Positions 1-64,000 of a stretch of 64,000 nucleotides of DNA are shown here, piece after piece. Under the pieces are notes generated by a model that made no database searches, was not told where the DNA came from, and saw only the letters and a list, made by a program, of their open reading frames with translations. How positions within the stretch are numbered: position 1 is the stretch's first letter; each line of letters begins with the position of its first letter. Source of the DNA: Aliiglaciecola sp. CAU 1673 (GTDB taxonomy: Bacteria > Pseudomonadota > Gammaproteobacteria > Enterobacterales > Alteromonadaceae). A program made the translations under genes and the position numbers. The stretch is from assembly GCF_029223185.1 (NCBI RefSeq), contig NZ_JARHUG010000007.1, forward strand, positions 62,001 through 126,000. Reading direction: 5' to 3'.

Positions 1-271
1 TCAGCGCTGAAGCGACCTGTCGTTGTTGAAGTTCGCCCCGGATACGCAGCTCGCCCTGCCCTTTCTGACTGCGCTGCCTGGCAAACAAGCAGGCAAACCT
101 TTCATCGGACTGCCATCCTCTTTGCGTAAAATCCGCTAACACCTGTTCACATAAAGCGCTATCCAGTTCCCTTGCAGCAAGCTTGGCCCGCAGCTCTGCC
201 AGGCTATGCTCGCGCCTCGCCAACAGACCCGCAACCAGTTGTTCGATGATCTTACGATCCGCCTCTGACAT
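1..271 (-). CDS. recX: Regulatory protein RecX, N-terminal part (cut by window edge)
   Basis: RecX binds RecA filaments and modulates recombinase activity. Translating the reverse strand gives about 90 residues that start MSEADRKIIEQLVAGLLARR and contain the family patterns: a small-helix repeat with REHSLAEL, a second repeat with RGWQSDERFA, and a third start at GELRIRGELQQR. The frame stays open to base 1, so the C-terminal part lies outside the window. The ATG at 271 has GGAA six bases upstream. An in-frame ATG at 283 is possible but has no ribosome site. The gene points the same way as recA, which lies 11.5 kb away rather than next door. Recognition is by motif pattern only. Confidence 0.8.
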   Translation of the reverse strand, partial: MSEADRKIIEQLVAGLLARREHSLAELRAKLAARELDSALCEQVLADFTQRGWQSDERFACLFARQRSQKGQGELRIRGELQQRQVASAL

Positions 272-309
272 ACTGCATTCCATCACTAGCATTGATTACA
301 CTTTGCAGC

Positions 310-1464
310 ATGATACAGGAACTGCGATTCCAATTCTTAGACAGCCTGGACAATATCCCCGCCAGCGAATGGAACGCCCTCTCAACAGCGGGCTGTCCGT
401 TTTTACGCCATGAATTTCTCAATGCGCTTGAGCAAACGGGCTGCGTGAGCGGGCAAACGGGCTGGCTTCCTCATCATTTATTGGTCTTCAGCAAAGAGCA
501 GTTAGTTGCTGCGCTGCCACTGTACGTGAAACACCACAGCTATGGTGAATATGTGTTTGATTTTGCCTGGGCAGAAGCCTATCAGCGTTATGGTTTTCAA
601 TACTATCCGAAGTTGCTTAGCGCCATTCCTTTCACGCCGGTGCCGGGGCCGCGCTTATTGTTGGCCGAAGGTATATCAGCAGATGATCTTTGGCCCGCCC
701 TTAGCCAGACTCTCGCGCAGCATTGTCAAGAACATGGGTTCTCAAGTGCGCATATCCTCTTCCCTAACGCAGAGCAGAGTCGGCAATTACAAGAACAAAA
801 CTTCATTAAAAGGCACTCCGTTCAATTTCATTGGCTAAATCGTGGATATGGCGACTTTGACGCATTTCTTAACTGCTTTGCCTCACGCAAACGGAAGAAC
901 CTGAAGAAGGAGCGTGCGAAGCTGACAGATTACGGTATTTGTTGTCGGCGTTTAACCGGCACGCAAATAGATGAGACGGCCATGGATTTTTTTGTAAAGT
1001 GCTACCAGCAAACCTATTTGAAACGCTCCGGCCATCGCGGCTATCTTTCCCCGGCATTTTTTGATCAGCTTAGGAAAGTATTGGTCCATCAAATGATGCT
1101 GGTGCTGGCATATAAAGCAGAGAAGCCCATTGCAGCATCTTTATTCTTCTATGATGACCATAGCCTGTGCGGCCGCTATTGGGGGTGTGTGCAGGAAGTC
1201 GATGGGCTGCATTTTGAAGCATGCTACTATCAGGGAATAGAGTTTTGTATTGAGCGGGGGTTAACGCTGTTCAACCCTGGCACTCAGGGAGAACACAAAA
1301 TCTTGAGAGGGTTTGAGCCCACATTGTGTTATTCGAATCACTATATTGCCGATCCCGCCTTTCGACACGCCATTGCCACCTACCTTCAACAAGAAGCCGA
1401 ACAAGTACTTGAGTATCAAAAAGATGCTTCCCGGTTATTGCCGTTTCGCGCAGATTTAGGGTAA
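310..1464 (+). CDS. GNAT-like N-acyltransferase, FemAB-like (DUF482/COG3146) family
   Basis: A 384-residue protein of the DUF482 group, distantly related to FemAB peptidoglycan acyltransferases and the GNAT fold. The true substrate of the family is not settled. Visible family features are the N-terminal WNAL and PFLRHEFLNALE segment, a mid-protein HILFPN strand, the basic FASRKRKNLKKER stretch near residue 195, and the C-terminal FNPGTQGEHKILRGFEP segment that is nearly invariant in the family. I chose the ATG at 310 over an in-frame TTG at 292, though neither has a clear ribosome site. The gene is divergent from recX with about 38 bases between starts, so the two probably share a small promoter region. 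There is no sign of truncation. Confidence 0.8.
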   Translation: MIQELRFQFLDSLDNIPASEWNALSTAGCPFLRHEFLNALEQTGCVSGQTGWLPHHLLVFSKEQLVAALPLYVKHHSYGEYVFDFAWAEAYQRYGFQYYPKLLSAIPFTPVPGPRLLLAEGISADDLWPALSQTLAQHCQEHGFSSAHILFPNAEQSRQLQEQNFIKRHSVQFHWLNRGYGDFDAFLNCFASRKRKNLKKERAKLTDYGICCRRLTGTQIDETAMDFFVKCYQQTYLKRSGHRGYLSPAFFDQLRKVLVHQMMLVLAYKAEKPIAASLFFYDDHSLCGRYWGCVQEVDGLHFEACYYQGIEFCIERGLTLFNPGTQGEHKILRGFEPTLCYSNHYIADPAFRHAIATYLQQEAEQVLEYQKDASRLLPFRADLG

Positions 1465-1499
1465 CTGCTATAGTCTGGAAAAGCGCTGGGGGGCAGACC

Positions 1500-1601
1500 A
1501 TGATCACTAATAAACATCACAAACTTATTATCGGCATTGCCTTGGTGGTGGGCCTCATCTTCTTATTTGTCAGCGGTTCCCTGTCAGGATTGGTGTCTTA
1601 G
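1500..1601 (+). CDS. Putative 33-residue single-span membrane protein
   Basis: A small open frame, ATG at 1500 to TAG at 1601. The product begins MITNKHHKLI and then has about 22 apolar residues (IIGIALVVGLIFLFVSG), which would make one membrane helix with a short positive N-tail inside. A G-rich stretch (GGGGGG, 1489-1494 region) lies at a workable distance upstream as a ribosome site. The frame follows the acyltransferase gene by about 35 bases in the same direction and could be co-transcribed. I do not recognise the family. At this length a chance frame cannot be ruled out, but the composition is typical of real bacterial membrane microproteins. Confidence 0.45.
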   Translation: MITNKHHKLIIGIALVVGLIFLFVSGSLSGLVS

Positions 1602-1654
1602 GGACTGACAAGCACGGGTTGACTCACTGTGGCGGGATGTGGATTAAACCATTG

Positions 1655-2242
1655 TCAGACCTTACGCCACACTAGGGTAAAATTATTGGCCGGCATGGCC
1701 AGACGTTCTACCAATTGTAACTTCGAAACAGCCCAATCTTGCAGCTCGCCGATATCGCGGATACCACCATAGCCCTGATTACGCAGGCTCTCATCAAAGG
1801 AGCGGTTGCTGTCGCTGGTGTAGCGTCCATCTATATTAAACGGCCCGTATTGGCAGAAAATACCACCTTTTGGCAGGTTGTGAGCCACCAGTTCCATCAT
1901 CAGGCGCGCTTCTTGTGGCTGCATGATATGGGCGGTATTAGCGCTAAAAACGCCGTCGAAGTCGCCCTTTGGCCAGGGATGTTGTCCAATAGTAAAGGCT
2001 ACGGGGCGTTTGAGATTGTGTGCCGGCGCTTCATCTATCCAGGCATTGATACCGGCATGGTTGCCAGGCATATCACTGCATTGCCAGATAAGATGGGGCA
2101 ACGCCGGGGCAAAATGCACCCCATGCTGACCGGTGCCCGAGCCAATCTCCAGAATATGGGAGCAGGGCCTGAAGTGCTTTTTGAGCACCTCAAGAATGGG
2201 CCCTTTGTTGTTCTCACAAGCCTGGCTAAAAGGTTTTTCCAT
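1655..2242 (-). CDS. SAM-dependent methyltransferase, DUF938 family
   Basis: A 195-residue class I methyltransferase of the DUF938 (UPF0585) type. The SAM-binding motif ILEIGSGTGQHGVHFA lies near residue 30, followed by the acidic strand-2 region WQCSDMP and the family segment SANTAHIMQP near residue 105. The C-terminal half carries YGPFNIDGRYTSDSNRSFD, another family hallmark. The substrate is unknown. I place the start at the second ATG (2242) because AAAAGG sits six bases upstream of it, while it touches the first ATG (2248) directly. The gene follows the large metH gene by 13 bases on the same strand, so it is probably the last gene of the MetJ-controlled methionine operon. Confidence 0.82.
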   Translation of the reverse strand: MEKPFSQACENNKGPILEVLKKHFRPCSHILEIGSGTGQHGVHFAPALPHLIWQCSDMPGNHAGINAWIDEAPAHNLKRPVAFTIGQHPWPKGDFDGVFSANTAHIMQPQEARLMMELVAHNLPKGGIFCQYGPFNIDGRYTSDSNRSFDESLRNQGYGGIRDIGELQDWAVSKLQLVERLAMPANNFTLVWRKV

Positions 2243-2255
2243 TGGCATCCTTTTA

Positions 2256-4877
2256 TTATCCTAAGTTAGGCGCCAGCCACTTTTCTGCCTCTTGCAAACT
2301 CCAACCTTTGCGTGTGGCGTAGTCTTCCAACTGATCAGTCTGGATCTGTGCCACGGCAAAATACTTAGCCTCTGGATGGGCAAAATACCAGCCGGATACC
2401 GAGGCCCCCGGCCACATGGCAAAACTTTCGGTCAGTTTCATGCCGGTATGCTTTTCCACCTCAAGTAAATCCCAAATTGCCTGCTTTTCGGTATGTTCGG
2501 GACAGGCTGCATACCCGGGCGCAGGACGAATACCCTGATATTGTTCGCGGATCAGCGCCTCGTTGTTTAAGGCTTCCTGTGGCGCATAGCCCCAATAGTG
2601 CTTACGTACCTGTTCGTGCAGATATTCGGCAAAGGCTTCAGCCAAACGGTCGGCCACAGCTTTGACCATAATGGCGTTATAGTCATCTCCCGCCTGTTCA
2701 TAGGCGCGGGCCAGAGTGTCTTCGCCGATGCCGGCCGTTACCGCAAAAGCGCCAAGATAATCCTTAATACCCGTATCTTTGCCAGCCACATAATCGCTTA
2801 AACAATAATTGGCAAAGTCAGTCTTTTCGGTCTGCTGGCGAAGGTGATGGGCGATGTATATCCTCTTGGTCCGGCTGTCGTCGGCGTAGATCTCTATATC
2901 ATCACCGATGCTTGCCGCCGCAAAGAGTCCGATCACGCCTTTGGCTTTCAGCGATTGCTTGGTAGTCAACTCATCGAGCATGGCATTGGCATCGGTAAAC
3001 AGCTTTTGCGCTTCTTCACCCACCACTTCGTCCTGCAAGATCCGCGGATATTTGCCTGCTAAAGACCAGGTCAGGAAAAACGGCGTCCAATCGATGTAAT
3101 GCCGTAAAGTCGTCAGATCCGCCTCAATGGCTTTTACGCCAAGGTGCTTAGGTGTGGTGGGTTGATAGTGGCTAAAATCCGGTTTAAAGGCATTGGCTCG
3201 CGCCGCTTCCAAGGTCACCGGTTTGGAACGGGGACGTTTACGGGCATGTTGGTCACGCACCACATCATATTCTGCCGAGAGCTTGTCTATAAACTCGGCC
3301 CTATGCTCCACCGAAATCAGTTTCTGACAAACGCCCACCGCCCTTGACGCATTGGGCACATAGACCACCGGGCCATGGTAGTTTTGTTCAATTTTTACTG
3401 CCGTATGGGCTTTGGACGTAGTGGCACCACCTATCAATAAGGGCAAATCGAAGCCCTGGCGCTCCATTTCCTTGGCCACATGCACCATTTCATCCAATGA
3501 AGGGGTAATCAGGCCGGAAAGACCAATCATATCCGCTCCCCTTTCGCGGGCGGTCTGCAGGATCTTCTCACAAGGCACCATCACGCCGAGGTCGATCACC
3601 TCGAAGTTATTACATTGCAGTACCACGCCGACAATATTCTTACCGATATCATGCACATCGCCTTTGACGGTGGCGAGCAGGATTTTGCCATTACTGCTGC
3701 CGGCGTTTTTCTCCCTCTCAATGTAAGGCTGTAAGTAGGCTACGGCCTTTTTCATTACCCGCGCCGATTTCACCACCTGCGGCAAAAACATCTTACCTTC
3801 GCCGAACAGGTCGCCCACCACGTTCATGCCATCCATCAACGGCCCTTCGATAACGTGCAATGGTTTGTCTGCTTGCTGGCGGGCCGCTTCGGTATCTTCC
3901 TCAATATAGTCCTGGATGCCCTTTACAAGCGCATGCTCGAGGCGCTTATTCACCGGCCAGCTGCGCCACTCCAGGGTTTCTTTGGCAACCGCTTTGCCAT
4001 CGCCCTGATATTTGGGTGCAATCTCCAGCAAGCGATCGGTGGCATCCTCACGTCGGTTAAGGATCACATCTTCTACCGCTTCACGAAGCTCCAGGGGAAT
4101 ATCGTCATACACCGCCAGTTGACCAGCATTGACGATAGCCATGTCCATGCCTGCCTTGATGGCGTGATAAAGAAATACCGAATGCATAGCCTCGCGCACA
4201 GGGTTATTGCCGCGAAAAGAGAAGGAAATATTGGATAGCCCGCCAGACACCGACGCATGGGGCAGCTTTTGCTTAATCAGGCGGGTAGCCTCGATAAAGT
4301 CCACCGCATAGTTATTGTGCTCTTCGATACCGGTGGCTACGGCAAAGATGTTGGGGTCGAAAATAATATCTTCCGGGGCAAAACCGATTTTCCCGGTCAA
4401 CAGCTGATAGCTGCGCTCACAGATCTCAAACTTACGGGCCTTGGTATCGGCCTGGCCTTTCTCGTCAAAGGCCATCACCACCGTCGCCGCACCATAACGC
4501 TTAATCAGTTTGGCCTGCTGTAAAAAAGGCCCCTCGCCCTCTTTTAAACTGATCGAGTTAACGATGGCTTTGCCCTGCACGCATTTAAGACCCGCCTCGA
4601 TTACTGACCATTTGGAGGAGTCGATCATCACCGGTACTCTGGAGATATCCGGCTCCGAGGCAATCAGATTAAGGAATCGAACCATGGCCGCTTCGGAGTC
4701 GAGCATGGCCTCGTCCATATTGATATCAATAATCTGCGCGCCGTTTTCTACCTGCTGACGGGCCACATCCAATGCCGTCTCGAAATCACCTTCCAGGATC
4801 AGGCGTTTAAACACAGCCGAACCGGTGACATTAGTGCGCTCGCCGATATTGATAAAATTGCTGCTGGCTTGATTCAC
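2256..4877 (-). CDS. metH: Methionine synthase, large part: folate-, B12-binding and activation modules
   Basis: This 873-residue protein matches residues about 355 to the end of full-length cobalamin-dependent methionine synthase. In order it has the methyltetrahydrofolate (pterin) module from residue 10 ([12 protein letters not shown]), the B12 cap, the B12-binding domain with the cobalt-ligand motif DVHDIGKN at 407-414 (His409), and the reactivation (SAM-binding) domain with RPAPGY at 784. It lacks the homocysteine module, which is encoded by the next gene upstream. The start is GTG at 4877 with a strong AGGAG six bases before it. That AGGAG overlaps the TAG stop of the upstream gene, which argues for a real separate gene and not a sequencing frameshift. 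The two proteins must presumably associate to transfer the methyl group. Confidence 0.95.
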
Positions 4878-4886
4878 ACCACTCTC

Positions 4887-5927
4887 CTAATGCACAAAGG
4901 GCTCAAGGCCGGACAACCGTAAGCGCACCGGCGCCGCCACTGGCTGACGCGGGGGAACGCCCTTTACTGCCTCGGCAATGGCTTTGATATGGACCGGCGT
5001 GGTGCCACAGCAGCCGCCGACGATATTGAGCAGACCCGATCCGGCCCACTCCTTAATGTGTTTGGCCATCTGCGTTGCATCCAAATCATATTCGCCAAAT
5101 TCGTTGGGCAGACCCGCGTTAGGGTGGGCCGACACGTAACATTCACTAATCAAACTGATGGCGTCCACATACTGACGCAGCAAGTCCGGCCCCAGGGCAC
5201 AGTTAAGGCCAAAAGCCAGTGGCTTAACATGGCGTAGCGAGTAATAAAAAGCCTCGGCGGTTTGCCCGGACAGGGTGCGTCCCGAGGCGTCGGTAATGGT
5301 ACCGGAGATCATGACCGGCAGGCGTTTATCCAGCCGTTCAAACACATTTTCCACCGCAAAGGCTGCCGCCTTGGCATTGAGCGTATCGAAGATGGTCTCG
5401 ATCAGAATGATATCGGCGCCGCCTTCCATCAGGCCTTCGGTCGCCTCCTCATAAGCCGTCACCAGCTCATCGAAAGTGACATTACGCTTACCGGGATCGT
5501 TTACATCGGGGGAAATGGAGGCGGTGCGGTTGGTGGGACCCAGCACCCCGGCAACAAAGCGGGGTTTGTCCGGCGTGGAATATTCATCGGCCGCCTGACG
5601 GGCCAGTTTGGCCGCTTCGCGGTTAATCTCAAATACCAGCGCCTGCATATCATAATCAGCCATGGCGATGGAGGTGGCGTTAAAGCTGTTAGTTTCGAGG
5701 ATATCCGCACCGGCTTGCAGATACTGTCGATGAATATCCAGGATGATGTGCGGCTGAGTTAACACCAGCAGGTCATTATTGCCTTTAACATCGGTATGCC
5801 AGGTAGCAAAACGCTGCCCACGATAGTCCGCTTCCTCAAGCTTGTGGCGCTGGATCATGGTGCCCATGGCGCCATCCAAGACCAAAATGCGCGCTTGCAA
5901 CGCTTGTTTTAACTTTTCACTTCGCAC
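4887..5927 (-). CDS. metH: Methionine synthase, small part: zinc homocysteine-binding module
   Basis: A 346-residue protein equal to the N-terminal homocysteine methyltransferase barrel of MetH. The opening [13 protein letters not shown], the [13 protein letters not shown] segment and the zinc ligands (Cys in GLNCALG near residue 243 and the Cys pair in GGCCGTTP at 304-311) are all present. The protein ends LSGLEPFVH, which is exactly where the linker to the folate module starts in the fused enzyme, so the break is at a module border. The start is GTG at 5927 with GGGAGAG upstream. The gene sits 15 bases after metA and 9 bases before the larger metH gene, so the three are surely one operon. 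Confidence 0.95.
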
Positions 5928-5942
5928 GCTTCTCTCCCGAGC

Positions 5943-6860
5943 CTAGGCAATCTGAGTCAGATCATATGGAGTAGTCTGGTAAACATAGTAATTCAGCCAG
6001 TTGCTGAACAACAGGCTACCGTGTGAGCGCCAGGTCACCAAAGGGGCCTGGTTGGGATCGTCATCAGGAAAATAGCGCAGTGGCACCTTAGGCGACAAGC
6101 CTGCACTGACGTCACGCTGATATTCCTGGGACAGGGTTTCCGGATCATACTCAGGATGGCCGGTCACAAAGACCAGACGTTTGTCTCTGGAGGCCACCAG
6201 ATAGGCGCCGGTTTGCTCGCCACTGGCCAGCACATGCAATTCCGGACGGGACTGATAATCGGCCAGTGGCACCTCACCATAACGCGAGTGCGGCGCATTG
6301 AACACCGGGTCGAAGCCTCGCAGCAGCTCATCATGCTCAACATTTACCTGATGGGGATACACCCCCGACAATTTCTCATCACGCAGCTCCCGGTTGATGC
6401 CAAAATAGTGATACACCGCCGCATGCGCCGCCCAACATAAAAACAAAGTGGATTGCACATGGCGACGGGCCCAGTCCATGACCTCCTGCATTTTGTCCCA
6501 GTATTTCACCTGCTCATAGTCAAGCATGGCCAGCGGCGCACCGGTCACAATCAGGCCGTCGTATTTCTTATCAGAAATGTCATCAAACTGATGGTAAAAA
6601 GCGTCCATATGCGCCTGCGGCGTATGCTTGGGCGCTTCGTTGTCGATACGAATCAGATCCACGTTAATCTGCAGTGGGGTATTGGAGAGCAGACGCAGCA
6701 ATTGGACCTCGGTTTCGATTTTATTGGGCATCAGATTGAGGATCCCGACTTCCAATGGACGGATATCCTGATGCGCGGCGCGCTCCAGATCCATCACAAA
6801 GATATTTTCCTCACCAAGCACATTTTGCGCCGGTAAGTCGCTGGGAATACGAATAGGCAT
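5943..6860 (-). CDS. metA: Homoserine O-acyltransferase (probably O-succinyltransferase)
   Basis: MetA activates homoserine in the first committed step of methionine synthesis. The 305-residue protein starts MPIRIPSDLPAQNVLGEENI, as in the family. The acyl-enzyme cysteine is Cys142 (FLCWAAHA), and the catalytic His235 and Glu237 are in TGHPEYD. Residue 111, which separates succinyl-CoA users (Gly in E. coli) from acetyl-CoA users (Glu in Bacillus cereus), is Ala here (TGAPLA). A small residue favours succinyl-CoA by inference only. The ATG at 6860 has GGAGA upstream; a longer frame to 6890 has no support. Tandem MetJ boxes lie about 55-75 bases upstream, and metH follows closely. Confidence 0.93.
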   Translation of the reverse strand: MPIRIPSDLPAQNVLGEENIFVMDLERAAHQDIRPLEVGILNLMPNKIETEVQLLRLLSNTPLQINVDLIRIDNEAPKHTPQAHMDAFYHQFDDISDKKYDGLIVTGAPLAMLDYEQVKYWDKMQEVMDWARRHVQSTLFLCWAAHAAVYHYFGINRELRDEKLSGVYPHQVNVEHDELLRGFDPVFNAPHSRYGEVPLADYQSRPELHVLASGEQTGAYLVASRDKRLVFVTGHPEYDPETLSQEYQRDVSAGLSPKVPLRYFPDDDPNQAPLVTWRSHGSLLFSNWLNYYVYQTTPYDLTQIA

Positions 6861-6913
6861 GGGTCTCTCCTCAGGCTGACATAAGCGCATCTTGCCAAGA
6901 CGGCTGGAAATGT

Positions 6914-6937
6914 CAACTTCTTTACGTCTAGACGTCT
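6914..6937 (-). promoter_or_regulatory. Tandem MetJ operator (met boxes) in front of metA
   Basis: Three consecutive 8-base units resemble the MetJ consensus AGACGTCT: 6914-6921 (5 of 8), 6922-6929 (6 of 8) and 6930-6937 (8 of 8). MetJ binds tandem 8-bp boxes cooperatively with SAM as corepressor. The site lies in the divergent region between metA and the aspartic-protease gene and should repress the metA-metH-metH operon when methionine is plentiful. No metJ gene is in the window. Confidence 0.85.
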
Positions 6938-7030
6938 ATTTATAGATAATTAGGACGAGGTGTTTTACCCTGATTTGACCTTATCCGCTGTAGTGTAGGC
7001 GCCAGAACCCAACAGAAGCGGTATTTAATC

Positions 7031-8284
7031 ATGGCAATCAACTGGATCAGGATCATCTCCACGGGAATTTTTCTTTTAGGATTAAGCGCTTGTGGAACCG
7101 TAAATACTTTACGGTTGATGCAGGCCAACAATGATCTCCGTCCCCACTGGCAATCATCCTATGCGGGAGGTTTGGCCGCACTGGAAAGCCGGTTTATTGG
7201 CGAAAAGCCGTATATCAAGATAAGAGTGGACGATAACACCGAACTTTTAATGCTGATCGATACCGGCGCGGCTTTTACACTTTTGATGGACACACCCAAG
7301 GTCAAAGCACTGAATCTTCACAGAGGATATGAGCTGGAAATTGGCGGCTGGGGAGATGGCGAAAACTCCAAGGCTTATCAAACCGTCGTTGATTCCCTGA
7401 CACTGGGGCCTGCGACATTTAGGGACGTTAAACTTGCTCAAATTCCGCTGTTAAGCAGCCCTTATTTCCTGCGTGCAGATGAAGCCATTTTCGATGGTGT
7501 GCTGGGCTATGATCTGCTTCGCCATTTCAGTTGGCATTTTGATAAATCTGCCAGTTTTGTCGCCATTTCCAACCAGCCCTATGCACCTGAGCATGATGAT
7601 ACCGCCATAGCCTTTGAACGCTTTATGGGCAAAATAAGAGTTCCCGTTGAAGTGCAATTCAGTGTTCAGCATAGCCGTATGGAAGAAGTGTTGATTGATA
7701 CCGGCAGCAGACATTACTTCAAGCTCAGTAGTGCCTATCCAAAGAGTGAAGATATTCCCCTGCCGGCAATACAAGTTAGAGGCAGTGATTTTGGCCTGAG
7801 TGGAGAAACCCAGCACAGACGCTTCCGCTTACCGGCATTAACAGTGGCCAGCCGGCATTACCAAAACATCAGTACTCACCTTATTCCCGGCGACGATCCG
7901 GATGACTGGTGGGTGATTGGCAGTGCTTTGCTGAATCAGAGCCGATATGTGATCGACTACCACAGCGACAAACTTTACCTTGGCCCAGCCAAAAACAAAG
8001 CAATACGCTACAACCTGACAGGAGTGGAGCTACGCAAAATTCTCTCTGGTGAGTTTGTGGTGCGCGCTATCTCTCCGGACTCTCCTGCCCATGACAGAGA
8101 CATTCGGGTTGGCGATCTGGTGATATCCATTGACGGTAGACATACTGCACGGATATCAGAAGATACCTGGCTGGACTTGGCCTCGGTTGCCGCCACCCGT
8201 CAACTTTGCTTCAAACGAGATGAGCATTGTATAGATGTGGAAATCAAGCATATTCAAGGCTACTCCACCGATGAACCCGACTAG
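7031..8284 (+). CDS. Lipoprotein with two retropepsin-like aspartic protease lobes and a PDZ domain
   Basis: A 417-residue protein with a lipoprotein signal (lipobox LSAC, Cys21). Two copies of the aspartic-protease active-site motif are present: LIDTG at 75-79 (Asp77) and LIDTG at 221-225 (Asp223). Each is followed by a hydrophobic-Gly pattern (DGVLGYDLL near 155, WWVIGSALL near 292). This suggests two retropepsin-like lobes in one chain, like a pepsin monomer, where most bacterial proteins of this sort are thought to dimerise. Residues from about 335 (GEFVVRAISPDSPAHDRDIRVGD) look like a PDZ domain. It is predicted to sit in the envelope. Substrate unknown. The gene is divergent from metA and apparently monocistronic. 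Confidence 0.8.
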   Translation: MAINWIRIISTGIFLLGLSACGTVNTLRLMQANNDLRPHWQSSYAGGLAALESRFIGEKPYIKIRVDDNTELLMLIDTGAAFTLLMDTPKVKALNLHRGYELEIGGWGDGENSKAYQTVVDSLTLGPATFRDVKLAQIPLLSSPYFLRADEAIFDGVLGYDLLRHFSWHFDKSASFVAISNQPYAPEHDDTAIAFERFMGKIRVPVEVQFSVQHSRMEEVLIDTGSRHYFKLSSAYPKSEDIPLPAIQVRGSDFGLSGETQHRRFRLPALTVASRHYQNISTHLIPGDDPDDWWVIGSALLNQSRYVIDYHSDKLYLGPAKNKAIRYNLTGVELRKILSGEFVVRAISPDSPAHDRDIRVGDLVISIDGRHTARISEDTWLDLASVAATRQLCFKRDEHCIDVEIKHIQGYSTDEPD

Positions 8285-8412
8285 GGGTTGTTATCCGGTT
8301 TTTGGATGCAAGCTGATGGGCTCTGCTTATACATTTCATTGCCAGTGCCCCTATCGCTTACCCCAGGATTTCAGTAGGTTATACCGATTCAGCGAAGGAC
8401 GATGAGACGTTT

Positions 8413-8901
8413 ATGAAACCCATAGTGAATATTAATGCAGATGACCTACCTATCCGTGAAATCAATCAGGACAACAAGTTTGTTGCCACAGTAAATCGCC
8501 TTGGCCCTTTAATCGGCGCGCAAAAATTGGGTTGTTCGGTCGTCACTGTACCAGCCGGAAAACGCGCCTGGCCTTTCCATGCTCATCAAAATAATGAAGA
8601 AATGTTTATTGTCCTGGAGGGCAACGGACTGCTGCGCTTTGGTGATGAGCAACATGCCATCAGCGCCGGTGATGTGATTGCCTGTCCCCCCGATCTTGGC
8701 AAAGCTCATCAAATAATCAACGATTCGAATAATCCCCTTAAATACCTGGCGATCAGCACCATGCTGGAGCCAGATGTTGGATATTATCCTGACTCAGACA
8801 AATATCTTGCCTACACCTTGGGTGACAAGGAGGGTAACAATCGGTTTTGGCTAATGAACCGGGTGCAGGAAAACCTGAACTATTATGAAGGTGAAGAATA
8901 A
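8413..8901 (+). CDS. Cupin-domain protein
   Basis: A 162-residue single-domain cupin. Motif 1 is seen as PFHAHQNNEEMFIVLEGNG near residues 55-73, with the His-x-His and downstream Glu that usually bind the metal. Motif 2 is AGDVIACPPDLGKAHQI near 86-102, with a final His. Such proteins may be small metal-dependent enzymes or sugar/ligand binders; nothing in the sequence decides between these. No signal peptide, so probably cytoplasmic. A 17-base gap separates it from the DUF1993 gene, so the two are likely co-transcribed. The preceding 128 bases have no gene. Confidence 0.8.
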   Translation: MKPIVNINADDLPIREINQDNKFVATVNRLGPLIGAQKLGCSVVTVPAGKRAWPFHAHQNNEEMFIVLEGNGLLRFGDEQHAISAGDVIACPPDLGKAHQIINDSNNPLKYLAISTMLEPDVGYYPDSDKYLAYTLGDKEGNNRFWLMNRVQENLNYYEGEE

Positions 8902-8918
8902 GCCTACGGAGACGGAAT

Positions 8919-9455
8919 GTGTATTTACGGGTACTAGAGCGCTATCTCGGCCAGCTGGATATCTTGCTGCAAAAGGCCGTGCAACATATTGAACAAAGTG
9001 ACTCACAAGAGCAGGCTATACTGCAAAGCCGCCTGGCAGAGGATATGTTTGCCTTTCATCAGCAAGTAAGCACCTGCGTAGGTTTTGCATTGCGGGCAGC
9101 TTACCCGTTGTACGATCTTCCAATTCCACCGCTTAAGGCCGATACCGTCAGCTTCAATGGTCTAAGGGCATTAGTGAGGCAGGGCAAAGATTTCCTGCAT
9201 GCCCTGCCCGATGAGGCACAAGGGCAGCCCATGGAAGAAGATATCTGGAGTACGGCCGGCTTCGCCGAACGACATTTCTCTACCGAGGAATATATCCATC
9301 TCTATGCGCTGCCGAATTTTTTCTTCCATTTGGGCATCGTTTACGCGCTGCTGCGCCAGGCCGGTGTCGATCTAAGCAAAGGTGATTTTGACGGGTTTCA
9401 TGTGTATCCCCCCGGCTTTCGCTTTGAACAACAGCAGGCAAGCCCTAGCCAATAA
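8919..9455 (+). CDS. DUF1993 family protein
   Basis: A 178-residue protein that fits the DUF1993 family, helical bundle proteins related to DinB-like folds with no settled function. The N-terminal MYLRVLERYLGQLDILLQKA, the central IPPLKADTVSFNGL and the AERHFSTEEYIHLYALPNFFFH segments match the family layout. The start is GTG at 8919, with GGAG seven bases upstream; an overlapping ATG at 8917 is out of frame and closes at once. It probably forms a two-gene unit with the cupin. Its 3' end overlaps the convergent DUF1569 gene by 11 bases. Confidence 0.75.
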   Translation: MYLRVLERYLGQLDILLQKAVQHIEQSDSQEQAILQSRLAEDMFAFHQQVSTCVGFALRAAYPLYDLPIPPLKADTVSFNGLRALVRQGKDFLHALPDEAQGQPMEEDIWSTAGFAERHFSTEEYIHLYALPNFFFHLGIVYALLRQAGVDLSKGDFDGFHVYPPGFRFEQQQASPSQ

Positions 9456-9999
9456 TCTCAAAGCCTGAGAAATGATTGGCCAGGTGCATGGCATGGGCCT
9501 GCTCATATTCCTCAAAAGACAAAGCGCCAAAGGCAAAATGCGGCTGCAATTCTCCTCGATAAGATGAAAACTGCTCAATGGCGCTACGTAACCTGTCCTG
9601 CGCTTGCTTAATATCGGGCATCGTTTCGATATCAGGTGCACCGGGGATAGCTTCTGCCAGATCATGCTGCATTCGGCCTCGCCAGCTAAACAGGTTAAAC
9701 GCTGCCTGGCCAAGGGTCTGTTGAAACAAAGCCGATTTTTGCTGAGGATAGCCAATCATCGAGAACTCGATGCTTTGCGCACAGTGGACAAGGGTCTTTG
9801 GCCAACTCCAGAGCGCCTGCTCGCTTAGCCTGTCAGCGCCATTTAAACGCGCAAACTCGACCAAAGCCTCCTGCAAATTCGCAAAATGCAATTGTCTGTC
9901 TAGCCCGGATTCCCTGCTACATGCCAATAGTCCCGCACTGGACAGCGCACTAAGCGCGCCTAGCTTAAGTATCTGACGACGAGAAAAGATTGCTGACAT
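9445..9999 (-). CDS. DUF1569 family protein with twin-arginine/lipoprotein signal
   Basis: A 184-residue protein. The N-terminus MSAIFSRRQILKLGALSALS has a twin-arginine-like motif followed by an apolar stretch and a lipobox (LLAC, Cys27), so export as a lipoprotein is predicted. The mature part resembles DUF1569, another DinB-like helical family: FANLQEALVEFARL, WSWPKTLVHCAQSIEFSM and HFAFGALSFEEYEQAHAMHLANH. Function unknown. The start was placed at the ATG (9999) that gives a normal signal; a longer frame to 10071 would bury it. It is divergent from the Tat-exported aldo/keto reductase, and its last codons overlap the convergent DUF1993 gene. Confidence 0.7.
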   Translation of the reverse strand: MSAIFSRRQILKLGALSALSSAGLLACSRESGLDRQLHFANLQEALVEFARLNGADRLSEQALWSWPKTLVHCAQSIEFSMIGYPQQKSALFQQTLGQAAFNLFSWRGRMQHDLAEAIPGAPDIETMPDIKQAQDRLRSAIEQFSSYRGELQPHFAFGALSFEEYEQAHAMHLANHFSGFEIIG

Positions 10000-10122
10000 A
10001 GTGAGTTTGGGTTGCTGACCACTCCCTGAAGCATATCTTATTAGCCGACGCTCAACCTGAATTTTGCCCAAATCGCCTGAGACAATTTGCGTTCTTTCCC
10101 CCTGCCAGCCAGGCTAATTCTC

Positions 10123-11037
10123 ATGAACACCTTTACCCGCAGACACTTTTTAAAAGCCGCTGGCGCGGCAGCGGTATTGACCTGCTGTCCTCTGATAGCA
10201 AGTACAGCAATGCCACTGATGCGAAGGATCCCCGCATCCGGCGCATTAATCCCCGCCCTTGGGATGGGCACCTGGATCACCTTTAATGTGGGCAATCACA
10301 GCGGCTTTCGTGCCATACGCGCGGGCATTCTGGAGACGTTCCTGAGCATGGGAGGACGTCTGGTAGATTCATCTCCTATGTATGGTTCATCGGAGGAGGT
10401 CGTGGGCTGGGCTTGGCAGAAATTGGGCAAGCCCGATGCGCTGATGGCGGCCACTAAAACCTGGACTCATTCGATAAATGAAGGCAAAGCGCAATTTCAG
10501 GACTCGCAACGACTTTGGCAGCGGCAACAGATCGAGTTATTGCAGGTACATAATCTGTTAAATTGGCAAGGTCATCTGCCAATACTCAGAGAGCTGAAAG
10601 AGCAAGGGCTAATTCGCTATTTGGGCGTCACTACATCTCATGGACGCCGCCACCAAGAGCTGGAACACATTATTAATACGCAGCCTTTGGATTTTATCCA
10701 GTTGACATACAACGTACTGGACAGAGAAGCTGAAGCACGTCTGTTGCCCTTAGTCATGGATAGAGGCGTGGCGGTGATTGCCAACCGCCCGTTACAAGGT
10801 GGGCGTCTATTTGACCGGGTAACGCATACTGCAATACCGCCATGGGCGAAAGAGCTGGGTATCAACTATTGGGCGCAATTTTTTCTTAAATTTATCCTCT
10901 CACACTCAGCCGTCACCTGCGCTATTCCAGCCACCAGTCAAGTAGCGCATATGCGTGAAAATATGGGCGCCTTATCCGGTCCATTTCCAGATAACACCAT
11001 CAGACAGAAGATGGTGGCTTTTATGGAGGGCCTTTAA
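10123..11037 (+). CDS. Exported aldo/keto reductase with Tat signal
   Basis: A 304-residue aldo/keto reductase. The N-terminus MNTFTRRHFLKAAGAAAV is a clear twin-arginine signal, so a folded, cofactor-bearing enzyme is probably exported to the periplasm. The catalytic tetrad of the superfamily can be read as Asp82 (VDSSPMYG), Tyr87, Lys112 (AATKTW) and His143 (QVHNLL). The fold runs to the C-terminal IPATSQVAHMRENM segment. Substrate unknown. I used the ATG at 10123 because it begins the signal peptide; a TTG at 10087 would add an unlikely extension. The next gene starts one base after the stop, so they are co-transcribed. Confidence 0.85.
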   Translation: MNTFTRRHFLKAAGAAAVLTCCPLIASTAMPLMRRIPASGALIPALGMGTWITFNVGNHSGFRAIRAGILETFLSMGGRLVDSSPMYGSSEEVVGWAWQKLGKPDALMAATKTWTHSINEGKAQFQDSQRLWQRQQIELLQVHNLLNWQGHLPILRELKEQGLIRYLGVTTSHGRRHQELEHIINTQPLDFIQLTYNVLDREAEARLLPLVMDRGVAVIANRPLQGGRLFDRVTHTAIPPWAKELGINYWAQFFLKFILSHSAVTCAIPATSQVAHMRENMGALSGPFPDNTIRQKMVAFMEGL

Positions 11038-11038
11038 G

Positions 11039-11713
11039 ATGGCCGATTGGCTTAGCTACTCGTTGCAAGACCTGTTGCTGTTTTCCAAAGAAATCTATCT
11101 GCAACTATTCAGCACCTTTAATGCGTCCCTATGGCCAATACAAGTCCCCCTGATATTGCTATGGCTGGCGACGCTCTGCTGCTGGTATTTCAAAGAAAAA
11201 CGCTTGTTGCTGATAATCATGCTATGTTTCGCCTGGCTATTCAGCGGTCTTGGATTTGTGCAAGGTCAATATGCCCAGATTAATTGGGCGGCTGACTATT
11301 TGATGTGGGGATTTTTGCTTCAGGCATTGCTGCTACTTAGCCTGGCACCGATGTCCTCGTCACATGCAGCCAAAGGCCCACTCGCTTATCTGGGGATTGG
11401 CCTGATTTGCTATGGCCTGCTGTTACGACCCACCTTGCAGTGGCTAATTTATCAAAATATCAATGCGGCAGAGTTAGCAGGGCTTTTCCCAACCCCGACC
11501 ATTATCCTGACACTCGGCGTATTAATGTTAATGTCGGCGCCTTTTTACTTGTGGCTGTTGCCATCAATACTGTTGATTATCGACAGCCTTACCTGGCATA
11601 CCCTGCAAAGCCCGTGGTGGTGGGAAGGGGTAGTTATATTGGCGACGCTGGTGCCTTTGATGCTTTTTACGCAGCAAGGTCAAACGCCAGAGCAGGCCAA
11701 ATCTTGCCCATAA
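11039..11713 (+). CDS. Integral membrane protein, DUF6064-like
   Basis: A 224-residue, strongly hydrophobic protein with about six membrane helices. The opening (LFSKEIYLQLFSTFNASLWP and then IQVPLILLWLA) resembles the DUF6064 family of unknown function. Tryptophan content is high. The ATG at 11039 is one base after the stop of the aldo/keto reductase gene, with GGAGG nine bases upstream inside that gene, so translation is probably coupled. A longer frame from 10955 overlaps the reductase and is rejected. The gene ends at a bidirectional terminator shared with recA. It might anchor or serve the exported reductase, but that is guesswork from position. Confidence 0.65.
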   Translation: MADWLSYSLQDLLLFSKEIYLQLFSTFNASLWPIQVPLILLWLATLCCWYFKEKRLLLIIMLCFAWLFSGLGFVQGQYAQINWAADYLMWGFLLQALLLLSLAPMSSSHAAKGPLAYLGIGLICYGLLLRPTLQWLIYQNINAAELAGLFPTPTIILTLGVLMLMSAPFYLWLLPSILLIIDSLTWHTLQSPWWWEGVVILATLVPLMLFTQQGQTPEQAKSCP

Positions 11714-11748
11714 AAAAAAGCGTCTCTGGCTAATGCCAAGAGACGCTT
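11712..11748. terminator. Bidirectional intrinsic terminator between the DUF6064 gene and recA
   Basis: An inverted repeat AAGCGTCTCT-GGC / GCC-AAGAGACGCTT with a TAAT loop (11718-11748) and a run of A at 11712-11719. On the reverse strand this gives a stem followed by U residues, a normal terminator for recA. It also closes the rightward reductase unit. Confidence 0.85.
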
Positions 11749-11766
11749 CTTGAAGATCAGTATGCC

Positions 11767-12798
11767 TTAAAGCACGTCTTCTGACACACCCTCTTCTGCT
11801 TTTACGGTTTTTTGCAACAGCAGCTTTTCACGCAACTGCTTTTCGATGGCATTGGCCATTTCAGGTTTGTCTTTCAGGTACTTCACTGCATTAGCTTTGC
11901 CCTGACCGATACGCTCACCGTTGTAGCTGTACCAGGCGCCGGCCTTTTCCACAAACTTATGCAATACGCCCAGATCTACCAGTTCTGCCTCTTTGCTGAT
12001 CCCTTCGCCGTACATAATATTGAATTCGGCCTGCTTAAAGGGGGGCGCAACCTTGTTCTTGACCACCTTTACGCGGGTTTCGCTGCCCACGACTTCGTCG
12101 CCTTCCTTAACTGCCCCAATACGACGAATATCCAAGCGTACTGAGGCATAGAATTTCAGTGCGTTACCACCGGTAGTGGTTTCGGGGTTACCGAACATCA
12201 CGCCAATCTTCATACGAATCTGGTTAATGAAAATGCACAGAGTGTTGGAACGCTTGATATTACCGGTCAGCTTACGCAGGGCCTGAGACATCAAACGGGC
12301 TTGCAGACCTACGTGGGAATCACCCATCTCGCCTTCGATTTCAGCTTTTGGGGTCAGTGCAGCAACCGAGTCCACCACTACTACATCTACGGCACCGGAG
12401 CGCACCAGCATATCGCAGATTTCCAAAGCCTGTTCACCGGTATCCGGCTGAGACACCAACAACTCTTCCACATTAACGCCTAGCTTACCCGCATAAACCG
12501 GATCAAGGGCATGTTCTGCATCCACGAAGGCGCAGGTTTTACCTTTCTTCTGGGCTTCGGCAATCACCTGCAGGGTCAGGGTGGTTTTACCGGAAGATTC
12601 CGGACCGTATATCTCCACCACTCGACCACAAGGCAGACCGCCAATCCCCAAGGCGATATCCACACTTAATGAGCCGGTGGAAATGGCTTCGATGTCCATG
12701 GCCTGGTTATCGCCCAGGCGCATAATGGCGCCTTTACCAAATTGCTTCTCGATTTGTCCCAATGCGGCCGACAGGGCCCTGGATTTGTTATCGTCCAT
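11767..12798 (-). CDS. recA: Recombinase RecA
   Basis: RecA forms filaments on single-stranded DNA, drives strand exchange and triggers LexA self-cleavage. The 343-residue length is normal. Walker A GPESSGKT is at 66-73, followed by the strand with DAEHALDP, the Walker B strand [10 protein letters not shown], loop 1 with GEMGDSHVG and loop 2 with [22 protein letters not shown]. The C-tail is acidic ([11 protein letters not shown]). The ATG at 12798 has AAGGAG seven bases upstream. A sigma-70 promoter overlapped by a perfect LexA box is 50-77 bases upstream, so the gene is SOS-regulated. recX does not follow; the leftward strand ends at a terminator. Confidence 0.99.
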
Positions 12799-12847
12799 TG
12801 TTCGCTCCTTCTCTGAGCTGGTTGACAGTCGTCATTCGATGGAGGCA

Positions 12848-12875
12848 AGTATACTGTATAGCCATACAGTTACAA
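12848..12875 (-). promoter_or_regulatory. recA promoter with embedded LexA (SOS) box
   Basis: On the reverse strand TTGTAA (12875-12870) and TATACT (12853-12848) are spaced by 16 bases. The spacer is exactly a LexA box, CTGT-N8-ACAG (12854-12869). Repressor binding would therefore block polymerase directly. Confidence 0.92.
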
Positions 12876-12920
12876 GTCCTGCTCAGATTTTTTTGTGTTA
12901 CCGGTTGGAAACCCAGATAT

Positions 12921-13436
12921 TCAGGGGAAAAGTTGTACTATACCGCTTTGCCCTTGCATATCGCCCACCATCCAGATTTGCTCAAAGGGATGCTGTTTGG
13001 GTACGTCAATACAATGTTGCAGGGACTGAATTTCCTCAGCACTCCATGCCGGATGGGCGTTACGGATCACCAGCCATACTCGCTTAGTGGCATATTGCTT
13101 TACAGATTTATTGGCCAGGATCCGATTGAGCGCATTCAGCAAGCGCTCGTGCGGCTCGGTATACTTTTCCAACGCCTTTAATTCTTTTCGGGTTTTTTCG
13201 TCCAGTTCCCGCCCGAGGATTTTCATGGCTTCTTTCTCGGAACCGTACAAATGGGCAATTTCCAGATCCAGACGTTCATCCATCAGATAGCAGGACACAT
13301 CAGGTTTGCGCGGTTCGTTATGCCAGATATGGCGGATTTTCTCGCCCGTGTTGCGTTCATACCAGCGCATAAACTGCTTGGCCGCGCCATGTTCCAGCTC
13401 GACTTTTTCTGATTGGCTGTTGTGGTTATTGGTCAT
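12921..13436 (-). CDS. Unknown protein between recA and pncC, possible PD-(D/E)XK-like fold
   Basis: A 171-residue soluble protein that I do not recognise. It is rich in charged residues, with no signal or membrane span. The stretch RKPDVSCYLMDERLDLEIAH (43-62) followed later by the strand KRVWLVIRNAHP has the spacing of an acidic core plus beta-strands seen in PD-(D/E)XK nuclease-like folds (Asp46, Glu58), but this is only a pattern impression. It is transcribed toward recA and lies between recA and pncC, which are often adjacent. The gap to the recA promoter is about 45 bases, so read-through into recA is possible. Confidence 0.6.
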   Translation of the reverse strand: MTNNHNSQSEKVELEHGAAKQFMRWYERNTGEKIRHIWHNEPRKPDVSCYLMDERLDLEIAHLYGSEKEAMKILGRELDEKTRKELKALEKYTEPHERLLNALNRILANKSVKQYATKRVWLVIRNAHPAWSAEEIQSLQHCIDVPKQHPFEQIWMVGDMQGQSGIVQLFP

Positions 13437-13515
13437 ATTTTATTAGGCTAAGATGCAGGTCTGCGAGGCTGCATCTTCAGTAAACTCGGTTGGTGACAGC
13501 AACATTCCTATCACC

Positions 13516-14010
13516 TCAAACGTCAGCAACCGCCTCAATCAGCAATTGCAAAGCAAATTCAATTACCTGCTCGCGAATCTGGTGCCGGTCTCCTTCAAAG
13601 CGCCGATGCACGCTTTTCACCTTGCCTTCCTGTGCCAGGCCAAACCAGACGGTACCAACAGGTTTTTCGGGGCTGCCGCCGTCGGGACCGGCGATACCAC
13701 TCACAGCTATGGCCAGATTGGCAGCCGCAGCGTTCAGTGCACCTTGAGCCATTTGCTCCACGGTTTGCGCTGACACCGCGCCATTGACCAGCAGAATATC
13801 TTCGCGAACGCCTAAAAGCGCCGATTTAGCCTCATTGGAGTAGGTGATAAAGCCCCGCTCAAACCAGGCTGAACTTCCGGATATGCTGGTAATGGCGTAT
13901 CCTATGCCCCCGCCGGTGCAGGACTCGGCACAGGTGATGGTCCAGCCTTTTTGTTGCAATGCCTGGCCCAGTTTTTCGGCCAACGCCAATATGTTTTTTG
14001 ACTGAGTCAT
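13516..14010 (-). CDS. pncC: Nicotinamide-nucleotide amidohydrolase PncC (CinA C-terminal domain)
   Basis: PncC converts nicotinamide mononucleotide to nicotinic acid mononucleotide and ammonia in the NAD salvage cycle. The 164-residue protein is the stand-alone CinA C-domain. Visible motifs are TCAESCTGGGIGYAIT near residue 30, the GFITYSNEAK segment, VSGIAGPDGGSPEKPVGTVW near 105 and a C-terminal helix. The start at 14010 is supported by GGAG six bases upstream; longer frames to 14022 or 14088 lack such a site. The gene is divergent from mutS with 33 bases between starts. Its position next to recA and mutS is conserved in many gammaproteobacteria. Confidence 0.93.
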   Translation of the reverse strand: MTQSKNILALAEKLGQALQQKGWTITCAESCTGGGIGYAITSISGSSAWFERGFITYSNEAKSALLGVREDILLVNGAVSAQTVEQMAQGALNAAAANLAIAVSGIAGPDGGSPEKPVGTVWFGLAQEGKVKSVHRRFEGDRHQIREQVIEFALQLLIEAVADV

Positions 14011-14043
14011 CCGTTTCTCCATAACAAGTAGAATAGCGTCATT

Positions 14044-16656
14044 ATGCCTTCTGAAAATTTCGCCATGCAAGCTAAGCCCCTGGATCATCAGGATTTATCC
14101 CAGCATACACCGATGATGCAGCAATATCTGCGGATTAAGGCCGAACACCCGGAGATCCTGTTGTTTTATCGCATGGGCGATTTTTATGAGCTTTTCTATG
14201 ATGATGCCAAACGGGCTGCACAGCTGTTGGATATTTCCTTAACCGCCCGCGGTAAATCCGGTGGCGATCCCATTCCCATGGCCGGTGTGCCTTACCATGC
14301 GGTGGAGGGCTATCTGGCCAAGCTGGTCAAGCTCGGCCAATCGGTGGCCATTTGTGAACAGATTGGCGATCCGGCCACCAGCAAAGGCCCGGTAGAGCGC
14401 CAGGTCACCCGTATTGTGACCCCCGGCACTATTACCGATGAAGCACTTTTAGATGACAGGCGCGACAATGTGCTGGCCGCCGTCTTTGAAGGTAAGGACG
14501 TTTCGGGTTTTGGCTATGCCACTTTGGATATCAGCAGTGGCCGCTTTATGTTGTGTGAACTGCCGACCCAGGAGGCCTTGCTCGCCGAATTGCAACGCAG
14601 CCAACCGGCGGAACTGCTTTACCCGGAAGCCATGGCCTGTGCCCATATCATCGAAAGCCGCAAGGGCATTCGCCGCCGCCCAGTCTGGGAATTTGATTTA
14701 GAGACCGCCGTTCGCGCCTTAAACCAGCAATTTGGTACCCAGCATCTGGAAGGTTTTGGCGTACAAAGTGCCAAACTTGGTCTTCGTGCGGCTGGCTGCA
14801 TTATGCAGTATGTCAAAGATACCCAGCGTAGCGCCCTGCCCCATATTCGCGCCATTGGCCTTGAAACCCAATCGGATACCGTGCAACTAGATGCCGCCAC
14901 CCGGCGCAATCTGGAGCTGACCCAAAACCTGGCCGGCGGCCTGGACAACACCCTGGCTTCAGTACTGGATAAAACCAGTACTGCCATGGGCAGTCGCCTG
15001 TTAAAGCGCTGGATCCACCGGCCACTGACCGATATTAATCGTTTAACCCGTCGCCAGGATGCCATTGAAGCGCTGTTGGACGCCGACCTTGAAGAGCTTA
15101 GCCATTACCTTAAAAACGTTGGCGATATGGAGCGAGTGCTCGGCCGCTTGGCCCTTCGTAGCGCCAGGCCCAGGGATTTTGCCCGTCTGCGTCAGGCCTT
15201 TGGCCAGCTACCGGCGATTAACGGCTTTTTGCGGAGTCTTGACTGCACGGCTGTGAACAGTCTGTCTGGGGATATCAGCGAATTCCCCGAATATCTGACG
15301 CTACTGGAACAGGCCGTCGTAGACAACCCACCGGTATTGATCCGCGATGGCGGCGTGATTGCCCCAGGATTTAATGCCGAATTGGATGAGCTAAGGGCCC
15401 TCTCCAAAGGCGCCACCGACTATCTGGAAAAGCTGGAAATCCGCGAGCGCGAATTAACCGGTATTCCTACCCTTAAGGTGGGCTTTAACAAAGTGCATGG
15501 CTATTTTATCGAAGTCAGCCGTGGCTATGCCGATCAGGTGCCGGTGGAATATGTGCGCCGCCAAACCCTGAAAAATAACGAGCGCTATATTATTCCTGAG
15601 CTTAAGGAATATGAAGATAAGGTGCTGACCAGTCAGGGCCGTGCCCTGGCCCTGGAAAAACAGCTTTATGAAGCCTTGTTTGACGAGATGCTGCCGCGCT
15701 TAGGCGAATTGCAGCTTTGCGCAGCCGCCCTGGCTGAGTTGGACGTGCTGGCCAATCTGGCCGAGCGCGCCAACACTCTGGATTATTATCGTCCCAGCTT
15801 TGAGAGCAGCGCAGGCATTCGCTATGACCATGGCCGCCATCCGGTAGTGGAGCAGGTGCTGGACGAGCCCTTTATCGCCAACCCGCTGGCCATGAACGCT
15901 AAGCGCCGTATGCTGATCATCACCGGCCCCAATATGGGCGGTAAATCCACCTATATGCGCCAAACCGCATTGATTGTGCTGATGGCTTATATGGGCAGTT
16001 TTGTGCCGGCGCAACATGCCCAGATTGGCCCTATCGACAGAATTTTTACCCGTATCGGCGCCTCCGACGACTTAGCCTCCGGGCGCTCCACCTTTATGGT
16101 GGAGATGACCGAAACCGCCATTATTCTCAATAACGCCACCGCCAACAGCCTGGTGTTGATGGATGAAATCGGTCGCGGCACCAGCACCTATGACGGCCTG
16201 TCGCTGGCCTGGGCCTGTGCCGGTTATCTGGCACAGAAGATCTCGGCCTTTACCTTGTTCGCCACCCATTATTTTGAGCTGACCCAGCTCGCTGAGAGCC
16301 TGCCGCAGCTTGGCAATGTGCATTTGGATGCGGTGGAATTTGAAGAAGGGATCAGCTTTATGCATGCAGTACAGGAAGGCGCAGCGGACAAAAGCTATGG
16401 CCTTCAGGTTGCCCAATTGGCCGGTGTCCCCAAACCCGTGATCCAAGCTGCCAGAGACAAACTACAGCAACTGGAAAGCGGCGAAAAGCAGATCAGGACA
16501 GTCACCAAAACCGCACCTGTTCAGATGGATTTTATTGAGCAGGACGATCCGCTTACCAAAGCCCTGTCGGCGATTAATCCCGATGAGCTTAGCCCACGTG
16601 AGGCATTGGATAAGCTGTATGAGCTAAAGCGCTTAAGTGGTCAAAAAGGTGCTTAG
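14044..16656 (+). CDS. mutS: DNA mismatch repair protein MutS
   Basis: MutS recognises base mismatches and small loops and recruits MutL. The 870-residue protein has the mismatch-reading Phe-x-Glu motif at 47-49 ([12 protein letters not shown]), the connector and lever domains, and the ABC-type ATPase with Walker A GPNMGGKS near 626-633. Further on come the [14 protein letters not shown] signature, Walker [17 protein letters not shown] and the FATHYFEL H-loop. The C-terminal [20 protein letters not shown] is the tetramer-forming helix region. The start could be the ATG at 14044 or the one at 14068; neither has a clear ribosome site. rpoS does not follow, unlike in many relatives. Confidence 0.97.
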
Positions 16657-16792
16657 TGATTTCCGCATATTTTGATCAAACAGGGGTTAAAAAGAAAACA
16701 ATGACGAACGGGCATGAAATAGGCAATTAGACCTCTAAGGCCATTTTTAGTAACATATTGAAACAATAATAAGAACAGTAATTTATCCAATC

Positions 16793-17473
16793 ATGCCTGC
16801 ACTAGTTAAAAACGCCATTTTTTTACTTTCGCTTTTCACTCTTCCGGTTAATGCCTCATTAATTCAATGGGATGCATTCAATCAGGGTGACAATTTTGCC
16901 GTTAAAGACGAGTCCACGGGCATTGTCTGGCTGGATACCTTTTTAACTCTAGACATGTCTTACAACCATGCTATCAAAGCCTTTGCAGGATGGCGTGCGG
17001 CAACACAGGGTGAAGTGCATTCGTTACTAAACACAGCCTTTGGCAAAGTTAACCATGTGGGCAAATATGGCTCCGAGTATAATTTTGAGCAAGGGTGTTT
17101 AAGCCATACATCTTGCTACAAGAACGCAAAATCTTGGCAAAGGCTTTTTGGAGCCGCCGCTGGAAATAGATATTACCAAACCTTCTCGAGAGGATTTTAC
17201 CAAGATAAAGCAGGTCAACTTCGAGCCGGTGGTAGTTACATAAACGGTAGTTATAGTGCCAACGTATACAGCACAGAATACAGTTCAGACTACAGCCGTT
17301 TTTTCAATAACGGCAATCAACTCATAGGCACTTTCTTGGTCAAAGCAGAGGAGCCCAAGCAGCTTAATCTTTCCTTTGCACCTAAATCCCTGCAAAGCCA
17401 AAGTGTCAATGAACCCTTCAGCCTGGCCCTATTATTACTGCCGCTACTTTGGATATTAAGAGCGCACCGATAA
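16793..17473 (+). CDS. Secreted protein with a degenerate PEP-CTERM-like sorting tail
   Basis: A 226-residue protein with an N-terminal signal peptide (MPALVKNAIFLLSLFTLPVNA). The mature part has the STGIVWLDTFLTLDMSY plus GWRAATQGEVHSL pattern often seen in PEP-CTERM proteins. The C-terminus is NEPFSLALLLLPLLWILRAHR: a Glu-Pro pair, an apolar helix and a basic end, as in exosortase substrates, although the first Pro of the PEP triplet is Asn. The middle is rich in Gly, Ser, Tyr and Asn. No exosortase is in the window. It may be a surface or matrix protein. The 136 bases before it hold no gene, and the region is visibly AT-richer than mutS. Confidence 0.6.
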   Translation: MPALVKNAIFLLSLFTLPVNASLIQWDAFNQGDNFAVKDESTGIVWLDTFLTLDMSYNHAIKAFAGWRAATQGEVHSLLNTAFGKVNHVGKYGSEYNFEQGCLSHTSCYKNAKSWQRLFGAAAGNRYYQTFSRGFYQDKAGQLRAGGSYINGSYSANVYSTEYSSDYSRFFNNGNQLIGTFLVKAEEPKQLNLSFAPKSLQSQSVNEPFSLALLLLPLLWILRAHR

Positions 17474-17511
17474 ATCGGCTGTGCTCACTAAATAGCTGAT
17501 CCTATTAGTGC

Positions 17512-17634
17512 AATAGTAGCCGGGAACGCATGCAGAAACACCGTGAATCCGTCCCTGGAGGCTCTGCCTCGTCATCCTTGACAAGGAAGTTCTGCATCGC
17601 GCTTCCCGCCCACTGCTCAGAATGATCTACTATT
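17512..17634. repeat. Nested imperfect inverted-repeat element between convergent genes
   Basis: Three nested arm pairs can be seen. The outer pair is AATAGTAG (17512-17519) with CTACTATT (17627-17634). The middle pair runs CGGGAACGCATGCAGAA (17521-17537) against TTCTGCATCGCGCTTCCCG (17590-17608). The core contains CCTT-GAC-AAGG (about 17576-17586). The whole folds into a long hairpin and is GC-richer than its surroundings. It lies between two convergent genes and may end transcription, but its form also fits a dispersed intergenic element of the REP or MITE type. There is no second copy in the window. Confidence 0.55.
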
Positions 17635-17646
17635 CGGAACGTTTAT

Positions 17647-18480
17647 TTAGGGTTGTAGACGACTTTTAGGCAAGTGATAACAAATATCCAGCTTGCCATT
17701 GCCTTTGTAATGAAAAAAGGGACTTTCCATGGTGCGGGCCTGCGCCAGCTTTTTCTTAAAGGCGTCGCTTTCCTGCTCCTGCACTTCAATGGCCAAGTGC
17801 TTTTCTTTAGGCAAGTCGCCGGCTACTACGGCCTTTAGGATCTTGCCCCGCTCTTTGGGATCGTCAATTACTCCGGAGTTAATTTCGGGGTTGCCTCTTG
17901 GCAGCGCCTGAATCAAAGGCATGCCATAAATCACCCGGCCAAACACACTCATATTACGATCCAGATGTCGGGGTGCCTGACCCAAGGTGATGTAAAAGTC
18001 GGTGGTGCCGCTATCGGCTTCATTGTCGCGGGCCATGGCCACGGTGCCAGGACAGTGCAGTAACCACTCTACTTTGGCTTCGGGGTCCCGTCCTGCGGCA
18101 AAACCGCGAAGATAACCTGCTTGCGGGGCGAATAAGTCGGGGGATTCAAGCACACTAAATGGCGCGCCCTCAAACAACGGCCGAACAAACTCTGCTTTGA
18201 GTTTGCCCTTATGCGCTGAGGCCTTTTTCTCGGACACATCGCCGCCCTGGGCCACAAACCCCTCAATCACCCGATAGAAATCCAGGCCGTTATAGAAGCC
18301 TTCACGCACTAATGCCTTGAATTGCTCCGTATGGCGTGGGGCCATAAAAGGAGCAAGTTCAATCACCACAATGCCGGATTCCAGGTGCAGATAGACCAGA
18401 TTATCCGGATCTGGTGTTCGCCATTCCTTTGAAAAAACAGTAGTGCTTACCAACAAAGCCAACAATACAAAAATCCGCAT
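17647..18480 (-). CDS. Exported cyclophilin-type peptidyl-prolyl isomerase
   Basis: A 277-residue protein with a signal peptide (MRIFVLLALLVSTTVFS) and a cyclophilin domain, so a periplasmic proline isomerase is predicted. Active-site patterns include DFYRVIEGFVAQGGD near residues 78-92 (the catalytic Arg and the Phe/Gln contacts), VAMARDNEADSGTTDFYITLG and LDRNMSVFGRVIYGM. The chain is longer than E. coli PpiA, with an extra C-terminal stretch of about 80 residues that is charged and of unknown use. The ATG at 18480 begins the signal peptide. An ATG at 18495 has a good AAGAGA site and is a fair alternative that would add five residues. Confidence 0.87.
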   Translation of the reverse strand: MRIFVLLALLVSTTVFSKEWRTPDPDNLVYLHLESGIVVIELAPFMAPRHTEQFKALVREGFYNGLDFYRVIEGFVAQGGDVSEKKASAHKGKLKAEFVRPLFEGAPFSVLESPDLFAPQAGYLRGFAAGRDPEAKVEWLLHCPGTVAMARDNEADSGTTDFYITLGQAPRHLDRNMSVFGRVIYGMPLIQALPRGNPEINSGVIDDPKERGKILKAVVAGDLPKEKHLAIEVQEQESDAFKKKLAQARTMESPFFHYKGNGKLDICYHLPKSRLQP

Positions 18481-18659
18481 ACAATGCTCTATCATAAATC
18501 TCTTTTCTATCAATCTGTTACATTCTGCTTAATGTAATTCTCCCCGACAAGAAATAAAGTAGGGTAAGGCGTCGCAGTAAATAAAACCGCATCAAATCAA
18601 TAAGAGACAAGCACTGTGTCACCAAAAATGCGGCAACTTCAGGTGGCAGGCCAGTAGGA

Positions 18660-19082
18660 CTAGCTTCCTTGAGGTTGAGAGTGAGACAGTTCCACCAACA
18701 ACCCCATAGCCCCTTCGGATGACATAGTAAAAGGGTTTAACACATCATCTGCAGAGTACTTTAATGTCACCTCACGAGTGAGAAGGTTGTCAGGAATATA
18801 ATGCATGCTCCAATTGGAAAATTCTCTTCTACGCACAGACTCAAAGCCCATCAGACAAACTTTACAGTGACGCTGATCGGATAGAATCTTCTGAAAAATG
18901 CTATTTAATGCCTCGCGAGGGCCTTCCAAACATTGCAGGAAATACTTTCGGTTAAAGAGTAAAGACCCAGTGACATGCAGCTTTTCATTGTTGCGCTTTG
19001 CCGATTGCAATATTGATTCAATGTCGCCCGCTTGAAAGCGTTCAGAGATGGCACTGGCATAAACCAACCGGGTCAAATACAT
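18660..19082 (-). CDS. Short BLUF-domain blue-light photoreceptor
   Basis: A 140-residue protein made of one FAD-binding BLUF domain and a short tail, like the small PixD-type receptors. All residues of the photocycle can be aligned by spacing with AppA: Tyr8 (RLVYAS), Asn32, Gln50 (FLQCLEG), Trp91 and Met93 (FSNWSM). Light would switch hydrogen bonds around the flavin. No output domain is attached, so it must act through a partner protein. I chose the ATG at 19082, which starts directly before the first strand; a frame to 19136 would add an unlikely extension. No obvious partner such as a GGDEF, EAL or PatA-like gene is beside it. Confidence 0.9.
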   Translation of the reverse strand: MYLTRLVYASAISERFQAGDIESILQSAKRNNEKLHVTGSLLFNRKYFLQCLEGPREALNSIFQKILSDQRHCKVCLMGFESVRRREFSNWSMHYIPDNLLTREVTLKYSADDVLNPFTMSSEGAMGLLVELSHSQPQGS

Positions 19083-21023
<1,941 letters not shown>

Positions 21024-21027
21024 TACC

Positions 21028-21043
21028 GGGGCCGCCAGGCCCC
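21028..21043 (+). terminator. GC hairpin after pyrG, no T run
   Basis: GGGGCC (21028-21033), loop GCCA and GGCCCC (21038-21043) form a perfect six-pair stem five bases after the pyrG stop. No T run follows, so it may stabilise or partly attenuate the mRNA and not end it. eno follows about 70 bases later. Confidence 0.4.
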
Positions 21044-21050
21044 TCGCTGA

Positions 21051-22406
<1,356 letters not shown>

Positions 22407-22426
22407 AAGGCCTAAGCCTAAGAGCA

Positions 22427-22449
22427 AAAGGGGGCTTTGGCCCCCTCTT
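22427..22449 (+). terminator. Intrinsic terminator after eno
   Basis: GGGGGC (22430-22435), a TTTG loop and GCCCCC (22440-22445), followed by TCTTCC. The stem is strong but the T run is weak. It ends only a few bases before the next gene's start. Confidence 0.65.
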
Positions 22450-22451
22450 CC

Positions 22452-23075
22452 ATGCACCCCAATCAAACCGATATTTTTCGCGATGACAAAGCGCAGCTGC
22501 AATACGCAGAACTGTGCAACGCCCTCTATGAAAGGGAGCTTTCCCTATTGGCCCAATCGGGCAATCTGAGCCTGCTGCAAAGACGTTTAAAAGGCTTAAG
22601 CCATCATATTAAACGTGCCGCTGCAGCTATGCTGACCCATCAGGGACCTCTGGAAGTGGATGTCCACAATGCCAGTTGGCAAGCCAAACAAGCTGCCCAA
22701 TGCCCCGCCAACGGCGACCAACAAAAAACAAGCCTTTGGCTTAGCCAATATGCTTACATGGGAATGCCGGTTGCGGTGCACATTTGTCATTTGGGACAAG
22801 AGCATCTTGAACTGGACAGTATCGACAGGATTGAAATAGAGAAACACCGACTACATCTGAATAAACACGGGTGGTTTAATCTAAGCGGTAAGTTGCAAGA
22901 TGAAGATGCCAGTCAACTAAAACAGCTATTGGTGCCGGCCAAAAACAATCTACTTGCCGCTTGCTGCGGCCATAGCTGGAAACATCAGCGTAAATCTGTT
23001 CCCCGCACTTTGAGTCTCAGAGAGCTGCTACTGTCTACCCAAATTAACTGGAAGAACGTCAAAAAGCCGCTGTAA
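22452..23075 (+). CDS. Unknown soluble protein downstream of eno
   Basis: A 207-residue protein that I do not recognise. There is no signal peptide or membrane span. The N-terminal half is helical and basic (RRLKGLSHHIKRAAAAM), the middle has a histidine-rich part (VAVHICHLGQEHLEL), and a CCGHSWKHQRK stretch near residue 180 carries Cys and His residues that could bind metal, though the spacing fits no motif I can name. The ATG at 22452 lies directly behind the eno terminator hairpin and has no ribosome site, so expression may be low, leaderless, or start elsewhere. The long frame and normal codon use still favour a real gene. Confidence 0.6.
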   Translation: MHPNQTDIFRDDKAQLQYAELCNALYERELSLLAQSGNLSLLQRRLKGLSHHIKRAAAAMLTHQGPLEVDVHNASWQAKQAAQCPANGDQQKTSLWLSQYAYMGMPVAVHICHLGQEHLELDSIDRIEIEKHRLHLNKHGWFNLSGKLQDEDASQLKQLLVPAKNNLLAACCGHSWKHQRKSVPRTLSLRELLLSTQINWKNVKKPL

Positions 23076-23106
23076 CCAATGTCAGCAACCAAGATCTTAT
23101 CCTTAG

Positions 23107-24129
23107 CTATAGCCCGGCAGCATAAGACACCAAGGATTGATAGGTACGTGAAGCAACGGTTTCACTGCTGCCCCCCGTGGTACTGACAAATTGCACCACC
23201 ACTGTGTTGTTGGCCGCCTGATAAGCGGCATTGCTTTGATAGCCCGGCAGCCATCCGGAATGTTCAAACCAGTAGGGATAAAGGGATTTCTCTGTATTAT
23301 TTAGCAGCGTGCCATTATTCAAAGCACGAATAAAAATACCAATATCTTCCACTGTGGAGATCATCGAACCACCGGGGATGCGATAATCTTGATTTTCCCT
23401 GTTTATACCAAGCCAGTATCCGCTTACCAACCTATCCGCCAGCTCGGATTCATGCACCAGATAAGTGTTATGCATTTGCAGGGGAGCAAGAATACGCTGC
23501 TGAATATAGTCCTGATGACTAAATCCCAGCACCCTGTCCATCAACTTTCCCAATAGCAGGTAATTTGTATTGGAGTATTCATAGCGGCTATTAGGGCTGA
23601 AGTCGGCCGGCTTGTGTAAGGCAAATGCCAGTGTGGCATCTAAATCCGTATGTGCGTTTTCCCAACTAAAACCCGGTTGGCTGTCAAAATCGGGGATCCC
23701 ACTTCGATGCTGCAACATCTGCCGGATTGTGATGCTTTCCGAAAATTGAATGGCGTTAGTATACTCTGGCAGCCACAGGGCCAGGCTGTCATCCAGACTC
23801 AGGCTGTTTTCATGTGCCAGTTTGGTTACCGCAACGGCAATGAACAGCTTGCTGATACTGGCCACTTTAAACAAGGCATCGGCGGCGATAGACTGCTGAC
23901 TGCCCCGCTCATGGTGACCGGCAGTGGCGATGATAGGCTCATGACCGGCTTTGTCCACATATACCAAAATACCATCCACACCATCGGCAATAGCAGAATT
24001 CAGAATACTGCTGAGGCTTTGGGTGGGGTCAACAACAGGGGATTCCGGGGCGGTAGATTGGTTAGCGGTGCCTGAACCACAACCTAGGGTTAGCATGCTC
24101 CACAATAAGAGACATAAGAGTAATCTCAT
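23107..24129 (-). CDS. Serine hydrolase lipoprotein, beta-lactamase/DD-peptidase (class C) fold
   Basis: A 340-residue protein with a lipoprotein signal (LTLGC, Cys17) and a serine beta-lactamase-like domain. The catalytic S-x-x-K is S91-I-S-K94 (KVASISKLF), the second motif is YSN at 185-187, and the third is HSG at 290-292 in place of KTG, as in many class C-like esterases and D-aminopeptidases. A supporting GIPDF segment lies near residue 144. It could be an envelope peptidase or esterase; true beta-lactamase activity should not be assumed. It is transcribed leftward, convergent with the unknown gene after eno. Confidence 0.85.
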   Translation of the reverse strand: MRLLLCLLLWSMLTLGCGSGTANQSTAPESPVVDPTQSLSSILNSAIADGVDGILVYVDKAGHEPIIATAGHHERGSQQSIAADALFKVASISKLFIAVAVTKLAHENSLSLDDSLALWLPEYTNAIQFSESITIRQMLQHRSGIPDFDSQPGFSWENAHTDLDATLAFALHKPADFSPNSRYEYSNTNYLLLGKLMDRVLGFSHQDYIQQRILAPLQMHNTYLVHESELADRLVSGYWLGINRENQDYRIPGGSMISTVEDIGIFIRALNNGTLLNNTEKSLYPYWFEHSGWLPGYQSNAAYQAANNTVVVQFVSTTGGSSETVASRTYQSLVSYAAGL

Positions 24130-24224
24130 TTTCTGTCCCGGTAATAGACTTATGGCAAGTCTAACACGAAGGGAGAGTCAAGGATTGCAAGACTGACTCC
24201 TGCAACCCTTAGCATTCACAGGAT

Positions 24225-24839
24225 CTAGAATCCGCTGGAGAAGCGAACACCGAAGCTATTGTTGAGTCCGTCACCCGTAAGGAACTGCTGAACATAGGCA
24301 CCAATGGCCCATCCGCCTACATCTTTCTCGACCGTAGCTTGAATAAACATACCACCATCGATATCAATGTCTTCGCTATAGCAGTTTGAGCAATTAGAAA
24401 TACCACGTTCAGAGGCAAAAACATGTGCATAGCCCCCTTGCAGGGTAGCAGCTACGGAATTTTCTTCAGCAAACTTCCATTGATGGCCAAAGGCGATACT
24501 GGCCACAACGGCATTAGCATCTGAGTTTTCAGTGGAGCGGTCGCCGTTGTTCAGCCAACCTGTTCCCTCAACTTGCTGGCGAAAAGAGGCGTTGTCGTCA
24601 TAAAAAAGGATATCGAGTCCCAGACTGGTGACCCATACATTTGAATAATAATCTGCAGTAAAACCGAGTGAATAAGCACTGCTATCGACGCCTTCCTGCT
24701 TAGCTGTGTCACTATCCAAATTTGTGATAGCCGCACGACCGGCAAATTCCCAATAGGCCTGAGTCAATGGTTGTTCCTGAGCAGCAACCTGACCCGCCAT
24801 CATGCCTGCAAAGATGCAGACCGCAATCTTGTTTTTCAT
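24225..24839 (-). CDS. Putative outer-membrane beta-barrel protein
   Basis: A 204-residue protein with a signal peptide (MKNKIAVCIFAGMMAGQVAAQ). The mature part shows alternating polar and apolar strands, many aromatic residues, and a last residue Phe (FGVRFSSGF), the usual signal for the outer-membrane assembly machine. Two cysteines in NCSNCYSED might form a disulphide in a loop. I cannot name a family. It lies just after flhB in the leftward direction but is separated from it by 87 bases and is probably its own unit. Confidence 0.6.
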   Translation of the reverse strand: MKNKIAVCIFAGMMAGQVAAQEQPLTQAYWEFAGRAAITNLDSDTAKQEGVDSSAYSLGFTADYYSNVWVTSLGLDILFYDDNASFRQQVEGTGWLNNGDRSTENSDANAVVASIAFGHQWKFAEENSVAATLQGGYAHVFASERGISNCSNCYSEDIDIDGGMFIQATVEKDVGGWAIGAYVQQFLTGDGLNNSFGVRFSSGF

Positions 24840-24926
24840 TCCATGTTCCTTGATATGCCCTAAATTGGCGGGCGCAGTATATCCGAGGTACTTGGGATGT
24901 CGAGACTAAGATATTGAAGTTGTCAG

Positions 24927-26051
24927 CTAGCGGCGAAGCTCTGGCGGAATTGGTAACTCTTTTGCCAACGGCTTAGGCCGCTTGCCCCGCCCTTTGCGCC
25001 AAGCTTTAAGCTGATACACATAAGCCAGCACCTGAGCCACTGCCATAAACAGCTTTTCCGGGATCTCATGATCCGGCTCGGTAGAATAGTAAATCGCCCT
25101 GGCCAACATTGGCGAGGCGATAATAGGAACTTCATGAGCACCGGCAATTTTACGGATATGCATGGCCAGTTCATCGGTGCCTTTAGCCACCATAATCGGC
25201 GCACGGGTACCGTTTTGATCATACTTCAGGGCCACCGAGAAGTGGGTCGGGTTAGTCACCACCACATCGGCTTTGGGCACTTCCTGCATCATACGCCTTG
25301 CGGCTGCCTGATACTGCAAGCGACGGATCCGTCCTTTGACCTGGGGATCACCTTCTGAGTTTTTATGCTCGTCTTTGACCTCCTGCTTGGTCATTTTCAT
25401 TTCTTTATTGTGCTTATAGTGTTGGTAAGGCACATCAAAAATAGCGATCGGGATCATGGCGCAGCAGATAATCAAAAACAGCCATCCCAGTAACTCCAGC
25501 GCGTGGATCACATTGCGCGGATACATTTCTAAATCCAGATGCAGCGCTTCTTCACGAAAGGCACTCAAGGCCAAAAAGGCACTGGCAGCCACCACGACCA
25601 CCTTGGCAATGGCTTTTAGCAGCTCCACAATGCCGTTTGGTCCAAACATGCGCTTCAAGCCGCTTAATGGGTTAAGTTTACTGGCCTTAGGAGCGGCTGC
25701 TTTCCAGGAAAAGTTAAAGCCACCGAGGGCGATACTGCCGTATATCCCTGCCACCATCACCACGATCATATACAGCAGAACCGGCCCGCTTACCTCGCCG
25801 ATACCATGGGCCCAGGCCTGAAAAATATGCTTGTCGTCATAAGTTTCATCGCGGGAAAGGGTAAACATACGTCGCATGACATTTAGCATGGCGCTACCGA
25901 TACCCTGCCCCACCATAATTAAGGTGCCTGCGCTTAAAATCAGCACCAAGGTTGTGGCAAGCTCCTTGGAGCGGGCTATCTGTCCTTTTTCTTTGGCCTC
26001 GTCGAGCTTTTTCGACGTGGGTTCTTCTGTTTTTTCATGCGTATCAGCCAT
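24927..26051 (-). CDS. flhB: Flagellar export apparatus switch protein FlhB
   Basis: FlhB sits in the export gate and switches secretion from rod/hook to filament proteins. The 374-residue protein has the N-terminal EKTEEPTSKKLDEAKEKGQIARSKE segment, four membrane helices, and the cytoplasmic domain with the self-cleavage motif NPTH at 267-270. AGGAGG is nine bases before the ATG. It follows fliR by 12 bases. flhA, the usual next gene, is not present; the next gene leftward is unrelated. Confidence 0.97.
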   Translation of the reverse strand: MADTHEKTEEPTSKKLDEAKEKGQIARSKELATTLVLILSAGTLIMVGQGIGSAMLNVMRRMFTLSRDETYDDKHIFQAWAHGIGEVSGPVLLYMIVVMVAGIYGSIALGGFNFSWKAAAPKASKLNPLSGLKRMFGPNGIVELLKAIAKVVVVAASAFLALSAFREEALHLDLEMYPRNVIHALELLGWLFLIICCAMIPIAIFDVPYQHYKHNKEMKMTKQEVKDEHKNSEGDPQVKGRIRRLQYQAAARRMMQEVPKADVVVTNPTHFSVALKYDQNGTRAPIMVAKGTDELAMHIRKIAGAHEVPIIASPMLARAIYYSTEPDHEIPEKLFMAVAQVLAYVYQLKAWRKGRGKRPKPLAKELPIPPELRR

Positions 26052-26063
26052 AGTGACAGCCTC

Positions 26064-26846
26064 CTACGGCGGACAAATGCGAAGGAGCTCACACATAAAC
26101 TGAGTCGCTCTTTCCCATTCCATTTCAAAATGCAGGGCAAAGTTATCCATAGTCATCCAGATAATGATAAGACCGGTGATCTGGGCAATGGAGAAACCGA
26201 TAGTAAAGACGTTTAACTGAGGCGCAGCCTTGGTCATGACACCAAAAGCCAGGTTGATGGTAAGCAGGGAGACAATAGGCGCTAACGAGATGGTCACTGC
26301 CGCCACAAACATCCACCCGGCAAAGTGCGCAATGGAACGAAATTGCTCCGCAGTAAACCAGCCCTCACCGATAGGAAAAGCTTCAAAGCTCATTACAATC
26401 ATGCGGATCATGGTCAGATGTCCATCCATGGCCCAGAACAGCAAGGTTGCCAGTATCAGATAAAACTGCCCCACCGCAGGCACATCAATACCGTTGACCG
26501 GGTCAACTACTGAAGCAAAACCCAAGCCCGTTTGCATCGCTACAATTTGACCGGCAAGGATAAAGGTATTTAGCACTATGGTGGAAACAAAGCCGATAGC
26601 GATACCGATGACTAACTGCTGGATCACAATCAGCATACTGCCGACATCCATCAGTTCCTTTACCGGAGCGGGTGGAACTAAAGGCATAATCACCAAGCTA
26701 AGGAACAGCGCTAACAGCACTCGCACTTGGGTCGGCATTGTTCTCGCGCTAAGTCCTACCATAGCTGAGAACATGCCGATAATCCGCATAAAGGGTAACA
26801 GCAGATCTGCCATGGCTTGATTCATGGTGCTGGCTAGGAATTCCAT
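26064..26846 (-). CDS. fliR: Flagellar export gate protein FliR
   Basis: FliR forms the core of the export gate with FliP and FliQ. The protein is 260 residues with about six membrane helices and the family segments LLPFMRIIGMFSAM, LNTFILAGQIVAMQTGLGFASVVDP and TISLAPIVSLLTINLAFGVM. The ATG at 26846 with GGGAGAG upstream is preferred to a longer frame reaching 26885. Unusually, the gene is not adjacent to fliQ: about 840 bases of repeat-rich DNA separate them, so fliR-flhB may depend on read-through or on their own promoter. Confidence 0.96.
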   Translation of the reverse strand: MEFLASTMNQAMADLLLPFMRIIGMFSAMVGLSARTMPTQVRVLLALFLSLVIMPLVPPAPVKELMDVGSMLIVIQQLVIGIAIGFVSTIVLNTFILAGQIVAMQTGLGFASVVDPVNGIDVPAVGQFYLILATLLFWAMDGHLTMIRMIVMSFEAFPIGEGWFTAEQFRSIAHFAGWMFVAAVTISLAPIVSLLTINLAFGVMTKAAPQLNVFTIGFSIAQITGLIIIWMTMDNFALHFEMEWERATQFMCELLRICPP

Positions 26847-27074
26847 CAGGCTACTCTCCCGGATGAGCGGCCTTGCAATTCGCAATTGCTATTAGGAAGA
26901 CGAATGACTGCCAAAATATTGTCTTTCTCTCTCTAAAAATTGAACCGATTAGGCGACTTTTCACCTGTTTACGGGGTATTGCAGTTCTTGTACCAGAAGT
27001 TTGGATTTGGGGGATTGTTGATTGGTGTTGTTTTTTGAGGTGAGAATCCAGCGACAAAAATGGCCTGTGTCGGC

Positions 27075-27120
27075 TGCCGAGCTGTCACCCTTCCTTGGGA
27101 CTGCGCCCAGGTCGGGCGTC
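27075..27120. repeat. Direct repeat, left copy (about 45 bp)
   Basis: A stretch reading CGAGCTGTCACCCTTCC, then TGGGAC and CGCCCAGGTCGG, that recurs with few changes at 27592-27639. A partial third copy (CCCAGGTCGGGC) is at about 27168-27179. The pair brackets the tandem array. Confidence 0.75.
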
Positions 27121-27240
27121 AATATCACCAATTCAGCAGCGTCAATTGCACATCCTTGATGTTGCTCCCCCAGGTCGGGCATCCTCTGTCCTCCCGTTCG
27201 CACTTGAAGTTGCTGCGTGCCCTCGCAACTTCCGGGCTGT

Positions 27241-27540
27241 GCTCACCCTGTGGGCCATCGGCGAAAAGCGCCGACGTTCAAATTTTTTCCAGAAAAACTA
27301 GTATTCGCACCATCCCTGGCGCTCACCCTCCGGGCCGTCGGCCAAAGGCGCCGACGTTCAAATTTTTTCCAGAAAAACTAGTATTCGCACCATCCCTGGC
27401 GCTCACCCTCCGGGCCGTCGGCCAAAGGCGCCGACGTTCAAATTTTTTCCAGAAAAATTAGTATTCGCACCATCCCTGGCGCTCACCCTCCGGGCCGTCG
27501 GCCAAAGGCGCCGACGTTCAAATTTTTTCCAGAAAAATTT
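27241..27540. repeat. 80-bp tandem repeat, 3.75 copies, each with a stem-loop
   Basis: Units run 27241-27320, 27321-27400, 27401-27480 and a partial 27481-27540. The last three are nearly identical; the first is more diverged in its opening 30 bases. Each unit contains CGTCGGC-N7-GCCGACG (first unit degenerate), a seven-pair hairpin, followed by TTCAAATTTTTTCC. In the rightward direction this looks like a terminator, opposite to flagellar transcription. There are no spacers, so it is not CRISPR. Confidence 0.95.
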
Positions 27541-27548
27541 GTCCCGAA

Positions 27549-27583
27549 AATCGGGCTGCGTTATGGCACCGGCATAACGGTCC
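27549..27583. repeat. Palindromic repeat, left copy
   Basis: AAATCGGGCTGCGTTATG then GCACCGGCATAACGGTCC; the same sequence with one or two changes recurs at 27651-27687. The GTTATG/CATAAC arms make a hairpin. Confidence 0.75.
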
Positions 27584-27591
27584 TGTTCAGG

Positions 27592-27639
27592 TGCCCGAGC
27601 TGTCACCCTTCCGTGGGACATCGCCCAGGTCGGCCGTCC
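27592..27639. repeat. Direct repeat, right copy (about 45 bp)
   Basis: Second copy of the 27075-27120 sequence: CGAGCTGTCACCCTTCC, then TGGGACATCGCCCAGGTCGG. It lies between the tandem array and the fliQ-proximal palindrome. Confidence 0.75.
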
Positions 27640-27649
27640 GGGCCTCCCG

Positions 27650-27693
27650 TAAATCGGGCTGCGTTATGCCACCGGCATAACGGTCCCGATTTA
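27650..27693. repeat. 44-bp palindrome overlapping the fliQ stop codon
   Basis: TAAATCGGG (27650-27658) pairs with CCCGATTTA (27685-27693), and inside it GTTATGCC (27663-27670) pairs with GGCATAAC (27674-27681). The outer arm includes the TAA stop of fliQ. It can fold at the 3' end of the fliE-to-fliQ transcript and may stabilise or end it, although no T run follows on that strand. Confidence 0.8.
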
Positions 27694-27960
27694 CCCCACA
27701 ACTTCGGGGATTTGGGCCATGATGTCGAAGAAAAATTCCATTAGTTGGCTGGTCATCCAGTGCCCGCCCCAAGACAGGGCAAGCAGCGTCACTATTAATC
27801 TGGGTAGAAAGTTGATGGTCTGTTCGTTAATCGAGGTGGCAGCCTGGAAAACGGACACTATCAGACCGACAAAGAGGCTCGGTAAAATGATTGCCGACAC
27901 CAGCAGAATCACCATCCTTAGGGCATCTTGTAAAACTTCGACAAAGACCTCTGGAGACAT
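27691..27960 (-). CDS. fliQ: Flagellar export gate protein FliQ
   Basis: An 89-residue protein with two membrane helices, typical of FliQ (MSPEVFVEVLQDALRMVILL, then FQAATSINEQTINFLPRLI). It belongs to the FliPQR export channel. GAGG is a suitable distance before the ATG. It follows fliP by 12 bases. Its stop codon lies within the arm of a 44-bp palindrome, at the edge of the repeat island. Confidence 0.96.
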   Translation of the reverse strand: MSPEVFVEVLQDALRMVILLVSAIILPSLFVGLIVSVFQAATSINEQTINFLPRLIVTLLALSWGGHWMTSQLMEFFFDIMAQIPEVVG

Positions 27961-27972
27961 GGGATAACCTCG

Positions 27973-28725
27973 CTACATGCCGAAACTGTTGGCCAAGGTG
28001 CCAAAAATCAGATTCCAGCCATCCACCAACACAAACAGCATTAATTTAAAGGGCAGTGCCACAATCATAGGCGACAACATCATCATACCCATGGCCATCA
28101 ATACCGACGCAACCACCAAATCCAGAATCAAAAAGGGCAGGAACAGCATAAAACCGATTTGAAAGGCCGTTTTCAATTCACTGGTAATAAACGCCGGGAT
28201 CAATACATTCATCGGTACATCTTGCGGATCTTTGACCTGATCCTGATACCCGCCTATCTCCACAAAGGTTTCCAGATCTTTTATCCGTGTTTGCGACAAC
28301 ATGAAGGCACGCATGGGGATTTTTGCCGCTTCATAGGCCTCAATAGAGGTGATTTCCTCATTGAGGTAAGGCTGCAGCGCCGTTTCGTTAATCTTTTCAA
28401 ACACCGGCGCCATAATAAACATGCTCAGGAACAGACTGACACCGATGAGGATTTGGTTGGATGGTGCCTGCTGCAACCCCATAGCCTGACGCAGAATAGA
28501 CAGCACCACGATAATGCGGGTAAAAGACGTCATCATCATGATAAAAGCAGGGATCAGACTCAGCGCCGTCATAATAAACAGCGCTTGCAGCGTCATACTG
28601 TAGTCCTGGCTGCCGTCTGGGTTGGTGGTCACTGTCACAGCTTTGACACCACCAGCCTGAGCCCAGGCAAAATCCGGCAACAAGACCAACAATAAAACAA
28701 CAATCAGGGACAGAGCTCTAATCAT
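27973..28725 (-). CDS. fliP: Flagellar export gate protein FliP
   Basis: A 250-residue export-gate protein with a cleavable signal ([22 protein letters not shown]), then the family segments [26 protein letters not shown] in membrane helix 1 and the conserved C-terminal helices ([25 protein letters not shown]). The ATG at 28725 lies inside the last codons of fliO, an overlap of eight bases that points to coupled translation. A longer frame to 28788 is not needed. Confidence 0.96.
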
Positions 28726-29161
28726 GATGTTGCCCCTTCCCTTGCATATATTGGCTGAGTTTGTTCTTAAAGCTTTCACCTGGTGCAACTGCAGGTGAAA
28801 TAGGCTCCTGCAATTTGGCCAGATGGGTAATCTGTTGGCTGGTCACTCCAAGCAAATGCTGTTCGTTCCCCACTTCGATAACCAGCACCCGCTCTCGCGT
28901 GCCCAATGCCATAGAGCCCATGATTTTCAATTGACCACTGCCAGCATGAGTGACATTAAACCGGCGCATCAGGTAGCCAAGCATAAAAACCAAGGCCACC
29001 ACGATCACCAAAGACAGCAGTATCGACAAAAAGTCGCCGGGGCTGCTTAAGGGCACATTGTCAGCAAAGACGGGGGAAGAGAGGCTGGCTAAGCTGCTAA
29101 AAAACAGCTTAGCCTTTGTTTTACCTGAGCTTTTTAATACGTTCGATTTGGCTGATAACAT
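28718..29161 (-). CDS. fliO: Flagellar assembly protein FliO
   Basis: A 147-residue protein. FliO helps assemble FliP. One membrane helix ([25 protein letters not shown]) is followed by the cytoplasmic domain with the pattern [24 protein letters not shown], which is the FliO hallmark. From the ATG at 29161 the N-terminus contains an additional signal-like stretch ([18 protein letters not shown]), and the gene overlaps fliN by 41 bases. No better start is visible. It also overlaps fliP by eight bases. Confidence 0.9.
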
Positions 29162-29528
29162 CGGTGAGGCGTATCCCGAACTTGTCGTTAACTACTACTA
29201 CCTCACCATGAGCAATCAACGTGCCATTTACTAACACGTCTAGCGGCTCACCGGCCACACGATCCAGTTCAACCACAGAACCCTGGTTGAGTTGGAGAAG
29301 ATTGCGAATACTTATATGACTGCGTCCCACTTCCATTGAAATGGTCACGGGAATGTCCAAAATGGTATCCAGCTTGCGCTTTTCCTCGCCGGTCAGCTTG
29401 CTGTCATCTTCCAGCTCATCCAGTTCGGCCACTTGCACACCATCTTCGCCGCCCTGAGCTTCGGCTTCCGCCTGCTCGGCCATAGCCGCTGCCCAATCGT
29501 CTAAATCATCATCTTTTTCGGTGCCCAT
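29121..29528 (-). CDS. fliN: Flagellar motor switch protein FliN
   Basis: A 135-residue C-ring protein. The N-terminal half is very acidic (DDDLDDWAAAMAEQAEAEAQ), and the C-terminal SpoA domain is typical: [62 protein letters not shown], listed here only as the ends of the fold. AGAGGT lies seven bases before the ATG. It overlaps fliO by 41 bases and follows fliM by 48 bases. Confidence 0.97.
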   Translation of the reverse strand: MGTEKDDDLDDWAAAMAEQAEAEAQGGEDGVQVAELDELEDDSKLTGEEKRKLDTILDIPVTISMEVGRSHISIRNLLQLNQGSVVELDRVAGEPLDVLVNGTLIAHGEVVVVNDKFGIRLTDVISQIERIKKLR

Positions 29529-29576
29529 AATGCTACCTCTGTTACTCTGTCAAAAAACCGACTATATCGCAGACGG

Positions 29577-30632
29577 TTATAAATCTTCTTCCAGACTGGA
29601 AAGTTCAGCGTCGCTGTCTAAACGACGTCCCCCTTTGGTCAACAACTGCAGTTCCGATTTGACCGATGTGGGCCTTGGGATCTTCTCAGTGATCTTCAAT
29701 GCCACATTATCTCTTGAGCGCCCCATCTTGGTACGGAAGGTGGGTAAGTCCTCTACAAAGAGTACGACATGCTCCGGCAAATCAACCGGGATAATGTCAC
29801 CCTCTTTAAGATCCATCACTTCATGCAAACTGAGCTCAAAATCCATCAAGGTGGCAGAAATTTCCACCTGTACATCCATGATTTCGTCTCGCAATGCCTT
29901 ACTCCAACGAAGATCGGTATCTTCCTTATCGCTTTGCACACCCGCATCGAGCAATTCTCGGATAGGCTCCAGCATGGAGTAGGGTAAGGCTACGTGGAAA
30001 TCACCACCACCACCGTCCAGCTCAATATGGAAGGAGCTTATCACCACCACTTCGGTGGGACTGACGATATTGGCCATCGCCGGGTTAACTTCGGAATCCA
30101 GGTACTCAAAAGACACATCCATTACCGGCGCCCAGGCTTCTTTGTAATCTTCAAAGATGAGTTTCAGCAGCATCTGGATAATACGACGTTCGGTAGGAGT
30201 AAATTCCCGCCCTTCAATCTTGGCGTGATAGCGTCCGTCGCCGCCGAAGAAGTTATCCACCAAAATAAACACCAAACGTGCTTCCATGGTGATAAGGCCG
30301 GTACCCTTGAGCGGTCTGAAACGCACCATATTTAAACTGGTGGGCACAAACAGGGTATGGATATATTCACCAAATTTGATCATCTGAATGCCGTTGATGG
30401 ATACCTCGGCACTACGTCGCATCATATTGAACAGGCTGACCCGCATATGTCGGGCAAAACGTTCGTTGACCATCTCCAGGGTGGGCATACGACCGCGCAC
30501 AATTCGGTCTTGCGAGGAAAAGTCATACTCAAGCGCCGAGCCCGATGGCTCGCTGCCAACCTCTTCCTCTTCGACTTCATCGACGCCATGGAGTAGCGCG
30601 TCAATTTCGTCCTGGGATAGTAAATCACTCAC
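29577..30632 (-). CDS. fliM: Flagellar motor switch protein FliM
   Basis: A 351-residue C-ring protein. The N-terminal MSDLLSQDEIDALLHG is the CheY-P binding peptide, followed by the middle domain (RHMRVSLFNMMRRSAEV) and the C-terminal SpoA domain that pairs with FliN (VALKITEKIPRP). The start is GTG at 30632, not ATG, 10 bases after the fliL stop. Direction of rotation and switching would depend on CheY, which is not in the window. Confidence 0.97.
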   Translation of the reverse strand: MSDLLSQDEIDALLHGVDEVEEEEVGSEPSGSALEYDFSSQDRIVRGRMPTLEMVNERFARHMRVSLFNMMRRSAEVSINGIQMIKFGEYIHTLFVPTSLNMVRFRPLKGTGLITMEARLVFILVDNFFGGDGRYHAKIEGREFTPTERRIIQMLLKLIFEDYKEAWAPVMDVSFEYLDSEVNPAMANIVSPTEVVVISSFHIELDGGGGDFHVALPYSMLEPIRELLDAGVQSDKEDTDLRWSKALRDEIMDVQVEISATLMDFELSLHEVMDLKEGDIIPVDLPEHVVLFVEDLPTFRTKMGRSRDNVALKITEKIPRPTSVKSELQLLTKGGRRLDSDAELSSLEEDL

Positions 30633-30642
30633 TGCTCTGCCC

Positions 30643-31176
30643 TTATTGCATCACAAAACCAACAAACAAGACTTGCTCAACCACTTCGCGACCGGCGATC
30701 TCCTGCATGACTTTGCGGACTTCTTTAACTGACTGCTCACGCAGGGCAACTTTGCCCGCCTCGGTCACCAAGTCATCGGCATTGGCGCTACTGAAAACTC
30801 TTAACAAAGTCCCTTCAATCATCGGGATGTGCATTTTCGCCGTTTCTTCGTTCTCGGAGCCCCTGACCAAAAGCTGCACTTTAATTTGCACCAAGCGGTC
30901 GCGGCCCTGACCAGGAACATTAAAAACAAAGGGTCGTGGCATGGCCACATACAAGGCACTGCCTAACTGTGCACCTGATACCGCAGGAGCTGAGCTGGAG
31001 GCAGCGCCAGCAGCCCCCGCTTCAGTGTTGGCTACAGGCATCGGTTCATCGGAGCCACCAAGCAGGAAAAATGCCCCTACACCGCCGCCAATCAAGACCA
31101 CGGCAGCAATGATGATCAACATCATCTTGCTCTTCTTGCCGCCGTCTTCCATTTCCAGTTCTTTTTCTTCAGCCAT
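30643..31176 (-). CDS. fliL: Flagellar basal body protein FliL
   Basis: A 177-residue inner-membrane protein that supports stator function. A short acidic N-tail, one membrane helix (MMLIIIAAVVLIGGGVGAFFLL), an Ala/Ser-rich linker and the periplasmic domain with MPRPFVFNVPG and VQIKVQLLVRG. The C-terminus VEQVLFVGFVMQ fits the family. It lies between fliK and fliM in the standard order. Confidence 0.95.
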   Translation of the reverse strand: MAEEKELEMEDGGKKSKMMLIIIAAVVLIGGGVGAFFLLGGSDEPMPVANTEAGAAGAASSSAPAVSGAQLGSALYVAMPRPFVFNVPGQGRDRLVQIKVQLLVRGSENEETAKMHIPMIEGTLLRVFSSANADDLVTEAGKVALREQSVKEVRKVMQEIAGREVVEQVLFVGFVMQ

Positions 31177-31255
31177 CGTCGTCTCTAAATCAGTTGAGTA
31201 CCTTAATTATCCTTAACCATGGCATCCTTAAGCAATCCTTGCCATCAAGGTTTTA

Positions 31256-33421
31256 TCAAACAAAATAATCAATTGCCCCTTTAGGATTGTTTCTTGGGAG
31301 GGAAGGGCCGGATAGAGTTCCTTCTAGCTGAGCAGTTTCATTAGCAGCTGAGTCGCCTCTGGAGCTCTGACGCTCACCGCGTTCCGAGCCAGATTGACTA
31401 CTCTCCTGCTGAACGAAGGATTGCCCCAACTCGATACCTTTATCAGACAGTAGCTCTCTTAACCTGGGTACAGCCTGATCCAGTAATTCTTTAGCCTGAG
31501 GGGATTGCACCACAAAATTGACACTGGCCTGATCGCCCTGCATCTGAATACGAATCTGCATGGTACCCAAATCAGGTGGGTCTAACCGAATATCGGCGCG
31601 CATATTGCCCATGCTGTTCATCACCCGCACCTTCTCGGCTAACTGATGCGCAGCTTCAGGTTTGGCAATATTTATGGCCTGCTCCAGCTTTGTCTGTGCT
31701 GCCGTTCTCTCGGCAGTAGCGACATTGTTGGTTACCTCGGTGCTCGCGCTACGCTCGATACCACTGCTTTTTATATTGAGTGGATCAACGCTTTTATCCT
31801 GAGAACTGACCGATTCCAGATGGCTAGCAAGACTTTGCACTATGCTGGCGACCTGCTTGGTAGAGTTATCGGTACTTTCGCTCTTTGCCAAGGCGGATTC
31901 CACCATTGCCTGTAAATCCAGTCCAGGCTCCCGCCCTTGAGCAAGTTGTGCTTTAAATTCTTCAACACCGGCTTTGAGGGTACCGATGAATCCCTGTTCA
32001 GTTCCTTGCTCCTGTGACTTTGGTAACTGCGAGCCAAGTTGTCCCAGGACCTTGTCCAGATCTTTTTCAGATAATGCCGCCAACTGCTTAACCAGGTCAT
32101 CACTGGCTGCGGCGGCCTTGTTTGTTGCGTCAGGAGCAACGGAAACCGCCACCTGCAAGCCAGGCGCCTGCTTTGTTGAAGCAGCCACTGACTTCTCGGT
32201 TTCCCCTTGGAGGAGCTTAGCAATGCCATCAATATCCTCACTCTGTCCTGTTTGTACCGGCTTTCCGATCAACAAATCAACTGAGTTTCGCAAGGGTTTA
32301 TCTTCGTCTGAGCTGAGCTGTACTTTGATATCCTTCGCTAACTTGCTTAGGTCACTATCAAGATCAATGACTTCAGTGTCCAACCCAGTGACATTGGCAA
32401 GACTATTCGTATTCTTGAGTTCAGCAGAATCAGGCTGAGGCTTAACAGGAAGAGTGAAGAATAGATCTTCCCTGGTTTTCTCCCCCATTTTAGCTCTTAA
32501 TTCAGCCTCTGTCGGAGTATCTTGCAAAACGCTTTGCTGTGCCTGTACAAGCACGTCAGCGGACTCTTGTTCGGCATTCATGCTAAGGGCTGCACGTAAG
32601 GCAGTAGGAATCGGCTCTGCTGCTGGTTTTGACGATTCAAAACTGCCGAGCTTGGCCACATTGACGCCCAAGACTTCTTTTAACAGGTCACGAAGCGCAC
32701 CACTCTCACCAGCATTTAGACCACTGAGTAACTGTTGCAAATTTTCAAGCTTTCCGGCCTCATTGGCCATGGATTCAATGGCTTCGGCATCAAAACCGGC
32801 ATCCGTCAGAAATTGTTTAGCTTGCTCAGACAGTTGTGTGCCTTGGACAAGGCCAGCCTCGCCTTCTTCAGTTAGAGGCTGATTTTCGTCTTGAACCTGT
32901 CCGCTTAACAACTGGTAAATCAGAGGCAACCAATCTTTTTCCTGCGCATCGGCGTTGTCATCATTTTCAAGACCTGCCACAGCAGGACCATCATTTTCAT
33001 GACCGGACGGCTCAGAGGAGACTTTAGCTGGTTTTTCAGCCACCACCTCGGAACGCACCAACTCACCAGGCTCATGTGAGGCCCCTGTATCTGACGCTTT
33101 GTGCTCATCCTGTATGGCCAATTTATTGCGCTCGGCCTTTTCTGGCCGGGGCGGCTGGCTGTCTACCTGAGGCTTCTCTGACGGGGTTTTGTCTGCCTGA
33201 GCACGGGTGGGCTGCTCAGACGTTTTAGCGACGTGCTGTGTGGTTGCGGGTTCCTGCACTGCCGACTTAGCTTTATCTTTGAGGTTGTTTGATACTTGCT
33301 GACGACTGAATTGCTCAGCAAACAGGTCACCGTTGGCGCTGTCCTGTTTGGAACGCCCTTTTTGTTGAGAATTGCCAGAAGCGGCAATATCGGGTAGCAG
33401 GGTGGCAACTTGTTGCATCAT
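31256..33421 (-). CDS. fliK: Flagellar hook-length control protein FliK
   Basis: A 721-residue protein, long for FliK. The N-terminal two thirds are low-complexity, rich in Gln, Glu, Ala and Ser, as expected for the molecular ruler. The conserved C-terminal domain that acts on FlhB is clear from about residue 595: MRADIRLDPPDLGTMQIRI, the VNFVVQSPQAKELL segment and LRELLSDKGIELGQSFV. It is predicted to be exported during hook growth. The length would set hook length if the ruler model holds here. A 101-base gap with a small GGGC-AAA-GCCC hairpin (about 33456-33466) precedes it. Confidence 0.95.
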   Translation of the reverse strand: MMQQVATLLPDIAASGNSQQKGRSKQDSANGDLFAEQFSRQQVSNNLKDKAKSAVQEPATTQHVAKTSEQPTRAQADKTPSEKPQVDSQPPRPEKAERNKLAIQDEHKASDTGASHEPGELVRSEVVAEKPAKVSSEPSGHENDGPAVAGLENDDNADAQEKDWLPLIYQLLSGQVQDENQPLTEEGEAGLVQGTQLSEQAKQFLTDAGFDAEAIESMANEAGKLENLQQLLSGLNAGESGALRDLLKEVLGVNVAKLGSFESSKPAAEPIPTALRAALSMNAEQESADVLVQAQQSVLQDTPTEAELRAKMGEKTREDLFFTLPVKPQPDSAELKNTNSLANVTGLDTEVIDLDSDLSKLAKDIKVQLSSDEDKPLRNSVDLLIGKPVQTGQSEDIDGIAKLLQGETEKSVAASTKQAPGLQVAVSVAPDATNKAAAASDDLVKQLAALSEKDLDKVLGQLGSQLPKSQEQGTEQGFIGTLKAGVEEFKAQLAQGREPGLDLQAMVESALAKSESTDNSTKQVASIVQSLASHLESVSSQDKSVDPLNIKSSGIERSASTEVTNNVATAERTAAQTKLEQAINIAKPEAAHQLAEKVRVMNSMGNMRADIRLDPPDLGTMQIRIQMQGDQASVNFVVQSPQAKELLDQAVPRLRELLSDKGIELGQSFVQQESSQSGSERGERQSSRGDSAANETAQLEGTLSGPSLPRNNPKGAIDYFV

Positions 33422-33522
33422 AACTTGGATTCCGCGTTCATTTAGCCTTGGTTTTCGGGCTTTGCCCCGGAGATAAATTAATTACACAAAATGCTCTGCA
33501 AAGAGCGTTCCAAAGTTACTTT

Positions 33523-33969
33523 TCAGGAAGCCTTGGCTCGACGAACAAAGCGTTGGATGGCAATTTCGTCCATCATAGCTTGCTCGTGTTTTGCCTCTTT
33601 TTGGGCCTTTTCCTGATGCTTTTTATCAATCAGCATCTCCACTGCCTTGCGTTTTTGCTGTTGCTTAAGCCACAAGCCTTTGCGCTGTTCAGCTACGGCT
33701 TTAGCCCTTGCCAGCATTTGCGTTTGCTGAGCACAGGCCTTGTCGAGCTTCTCAACAAAAGCTTGATGCTGTCCAAAGGTGGTGGCACCCACTCCCTGCA
33801 TGGCCCGTTGTTGCAATTCGCGCAAATAATCCAGGCGGTAACGCTGCAATCCACTGAGCTTTTGTTGGTTGTTATTGACGTTTTGCACGGCCAACTGATA
33901 GTCACGGGCTAATTTGTCTTCTTTCTCTTTTTCCCAATGCGCGACGATTTCCAACTGCTTGGTGGACAT
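33523..33969 (-). CDS. fliJ: Flagellar export chaperone FliJ
   Basis: A 148-residue coiled-coil protein that links FliI to the export gate. Nearly the whole chain is helical and highly charged, with many Gln, Lys and Glu residues. The ATG at 33969 overlaps the TGA of fliI (TGATG), and GGAGG lies just upstream, so translation is coupled. A TTG one codon earlier is less likely. Confidence 0.92.
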   Translation of the reverse strand: MSTKQLEIVAHWEKEKEDKLARDYQLAVQNVNNNQQKLSGLQRYRLDYLRELQQRAMQGVGATTFGQHQAFVEKLDKACAQQTQMLARAKAVAEQRKGLWLKQQQKRKAVEMLIDKKHQEKAQKEAKHEQAMMDEIAIQRFVRRAKAS

Positions 33970-35300
33970 CAATTACCTCCAAGGTTGTGAGCAAGTCCCA
34001 TTACGGCTTCGAGGCACTCATCATAAGGCAAGACCTCTTTCATCCCTTGCTGCAAAAACATATTAATAACCGGCTCCGCTTTAATGGCGCCATCGATACG
34101 AGGATCGGTGCCCTTGGTATAAGCGCCAATGCTGATAAGGTCACGGTTTTGCTGATAGGTGGAATAGACTTGCTTGATTCGCCTGGCGGCTTTCAGATGC
34201 TGGTCACTGACCACCATCGGCATAACCCGGCTGATCGATGCCTCCACATCAATAGCCGGATAATGGCCGCTATCAGCCAGGCGTCTGGCCAGCACCACGT
34301 GACCGTCCAGAATGGCCCTGGCCGAATCGGCGATCGGATCTTGCAAGTCGTCGCCCTCGGTCAACACCGTAAAGAAAGCGGTGATCGAGCCCTGTCCTTC
34401 ACCGCCATTACCGGCCCGCTCCACCAGCGCCGGTAATCTGGCAAACACCGAGGGCGGATAACCTTTGGTAGCTGGAGGCTCGCCCACCGCCAAGGCAATT
34501 TCCCGCTGGGCCATGGCGTAGCGAGTCAACGAATCAATCAGTAGCAGCACATTCATACCCTGATCGCGAAAGTATTCGGCAATAGCGACAGCGGTTTCAC
34601 AGCCTTTAAGGCGCATCAAGGGTGACGTATCCGCTGGAGCAGCGACCACCACAGATTTCTGTTTCTCTTCTTCACCGAGGATATCGTGAATAAATTCTTT
34701 AACCTCACGACCCCGTTCGCCAACCAGTCCCACTACTACCACATCGGCGCTGGTGCCACGGGTCATCATGCCAAGCAGCACGCTTTTACCCACACCTGAA
34801 CCAGCGAAGAGTCCCATACGCTGGCCCACCCCCACGGTAATCATCGCATTGATGGCACGTACACCCACATCCAACGGCTGACTAATAGGGCGACGGATAA
34901 GGGGATTGATTGGCGGGCGAGTCAGGGGAATTCGCTGTTCGGCTTTAATCGGTCCCAAACCATCCAGTGGCATACCATTGCCATCAACCACCCGTCCAAG
35001 CAGCTCCATACCGACACCAATGCCCTGCTCACGAGAAAGTGGTTGTACACGAGAGCCAGGCACGATACCGCGCACCGCTTCGGTAGGCATCAGATAAGTA
35101 ATATTCTCGGCAAAACCCACTACTTCGGCTTCGATTTCGCCATCCACGGTTTGCACCAGGCATTGGCTACCGACGGGCATTTGACAACCTACCGCTTCCA
35201 GTGTCAGGCCAATGCCACGGACCAGCTTACCGGCTGCGACCGTAGGTGCCGATGGCACCTTATGTTGGAAAGACTGGATACGCTCCAGTAAGCTTTTCAA
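33969..35300 (-). CDS. fliI: Flagellum-specific ATPase FliI
   Basis: A 443-residue ATPase of the flagellar export system. Walker A GSGVGKS is at 167-173, the [11 protein letters not shown] segment follows, and Walker B is [14 protein letters not shown]. The start is a rare TTG at 35300, one base after the fliH stop, with GGGG seven bases before it inside fliH. The next ATG would remove 40 residues of the normal N-terminal domain, so TTG is well supported. Confidence 0.97.
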
Positions 35301-35301
35301 G

Positions 35302-36099
35302 CTACTGCCCCTGCTTTTTGTGATTGGCCATTCCTTGTTCTAGCAAGAATTTGTCCAGCACCTGACGCACCCGTCTTTCTATGGTCACATCGACGGCGTT
35401 GGTATCGGTCACAATATCGCAGCCCCCACGCGCCATGTCAGGGGTTTCCACAAACTGCCAATGGTGGGATTCGATTTCATCGGCGCTGAAATGCTCGCGC
35501 ACCAGGGCAATGTCCTCTGGGTGCATGCGGAACTGATAACGACGTTCCTGTATGGGTAGCACTTTCAGGCCTTCACTAATGGCTTGATAAATAATGTTTT
35601 CGTTGGTTTGAATTTCGGTGTAAATCACTGAACGGGCCAGAGTAACGGCCAATTGCACCAACTCTTTTTCCAGTTGCTTATCAACTTTGTTAACAGGCTG
35701 CGTGAGTTCAGTCGCCAGTTTTTGCCAAGTTTCGGTTTGTTCCTGCATCTGCAGGCGACCAGATTCCAGACCTTCAGCATGGCCGGCCTCAAAGCCCCGA
35801 CTTTGCCCCTCTTCCAGTCCCTTGTGCAGACCTTCTTCATGGCCCTTGGCAAAACCTTCCTCTTTGCCCTGCTCGAACCCCTCCTGATAAGCCGACTGGC
35901 GAATAGCTTCTATCTCTTCGGCGGTAGGCGGCAGGATCTCTTCTTCGAGCTCGGGTGGTTCGTATTTCCAGTCACTGGCTTTGTTAATGGCGTTGGTGCT
36001 GTCTGCCGCCTTTGGACGAGCATCCTCCATAAAGGGTAGGTCCCAGGACTTCACCTTTACCTCACCCGATTGATATTTATGGATCTTGGAACTGCTCAT
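35302..36099 (-). CDS. fliH: Flagellar assembly protein FliH
   Basis: A 265-residue stator of the FliI ATPase. A central run of Gly every four residues ([13 protein letters not shown], then further G-x-x-x-G steps up to about residue 120) is the FliH GxxxG helix. The C-terminal domain has the [13 protein letters not shown] pattern shared with FliH/YscL. It sits between fliG and fliI, 15 and 1 bases away. Confidence 0.95.
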
Positions 36100-36114
36100 A
36101 GGGTATCCAGATAA

Positions 36115-37185
36115 TTACAGGAATTCTTCGCCGCCACCGCCGCCCAGCATAATTTCGCCGGCATCGGCCAAGCGCCGCGCGATAGACAGAATTTCTTTTT
36201 GTGCCGCTTCCACTTCACTGACACGCACCGGTCCCATGGCTTCCAAATCATCCAACAACATTTCGGCAGCACGCTTGGACATGTTCTTAGTGATCTTATC
36301 ACGTAAGGTTTCATCGGCGCCCTTAATGGCCTTAAGCAGCGCATCTTGCTGCACTTCGCGCAAGATAGTCTGGATAGCACGGTCGTCGGCATCTGCCAGG
36401 TTGTCGAACACGAACATCAGGTCCTGAATCTGCTGACTCATCTCTTCGTCCTGCTCGCGGATGGCATCCATCAACTGGCCTTCGATATTGGTGTCCAGGA
36501 AGTTCATGATCTCGGCAGCAGACTTCAGGCCGCCCATCTTCGCCGCCTGTGCCCCCGCCTGACCAGCGAACTGCTTCTCCATGATTTCGTTCAGTTCCTG
36601 CAAAGCGGCCGGCTGGACTTCTTCGAGGTTGGCAATACGCATCATCAAGTCCAAGCGCACTTTTTCCGGGAACTGACTGATAATCTCTGCAGATTGCTCG
36701 GCATCCAGGTAAGACAGCACAATGGTCTGAATCTGTGGGTGTTCGTTACGGATAATGCTGGCCACTTGCTTGGAATCCATCCACTTCAATGAATCCAGGC
36801 CTTTAGCGCCACCGCCCATCAGGATCTGATCGATAAGGTTAGCGGCCTTATCTTCACCCAAGGCCGCGGTCAGCGCTTTACGCACAAACTCCTGGCTCTG
36901 GAAGCCGATGGTGCTGTAATTCTGGATCTCTTCGATGAAATGCTTATGCACCGCAGTAATCTTATTCTGGGTCATGTCCTCCATGGTGGCCATGGCTGAA
37001 CCCAGCTTCTGAACCTGTTTGGGCTCAAGATGCTTTAGGATCTGTGCAGCGTCCTCTTCAGAAAGACTCAACAACAGGATCGCGGCTTTTTCCACCCCTT
37101 CCAGTTTGCCGACATCATAGCCCATCTCTTCTTTAGGGGCGTCACCGGCTGGCGGTTGGGTCTTGGCGAGTTGTCTTGCAGCCAT
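36115..37185 (-). CDS. fliG: Flagellar motor switch protein FliG
   Basis: A 356-residue rotor protein that receives torque from MotA-type stators. Helical repeats include KAAILLLSLSEEDAAQILKHL near residue 33, the EHPQ segment (NEHPQIQTIVLSYL) and the C-terminal torque helix with DDRAIQTILREVQQDALLKAI. It follows fliF by two bases. The C-terminus ends GGGGGEEFL, close to other polar-flagellum FliG proteins. Confidence 0.97.
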   Translation of the reverse strand: MAARQLAKTQPPAGDAPKEEMGYDVGKLEGVEKAAILLLSLSEEDAAQILKHLEPKQVQKLGSAMATMEDMTQNKITAVHKHFIEEIQNYSTIGFQSQEFVRKALTAALGEDKAANLIDQILMGGGAKGLDSLKWMDSKQVASIIRNEHPQIQTIVLSYLDAEQSAEIISQFPEKVRLDLMMRIANLEEVQPAALQELNEIMEKQFAGQAGAQAAKMGGLKSAAEIMNFLDTNIEGQLMDAIREQDEEMSQQIQDLMFVFDNLADADDRAIQTILREVQQDALLKAIKGADETLRDKITKNMSKRAAEMLLDDLEAMGPVRVSEVEAAQKEILSIARRLADAGEIMLGGGGGEEFL

Positions 37186-37187
37186 AA

Positions 37188-38888
37188 TTAGTCATCCTGC
37201 ATCAGCCAGCCCTTCACAACCTGGGCTGACAATTCGGGTTCGTTAGCCACCAAGGCTCTGACGGCCTTGAGTACATCTTCATCTTTGTGCAGATCGGGCA
37301 GCATCAGTGAACCATCTGCAGCGAAGCCAACCTGACCTTCATCAAACTCTTGAGACAACATACTGATGGTTTCGTCACCCAGATCCAATCCGGAATCGGC
37401 ATCAAAGGCTTCTGCCTCACGGGTGTCTTCAGGGTAAATCAGTTTCTTAAGCATGGGGCGTACGATGGAGAGGATCAAGGTAATGATCACCAGGCCACCG
37501 ATAACCAGGCGCAAGGCCTTCATAAACCATTCCTGCTCCCAGATGGGGGTCTCAACCGGGCCAATATCATCCAGACGGGAGAAAGGAATGCTGACCACTT
37601 CCAGCGAATCACCACGGGTGACATCAAATCCGATCCCACCTTGCAGTAAACGGCGGATATTGAGCAGTTCTTCCTGGCTGCGCGGCACGGCGGTCATAGT
37701 ACCGTCTGCGCTGGTTTGTTGGGTATGGTCCACTGCCACGGATACGCTAAGACGTCTGATCACGCCGGTTTGCTGCTTGGTGTGGCTGATGGTGGTGTCC
37801 AATTCAAAGTTGCGGGTCGCTTCTTTGTGCGAACGTCCGGGTGTAGTGCCCTGCGCGTTGCTGCTACTGGCTTGCTCCGGAATATTGGAGTCCAGCGGTG
37901 GCTGGTTTGTCAGGGCACCTGGAATACCGGCAACAATACCGCCGACAGAGTTCTCTTCCACCGTCATTTCGCTGCGAACAGCAGGCAGATCCGGATTGTA
38001 ACGCTTCTGGGTTTGCTCGACCGAGGTGAAGTCCATGCTGACATCAACTTGGGCGGTATAATTACCCAACCCCAGTACAGGGATCAGAATGGAGTCAATT
38101 TTCTCCAGATATTCGGTTTCACGGCGTTTCTCGATTTCGTATTCTTTGCGTGAGCGGGCCGACAGTGCATCCTGAGAGCCGGAGTTAAGCAAACGGCCGT
38201 TATTGTCGGTGACAGTGACCCGGTTTGGCTCCATACCTTGTACCGCAGAGGCCACGATATCTACTACCGCATCCACTTCTTCGGAAGACAATAAAGAGCC
38301 GCGGCGAAGCGTCAGTACCACCGTGGCACTGGGTCTCTTCTCTTCGCGGGCAAAGACACTTTCTTTGGGAATAGCCAACAGCACATTAGCACGGTTGATG
38401 GCACTGATTTGTTCAATAGTGCGCGCCAGTTGTTGCTCGCGTGCGACTTTAAGACGCTCTTTCTCGACGCGCTGGCTTACTCCGAACCCCATGTCTTGCA
38501 TGATGATATCGGTGCCAGCAGAAGGTTCCTGGCTAATTCCTTGACGCGTCATTCCCAATTTAATGTTTTGGTACTGGCTTTCTGTTACATAAATAACATT
38601 GCCATCCAAACGGTATTCAATTTGGTTTTGATCGAGGTAATCCAGAGTTTCAATCAGTTGCTGGGTTTCCATCTTGGCCAGGGGACGCATCTCCGGCTCC
38701 TGCACCCAAATAAAGATAAAAACAGAGATAGCAACACAGATAACCAGGGCCACGATTAGGGTGACTTGGCGAAGCATATCCACACCACCCAGACCTTCCA
38801 TAAAGCCGGACCGTTGTTCCTGGCTGTTGTCCGCCGCGCCAGATGGAGCGCCTGCGACCGCCAGTTCTGTACTTGTTGCTTCTGCCAT
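37188..38888 (-). CDS. fliF: Flagellar MS-ring protein FliF
   Basis: A 566-residue protein with one membrane helix near residues 40-60 and a second near 455-475. The periplasmic ring-building motifs are in between, and the C-terminal FliG-binding tail is acidic and amphipathic (VRALVANEPELSAQVVKGWL). It begins 10 bases after fliE. Confidence 0.97.
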   Translation of the reverse strand: MAEATSTELAVAGAPSGAADNSQEQRSGFMEGLGGVDMLRQVTLIVALVICVAISVFIFIWVQEPEMRPLAKMETQQLIETLDYLDQNQIEYRLDGNVIYVTESQYQNIKLGMTRQGISQEPSAGTDIIMQDMGFGVSQRVEKERLKVAREQQLARTIEQISAINRANVLLAIPKESVFAREEKRPSATVVLTLRRGSLLSSEEVDAVVDIVASAVQGMEPNRVTVTDNNGRLLNSGSQDALSARSRKEYEIEKRRETEYLEKIDSILIPVLGLGNYTAQVDVSMDFTSVEQTQKRYNPDLPAVRSEMTVEENSVGGIVAGIPGALTNQPPLDSNIPEQASSSNAQGTTPGRSHKEATRNFELDTTISHTKQQTGVIRRLSVSVAVDHTQQTSADGTMTAVPRSQEELLNIRRLLQGGIGFDVTRGDSLEVVSIPFSRLDDIGPVETPIWEQEWFMKALRLVIGGLVIITLILSIVRPMLKKLIYPEDTREAEAFDADSGLDLGDETISMLSQEFDEGQVGFAADGSLMLPDLHKDEDVLKAVRALVANEPELSAQVVKGWLMQDD

Positions 38889-38898
38889 GCTCTACCCC

Positions 38899-39225
38899 TT
38901 ATACCGGCATGTTGGAAATGGACTTATAAGCTTCCAGCAACTTATTGCGCACCTGCATGGTGGCTTCAAAGGCAATACCAGATTTTTCCTTGGCAACCAT
39001 CACATCAGCCAGGCTGATATTCGGGTCTCCCATCTCAAAAGCCACCTGCATTTCCTTCGATGTTTTCTGCATACCATTGACCGTATCCAAGGCCTGCTTA
39101 AGCATCCCGGCGAAGTCCTGTCCGCTGCTGTTGGTCACCTGCGGCAGATTGTCACCAATCCCTTTGCTGGCCTGAGAGGCCAGAGATTGAAGTTCGCTAT
39201 AGAGTGATTGGGCTTTGATATCCAC
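38899..39225 (-). CDS. fliE: Flagellar hook-basal body protein FliE
   Basis: A 108-residue adaptor between the MS ring and rod. Family segments are DFAGMLKQALDTVNGMQ and MQVRNKLLEAYKSISNMPV. The start is GTG at 39225 with GGAG seven bases upstream; the longer frame from 39273 would run back to within about 10 bases of the -12 element. It is the first gene of the operon that continues to fliQ. Confidence 0.95.
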   Translation of the reverse strand: MDIKAQSLYSELQSLASQASKGIGDNLPQVTNSSGQDFAGMLKQALDTVNGMQKTSKEMQVAFEMGDPNISLADVMVAKEKSGIAFEATMQVRNKLLEAYKSISNMPV

Positions 39226-39279
39226 GTTAATGCTCCACTGATATCTGGCGTCAAAAAGCGCCTTCGGTAGCAACCACCA

Positions 39280-39296
39280 AGCAAAGGGAGTGCCAA
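39280..39296 (-). promoter_or_regulatory. Sigma-54 promoter of the fliE operon
   Basis: On the reverse strand TGGCAC (39295-39290), five bases, then TTGC (39284-39281) and T. This is a perfect match to the -24/-12 consensus. The start of transcription would be near 39270, about 45 bases before the fliE GTG. Activation by FlrC or FlrA is expected. Confidence 0.9.
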
Positions 39297-39573
39297 ACTT
39301 AATTTTCTTTAATATTCAATAAGTTAAAAATTCATCTAGGCGTGTGACGGGAATTTGGCGGAGCGCTGGTGAGCCAGCAGGTGCGAGAAAGGTACAGGAA
39401 TTGAATAGGGAGAGCTCAGGAGAGGCCTTCGTAGCCGCGGCATACAAGCAAAAATAGAAACGGGGCAGATTGACTACCCCTTTTTGTATCGGCACCTTTA
39501 CTTATCTATCGCAGCTGCTGCAGTGTTGCTGCTATGCAGGTAGAGCTGCGCTGGAACCGCTAAGCGGGTACAG
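39297..39573. other. Intergenic region between flrC and the fliE promoter
   Basis: About 280 bases without a gene. The part next to the promoter (39300-39335) is AT-rich and could hold activator sites. A weak GGGG-N11-CCCC hairpin with T5 (39461-39485) might end the flrBC transcript. A 17-base stretch just after the flrC stop (AGCTGCGCTGGAACC, around 39543) is a near copy of the end of flrC itself (39570-39584). Confidence 0.5.
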
Positions 39574-40938
39574 CTACGCTGGAACCTCAATTCCGACCTC
39601 TCGCATTTTTGCCAACTTATAGCGCAAGGTCCGTGGACTGATCCCCAGTTTATCAGCCACCTCTTTGCGACTCCCCTGGCACGCTTTCAGTGTATCCAGA
39701 ATAATCTGGTGCTCTTGATGCTGTAGTTCTTGTCCTAGGCGACCCGCGTCTGCTTCAGCATAATCCAAGGAAGCCGCTGAGTTTGGCTGATGGGAGGAAA
39801 ACTCGTTGGACAAATCCTGCTCAAGTAATAAATCGGCGCTATCAATTTTCCCGTCCATAGCCAGAATTAAAGCGCGCTGGATCACGTTTTCCAACTCACG
39901 CACGTTGCCAGGCCAGCTATATTGCATCATCTTGTTTTTCGCGGCAGCGGTCAGCGTAGGGATGCTGAATCCCTGACGCTGGCAATGACGTTCAATTAAG
40001 TGCTGCGCCAATGGAATGATGTCACCAGGACGTTGTGACAGCGGTGACCAGGTCAGCGGAAACACATTAAGACGATAATATAAGTCTTCCCTAAATGTGC
40101 CTTTTTGCACTGCCTGACGAAGATCTCTGTTACTGGTCGCTAACACCCGAACATCCAGGCTGACGGTTTTGCGGCTGCCCAGACGTTCCACTTCTTTTTC
40201 CTGCAGTACACGCAACAACTTTGCCTGGAGAGATAAATCCATTTCGGTGATTTCATCCAGCAGCAAGGTGCCACCCTGTGCTTGTTCAAACTTGCCTGGG
40301 CAGGCTTGCACAGCACCGGTGAAGGCTCCTTTTTCATAGCCAAATAGTGTCGCTTCCAGCATATTTTCGGGGATCGCAGCACAGTTAATGGCCACAAAAG
40401 GCCCGTCAATGCGACTGGATTGATCATGAATATAGCGGGCCAACACTTCCTTACCGGAACCACTGGGACCAAGTACCATCACTGTTGCGTCAGATCTGGC
40501 TACCCTTTTGGCAAGGTCGAGCAACTTTTGGCTACTGGGGTCACCCACCACCGGCGTGCAGGATTCTACCTTTTGCGCCGGCGCGTAACGTCCGACCAGG
40601 TTTAGTAACACCTGCGGTGCAAAGGGCTTGGCCAGATAATCAGTAGCGCCATCGCGCATAGCCTGTACAGCATCGTTAATGGTGGCATAGGCCGTCATTA
40701 ACAGTACTGGCAGGTTAGGGAATTTGTTTTTAATGCTGCGCAGCAAAGACAGACCCGACATCTGCCCCATCTGAATATCGCTGACCACGAGATCAACGTT
40801 TTCGTTGCCGAGCATGGCCATGGCCGTCTCAGCACAGTCAGCCTGCAGGATTTCGTAACCGCCGAGTAACAAGGTATCAACCAATGCCTCGCGCAGACCG
40901 GCATCATCTTCAACTATTAGAATTCTACTGGTACTCAT
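39574..40938 (-). CDS. flrC: Two-component sigma-54 activator FlrC (FleR)
   Basis: A 454-residue response regulator that activates mid-level flagellar sigma-54 promoters. The receiver domain has the phospho-acceptor Asp54 (VVSDIQMG). The AAA+ domain has Walker A GPSGSGKE at 157-164 and the sigma-54 contact loop GAFTGA at 204-209. The C-terminal Fis-type helix-turn-helix is KEVADKLGISPRTLRYKLAKM. It follows flrB by three bases and is presumably phosphorylated by it. Confidence 0.95.
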   Translation of the reverse strand: MSTSRILIVEDDAGLREALVDTLLLGGYEILQADCAETAMAMLGNENVDLVVSDIQMGQMSGLSLLRSIKNKFPNLPVLLMTAYATINDAVQAMRDGATDYLAKPFAPQVLLNLVGRYAPAQKVESCTPVVGDPSSQKLLDLAKRVARSDATVMVLGPSGSGKEVLARYIHDQSSRIDGPFVAINCAAIPENMLEATLFGYEKGAFTGAVQACPGKFEQAQGGTLLLDEITEMDLSLQAKLLRVLQEKEVERLGSRKTVSLDVRVLATSNRDLRQAVQKGTFREDLYYRLNVFPLTWSPLSQRPGDIIPLAQHLIERHCQRQGFSIPTLTAAAKNKMMQYSWPGNVRELENVIQRALILAMDGKIDSADLLLEQDLSNEFSSHQPNSAASLDYAEADAGRLGQELQHQEHQIILDTLKACQGSRKEVADKLGISPRTLRYKLAKMREVGIEVPA

Positions 40939-40941
40939 AAC

Positions 40942-42045
40942 TTAACTCCTCGAGCCGCTGACTATGGCCCGACTGGGCTTTGCTTCGCTGTGAATCGGTA
41001 AATGGATCTCAAAACGTGCCCCACCTTGGTCAATATTCATGGCTTTGACACTGCCATGATGAGATTGAGCAACCGCCTTAACGACCGCCAAACCAAGTCC
41101 CGTTCCCTGACTCTTGGTAGTAAAGAAAGGATCCCAGATATGGGATAACTGTTTACTTGGGATCCCCGGACCGTTGTCACTGACCGAGAGCACCACCACG
41201 TTGCCGCTCGCCTTACCACGGGCTGCTTGTAATTGGATTACACAGCCCTGAGGGTTAGCTTGCAGGCTATTATGAATAAGATTTTGTAGGGCGCTGGCTA
41301 GCGCCGTTTTATTGCCAAGCACCAGAATATCAGGCTCGGGCAAATTCAACTCAAGTCTGGCAGAGCGAGCGGTTAGCATGGCTTCTGCCCCAGCCTCTAC
41401 TTCGAGCATTAAACTTTGTAATGAAAGTTCACAGACAACCTGACTATCGCCACTTTTAGCGAACAGCAGCATATCGTTCACTTGCTGCTCCAAATCCTTC
41501 AATCTGGCCATCAACTTATCTGCAAACTGCTCGCGGGAAGCTTCACGTAAGGTTAAGTTCTGAAGATTGGCGCCATAGAGCATAGCGGCGGACAGCGGAG
41601 TGCGAATTTGGTGAGCCAGCGAAGCAACCATTTTGCCCAGTGAGGACAGTTTCTGCATATGGCTCAGCTGCTGCTGCAAACGGCGCGTTTCGGTCAGGTC
41701 AGTCAATACAATCAACTGCCCCGGTTCAAGCTCAAGCGGCGTGATGGACAACTTTACCTTGCGGCCATCATGCAGCGACACTTCATGGCCATCATCCGCT
41801 CGGGGTTTAAAGGAACGTTTAATGATGGTTCGCCAAAACTCGCCTTCGAGAGGCTCCCCCAGCATATCGATCGCAACCTGATTGGCCTGACGCACCGCAC
41901 CGCTGCCATCCACTACCACTACACCGGCAGGCATTACCTCGAGCAAATGCTCAAGACGAGATGCCTGCTGTTGCAAATTTAATATATCGCTTCCCACGCT
42001 TTGATGGGAAAACTGGGATGGATTGTGATGTTCAGCAGGTGCCAT
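40942..42045 (-). CDS. flrB: Flagellar sensor histidine kinase FlrB (FleS)
   Basis: A 367-residue soluble kinase with a PAS domain (about 25-115) and a HisKA domain with the phospho-accepting His145 (SLAHQIRTPLSAA). The ATPase domain follows, with N and G boxes (NLIHNSLQANP, SDNGPGIP, GTGLGLAVVKAVAQSH). No membrane helix, so it senses something inside the cell. GAGGG is five bases before the ATG. A sigma-54 promoter lies about 50 bases upstream. Confidence 0.95.
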   Translation of the reverse strand: MAPAEHHNPSQFSHQSVGSDILNLQQQASRLEHLLEVMPAGVVVVDGSGAVRQANQVAIDMLGEPLEGEFWRTIIKRSFKPRADDGHEVSLHDGRKVKLSITPLELEPGQLIVLTDLTETRRLQQQLSHMQKLSSLGKMVASLAHQIRTPLSAAMLYGANLQNLTLREASREQFADKLMARLKDLEQQVNDMLLFAKSGDSQVVCELSLQSLMLEVEAGAEAMLTARSARLELNLPEPDILVLGNKTALASALQNLIHNSLQANPQGCVIQLQAARGKASGNVVVLSVSDNGPGIPSKQLSHIWDPFFTTKSQGTGLGLAVVKAVAQSHHGSVKAMNIDQGGARFEIHLPIHSEAKPSRAIVSGSRS

Positions 42046-42093
42046 AGGACCCTCATGTCAAAACTTGGACTAACTAGATCGACACAAGGACAT

Positions 42094-42112
42094 AAGCAGG
42101 GACTATGCCAAC
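42094..42112 (-). promoter_or_regulatory. Sigma-54 promoter of flrBC
   Basis: Reverse strand TGGCAT (42110-42105), five bases, then CTGC (42099-42096). The invariant GG and GC are separated by exactly ten bases. One base in each box differs from consensus. FlrA is the expected activator, as in Vibrio. Confidence 0.7.
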
Positions 42113-42203
42113 GCATTTTCCCTATATTTTTCAATTAATTAGTTTAATTATTTAGGCGCCGGAAAAATGACGCCATAGGAGGGAGAGTTGAAAAAAGGCT
42201 ATA

Positions 42204-43676
42204 TCAGCCTTCTTCCCCTTCTTTGGAAAGCTCATATTTACGCATTTTTTCCACCAGCGTGGTGCGGCGCATTCCCAGCACTTCCGCAGCCCGAGCAACA
42301 ACCCACTCCTGCTGCTCTAAGGCTTGCAGGATGAGATTCACTTCAAGTTCCGCCAGGTATTCTTTTAGGTTAAGTCCCTCTTCGGGCAAGGCTGCCTGTC
42401 CTTCTTGCGACGGGGTCATAGATAGCGGCGAGTCATTATCATCCTCTTCAGACTCGTCCTCACTGGAATCGCCAAACAGCGCATTAATCGCTTCACGCTC
42501 AAGCAACTCTTCTGGGTAATCCGGTTTGTAGGGGTCAACTTCCAGATGCTGATATTTAGCGGGCAAATCGCCCACATCCACTAACTTACCTGGATAGAGA
42601 ATAATCAATCGCTCAACCAGGTTTGACAGTTCCCTGACATTCCCTGCCCAGCGATGATCCATCAATGACAATAGCGCCGATTCGGTAAACTTTACCGAGC
42701 GACCGGTTTCGTTCTGGGCCCGTGATACTAATTCTTGCAGTAGCAGTGGAATATCGTCGCGACGCTCCCGTAAGGGTGGGTTTTCAATCGGGAATACGTT
42801 GAGGCGATAGAAGAGATCTTCACGGAATTTGCCCTCCTCAATCATCAATTCCAGATCTCTGTGAGTAGCAGCCACGATCCGCACATCACACTTAATAGGC
42901 TTCACCCCACCGACTCGCTCGTAGGTGCGCTCCTGCAATACGCGCAATAATTTGACTTGCATTTGCAGCGGCATATCACCTATTTCGTCGAGAAACAGCG
43001 TGCCGCCTTCGGCCAACTCGAAACGCCCTTTGCGCGTACCAACGGCGCCGGTAAAGGCGCCTTTTTCATGGCCAAAAAGCTCGCTTTCCAGCAGTTCGCC
43101 AGGAATTGCACCACAGTTGACCGGTATAAAAGGACCGTCTTTGCGGTTGGATAAATAATGGATATTGCGCGCAACCACTTCTTTGCCGGTGCCGGACTCG
43201 CCCAATACCAATACGTTGGCATCTGTAGGGGCAACCTGTTCAATCAGCATGCGCACATGCTGTATGCCCTGGCTTTTGCCAATCAGGCTGCGGAATAATT
43301 TAGTCTGATTTTGCGCTTGATGTTCGCTGGTCGGCTTTTGCCGCAAGTATTCCTGACAGCGATGCAACATCTGGGTTAGGACAGGATAAGTGACAGGCTC
43401 ACTGACATGCCCCACCAGATTACCAGGGTGTTTCTCCTCGCCATGAAGACTACCAACCAAAACAAAAGGCTGGGCTGCAAAGCCTTTGAGTATACTGCTA
43501 AGGGAATCGACGGATTCACCATCGAGTATGGCGCAGTCGTAAGGACCGTCCTTGCTGAGAAGAGGCGTTACTTCTTGTGGATCACAACAATGGGCATCCT
43601 CACCCATAAAGGTAAGGATGGTCTGTAGACTTATCCGGCGAGACTCTGTCCCGCTGATAATCAAAATTTTCCCCAT
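42204..43676 (-). CDS. flrA: Flagellar master regulator FlrA (FleQ family)
   Basis: A 490-residue sigma-54 activator at the top of the polar flagellar hierarchy. The N-terminal FleQ-type receiver-like domain is followed by LFRSLIG at 127-133, whose Arg129 lies in the region where FleQ proteins bind cyclic di-GMP. Walker A GESGTGKE is at 159-166, with an Arg-Asn pair at 170-171, and GAFTGA is at 206-211. The C-terminal Fis domain has [20 protein letters not shown]. The ATG at 43676 is preferred over a longer frame to 43709. It is followed by flrBC on the same strand. Confidence 0.96.
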
Positions 43677-43995
43677 TAACTCGCGACCTCTAAGTTGCCG
43701 AACAACCATGCGGATTGACTGTTGTCACTTCCCAACCTGGTGCCGGCACGCCTAACGACTTGTTACGCCTAATATTTTCCTCCTCGCGTTGGCACGGGAG
43801 GGGTTGCTTCTGGATTTTAACCTTTCAGCGCACATTAGCAACCAGCTATCACTGCTTGCGTGCCAAGCGACATCTGAAATGCACAAAATTCAGACATCCC
43901 GGAGGCAATTTTATCGACGAAAGTCGACAAAGTTCGCCGCCATCAGTCACAATAGCCACAGAATCTTTATTGCACTAACTAGCGAATTATCATCA
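43677..43995. other. Divergent intergenic region between flrA and the kdsD-like gene
   Basis: About 320 bases without a supportable gene, assuming the isomerase starts at 43996. It must hold the promoters of both flrA and the isomerase gene, but I cannot point to convincing boxes. A TGGCAC and TTGC pair near 43790-43807 has the wrong spacing for sigma-54. Confidence 0.45.
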
Positions 43996-44922
43996 GTGAA
44001 TTACCAAGCGATCGCTCAAGAAGTCTTCGAGATCGAAGCCCAGGCGGTAAAGGCGCTGTCTGACAGGCTTAATCCGGACTTTTCCCGCGCTATCGACATT
44101 ATCCTCAATGCCAAAGGGCGTGTGGTGGTCTGTGGCATGGGTAAATCCGGCATTATCGGCAAGAAGATTGCCGCGACCTTTGCCAGCACCGGTACCCCTA
44201 GCTTCTTTATGCATCCGGGAGAAGCCTACCATGGCGACCTTGGCATGATTGCCAAAGAAGATGTGTTTATCGCCATCTCCAATTCCGGAGAAACCGATGA
44301 GGTAGTCAAACTCCTGCCCTTTATTAAAGAGAATGGCAATGTGCTGATTGGCATGACTGGCGAGGCCGGCTCCAGCTTGGCCAATGCTGCTGATGTTGTC
44401 CTCGATGTTGGTGTAGATAAAGAGGCGTGCCCACTGCAGTTGGCCCCCACCGCATCTACCACGGCTACATTGGCGATGGGCGATGCCCTGGCAGTCACCT
44501 TAATGAAAGTCCGTGATTTTCAACCTGAAGAATTTGCACGCTTCCATCCGGGTGGCAGCCTGGGTCGCCGTCTGCTGGCCAGGGTCAAAGATGAAATGGT
44601 GCAGCACAATCTGCCCCTTATCGCTCAGGATGCCAGCTTTGCCGAAGTGGTAGATTCCATTACCCGTGGACAGTTGGGCATCGCGGTAGTCGATTCAGAA
44701 AGTGGCTATGGCATTGTTACCGATGGTGACATACGTCGGGCCTTTGCCAAGTTCCGTAAAGATGTTTTTGATTTCACGGCCAAGGAAATGATGACCCTGA
44801 ATCCCAAGAGTATCGACGTTAACGCCAAGATGGCGGATGCCTTTGCCATTATGGAAACCCGGCATATCACTTCATTGCTGGTTCTGGAAGAGGGCCGGTT
44901 GGTAGGTATAGTGAAGAAGTAA
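43996..44922 (+). CDS. kdsD: KdsD/KpsF-type sugar-phosphate isomerase
   Basis: A 308-residue protein of the D-arabinose 5-phosphate isomerase family, which feeds Kdo synthesis. The SIS domain has VCGMGKSGIIGKKIAATFASTG and AISNSGETDEVVKLLP, then the PGGSLGRRLL signature, and a tandem CBS pair with IAVVDSESGYGIVTDGDIRRAF. The start is taken as GTG at 43996, where similarity begins; the frame is open far upstream to 43789 but reads as non-homologous sequence. It is alone, without kdsC or lpt genes, next to flagellar genes. Its exact substrate is therefore uncertain. Confidence 0.88.
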   Translation: MNYQAIAQEVFEIEAQAVKALSDRLNPDFSRAIDIILNAKGRVVVCGMGKSGIIGKKIAATFASTGTPSFFMHPGEAYHGDLGMIAKEDVFIAISNSGETDEVVKLLPFIKENGNVLIGMTGEAGSSLANAADVVLDVGVDKEACPLQLAPTASTTATLAMGDALAVTLMKVRDFQPEEFARFHPGGSLGRRLLARVKDEMVQHNLPLIAQDASFAEVVDSITRGQLGIAVVDSESGYGIVTDGDIRRAFAKFRKDVFDFTAKEMMTLNPKSIDVNAKMADAFAIMETRHITSLLVLEEGRLVGIVKK

Positions 44923-44941
44923 ATTCCAGCCCAAAAACAAT

Positions 44942-44962
44942 AAAGCCGCGGATCGCGGCTTT
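44942..44962. terminator. Bidirectional terminator between kdsD and a convergent flagellin
   Basis: AAAGCCGCG (44942-44950), loop GAT and CGCGGCTTT (44954-44962), a perfect nine-pair stem with A residues before it. It serves both convergent genes. Confidence 0.85.
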
Positions 44963-44984
44963 ACAGACCAAAATCAGTGCACCA

Positions 44985-45773
44985 TTAATCCAGCAAGGAT
45001 AGCACTTGTGCTCTCTGGATATTGGCTTGAGCCTGGACTGCGATACTACCCTGGCCGAGAATATCATTGGCGGCTCTTTGCGCCGTCGCCGCAGCAAAGT
45101 CAGTGTCTGCTATACGAGAACGCGCTGCGGCCTGACTTTCCCCCTGATTACCCAAATTACGAATCGCTGCATCTAAGCGATTCTGACCAGCGCCGAAATT
45201 GGCTCGGATATCATTAACAAAGGTTTGCAGGTTGTCGATTGTACCAAGCGCGCCTTGTGCGCCGGCCTGGTTGGAAATATCGATGCTCTGAAAATTTTGT
45301 GTGGTCAGTTCTGAGGCCACATCGCGAAGCTGAAAAGATTCGTCTTGATCGCCTAGCTGAATATTCACATCCAAATCCTGGTTAAGCAGAGGTACACCGG
45401 CGAAATTGGTATTTTGTACCGTCGTCGATACTTGTTCTTGCAACTGGCTGACTTCCGCTTGCAGCGCCTGCCTATCCCTGTCGGTCAGCGCCCCGTTACC
45501 GGCTTGAATAGACAACTCTCTGATCCGGGAAAACGCGTCGCTTACACCAGCCAAACCACTCTCGGCTGATTGCAGTAAAGAAATACCATCCTGCCCGTTT
45601 TGAATACCTCTTGAGAAGGATTCAATCTGAGATGTCAGACGGTTTGAAATTTGCAGGCCGGCGGCATCGTCTGCGGCACTATTGATGCGTCTGGCGCTGG
45701 CCAACTGCTTCAACAGATTGTTTGTCTTGTCCTGCTGCTGGACGAAGTTAGGAGCATTGCCGTCAATTCGCAT
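44985..45773 (-). CDS. Divergent small flagellin-like protein
   Basis: A 262-residue flagellin. The D1 N-terminal pattern ([25 protein letters not shown]) and the C-terminal pattern (ARSRIADTDFAAATAQRAANDILGQ, ending AQVLSLLD) are both intact, so it is not a fragment. It lacks the usual N-terminal VNTN and LNAQR residues, having MRIDGNAPNFVQQQDKTNN there, and is about 46 residues shorter than the two main flagellins. It lies apart from them, beyond the pseudaminic acid genes. It may be a minor or specialised filament subunit. Not assigned to a named gene. Confidence 0.85.
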   Translation of the reverse strand: MRIDGNAPNFVQQQDKTNNLLKQLASARRINSAADDAAGLQISNRLTSQIESFSRGIQNGQDGISLLQSAESGLAGVSDAFSRIRELSIQAGNGALTDRDRQALQAEVSQLQEQVSTTVQNTNFAGVPLLNQDLDVNIQLGDQDESFQLRDVASELTTQNFQSIDISNQAGAQGALGTIDNLQTFVNDIRANFGAGQNRLDAAIRNLGNQGESQAAARSRIADTDFAAATAQRAANDILGQGSIAVQAQANIQRAQVLSLLD

Positions 45774-45823
45774 AGGTCTCTCCCCGAACGTTTGAGAATG
45801 AATGCATGACCTAAGTTTAGCTT

Positions 45824-45850
45824 TATTCTTCCAGCTTTTCGCATACTTTA
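45824..45850 (-). promoter_or_regulatory. Possible sigma-28 promoter of the small flagellin gene
   Basis: Reverse strand TAAAG (45850-45846), a 14-base spacer and GAAGAATA (45831-45824). The -35 and spacing fit; the -10 is a poor match to GCCGATAA. The start codon lies about 50 bases downstream. Confidence 0.4.
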
Positions 45851-45951
45851 CCGATATATAAGCTGGTAACAGCCATTGTATTTGCCAACATTTTGGCTCG
45901 AACTATGCTTGTTATGAGTTTACTCTAAGGAGATAACACTCTGATGTATAA

Positions 45952-48112
<2,161 letters not shown>

Positions 48113-48116
<4 letters not shown>

Positions 48117-48985
48117 AATTAGGCCTGGGAACGGTTCAGTTCGGGCTCGACTATGGGATTAGCAACAAGGATGGCCAAAGCTCCCTGGAAGAGGCCAAAC
48201 AAGTGGTCCAGGCTTTCTCAAAGGCGGGAGCCAAGGTTATCGATACCTCGGTGCTTTATGGCAATAGTGAAGAGGTGCTGGGTCAGGTTCTGCATGATGC
48301 ACTCCCCCTAAAAATTTGCAGCAAGATTTCTGCTGATACCGATAGCCACGGCAGCGTCGCCGGTCAAATCAAGCAATCCCTGGCCCACTTAAAGCAAACC
48401 AGTATTCATGCCTATTTGGTGCACCAGAGTAAACCACTTTTTGGCCCGCAAGGGACGAGTCGTTACCGGGAATTACAGGCAGCAAAAGAAGCCGGCTTAT
48501 GTAATAAAATTGGCTATTCGGTTTACGATCCCGATGAATTGGCATGGCTTGTTCAACGCTACCCACCGGATATCGTGCAATTGCCCCTGAACTGGTTCGA
48601 CATGCGTTTTGCCCAGCAGGGTTGGCTTCAAAAATTGGCTGATAAGGGAGTAGAAATCCACAGCCGTTCCTTGTTCTTGCAAGGCTTGTTATTGATGCCA
48701 ATTACTGAACTGCCGTCTTTTACCCGGCCTTTTCTACAGCATCTGCAAGCTTACCACCAGGCTGCAGAGCGGGCGGGCATGTCACTATTGGAAGCGGCCC
48801 TTTGCATGAGCACCAAGGTTGATGAAATCTCCGCGTTCGTGCTTGGCTGTCCCAATCTCCAGCAAGCCCAACAAATTCTTGAGGCTTACGCCCGTGTTTT
48901 ACAACAGCCCATGGATTTTTCTGCCTTTGCCTGTGAGGCCGGTGAATTAATTGACCCAAGATTGTGGCCAAAGACTCAAGCTTAG
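48113..48985 (+). CDS. Aldo/keto reductase in the pseudaminic acid operon
   Basis: A 290-residue aldo/keto reductase without signal peptide. The catalytic tetrad reads Asp44 (VIDTSVLYG), Tyr49, Lys71 (CSKIS) and His104 (LVHQSK). It overlaps pseC by four bases, so it belongs to the same operon, but the six-step pseudaminic acid pathway needs no such enzyme. It could reduce a keto group on the sugar or on an N-acyl precursor. This role is inferred from position only. The family assignment is firm. Confidence 0.88.
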
Positions 48986-49030
48986 TTTCTCCGCTGCCGA
49001 TATAACGGCATAGTCTGAAGTGAGTAGTCT

Positions 49031-49747
49031 ATGATCCTCGCCATTTTACAAGCACGCATGTCATCTTCCCGTTTGCCCGGCAAAGTCATGATGGACCTAT
49101 TAGGCAAGCCTATGATTTTAAGGCAGATTGAACGTATTGAGCGCAGCCATCTGATAGACAAACTGATTGTTGCCACCAGCACAGAACCCAGCGATGATGG
49201 TTTAGCCAAGCTTTGCGAAGATCACAATGTCCCGTGCGCCAGGGGCAGCCTCAAAGATGTGTTAGATCGCTTCTATCAGGCCGCCAGCGGCTATCATCCA
49301 GAACATGTGGTGCGTTTGACCGCAGACTGTCCGCTGGCAGACGCCAATGTGATTGACGGGGTTATTCGAAAGCATCTGCAGGTTGGCAGCGATTACTGCA
49401 GCAATGTGTGCCCTCCTACTTTTCCTGACGGTTTAGATGTGGAAGTGATGACCTATGATGCATTGGTAAGATCGCATTCACAGGCCAACTCTGACCGATA
49501 CAGAGAGCATGTCACTTTATATATGCGCGAGCATGCAGAGCTGTTCCATTTGGCCAACCTGAGTCACGATTCAGATCTTTCAAAATTGCGCTGGACAGTG
49601 GATTACCCGGAAGATTTGCAATTAGTCAGGCAAATATTCAGTGCACTCTATCCGCAGAATCCCGCATTTGATTTTCAGAATGTACTTGCTTTACTCAGAA
49701 CCCATCCAGAGTGGCAACAACTTAACCAAGCATATGTGGTGGTATAA
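49031..49747 (+). CDS. SpsF-type cytidylyltransferase, probable nonulosonate-activating enzyme
   Basis: A 238-residue nucleotidyltransferase of the SpsF (COG1861) type. The nucleotide-binding start ILQARMSSSRLPGKVM is clear, followed by VVRLTADCPLADANVID and the RWTVDYPEDLQLVRQIF segment near the end. The canonical activating enzyme PseF is of the NeuA type; no such gene is present here, so this protein probably makes the CMP-sugar in its place. It starts 45 bases after the reductase gene and ends two bases before the next gene. Confidence 0.82.
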   Translation: MILAILQARMSSSRLPGKVMMDLLGKPMILRQIERIERSHLIDKLIVATSTEPSDDGLAKLCEDHNVPCARGSLKDVLDRFYQAASGYHPEHVVRLTADCPLADANVIDGVIRKHLQVGSDYCSNVCPPTFPDGLDVEVMTYDALVRSHSQANSDRYREHVTLYMREHAELFHLANLSHDSDLSKLRWTVDYPEDLQLVRQIFSALYPQNPAFDFQNVLALLRTHPEWQQLNQAYVVV

Positions 49748-49749
49748 AC

Positions 49750-51036
49750 ATGAGCTTATCGTTCAATAATTCCAATCAGTTTTTGCAAAGGGCGCTTAAG
49801 AGTATTCCCATCGCCTCGCAGACATTTAGCAAAAGCATTTTGTCTTTGCCAAACGGCGCTGCACCACTGTTCGCAGAACGCGCCCATGGCGCCTATTTGT
49901 GGGATATTGATGACAACCGCTATATGGATTTTGTCAGCAGCTTGCTGTGCATAAGCCTTGGGTATGCCGACGAAGACGTTAACGCTGCCGTTGCCCAGCA
50001 ACTTAACAACGGCACTATCTTCAGCTTACCCCACCGTTTGGAAACGGAGGTGGCAGAGCTGCTGATCGAACTTATCCCCTGTGCACAGATGGTACGTTTT
50101 GGTAAAAACGGCTCAGATGCCACATCAGCAGCCATTCGCCTGGCCCGCGCCCATACCGGCAAAGAAGCCATTGGTGTGTGCGGTTACCATGGCTGGCACG
50201 ACTGGTATATCGGCTCTACCACCCGAGACCTCGGCGTGCCCAGCGCAGTCAAGGCCCTGACCCATAAGTTTGGCTACAACGATCTGGCCTCTTTTGAAAA
50301 GCTGATGGCCGAACAAGGCGATACGCTTGCCGCTATTATCATGGAGCCGATGAACCTGAGTTACCCGGCTCCGGGTTTTCTGGAGACCATCCGCGAAGAA
50401 ACTCGCAAGCGCGGTATCGTCTTGGTGTTTGATGAAACCATCACCGGCTTTCGCTATTCCCTTGGCGGGGCCCAAGCATTGTTTGGCGTGACGCCAGATC
50501 TGGCCACCTTTGGCAAGGGCATGGCTAATGGCTTCCCTTTAAGCGCTGTAGTAGGCAGGGAAGATATTATGAGAAGGATGGAGGATATCTTCTTCTCCGG
50601 CACTTTTGGCGGTGAAACCCTCTCGCTGGCAGCAGCCAAAGCCTGTATCCAAAAACTAAAACGGGAAAATGTCGCCGAACACTTTGTGCAGATGGGTACC
50701 ATGCTGCTCGACGGTTTGAATAAACTGATTGAAAAACACGGTGTCGGTGATTGGGTAAAAACCTGTGGTCATCCCAGTTGGAGTTTTTGTTTGTTTAACC
50801 GTCCCGGCGTGGATGCCATGTTGCTGAAATCGGTATTTTTACAGGAAATGATCGCCCGCGATGTGTTAATACTGGGCAGCCACAATATCAACTTCTCCCA
50901 CAAGACTGAGCATATTCAGCAACTTCTGGATACTTACGATACCGTGTTGCCACTGTTGGCCTCCTGGGATAGCGATCAGGCACTTAAGCAGGCACTTCGA
51001 GGTGAGCCCTTAAAGCCGGTATTCCAGGTGCGTTAA
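49750..51036 (+). CDS. Class-III PLP aminotransferase (glutamate-1-semialdehyde mutase-like)
   Basis: A 428-residue aminotransferase of the GSA-aminomutase group. PLP residues can be seen: GSDATSAAIRLARAHTG, the YHGWHDWY segment, FDETITGFR near 228 and the Schiff-base Lys256 (TFGKGMANGFP). It is not the heme-pathway HemL: the N-terminus differs and the context is sugar synthesis. It would add or move an amino group on a sugar or on a small acid that is later attached. Tightly packed between the cytidylyltransferase and pseG genes (2-base gap and 1-base overlap). Confidence 0.85.
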   Translation: MSLSFNNSNQFLQRALKSIPIASQTFSKSILSLPNGAAPLFAERAHGAYLWDIDDNRYMDFVSSLLCISLGYADEDVNAAVAQQLNNGTIFSLPHRLETEVAELLIELIPCAQMVRFGKNGSDATSAAIRLARAHTGKEAIGVCGYHGWHDWYIGSTTRDLGVPSAVKALTHKFGYNDLASFEKLMAEQGDTLAAIIMEPMNLSYPAPGFLETIREETRKRGIVLVFDETITGFRYSLGGAQALFGVTPDLATFGKGMANGFPLSAVVGREDIMRRMEDIFFSGTFGGETLSLAAAKACIQKLKRENVAEHFVQMGTMLLDGLNKLIEKHGVGDWVKTCGHPSWSFCLFNRPGVDAMLLKSVFLQEMIARDVLILGSHNINFSHKTEHIQQLLDTYDTVLPLLASWDSDQALKQALRGEPLKPVFQVR

Positions 51037-52511
51037 TGCAGGTATTGATCCGCACAGACTCCAGCAGCGCCATAGGCGGCGGTCATGTCAGTCGTTGTTT
51101 GAGTTTGGCGAACGCTATGCGCAGTGCCGGCGTCAATGTCAGCTTTATTTGTGCGGATCTGAGCGGTAATTTGATTGGCAAAATTGCCTCTGCAGGTTTT
51201 GTCGTGCATCCCCTGGCGGCTGGTCTATCGGAAGCTGAAGATTCCCGAATTTGTCAGCACATTTTCGAACAGCAGGCTACGCCTGAACAAGCCATTGATT
51301 TGCTGATAGTAGATCACTACCAGCTTGGGTTGAACTGGCAAAAATCAGTGTCTTCTTTAGTTCAGCGGCTGATGGTATTGGACGACGTCCCACAAAGACG
51401 GATTTGTGCCGATATTCTGCTAAATCAAAATGCCGGTATCGAGCGACATCAATACGCGGACTTCTTGGAAAAATCCCCTACCTTGCTGTTATTGGGCACC
51501 GAGTATGCGTTGTTGCGTTCAGATTTTTCAGATGTCCCAGCGCCAGAGCTGCAGAGTGTCTCTCATTGCCTGATCCAGATGAGCGCCACCGATCCTGACA
51601 ATACCACGCTTAAAGTCGTTAAAACGCTGATGAACAGCGAGGTGAAGATTGAATTTACCATTGTGTTGTCTTCCTCCGCCCCAGGATTAGCCTCAGTCAG
51701 AGATGCAATCGCGAGTGACAAAAGATTCACTCTGAAAGTGGATGTGGAGAACATGGCGACTCTGATGCGACACCATCAGGTTGCTATTGGCGCAGGTGGC
51801 GTGGCAGCACTTGAGCGATGTGCTGCAGGACTGCCTTCTCTGGTAACGGTGATCGCGGACAATCAACGCCCGGGGGTTCAAGCCCTTAAGGAAGCGGGGG
51901 CGATTGATGAGTTTTCATTGAATGACGAGTCTGATGACGCTCTAATCCCTTCCCTGACAGCAATCCTGGGCGATAGACCAGCCCGGGAAGCGATGCAAAA
52001 TGCGGGCAGACTGTTAGTGGATGGCAAAGGCGTCCAAAAAGTACTGAAGCAGGCCCTTCAAAGCTCTCCCAGGCGTTACTTGGTCAGGGCACAGGATAAG
52101 CCAATTCATCGGGATACCTTGCTGCAATGGCAACAAGCACCGGAGATACGGCAATTTGCCAGAAATGCTCAGCCACCAACCGCTGCAGAGCATCAAGCCT
52201 GGTATAGCAATGTACTTGCAGATCCCAACCGGTATCTGTACTTCATCTGTCAGCAAGGACTGCTGCTGGGAATGGTGCGCTTGGATTGCCAAGCCGGCGA
52301 TGAAGGTGGCGAAATATCGATCCTGACGGCACCAGGCTATCAGGGACAGGGAGTGGCAAGCGATGGTTTAAGGATGATTCGACAAACCTTACCCGGATTT
52401 CGCTTCGATGCCTTTATCAAAAAAGAGAATCTGGCATCACTTCGACTTTTTTTATCAAATGGCTATATTGCCAAAGGGGACGGCTGGTACGTCTCGACTC
52501 CGGAGAAATAA
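51036..52511 (+). CDS. pseG: PseG UDP-sugar hydrolase fused to a PseH-like N-acetyltransferase
   Basis: A 491-residue two-domain protein. Residues 1 to about 335 are PseG, which releases UDP from the diacetamido sugar: IRTDSSSAIGGGHVSRCLSLA at the start (only part conserved), a DDVPQRRICADILLNQNAG segment, and the GAGGVAALERCAAGLPSL donor-binding end. Residues about 347-491 are a GNAT domain with the acetyl-CoA loop GYQGQGVAS at 89-97 of that domain, close to PseH, which acetylates the 4-amino group. So steps 3 and 4 are in one chain. The ATG overlaps the previous stop by one base, and pseI starts right after the stop. Confidence 0.9.
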   Translation: MQVLIRTDSSSAIGGGHVSRCLSLANAMRSAGVNVSFICADLSGNLIGKIASAGFVVHPLAAGLSEAEDSRICQHIFEQQATPEQAIDLLIVDHYQLGLNWQKSVSSLVQRLMVLDDVPQRRICADILLNQNAGIERHQYADFLEKSPTLLLLGTEYALLRSDFSDVPAPELQSVSHCLIQMSATDPDNTTLKVVKTLMNSEVKIEFTIVLSSSAPGLASVRDAIASDKRFTLKVDVENMATLMRHHQVAIGAGGVAALERCAAGLPSLVTVIADNQRPGVQALKEAGAIDEFSLNDESDDALIPSLTAILGDRPAREAMQNAGRLLVDGKGVQKVLKQALQSSPRRYLVRAQDKPIHRDTLLQWQQAPEIRQFARNAQPPTAAEHQAWYSNVLADPNRYLYFICQQGLLLGMVRLDCQAGDEGGEISILTAPGYQGQGVASDGLRMIRQTLPGFRFDAFIKKENLASLRLFLSNGYIAKGDGWYVSTPEK

Positions 52512-53561
52512 ATGACCTTTCGTATTGGTAAGCATTGTATCGGCGCAGACCATCCCCCTTTTGTGATTGCCGAAATGTCGGGTAATCACAATGGTGACCT
52601 GGGCAGGGCGCTGGAGCTGGTTGAACAGGCAAAGATGGCGGGCGCTTCTGCCATCAAATTACAAACCTATACCGCCGATACCATGACCATTGATTGCGAC
52701 TTGCCGGACTTTCAAATCCAAGGGGGTCTGTGGGATGGCCGTAACCTTTACGAATTATATGAATGGGCACATACGCCCTGGGATTGGCATAAGGCCTTGT
52801 TCGAACGAGCCAGAGAGTTAGAGTTGGAATGTTTTTCCAGTCCATTCGATGAAAGTGCGGTGGACTTCCTGGAAAGCCTGGATACCCCGGCGTACAAAGT
52901 GGCCTCTTTTGAGCTGCTGGATTTACCGCTAATTGCATACATGGCAAAAACCGGTAAGCCCATGATTATGTCGAGCGGCATGGCAAATCAGGCGGAAATC
53001 AAAGAAGCCCTGACTTGTGCCAAAGACAATGGCGCCAAGGACATTGTGCTTTTGCACTGTATCAGCGGCTACCCGACACCAATCGAGCAAGCCAACTTAA
53101 TGACTATTCCAATGCTGGCTAGGGATTTTGGCTGCCAGGTGGGGCTATCCGACCATACTCTTGGCACCATCGCTTCTACCACAGCTATTGCATTGGGTGC
53201 GCGGGTTATCGAAAAGCACTTCACCCTTCGTCGTGCCGATGGCGGCCCCGATGCGGCATTCTCTCTCGAGCCTGAAGAATTTAAGCGGCTTACAGAAGAC
53301 TGCTTCGCCGCCTGGCAAGCACTGGGCAAAGCCGGCTATGAGCAACGTGAAGCGGAAAAAGCGAATTTGAAATTTCGCCGCTCGATTTATGTGGTCGAGG
53401 ATATCAAGGCGGGAGATCTGTTTACCGAGAAAAATATTCGCAGAATTCGTCCCGGATATGGCTTACATCCAAAACATTTTAAAGACATTCTGGGACAGAA
53501 AGCCCGGCGCGACTTCAGCCGGGGCGAGCCACTGGTGAAACCTCCCAAAGAGTCGAGCTGA
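52512..53561 (+). CDS. pseI: Pseudaminic acid synthase PseI
   Basis: A 349-residue NeuB-family enzyme that condenses the 6-deoxy diacetamido altrose with phosphoenolpyruvate. The barrel starts IAEMSGNHNGDLGRALEL and has KLQTYTADTMTID, SSPFDESAVDFLE, and the HCISGYPTP and GLSDHT segments. The C-terminal antifreeze-like (SAF) domain covers about 285-349 (SIYVVEDIKAGDLFTEKNI). Segment choices fit PseI better than sialic acid synthase. It is the last gene of the rightward operon; the MBL-fold gene converges on it. Confidence 0.94.
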   Translation: MTFRIGKHCIGADHPPFVIAEMSGNHNGDLGRALELVEQAKMAGASAIKLQTYTADTMTIDCDLPDFQIQGGLWDGRNLYELYEWAHTPWDWHKALFERARELELECFSSPFDESAVDFLESLDTPAYKVASFELLDLPLIAYMAKTGKPMIMSSGMANQAEIKEALTCAKDNGAKDIVLLHCISGYPTPIEQANLMTIPMLARDFGCQVGLSDHTLGTIASTTAIALGARVIEKHFTLRRADGGPDAAFSLEPEEFKRLTEDCFAAWQALGKAGYEQREAEKANLKFRRSIYVVEDIKAGDLFTEKNIRRIRPGYGLHPKHFKDILGQKARRDFSRGEPLVKPPKESS

Positions 53562-53601
53562 TCTTCGGGAAATTTTCAACCTCTTCAGGAACCGGTATCA
53601 A

Positions 53602-54939
53602 CTATCGGTGGAAAAAATAAAGACAGTGATAAAGACCCCTTTCAAAAACATCGGGTACCCTCTCGAAATGCAGATGAGAGCCAATCTCAGCATTATTCCA
53701 ATGGGCATATCTCGGCCCTTTTAGAAGCAGATCCAGTAGCCGCACATCGAGAGCAATACGCACAAAGGGCTCTTTTTCCAAGGGTTTGATATCTTTCACT
53801 GGCAGCTTTTGCGGCGACTCTGTCATGGAAAAAACGTATTCTTCATCCTGCCCAAAACTAAACATAACCCTGGTTTGGGTGGTAAAGCCTATGCCGTTTG
53901 CCATCTTGAGAAATCTTTCATAAGCCAATGCCATGTTCTCATCTAAGACGTCTTCATCAACATCCAGATTATTTTCATAGTCATATGGCAGTGTTGATAT
54001 TCTATTCATGAACTCATCAAACGATGGATGACTCAGAACCAGAGAAGCATCTTTGCTGTTGTTGTTTAAGTCCAACACTTCTCTCTGCTGAAGCAAAACC
54101 CCCTGACTTAGCGTACCAACCTCGATTTCAATATTGGCCAGGGCCAGCTGAATATTGGGAACGCCTCGAGAGACATTCAGAGTGTGAAGCTTGCCGCCGA
54201 GAATATAGGTGCCGGCAAAAGGCATAAATTGCTTTGGCCTGATCAGTTTCACAAAATTAACAGCCTGACAGATGAATTGCTTCTCCTTGCCCTCAATGGC
54301 CTTTTTCTTCTCTTCGAGCGAAGAGAAAGTAAAACACTGAGGGTAAGGACCTGCGCCAGCATAACCAACAAGCAACAGATCAATTTCCTCGTCCAGTTTG
54401 TTTGCCAAGATGGCAGCTTTGGCAAGCTCAAAAGGGCAATCATTCAGATTCAGAATTCTTTTATCGCCACTGCTAAACAATGCAAGGGTGTCTATATTGG
54501 TTTTTGAGTAGTCAATCTCCAGATCTGCACAACCAAAAAACTTGCCACACAGCTCTGGGTCGCAATTGTCTGCGGCAAATATCTGAATGAAGGAGTCCGA
54601 GTCAAAAAAGAATTTCTCGGCATTCTCACACTCGATCACTTCAAAACCGAAACTCTCGATTTTTCTCTTTAGAAAAACGGATTTGAACTTATGGATGATA
54701 ACGGGCTTTTTATGAGGGAGATGCTTGAATGTTTTTTCGCTAAGGTGGTCTGGGTGAATATGACTGACATAAATATAATCATATTCCAAATCAGCCAACT
54801 TGCTCTCGGGGAAGGGGGGGTAGTGAAACCAACTACCATGATACTCCCCCTCCGTTAGCCAGGGGTCGGTCAGGATCCTGACCCCATTCAGATCCAGTAT
54901 CTGAGTAGCAGACTGCAAATGCTGAACATGGCAACTCAT
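53602..54939 (-). CDS. Metallo-beta-lactamase-fold protein similar to the CMP-Neu5Ac hydroxylase core, without Rieske domain
   Basis: A 445-residue protein. The metal-binding motif is S-H-I-H-P-D-H at 59-65 (His60, His62, Asp64, His65). Around it, ILTDPWLTEGEYHGSWF, YIYVSHIHPDHLSEKTF, YAGAGPYP, and the QFMPFAGTYILGGKLHTLN segment follow the order and spacing of the MBL-like domain of vertebrate CMAH, which hydroxylates CMP-Neu5Ac. The N-terminal iron-sulphur (Rieske) domain of CMAH is missing, so the same reaction cannot be assumed. About 200 extra C-terminal residues are unrecognised. It is the last gene of the fliS-maf group. GGAGAG is upstream of the ATG. Function inferred to be nonulosonate related. 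Confidence 0.7.
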   Translation of the reverse strand: MSCHVQHLQSATQILDLNGVRILTDPWLTEGEYHGSWFHYPPFPESKLADLEYDYIYVSHIHPDHLSEKTFKHLPHKKPVIIHKFKSVFLKRKIESFGFEVIECENAEKFFFDSDSFIQIFAADNCDPELCGKFFGCADLEIDYSKTNIDTLALFSSGDKRILNLNDCPFELAKAAILANKLDEEIDLLLVGYAGAGPYPQCFTFSSLEEKKKAIEGKEKQFICQAVNFVKLIRPKQFMPFAGTYILGGKLHTLNVSRGVPNIQLALANIEIEVGTLSQGVLLQQREVLDLNNNSKDASLVLSHPSFDEFMNRISTLPYDYENNLDVDEDVLDENMALAYERFLKMANGIGFTTQTRVMFSFGQDEEYVFSMTESPQKLPVKDIKPLEKEPFVRIALDVRLLDLLLKGPRYAHWNNAEIGSHLHFERVPDVFERGLYHCLYFFHR

Positions 54940-54954
54940 GTTCTCTCCCCTGTA

Positions 54955-55692
54955 TTAGGCTAGTTTTCTGAGGTACATCACCGGTTGTCGGCTTATGCTA
55001 TTGGCAACCATCTGATAACGGCTTCCACTTGCCTGCAAAAACTCGAGCATGGCCACGGTCTCGCCAGGCCAAATAGCACTGATGGCCTCGTCGAAGGCAA
55101 TAATGCCTCCCACAGCAAGTCGGTCTTCCAAAAAAGTCAAAGCGGTTTTAACGGGTTCGTAGATATCAAAGTCAATGTAGGCCAAAGAAATCAATACTTC
55201 TGGGTTGTCATTAGCAAACTGGGGAATGGTTTGATTTGCATCCCCGACGATGAGGTGAACATAATCGTCATACTGAAACATGGAGATTGCTTTTCTCAGA
55301 AGCGCTTCGTCACCACAATAGGCGCCCTGCAGTGACTTAATATGTTCTCCGTCTTTCCTATCGCCTGAAGGTAATCCTGAGAAGTTGTCAAAGCCGAGGA
55401 CCATTTTTGTGGAGTTTGGGCTAAGCAACTGGAGTGTCTTAGCCATAAACATAAGGTTCGCCCCTTTCCAGGTACCAAACTCAGCAATATGGCCAGGCAC
55501 CGACAACGTCTCTTTGAGCATCTCGTACACGGCAAGTTTATTGCCAAGGGTTTGCTCCCCTGCATATAAGGCGAAGTGGTCAATGCGCTCATACAGCCTG
55601 GGCTCACCAATCTCTTCGGCAAATTGCTTTCTGCGTTGCAGGTACTCGTTGTCGCCCCGGGAAAACTTATCCTTAAGCTCAGACAGTTTCAT
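54955..55692 (-). CDS. TylF/MycF-family O-methyltransferase
   Basis: A 245-residue SAM-dependent methyltransferase of the macrocin O-methyltransferase (TylF) family, which often methylates sugar hydroxyls. Motifs: HIAEFGTWKGANLMFMA for SAM binding near residue 70, VLGFDNFSGLP, the YIDFDIYEPVKTALTFL metal-site segment near 170, and the GGIIAFDEAI segment. The ATG at 55692 with GAGG upstream is chosen over a frame from 55704. It lies 15 bases before the MBL-fold gene. It probably methylates the flagellin glycan or its precursor. Confidence 0.83.
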   Translation of the reverse strand: MKLSELKDKFSRGDNEYLQRRKQFAEEIGEPRLYERIDHFALYAGEQTLGNKLAVYEMLKETLSVPGHIAEFGTWKGANLMFMAKTLQLLSPNSTKMVLGFDNFSGLPSGDRKDGEHIKSLQGAYCGDEALLRKAISMFQYDDYVHLIVGDANQTIPQFANDNPEVLISLAYIDFDIYEPVKTALTFLEDRLAVGGIIAFDEAISAIWPGETVAMLEFLQASGSRYQMVANSISRQPVMYLRKLA

Positions 55693-55812
55693 TAGTAACC
55701 TCATTCAGTTGTGATAGGGAGTGTCACGAAAGCCAATATAACCCTCTATGCAAGCAATTTTTAAACCATTCTTTTCATTAAAGGCTTAACCCGAAAAAGA
55801 AAGACCCTTTGC

Positions 55813-56487
55813 TTATTTGCTGTAGGGATTTTCAATAAATGCACCTTTTGTTCGTTTACGTAAAACACTCAAACCATAATTATGGTCAGGATGCCATGCG
55901 GGGTCAGAATTTATAGTCTTCTGCATTTCCAGTGAGTATGCCGGGTTCCAGAGGAACATCTTTGCGTAATCCATTTTATAGGAATGCAGGCCATGCTTTG
56001 GGGTGTAGTGGTTTTGAAAAGGCACTGTACTATAAAAATCCCAAATAATGATCCGTCCTCCATCAGCCAGAACACGATCGGCTTCGGCAGCAATTTTAAA
56101 CAAGTCTTCTCTGTCACAGAGATAAAGGCAAAAGCCAAATATCACCGTATTAAACTGACCCGCAGAGAAGGATGTCAAGTCAGAGGCGACTCCCCTGCGC
56201 AAATCGATATTCGGATAGGCCTTATTGCCCTGCTCCACAGCCAGAGCGGAGGGCTCAACACCAACACAAGTCGCATCGGCAAAGGCAGATTTTATGGCGG
56301 CAAGACGATATCCGTTTGCAGCCCCTATCTCCAAAACCTTACCAGGCTCCTCGGATTGATTAAGGAGATAAACCAGAGCTGGATCCTTTTTTACGAAGTC
56401 GTCCAGCGAAAAAGTGGTATCAGATGAAGTGTTACGCAAAAACCAGGCATCGGCTTCGCCTGCCATGAAAGACTCTTTTTGTTTCAT
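55813..56487 (-). CDS. Class I SAM-dependent methyltransferase
   Basis: A 224-residue methyltransferase (Methyltransf_11/25 type). The pattern AGEADAWFLRN at the N-terminus, SAM motif VLEIGAANGYRLAAIK near residue 50, and the FCLYLCDREDLFKIAAEADRVLADGG segment are typical of methyltransferases in nonulosonate and flagellar sugar clusters. It starts three bases after the maf gene. The ATG at 56466 has a better ribosome site (AAAGAG) than the one at 56487, so the true protein may be seven residues shorter. A 120-base gap separates it from the TylF-type gene. Confidence 0.8.
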   Translation of the reverse strand: MKQKESFMAGEADAWFLRNTSSDTTFSLDDFVKKDPALVYLLNQSEEPGKVLEIGAANGYRLAAIKSAFADATCVGVEPSALAVEQGNKAYPNIDLRRGVASDLTSFSAGQFNTVIFGFCLYLCDREDLFKIAAEADRVLADGGRIIIWDFYSTVPFQNHYTPKHGLHSYKMDYAKMFLWNPAYSLEMQKTINSDPAWHPDHNYGLSVLRKRTKGAFIENPYSK

Positions 56488-56490
56488 GGT

Positions 56491-58575
56491 TTACTCGAAC
56501 TCCACATAGTCCAACATTTTTGCATACTTTTTCTTGGCGTCCTCAATATAACCCCGCCATAGCTCCAGGGCCTTATCAGTATATTCAAGCATCTTCTTCT
56601 CTTCTTTAAAAGAAAAGATAAAAAGTCGCAAAACAGCATGCACATAAGAGATCGTGCCATTAAATACGAAGTAAATATGTCTATTTTTTGTTTTATAAAA
56701 GGAATTAACATAATTCGATTGATGATATAAAGCTTCCGTTAGTTTATCCCTATTTTTAAACGGGCCTTTTATCTGGTCCAACAACACATCGCACACTTCT
56801 TCAAAAAGAGGAATATTGACAACATTCATATATTCTTCAGCAGTGATCCCTGAAGAAACAAAGGCACTCTTTTTTATCCAGTCAATTATTGGTTTCTTAT
56901 TCAGAGGCCTTGTTAAAAGGATATCGTCAGGATTTACCGGATATGTCCCTCTCAACAGTGCGCCATCTGAACAGTTATAACGATGTCTGGCTGGCTCTGA
57001 TTGGATAGCTTGCTCCAAGAAATAGCGACAGGTATCCAGTGTCCTGTTGGTTATTATCTTTCCACCAAAATTACCCGGCACCTCAAACTCATTAGTCGAT
57101 ACTGTATCTCCAGCGTGTAATGTTTCCCCTTTTTTAGATTTTTGATAATACGCACTTGCCTTTGAGTGATGATTTCCTCTGTCCCGGTAGCCGTTATCCA
57201 CACCGAAAAGATAGATATCGTCGAATCCTAAATACTGGGAAATTACCATGCCAGTGTTAGCTACCAAAGGATTGCAATAATAAAAGTAACGAAACTTAAT
57301 GTCGCGATCAAAATTGGCGTTTATCAGAGAAACGCATGGCTCGCCCATCTTCAGACCACAGCCGCTCCAGGCGAAGAGATCGTGGCAAGCAGGATGTAGA
57401 AGATTCACCGTTAGCAGATTTACTTTTTTTAGTATCTCATGATCTACATAATTGTTAAGAACATCGAAAGTCAATTTCGTACGCTCTAACTCCACATGAA
57501 AATCCGGGACGATTCCATATTTAACCAAAGAGGTTATGGCTGTCCCCATCGAAATGACAATGGCATTGTCCTGATGGGCTCTAATATGCTCAATACAGGT
57601 ATCCAAAGAGGGACCATTGGCGATCAAAAATACGGGAGTGTCAGGAAATTCTTTGGATAAGTCAGTACCATTTTTCATAAACGGGATATCCCGTTTTAGG
57701 CTGTGGTATGTGTGTGCAAGGCTTAAGACGCTATCGTCGAAAAATCCCCATCCTGCACCAAGGACCGCGAAATCTTCACTGACCTGGTTAATAAGCTTAC
57801 GGATATTTTCAGTTTGATAATGAAGATAAAGATAAGAAGCACAGGCATGATATGATCCTTTCTCATGTAAATCATTAAACAGGTCATTCGTTATATCTTT
57901 ATATTCCACCCCAATATTTAAAACAATATGGGTATTATCCTTATCAACTTTTTCAAGAATTCTGAACCAATCTGCTGTGTATAAGCTCGCGTAAAACACG
58001 TCATTATTTGGTTCAATAATATATAGATTTTCTATTGTGAGCTTTTCAATCAACTCTTCTATATGATATCCCAAACCACTTCCAAAAACGAATAACGTAC
58101 CGACTCTTTTTGGCAATGTTTCCAATGGTTCAAGGACTTCAGATGCCTCTTCATAAAGGCCATAAATTCTATTCATATATTCCACATGAATAAAATTCTC
58201 TGGATTTTTTTCGTTGCTGGTGAAGGTTATTTCGGAGCGAAAAGGTTTCTTAAAAAACTGCTCTACCTGCTCATGGCACTCTTTGAGAGGATCCTCACCA
58301 TATAAGGGAATACCCGTACTGGACTCAACAACATTGATGACGCCAGACGCCGTAGCAAACATTTTCAGTTTATCCGACTTGTAGTCCTTAAACTGCTTGT
58401 GAATCTCAGGCATATGCTTCTCAAATGCTTTGAGATTCTTTTGGAACTGCTCAGGCATCAAGCGGTCAAGCTGGCGAGCCGCATCGATACGTCCCTTGGC
58501 TGCGGTAGCCATCTCTGTGACGCGCTTTTCCAAGGCTTCGAGATTTTGCTTATTACTTGTCTTTTTTGTCGTCAT
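56491..58575 (-). CDS. Motility-associated factor, Maf-type flagellin glycosyltransferase (DUF115)
   Basis: A 694-residue protein of the MAF_flag10 (DUF115) family, which transfers pseudaminic or legionaminic acid to flagellin. The family centre is clear: VFLIANGPSLDTCIEHI near residue 330, VISMGTAITSLVKYGIVPDFHVELER, and LFGVDNGYRDRGNHHSKASAYY. The N-terminal region is a helical and mixed domain with FVFGSGLGYHIEEL. The gene is clearly AT-richer than the operon neighbours, which suggests a different history. The ATG lies 23 bases inside the end of the fliT-like gene, so the two are translated together. Confidence 0.9.
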   Translation of the reverse strand: MTTKKTSNKQNLEALEKRVTEMATAAKGRIDAARQLDRLMPEQFQKNLKAFEKHMPEIHKQFKDYKSDKLKMFATASGVINVVESSTGIPLYGEDPLKECHEQVEQFFKKPFRSEITFTSNEKNPENFIHVEYMNRIYGLYEEASEVLEPLETLPKRVGTLFVFGSGLGYHIEELIEKLTIENLYIIEPNNDVFYASLYTADWFRILEKVDKDNTHIVLNIGVEYKDITNDLFNDLHEKGSYHACASYLYLHYQTENIRKLINQVSEDFAVLGAGWGFFDDSVLSLAHTYHSLKRDIPFMKNGTDLSKEFPDTPVFLIANGPSLDTCIEHIRAHQDNAIVISMGTAITSLVKYGIVPDFHVELERTKLTFDVLNNYVDHEILKKVNLLTVNLLHPACHDLFAWSGCGLKMGEPCVSLINANFDRDIKFRYFYYCNPLVANTGMVISQYLGFDDIYLFGVDNGYRDRGNHHSKASAYYQKSKKGETLHAGDTVSTNEFEVPGNFGGKIITNRTLDTCRYFLEQAIQSEPARHRYNCSDGALLRGTYPVNPDDILLTRPLNKKPIIDWIKKSAFVSSGITAEEYMNVVNIPLFEEVCDVLLDQIKGPFKNRDKLTEALYHQSNYVNSFYKTKNRHIYFVFNGTISYVHAVLRLFIFSFKEEKKMLEYTDKALELWRGYIEDAKKKYAKMLDYVEFE

Positions 58576-58900
58576 GGGAATACCGCTTATACTGCTTCGA
58601 GGCCTTCTTCTGGCGTTCGCTCTGAGATAATAGCTCTTTTATGCCTTGTTGTTGTCCTTCCAGCAACATCATTAAGTCATTAAAGCGGTTTTGAACTTCA
58701 CCGAGTCTTTTTGATAGAGCAGGAGTCAGACTGTCTTCGTTAAGACAAGGGAAGAAATCTTCCAGGGCTTTTTTAAATCGTTCTTGGTGGGTTGCCGCCT
58801 GCTTCAGATCACCTGAGCCTGCGGCTATTTCGATATTGGATAACAGTTCTTCGATGCGGGTTAGTCTGGATTCAATAGCGTCAACTGGCTGCTTTTGCAC
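58553..58900 (-). CDS. FliT-like flagellar chaperone candidate
   Basis: A 115-residue charged helical protein. Its place directly after fliS is where FliT, the FliD chaperone, usually lies, and its length and helical style agree, but I see no decisive motif. I set the start at GTG 58900 because AAGAGG is six bases upstream; a GTG at 58921 also fits the frame but has no proper site. It overlaps fliS by 20 bases and maf by 23 bases, which makes translational coupling across the three genes likely. Confidence 0.6.
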   Translation of the reverse strand: MQKQPVDAIESRLTRIEELLSNIEIAAGSGDLKQAATHQERFKKALEDFFPCLNEDSLTPALSKRLGEVQNRFNDLMMLLEGQQQGIKELLSQSERQKKASKQYKRYSHDDKKDK

Positions 58901-59297
58901 TGTATGCCTCTTCTTTGGCACTCTCAGGGATTTGGTCCCAAGCGGATTTGATTTCCGCTAACAGTTTGGCAACTTCTTCGACGGCGTCAACATCATTATT
59001 GATACTGGCATCGGCCAATCTGTCAGTCATATAGGTATAGAGTGCCTGAAGATTGTTGGATAACTCTCCACCAATCTCCATATTCAATGAAGAAGACAAT
59101 GCTTGGATAATAGTCGTAGCACGAGAAAGTGTAGCGGCTTTGACTTCCAAATCCTTACGCTCCATTGCCCCTTTGGCAAGAGCGAGACGATCCAGAGCTC
59201 CTTGCATCAGCATCTGAATAACACGATGAGGGTCGGCGACGGACAATTCACTACGAATGCTGTCTTTCTTGTACGCTTGTAATTGCCGTTGATTCAT
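58881..59297 (-). CDS. fliS: Flagellin export chaperone FliS
   Basis: A 138-residue chaperone that keeps flagellin unpolymerised in the cytoplasm. The pattern ADPHRVIQMLMQGALDRLALAKGAM and the later TTIIQALSSSLNMEIGGELSNNL and LYTYMTDRLADA segments are typical FliS. The ATG at 59297 has GGAG seven bases upstream; an earlier start at 59309 is less likely. It follows fliD by 14 bases. Confidence 0.94.
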   Translation of the reverse strand: MNQRQLQAYKKDSIRSELSVADPHRVIQMLMQGALDRLALAKGAMERKDLEVKAATLSRATTIIQALSSSLNMEIGGELSNNLQALYTYMTDRLADASINNDVDAVEEVAKLLAEIKSAWDQIPESAKEEAYSAKAAS

Positions 59298-59311
59298 CTT
59301 TGACTCCAAAA

Positions 59312-60709
59312 CTAAGACTTATTAGTGGTAAAACCGGGCAATGAGGCCAATTGCTGAGCTAGATAGTTACCTGTACTTCTAAATTGGGCCACCAATACAT
59401 CCAATGCAGAGTATTGCTCACGCAAGCGTTTTTCCAACTGTTCCATACGATAAGCGTGCGAAGATTTATCATCTTCCAACTTACTCAAATCTTCTCTCAG
59501 GGCTGTCTCCCGACCTTTAAGCACACCATCGGTCTGCAGGTAGGTATCGAACAGAGAACCAAGCGATGTTGCCAGTCCATCAGCGCCAGCAAATACATTT
59601 CCTACATTGGCGAAGTCTTCATTCAGGGCATCATCTAGTGAGCCATAAGTCGAGCTGTACTCAAGCTTCCCTTCTTTACTGAGAGAAATTCCCAAGTCAA
59701 ACAAAGAAGTAAAAGGACCGGCACCGGTAATTTGGCGACTAATCCCCGCGGTAACTTGCTCACGCATCAGACGGGTAGCAGAGTCATATGCCAGACTGCC
59801 CCCGGCACCGTATGCCGTGTTGAGCACATCCACCATTTCATTAAACTTAGTGACGAAATTCTCAATATTGGCTTTCACCGCATCTTTGTCTGCGGCAATT
59901 GTCAACTTATCGGTTTGGCCAGCTGTTGATACTGCCTTCGCAGTAATAGTAGTGTCCTGCACGGCATCGACAAACACATCTGTAGAACTACTGACCAAAA
60001 TGCCATCTATCAGCATCTGCGCATCTTTGGCCTGATCAGCTACTGCGATACTGATACCGCCTGCACCACCGCCGTTGGCCTGTGTTGAGACGCTATCTAG
60101 CTCGGCTGTATCGTTACTGACAACCAAGTCATTACCAGCGCCAGTGACATTAGAGGTATAAACCAAAGTCGCGCCTGAGCCTGTATTAATAATGTTAGCG
60201 GATACACCAAAGTTATCTGAAGAGGTGTTAATGGCATCTCGAATATCAGCCAGCGTGGCGTTAGCACCCAAATTGACCGAAAAGCTCTTCGCTCCGGCAG
60301 TCAGGGTCAGGTTACCGCCACTTGCCGTTACCTCCTGAGCCGTTGAAGTAAAGGCGTTTTGAGCTGACTGAGCACGGCTGCCAGAAGACAGTTGCGTCAC
60401 TTCGATATTAAAAGCGCCAGCTGTTGCAGAGCTGGTGGTGGAGACCGAAATTGCGGCCTCGCTACCAGCAGCCTTAACCTTTGCCGATACCAAGTCAAAT
60501 TTGGTAGAGCTATCCAATGTCTTAATGGCCGAATTCACGGCATCCATGGCAGACTTTACTTTGCCGACACCGGACAAGGTAATGTTGAGGGTGGAACTAC
60601 GCTTAGTAAATTGGGCCTGCTTAGGGGCATTTTCTGCTTTTACCAAAGCAGAGATTATCGCCTCTAGATCGAGCCCCGATCCAACACCAGCCGAAGTAAT
60701 ACCTGCCAT
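59312..60709 (-). CDS. fliD: Flagellar filament cap protein FliD
   Basis: A 465-residue cap protein. The N-terminus MAGITSAGVGSGLDLEAIIS is the FliD hallmark, and the C-terminal domain ends with coiled-coil segments (MEQLEKRLREQYSALDVLVAQ) and the capping helix. The middle is rich in Ala, Ser, Thr and Val. GGAGAG is upstream of the ATG. It follows flaG by 12 bases. Confidence 0.95.
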   Translation of the reverse strand: MAGITSAGVGSGLDLEAIISALVKAENAPKQAQFTKRSSTLNITLSGVGKVKSAMDAVNSAIKTLDSSTKFDLVSAKVKAAGSEAAISVSTTSSATAGAFNIEVTQLSSGSRAQSAQNAFTSTAQEVTASGGNLTLTAGAKSFSVNLGANATLADIRDAINTSSDNFGVSANIINTGSGATLVYTSNVTGAGNDLVVSNDTAELDSVSTQANGGGAGGISIAVADQAKDAQMLIDGILVSSSTDVFVDAVQDTTITAKAVSTAGQTDKLTIAADKDAVKANIENFVTKFNEMVDVLNTAYGAGGSLAYDSATRLMREQVTAGISRQITGAGPFTSLFDLGISLSKEGKLEYSSTYGSLDDALNEDFANVGNVFAGADGLATSLGSLFDTYLQTDGVLKGRETALREDLSKLEDDKSSHAYRMEQLEKRLREQYSALDVLVAQFRSTGNYLAQQLASLPGFTTNKS

Positions 60710-60721
60710 TTATCTCTCCAC

Positions 60722-61162
60722 CTAAGCTTGCGCTTCGTATAAAAAACCTTTCAAGGAATTGAGTTCTTCATTCAACTCCCTAATTTTATCGGCGACTTTG
60801 AGAAAATCTTCAGCAGGAATTTGCCGAATTAGCTCTTTCTTCTCCGTATCGTAAACTTTGATGATGGAACGCCCCTGATCCGCATCCACCTTAAACTGCA
60901 AGGTAAAGTTGGACATCACCAGTGCCTGGTTTACTTCCTCGGTCCGTTGATCCAATTCCTTCAGTTGCTCGGCTTTAAGCTCCTGGATTCGACTCAGAAC
61001 TGTGGAATCTTGCTCTTCTGACTGTATCTCGGTTTTTACCGATACTGCAGGCACTGTCGATAGCTTATCAACATTGCGGTTGTCAGTTGACTCAGTCGAA
61101 GAGCGTTCAACTACACCACCGAACACCAATGGTGCTTTGACAGATAGTTGTTCAATTGCCAT
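60722..61162 (-). CDS. flaG: FlaG family flagellar protein
   Basis: A 146-residue protein with a variable, Ser/Thr-rich N-terminal half and the FlaG domain at 80-146 (NFTLQFKVDADQGRSIIKVYD, then IRQIPAEDFLKVADKI). FlaG influences filament length in polar-flagellated species. GGAGAG precedes the ATG. It stands between a flagellin gene and fliD, the usual place. Confidence 0.92.
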   Translation of the reverse strand: MAIEQLSVKAPLVFGGVVERSSTESTDNRNVDKLSTVPAVSVKTEIQSEEQDSTVLSRIQELKAEQLKELDQRTEEVNQALVMSNFTLQFKVDADQGRSIIKVYDTEKKELIRQIPAEDFLKVADKIRELNEELNSLKGFLYEAQA

Positions 61163-61185
61163 AAATGCTCTCCGAATCAGGATTA

Positions 61186-61208
61186 CCTGGGACGACTAGC
61201 GCCCCAGG
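61186..61208 (-). terminator. Hairpin between flagellin and flaG, without T run
   Basis: CCTGGG (61186-61191) and CCCAGG (61203-61208) can pair. It lies 20 bases after the flagellin stop. With no T run it is perhaps a partial terminator or mRNA-end stabiliser that lets flagellin be made in excess over flaG-fliD. Confidence 0.4.
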
Positions 61209-61227
61209 CTTATCCTATTATTTGCCA

Positions 61228-62154
61228 TTAACCCAGCAGAGACAAGGCTGTCTGAGGACGCTGATTTGCCTGAGCCAATATTGAGGTACTGGCCTGTTGC
61301 AAAATTTGCGCCTTGGTCAAGGCAGCGGTTTCTGCTGCAAAGTCGGCATCACGAATACGTGACTGTGCAGCGGACAGGTTTTCTGAAATATTCGACTGGT
61401 TACGGATGGTAGAGGCAAAACGGTTTTGCACTGCACCTAACTCCGCACGTTTACGGTCAAACACTTCAATCATGGCATCAACAGCGTTAAGTGCTGATTG
61501 GGCGTTAGCCTGAGATGTCAGAGAGAAAGCGGTTCTGGCAGCAAACACCGTTGCAGCGCTAGCCTGACCGGAAGTCGAAAGAGAACCGACGATACTGGAC
61601 ACAGACGCAGCGATTTCACTTAACTTAAAGCTAGCAACAGAGTTTTGGCTGCCATCGAAGCCCTTTACTGCAGTCATGGTAAAGCTGATGGTTTGGTTAG
61701 CATCTGCGCCTACCTGGAAGCTGGCAGAATAAGTACCATCCAACAACTTCTGACCACCGAAGCTGGTGTCGCCTGCGATACGGTCGATTTCAGTCCACAA
61801 CTGGTCGATTTCCAGTGCAATGGCCTGACGGTCCTTATCGGTGTTGGAACCGTTAGCAGCTTGCGCCGCCAGAGTACGAACCCGTTGCAAAGAGTTGGTC
61901 ACCTCATCCAAGGCACCTTCAGCAGTCTGTGCCAGAGAGATGCCATCGTTGGCGTTACGGATCCCCTGGTTTAGACCGTTGATTTGACCAGTCAAGCGAC
62001 TGGTGATTTGCATGCCTGCCGCGTCGTCAGCAGCGCTGTTGATACGCAAGCCTGACGACAAACGCTTAAATGCGGAATCCAACTGGCTGCCTGAATTAAG
62101 CAGTTGGCGTTGAGCATTGAGCGAAGACACGTTGGTGTTGACAAATAAAGCCAT
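61228..62154 (-). CDS. Flagellin (main type, copy 1)
   Basis: A 308-residue flagellin with full D0/D1 domains ([14 protein letters not shown] at the start, [18 protein letters not shown], and at the end [22 protein letters not shown] and ALSLLG) and a short middle, so the outer D2/D3 domains are reduced. The middle (residues about 150-230) is rich in Ser, Thr and Ala, where Maf-type glycosylation usually occurs. TAGGAGG lies just before the ATG. A sigma-28 promoter is about 190 bases upstream, behind a structured leader. Nearly colinear with the second copy at 62747. Confidence 0.96.
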
Positions 62155-62181
62155 GTTAGCCTCCTAAAATTTTCACTCACT

Positions 62182-62244
62182 CGGGTACTCCGTTTCGGAA
62201 TCCACCCGACCAGCATCTTTAAGACAGGGGGAACCAATTCCCTG
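62182..62244 (-). promoter_or_regulatory. Structured leader of flagellin copy 1
   Basis: Two stems lie between the predicted start of transcription (about 62335) and the ATG at 62154: CGGGT (62182-62186) with ACCCG (62204-62208), with an inner CCG/CGG pair, and CAGGGGGAA (62225-62233) with TTCCCTG (62238-62244). The long folded leader may stabilise the mRNA or control translation. Confidence 0.45.
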
Positions 62245-62341
62245 CCGGTATGATGATTCCGGGTTATTTCCTGAACCGAAACACCCCGGTGAAGCAATCG
62301 AGCTCGTGTCCCAAACACAGGTTAGATTAGCCTCATATCTG

Positions 62342-62368
62342 TTAACGGCACCGATTCCCGAAGCTTTA
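62342..62368 (-). promoter_or_regulatory. Sigma-28 (FliA) promoter of flagellin copy 1
   Basis: Reverse strand TAAAG (62368-62364), 14 bases, then GCCGTTAA (62349-62342). This is a perfect match to the Vibrio-type sigma-28 consensus. The leader would be about 180 bases long. Confidence 0.9.
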
Positions 62369-62696
62369 GGGCTGAATTTAAAATATTTTCGCCAAAAAAC
62401 GTAAGAAGCTGATTTTATTCAATTTTTACTTATGAAAAATCTTCAGGCAATAGCGGCAAAGATTGCCGCCAGGGGACAGACAGAGGTCGATAATGGAGAC
62501 TAAGCAATATCGCCGAAAGCTGAATGTCCCTTTACTAAATAAGAACAGGGCTTTTATGCAATAGGCTCAGATTTACCTGGAGCAAAGTGAAACGTTGGAG
62601 GCAGGGCAATGGACCGAAGAACCGCCAAGTGCTTAATGCAGATGCACGGACGTTTTCTATCGCCAAAAATTTCGGCATACCGTTTATCTTGGACAT
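62369..62696. other. Intergenic DNA between the two flagellin genes
   Basis: About 330 bases without a gene. It contains a second, weaker sigma-28-like box (TAAAG and GGCGATAT, 62534-62507, with a 15-base spacer) and a small GGCAA/TTGCC hairpin near 62453-62467. No frame here is convincing. Confidence 0.5.
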
Positions 62697-62719
62697 AAAA
62701 AAGCCCGCTTGCGCGGGCT
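62697..62719 (-). terminator. Intrinsic terminator of flagellin copy 2
   Basis: AGCCCGC (62702-62708) and GCGGGCT (62713-62719) form a perfect stem; read leftward it is followed by a run of six U (62702-62697). Confidence 0.9.
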
Positions 62720-62746
62720 AATGAGCTAGTGCTCAGGAGGCGGTTA

Positions 62747-63676
62747 TTAACCTTGCAGTAGAGAAAGCGCGGCCTGTGGACGCTGATTGGCCTGAGACAG
62801 AATAGTTGTACTGGCCTGCTGCAGAATCTGCGCTTTGGTCAGCGCTGCGGTCTCTGCCGCGAAGTCGGCATCACGAATACGTGATTGAGCAGCCGACAGG
62901 TTCTCTGAAATATTTGATTGGTTACGGATGGTGGATGCAAAACGGTTCTGAACCGCACCCAACTCCGCACGCTTGCGGTCAAATACTTCAATCAGGGCGT
63001 CTACCGCGTTCATTGTTGACTGCGCGTTGGCCTGTGATGTTAACGAGAAGGCCGTTCTTGCTGCAAATACCGTTGCTGCACTGGCTTGTCCGGTTGTCGC
63101 CAAAGATCCTACGATACCTGATACTGCGGCTGCAATATCGCTCAACTTAAAGCTGGTGACGGAATATTCACTGTTATCAAAACCTTTCACCGATGTCATG
63201 GTGAAGCTGATAGTTTGGTTAGCATCGGCACCCACCTGGAAAGATGATGCATAAGTGCCGTCCAACAGTTTCTGTCCGCCAAAGGTAGTGTCGTTGGCGA
63301 TACGGTCGATTTCTGTCCACAGTTGATCAATTTCCTGAGCAATCGCCTGGCGATCCTTATCGGTGTTTGAACCGTTAGCTGCCTGAGCGGCCAGGGTACG
63401 AATACGCTGCAATGAGTTAGTGATTTCGTCCATTGCACCTTCGGCTGTTTGCGCCAAAGAAATACCGTCATTGGCGTTACGGTTGCCCTGATTCAGACCA
63501 TTTATCTGAGAAGTCAAACGGTCGCTGATTTGCAAACCGGCGGCATCGTCGGCAGCGCTATTGATCCGCAAACCTGAAGACAGACGCTTGAAGGCTGTAT
63601 CAAGCATTTGGCCTGAGCCCACCAGTTGACGTTGGGCGTTTAAAGCAGATACGTTGGTGTTTACATATAATGGCAT
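62747..63676 (-). CDS. Flagellin (main type, copy 2)
   Basis: A 309-residue flagellin, nearly colinear with the copy at 61228, differing mainly near the N-terminus ([20 protein letters not shown]), in a few central residues and by a final Gly (SLLQG). Intact D0 and D1, short centre. AGGAGAAC lies nine bases before the ATG. It has its own sigma-28 promoter and its own strong terminator, so it is a single-gene unit. Both copies are likely targets of the Maf transferase. Confidence 0.96.
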
Positions 63677-63766
63677 GGCTAAGTTCTCCTAAGTTTCACT
63701 ATTAAGCTCTATTTCAGCCTCTTGTCAGGTCTGCTTTTTGTTTTTTTGTATCTCCTGACACCCTAT

Positions 63767-63793
63767 GTATCGCCAAACGAAAAAAAACCTTTA
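63767..63793 (-). promoter_or_regulatory. Sigma-28 (FliA) promoter of flagellin copy 2
   Basis: Reverse strand TAAAG (63793-63789), 14 bases (A/T-rich), then GGCGATAC (63774-63767), six of eight to consensus. The leader would be about 85 bases. Confidence 0.75.
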
Positions 63794-64000
63794 AGGATTT
63801 TTTTAAATTTCAAATTTAGATATAAATATCAATAAGTTACACAAATTAAAATTCAGATAAGATGCAGATAACTAATACATAAAAGCAGCACCAATCGCCT
63901 GCTTTTTTTTGCGTTAACATCAAATCGACATGGCTAGAGCAGCAAATTGGCTTGAAGCGACCATTTTCTTAGAAGAGCCGCATTATCGGCATATCTGAAT
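63794..64000. other. AT-rich right end with a terminator-like hairpin
   Basis: No gene is visible in the last 207 bases. AAAAGCAG (63881-63888) pairs with CTGCTTTT (63899-63906), followed by more T residues. It could end transcription of a gene beyond the window edge in either direction. Confidence 0.5.

Follow-up and report, generated by a model that had tools for sequence, protein, structure and literature searches.

CMP-Neu5Ac hydroxylase (CMAH), in which an N-terminal Rieske [2Fe-2S] domain is combined with a metallo-beta-lactamase (MBL) domain, is presented in a 2016 review as a likely oxygenase with no structure reported at that date (PMC4819959). That O2 can be activated on an MBL fold is evident from CmlA, a beta-hydroxylase (PMC7785958), and from the diiron monooxygenase FrsH. 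In both, a CmlA_N domain precedes the MBL domain. The protein described here belongs to an unstudied, dispersed family of metal enzymes related to CMAH, an animal enzyme of sialic acid modification, and encoded repeatedly within pathways for sialic-acid-like sugars in bacteria, archaea and phages; both this kinship and a link to genes for nonulosonates (NulO) are well supported. The window, meaning the whole stretch of 64,000 nucleotides that was analysed, carries the gene on its minus strand as an ORF for a 445-residue MBL-fold protein (hereafter the MBL protein), with the following features.

53602..54939, minus strand: CMAH-like MBL-fold protein without a Rieske domain, 445 amino acids (ORF, Pfam, alignment, AlphaFold2)
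54745..54762, minus strand: HxHxDH metal-binding motif, residues 60-65 (48/48 core members)
54529..54570, minus strand: DNCDPELCGKFFGC insert, residues 124-137, with D124, C126, C131 and C137 (48/48 core members)
54436..54450, minus strand: NxNDC motif, residues 164-168 (core-member alignment)
53605..54042, minus strand: C-terminal conserved domain, about 146 amino acids (family alignment)

The motifs DPWL (residues 25-28), SHIHPDH (59-65), YAGAGPYP (193-200) and QFMPFAGTY (237-245) were found in the order for which the preliminary description had likened the protein to CMAH, and 12 residues (D25, W27, W37, P41, Y57, S59, H62, G98, N164, P200, A242 and G420) were identical in 64/64 aligned rows, an agreement far beyond chance. 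Pfam returned Lactamase_B_3 alone, at 25.1 bits against a cut-off of 24, with no match to a Rieske domain. Modelling with AlphaFold2 on the 64-row alignment gave a mean pLDDT of 93.0 and a pTM of 0.92 (a single-sequence run gave a pLDDT of 35), and in both Pfam and the model the MBL domain begins at the N terminus of the protein. The protein is probably cytoplasmic, and searches with PADLOC and PHROGs gave no match to it.

The relationship to CMAH was examined with a profile of the family. Against a provisional mouse CMAH sequence, which did not come from a database, this profile scored 88.5 bits, mainly over the MBL part, while the best of 50 shuffled sequences reached 0.9; the score is best read as a pointer and not as a proof. 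The CMAH-like MBL core suggested in the preliminary description is supported. The two are collinear over about 280 profile positions and, as far as the provisional sequence goes, share the motifs DPWL, SHxHxDH, D-x3-P, Nx(2)DC and PF(A/P)G; a NulO context is common to both. Unlike CMAH, however, the MBL protein has no N-terminal Rieske domain, its family is prokaryotic and viral, and it contains a cysteine-rich insert that the provisional CMAH sequence lacks. The absence of the Rieske part, claimed earlier for the window protein, extended to 64/64 family members scanned at E<=0.01 (the window protein and 63 of the 80 genome loci), and no fused Rieske motif was seen in 80 homologue ORFs, five of which are incomplete owing to frame breaks or the end of a contig. 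The protein is not classed as a CMAH, since it was searched for a Rieske domain and has none, although it may still work like one.

The C-terminal region of about 200 residues had been regarded as an extra part. That description does not fit the family, in which an alignment of 28 members shows the C-terminal 150 or so residues to be conserved. They are also weakly collinear with the C terminus of the provisional CMAH sequence (hhalign score of 26.6 over 42 columns, compared with 8.8-14.6 for five shuffles), the match including W..IG..R.PD. No significant Pfam or PDB sequence match was obtained for this domain, and its identification as SCP2 was rejected for want of Pfam or PDB support. In a genome from the same family as the window genome (G412), a 120-residue frame matches profile positions 333-441 only (E 1.5e-16); it may be a remnant, a frame cut at a contig edge, or the C-terminal domain encoded on its own.

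Among relatives that do carry a Rieske domain, the nearest found were actinobacterial Rv3818-like proteins, in which the MBL domain is followed by SCP2_Rv3818 and then by a C-terminal Rieske domain. An hhalign comparison of the two families reached 99.9% across 379 columns, the partner alignment consisting of four similar rows, and both families have the same MBL motifs. Of the four Rv3818-like proteins two, L006 and L103, were scanned for domains (a split copy, L105, was left out), and both carry SCP2_Rv3818 and the C-terminal Rieske domain, whereas neither domain was detected at E<=0.01 in 64/64 members of the MBL family. The Rv3818-like proteins also lack the cysteine insert of the core family, no NulO genes were annotated in the flanks read around L006, L103 and L104, and the C-terminal halves of the two families gave no signal above shuffles. 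With an Rv3818-like query, the window genome was the sole match among 249 Pseudomonadota (E<=1e-10). The Rv3818-like genes L006 and L102-L105 are located on actinobacterial plasmids, and the annotation splits the Microbacterium copy, L105, into three pieces.

Among proteins of known structure, the best profile match was FrsH (8a90; 37.2 bits, E 1.3e-8, positions 1-108), with further matches to SaxA (27.8 bits), a Veillonella hydrolase and CmlA (E 5.5e-4); the top matches cover about the first 95-120 positions. CmlA and FrsH share the MBL fold and both rank high in Foldseek. They differ from the MBL family in the CmlA_N domain, absent from 64/64 family members scanned, and in their substrates. 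A search of 150 Pseudomonadota for CmlA_N returned none, the controls likewise giving none.

Homologues were sought in one genome each of 84,980 species, and 80 loci were kept of the 106 relatives found. These are 26-51% identical to the query, mostly over nearly its whole length, and include by record title 26 Halobacteria, 25 Alphaproteobacteria, 6 Bacilli and 5 Nitrososphaerota. The core members, 32-50% identical, come from Rhodobacterales, Bacteroidota, Bacilli, SAR11, Thaumarchaeota and haloarchaea, and full-length homologues with 34-36% identity were found on six haloarchaeal plasmids. In 398 sampled Pseudomonadota, six matches passed E<=1e-10: that of the window genome and five partial ones. 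The main alignment (A3) comprised the window protein and 63 of the 80 genome loci, leaving out four frame-broken copies (L067, L068, L075 and L083), the fragment L058 and 12 others judged redundant; a second alignment (A4) took 47. In a tree made by a quick method without bootstrap, 49 of 65 rows, the window among them, formed one clade (SH-aLRT 95). The window's nearest rows were Marinagarivorans algicola (L011) and an alphaproteobacterial MAG (L012; SH-aLRT 98), and the haloarchaeal rows formed one clade (SH-aLRT 100).

In the window, the gene lies between flagellar and pseudaminic acid (Pse) genes as follows.

56491..58575, minus strand: Maf flagellin glycosyltransferase (Maf_flag10_N 207.4 bits)
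55813..56487, minus strand: class I SAM methyltransferase (Methyltransf_25 42.7 bits)
54955..55704, minus strand: TylF-type O-methyltransferase (Pfam TylF 53.9 bits), 15 bp upstream of the MBL gene
52512..53561, plus strand: PseI pseudaminic acid synthase, NeuB family (PseI equivalog 521.8 bits, cut-off 340)
51036..52511, plus strand: PseG-PseH fusion, UDP-sugar hydrolase and GNAT (PseG equivalog 247.2, cut-off 153.6)
49750..51036, plus strand: class III aminotransferase, GSA-aminomutase-like (profile matches)
49031..49747, plus strand: cytidylyltransferase, CTP_transf_3 (Pfam)
48113..48985, plus strand: aldo/keto reductase, KidO-like (profile matches)
46971..48116, plus strand: PseC-type DegT aminotransferase
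45973..46974, plus strand: PseB-type dehydratase (Polysacc_synt_2)

The PseH part of the fusion scores below its cut-off, and the class I methyltransferase has a weak match to TIGR03587 (29.7 bits, below the cut-off of 112). The preliminary description had placed the gene in a flagellin-glycosylation operon. This holds for the neighbourhood, since maf, two methyltransferase genes and the Pse genes do adjoin, but not for the operon, because the MBL gene is convergent with the Pse operon, with 40 bp between the stops, and stands outside it. Its own run is maf, methyltransferase, TylF and MBL, with gaps of 3, 108 and 15 bp and the MBL gene last; upstream of Maf, the minus strand continues with an ORF of 121 residues that Pfam does not match, followed by FliS, FliD, FlaG and two flagellins. 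The G+C content of the stretch from Maf to the MBL gene is about 0.39-0.46, compared with about 0.47-0.53 in most flanks. The MBL protein had no match in 58 relatives searched, four of them of the same genus, the family profile had none in those four, and Maf matches in four other genomes of the genus were only 29-31% identical. The Maf-to-MBL stretch looks like an exchangeable part of a flagellin glycosylation island.

The minus strand also has a lone short flagellin gene at 44985-45773, shortly ahead of the Pse operon and away from the other two flagellins at 61228-63676. Within the operon, the aldo/keto reductase and cytidylyltransferase genes adjoin (48113-49747). EpaA, a phage-encoded protein of 8-epi-pseudaminic acid synthesis, is a fusion of these two kinds of domain (PMC12053666), and by analogy the window operon may make an epimer of pseudaminic acid.

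The connection of the gene with nonulosonates, proposed from the window alone, was found to recur in several lineages and on phage contigs. PseI/NeuB was detected by tblastn with the window genes in 17 of 86 loci. Whole-genome NeuB searches covered 50 of the 80 genome loci, and in 12 of these 50 NeuB lay within the flanks, compared with 0.30 expected from genome size and copy number and a maximum of 6 in a million simulations, under a model that treats the loci as unrelated. On the tree the NeuB-in-locus state requires at least 12 changes, many flanks being cut by contig ends. A strong NeuB match was present in 33 of the 50 genomes, or 34 at the family cut-off; a weak match in G467 (2e-9) was scored as absent. 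NeuB was present in all 14 bacterial isolates (status by record title; these include four Cohnella and five Rhodobacterales and are hence not independent), compared with 71 of 150 sampled Pseudomonadota, and the eight non-haloarchaeal genomes without it are MAGs or single-cell genomes by title.

Over 82 of the 86 loci, with the four frame-broken copies left out, 79 co-directional direct neighbours were listed, of which NeuB was the commonest (5; L015, L017, L022, L025 and L085), followed by DUF1616 (4), TylF, TrcR, glycosyltransferase 2 and GNAT (3 each) and formyltransferase (2). A methyltransferase gene adjoins the MBL gene in the window, L011, L066 and L081 (TylF in each) and in L012, L038 and L053 (other types); in the Marinagarivorans copy, L011, the TylF gene is directly upstream and its product is 54% identical to that of the window. 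N-acetyltransferase and formyltransferase genes adjoin in some loci. The literature on Pse clusters, as represented by titles and abstract beginnings outside subscription journals, contained no mention of an MBL protein, and the words 'lactamase' and 'Rieske' do not occur in three Pse/NulO papers (PMC3765264, PMC13317340 and PMC7371886).

The active-site residues are invariant in the core family. H60, H62, D64, H65, N164, N166 and D167 were identical in 48/48 core members; NxNDC is what we take to be MBL motif 4, and PFAGTY and D124 presumably occupy the sites of the fifth motif and of motif 3. One interpretation of these data, which we prefer tentatively and with slightly less than even confidence, is that the protein is a CMAH-lineage MBL metalloenzyme of a Rieske-free branch that tailors a nonulosonate before Maf acts on it, most likely by O2-dependent N-acyl oxidation. 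In the window the substrate would be pseudaminic acid, either as CMP-Pse or as the free sugar, before its transfer by Maf onto flagellin. An iron site formed by H60, H62, D64, H65 and D167, perhaps together with D124, could carry out an oxygen-dependent oxidation of the N-acyl group, from acetyl to glycolyl as in the CMAH reaction, and the TylF-type O-methyltransferase, whose gene is 15 bp from that of the MBL protein, would have a natural acceptor in the hydroxyl so created. Oxidation of the N-acyl group is favoured on account of the kinship to oxygenases, the NulO clusters and the neighbouring methyltransferase, N-acetyltransferase and formyltransferase genes. The family's host groups are mostly known for aerobic life, which would fit an oxygenase. 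N-glycolyl is among the glycan abbreviations in two papers on Tannerella forsythia (PMC5600126 and PMC6120980), and O-methylated flagellin glycans are reported from Shewanella (PMC3765264). A Rieske-free bacterial relative in NulO clusters would allow direct tests of the questions of structure and oxygenase activity that surround CMAH.

Electrons for such a reaction might come from a separate carrier or by way of C126, C131, C137 and C168. A motif scan of the called genes of 86 loci revealed no conserved electron-transfer partner. Rieske genes that looked real by eye occurred only in L009 (petA-like) and L032, for which reason supply of the Rieske component by a neighbouring gene was rejected, and ferredoxin-like motifs occurred only in L058 and L070.

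The cysteine set itself is a property of the core family. D124, C126, C131 and C137 were identical in 48/48 core members and C168 in 44 of 48, the exceptions being Val in three and Ala in one. The insert, DxC(D/N)PxxC-x5-C, marks the core family and co-varies with the Cys after the catalytic Asp: of the 16 non-core members in the alignment, 14 have gaps at D124 and C126, eight have His in the C137 column, and 12 have Asn and two Cys at position 168. The two non-core exceptions are L078, which retains the insert motif with Ala at 168, and the degenerate L087. Core-type viral copies kept C126, C131, C137 and C168 in 11 of 11 cases, with D124 missing in two, while the four other distinct viral copies lack the insert and have Asn (three) or Cys (one) at 168. 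As the insert and C168 co-vary, the four cysteines are suggested to form one site beside the MBL metal site. Doubt is cast on this arrangement by C137, which lies in a stretch of low confidence in the AlphaFold2 model (residues 135-145, pLDDT < 50), by Val or Ala at 168 in four core members, and by Ala168 in L078. Such a site might accommodate either an Fe-S cluster or a metal with a structural role. A precedent is Tflp, an MBL protein with cysteines near a diiron centre that holds an Fe-S centre when reduced (PMC7785958). A bolder form of the preferred reading, which we consider quite unlikely, sees in the family the counterpart of CMAH in prokaryotes and phages, with an internal four-cysteine Fe-S or metal site, directly adjoining the MBL iron site, in place of the fused Rieske domain: a self-contained oxygenase that would make N-glycolyl-type nonulosonates for subsequent capping by an O-methyltransferase.

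The viral copies bear on the alternative that survives best. On viral contigs 19 loci were found, which reduce to 15 distinct ones; NeuB is present in 15 of the 19 and, counting distinct loci, in 11 of 15. Three of the 15 records (L106, L107 and L120) have a gene for a T4-type major capsid protein, and the other 12 are taken as viral on the classification given by the collection. Among 14 viral loci that were clustered, PseB-type genes were found in nine, PseC-type genes in six and the cluster holding the CTP-transferase of L107 in eight. In L107, the one locus in which the whole cluster was named by Pfam, the NulO genes encode PseB, PseC, GNAT, NeuB, a CTP-transferase and an MptE-like protein, without a recognisable PseG or NeuC. 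The occurrence of the MBL gene in the NulO cassettes of T4-like phages points to phages as further carriers of the MBL step; phage-encoded Pse-modifying enzymes of another kind, EpaA and EpaB, are known (PMC12053666). A Foldseek library of viral structures gave three matches at E<=0.001, two unnamed and one a putative exonuclease.

MBL folds are mostly hydrolases, and it is possible, though doubtful, that the protein serves the NulO pathway as a metal-dependent hydrolase, which would release UDP from the six-carbon sugar (the PseG/NeuC step) or remove an acyl or phosphate group. In the viral clusters it would then stand in for PseG. PseG (TIGR03590) and Epimerase_2 were matched by none of the 15 viral records, although NeuB is present in 11 of the 15 distinct viral loci, while the same search of cellular genomes found PseG in 16 of 32 at E<=1e-5, seven of them above the cut-off; the NeuB-bearing L010, L013 and L014 and the single-cell L076 and L080 also match neither. 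Viral NulO clusters without recognisable PseG or NeuC fit a hydrolase, but the step could be supplied by the host, the records could be incomplete fragments, or an enzyme could have escaped recognition, the MBL protein being one candidate. Moreover, PseG accompanies the MBL gene above the curated cut-off in the window, L022, L025, L029 and L038, and below it in L053, L081, L085 and L086, and with matches in the window and eight loci a plain PseG substitute everywhere was rejected. The PFAGTY motif contains no His, and an Asp stands at the place of motif 3, which also speaks against a hydrolase as far as the usual roles of these motifs go, although the other conserved histidines, H83, H422 and H444, could serve.

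An unlikely alternative is that the family acts on surface sugars generally, on a nucleotide sugar or glycan other than a nonulosonate, so that the NulO link in the window would be one context among several. NeuB was found in just 4 of 13 haloarchaeal genomes, 12 of them isolates by title, yet four of the six haloarchaeal plasmid copies (L002, L003, L004 and L007) are accompanied by glmS/glmU/glmM, glycosyltransferase or Gfo/Idh genes; L005 and L008 are without such neighbours. Four of five Rhodobacterales copies (L010, L013, L014 and L020), as well as some from SAR11, adjoin housekeeping-type genes instead of glycan genes. Confinement of the family to NulO operons is therefore not supported, and because 9 of the 13 haloarchaeal genomes lack NeuB, a nonulosonate cannot be the substrate of every member. 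Nevertheless, the NulO link is seen repeatedly, both within the core clade and beyond it (L076, L080, L081, L085 and L086) as well as on viral contigs, NeuB is present in every bacterial isolate tested, and the haloarchaea, as one clade, may have switched substrate. Neighbours shared by the Rhodobacterales copies include TrcR, with recR- and dnaX-like ORFs, named by eye, in L010.

The best Foldseek matches were MBL folds of many kinds, with no CMAH among the 50 PDB matches listed; among them are NAPE-PLD, small MBL proteins from Thermotoga and elsewhere, and the entries 2wyl/2wym, taken here as UlaG. SaxA and UPF0173 have the same fold in shorter chains of 227-269 residues, and the UPF0173 protein Igni_1254 scored 11.1 bits by profile. 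That the protein is a lactonase of the UlaG type, or some other common MBL hydrolase with no relation to the adjoining glycan genes, is very improbable despite these structural matches and a Lactamase_B_3 score just above its cut-off, for the profile comparison proposed in the preliminary description placed no entry named UlaG among 15 PDB matches at E<=10 and scored the provisional CMAH sequence higher, the NulO context recurs across loci, and the conserved C-terminal domain has no significant sequence match in PDB or Pfam.

Degenerate and frame-broken copies were also observed. In Halorubrum aidingense an intact gene (L041) and a degenerate paralogue (L087, 10001-11362), which has lost HxHxDH and the cysteine insert, lie on one contig, and the frame-broken copies were found in Cohnella ginsengisoli, Halorutilus salinus, Cohnella rhizosphaerae and Halolamina pelagica.
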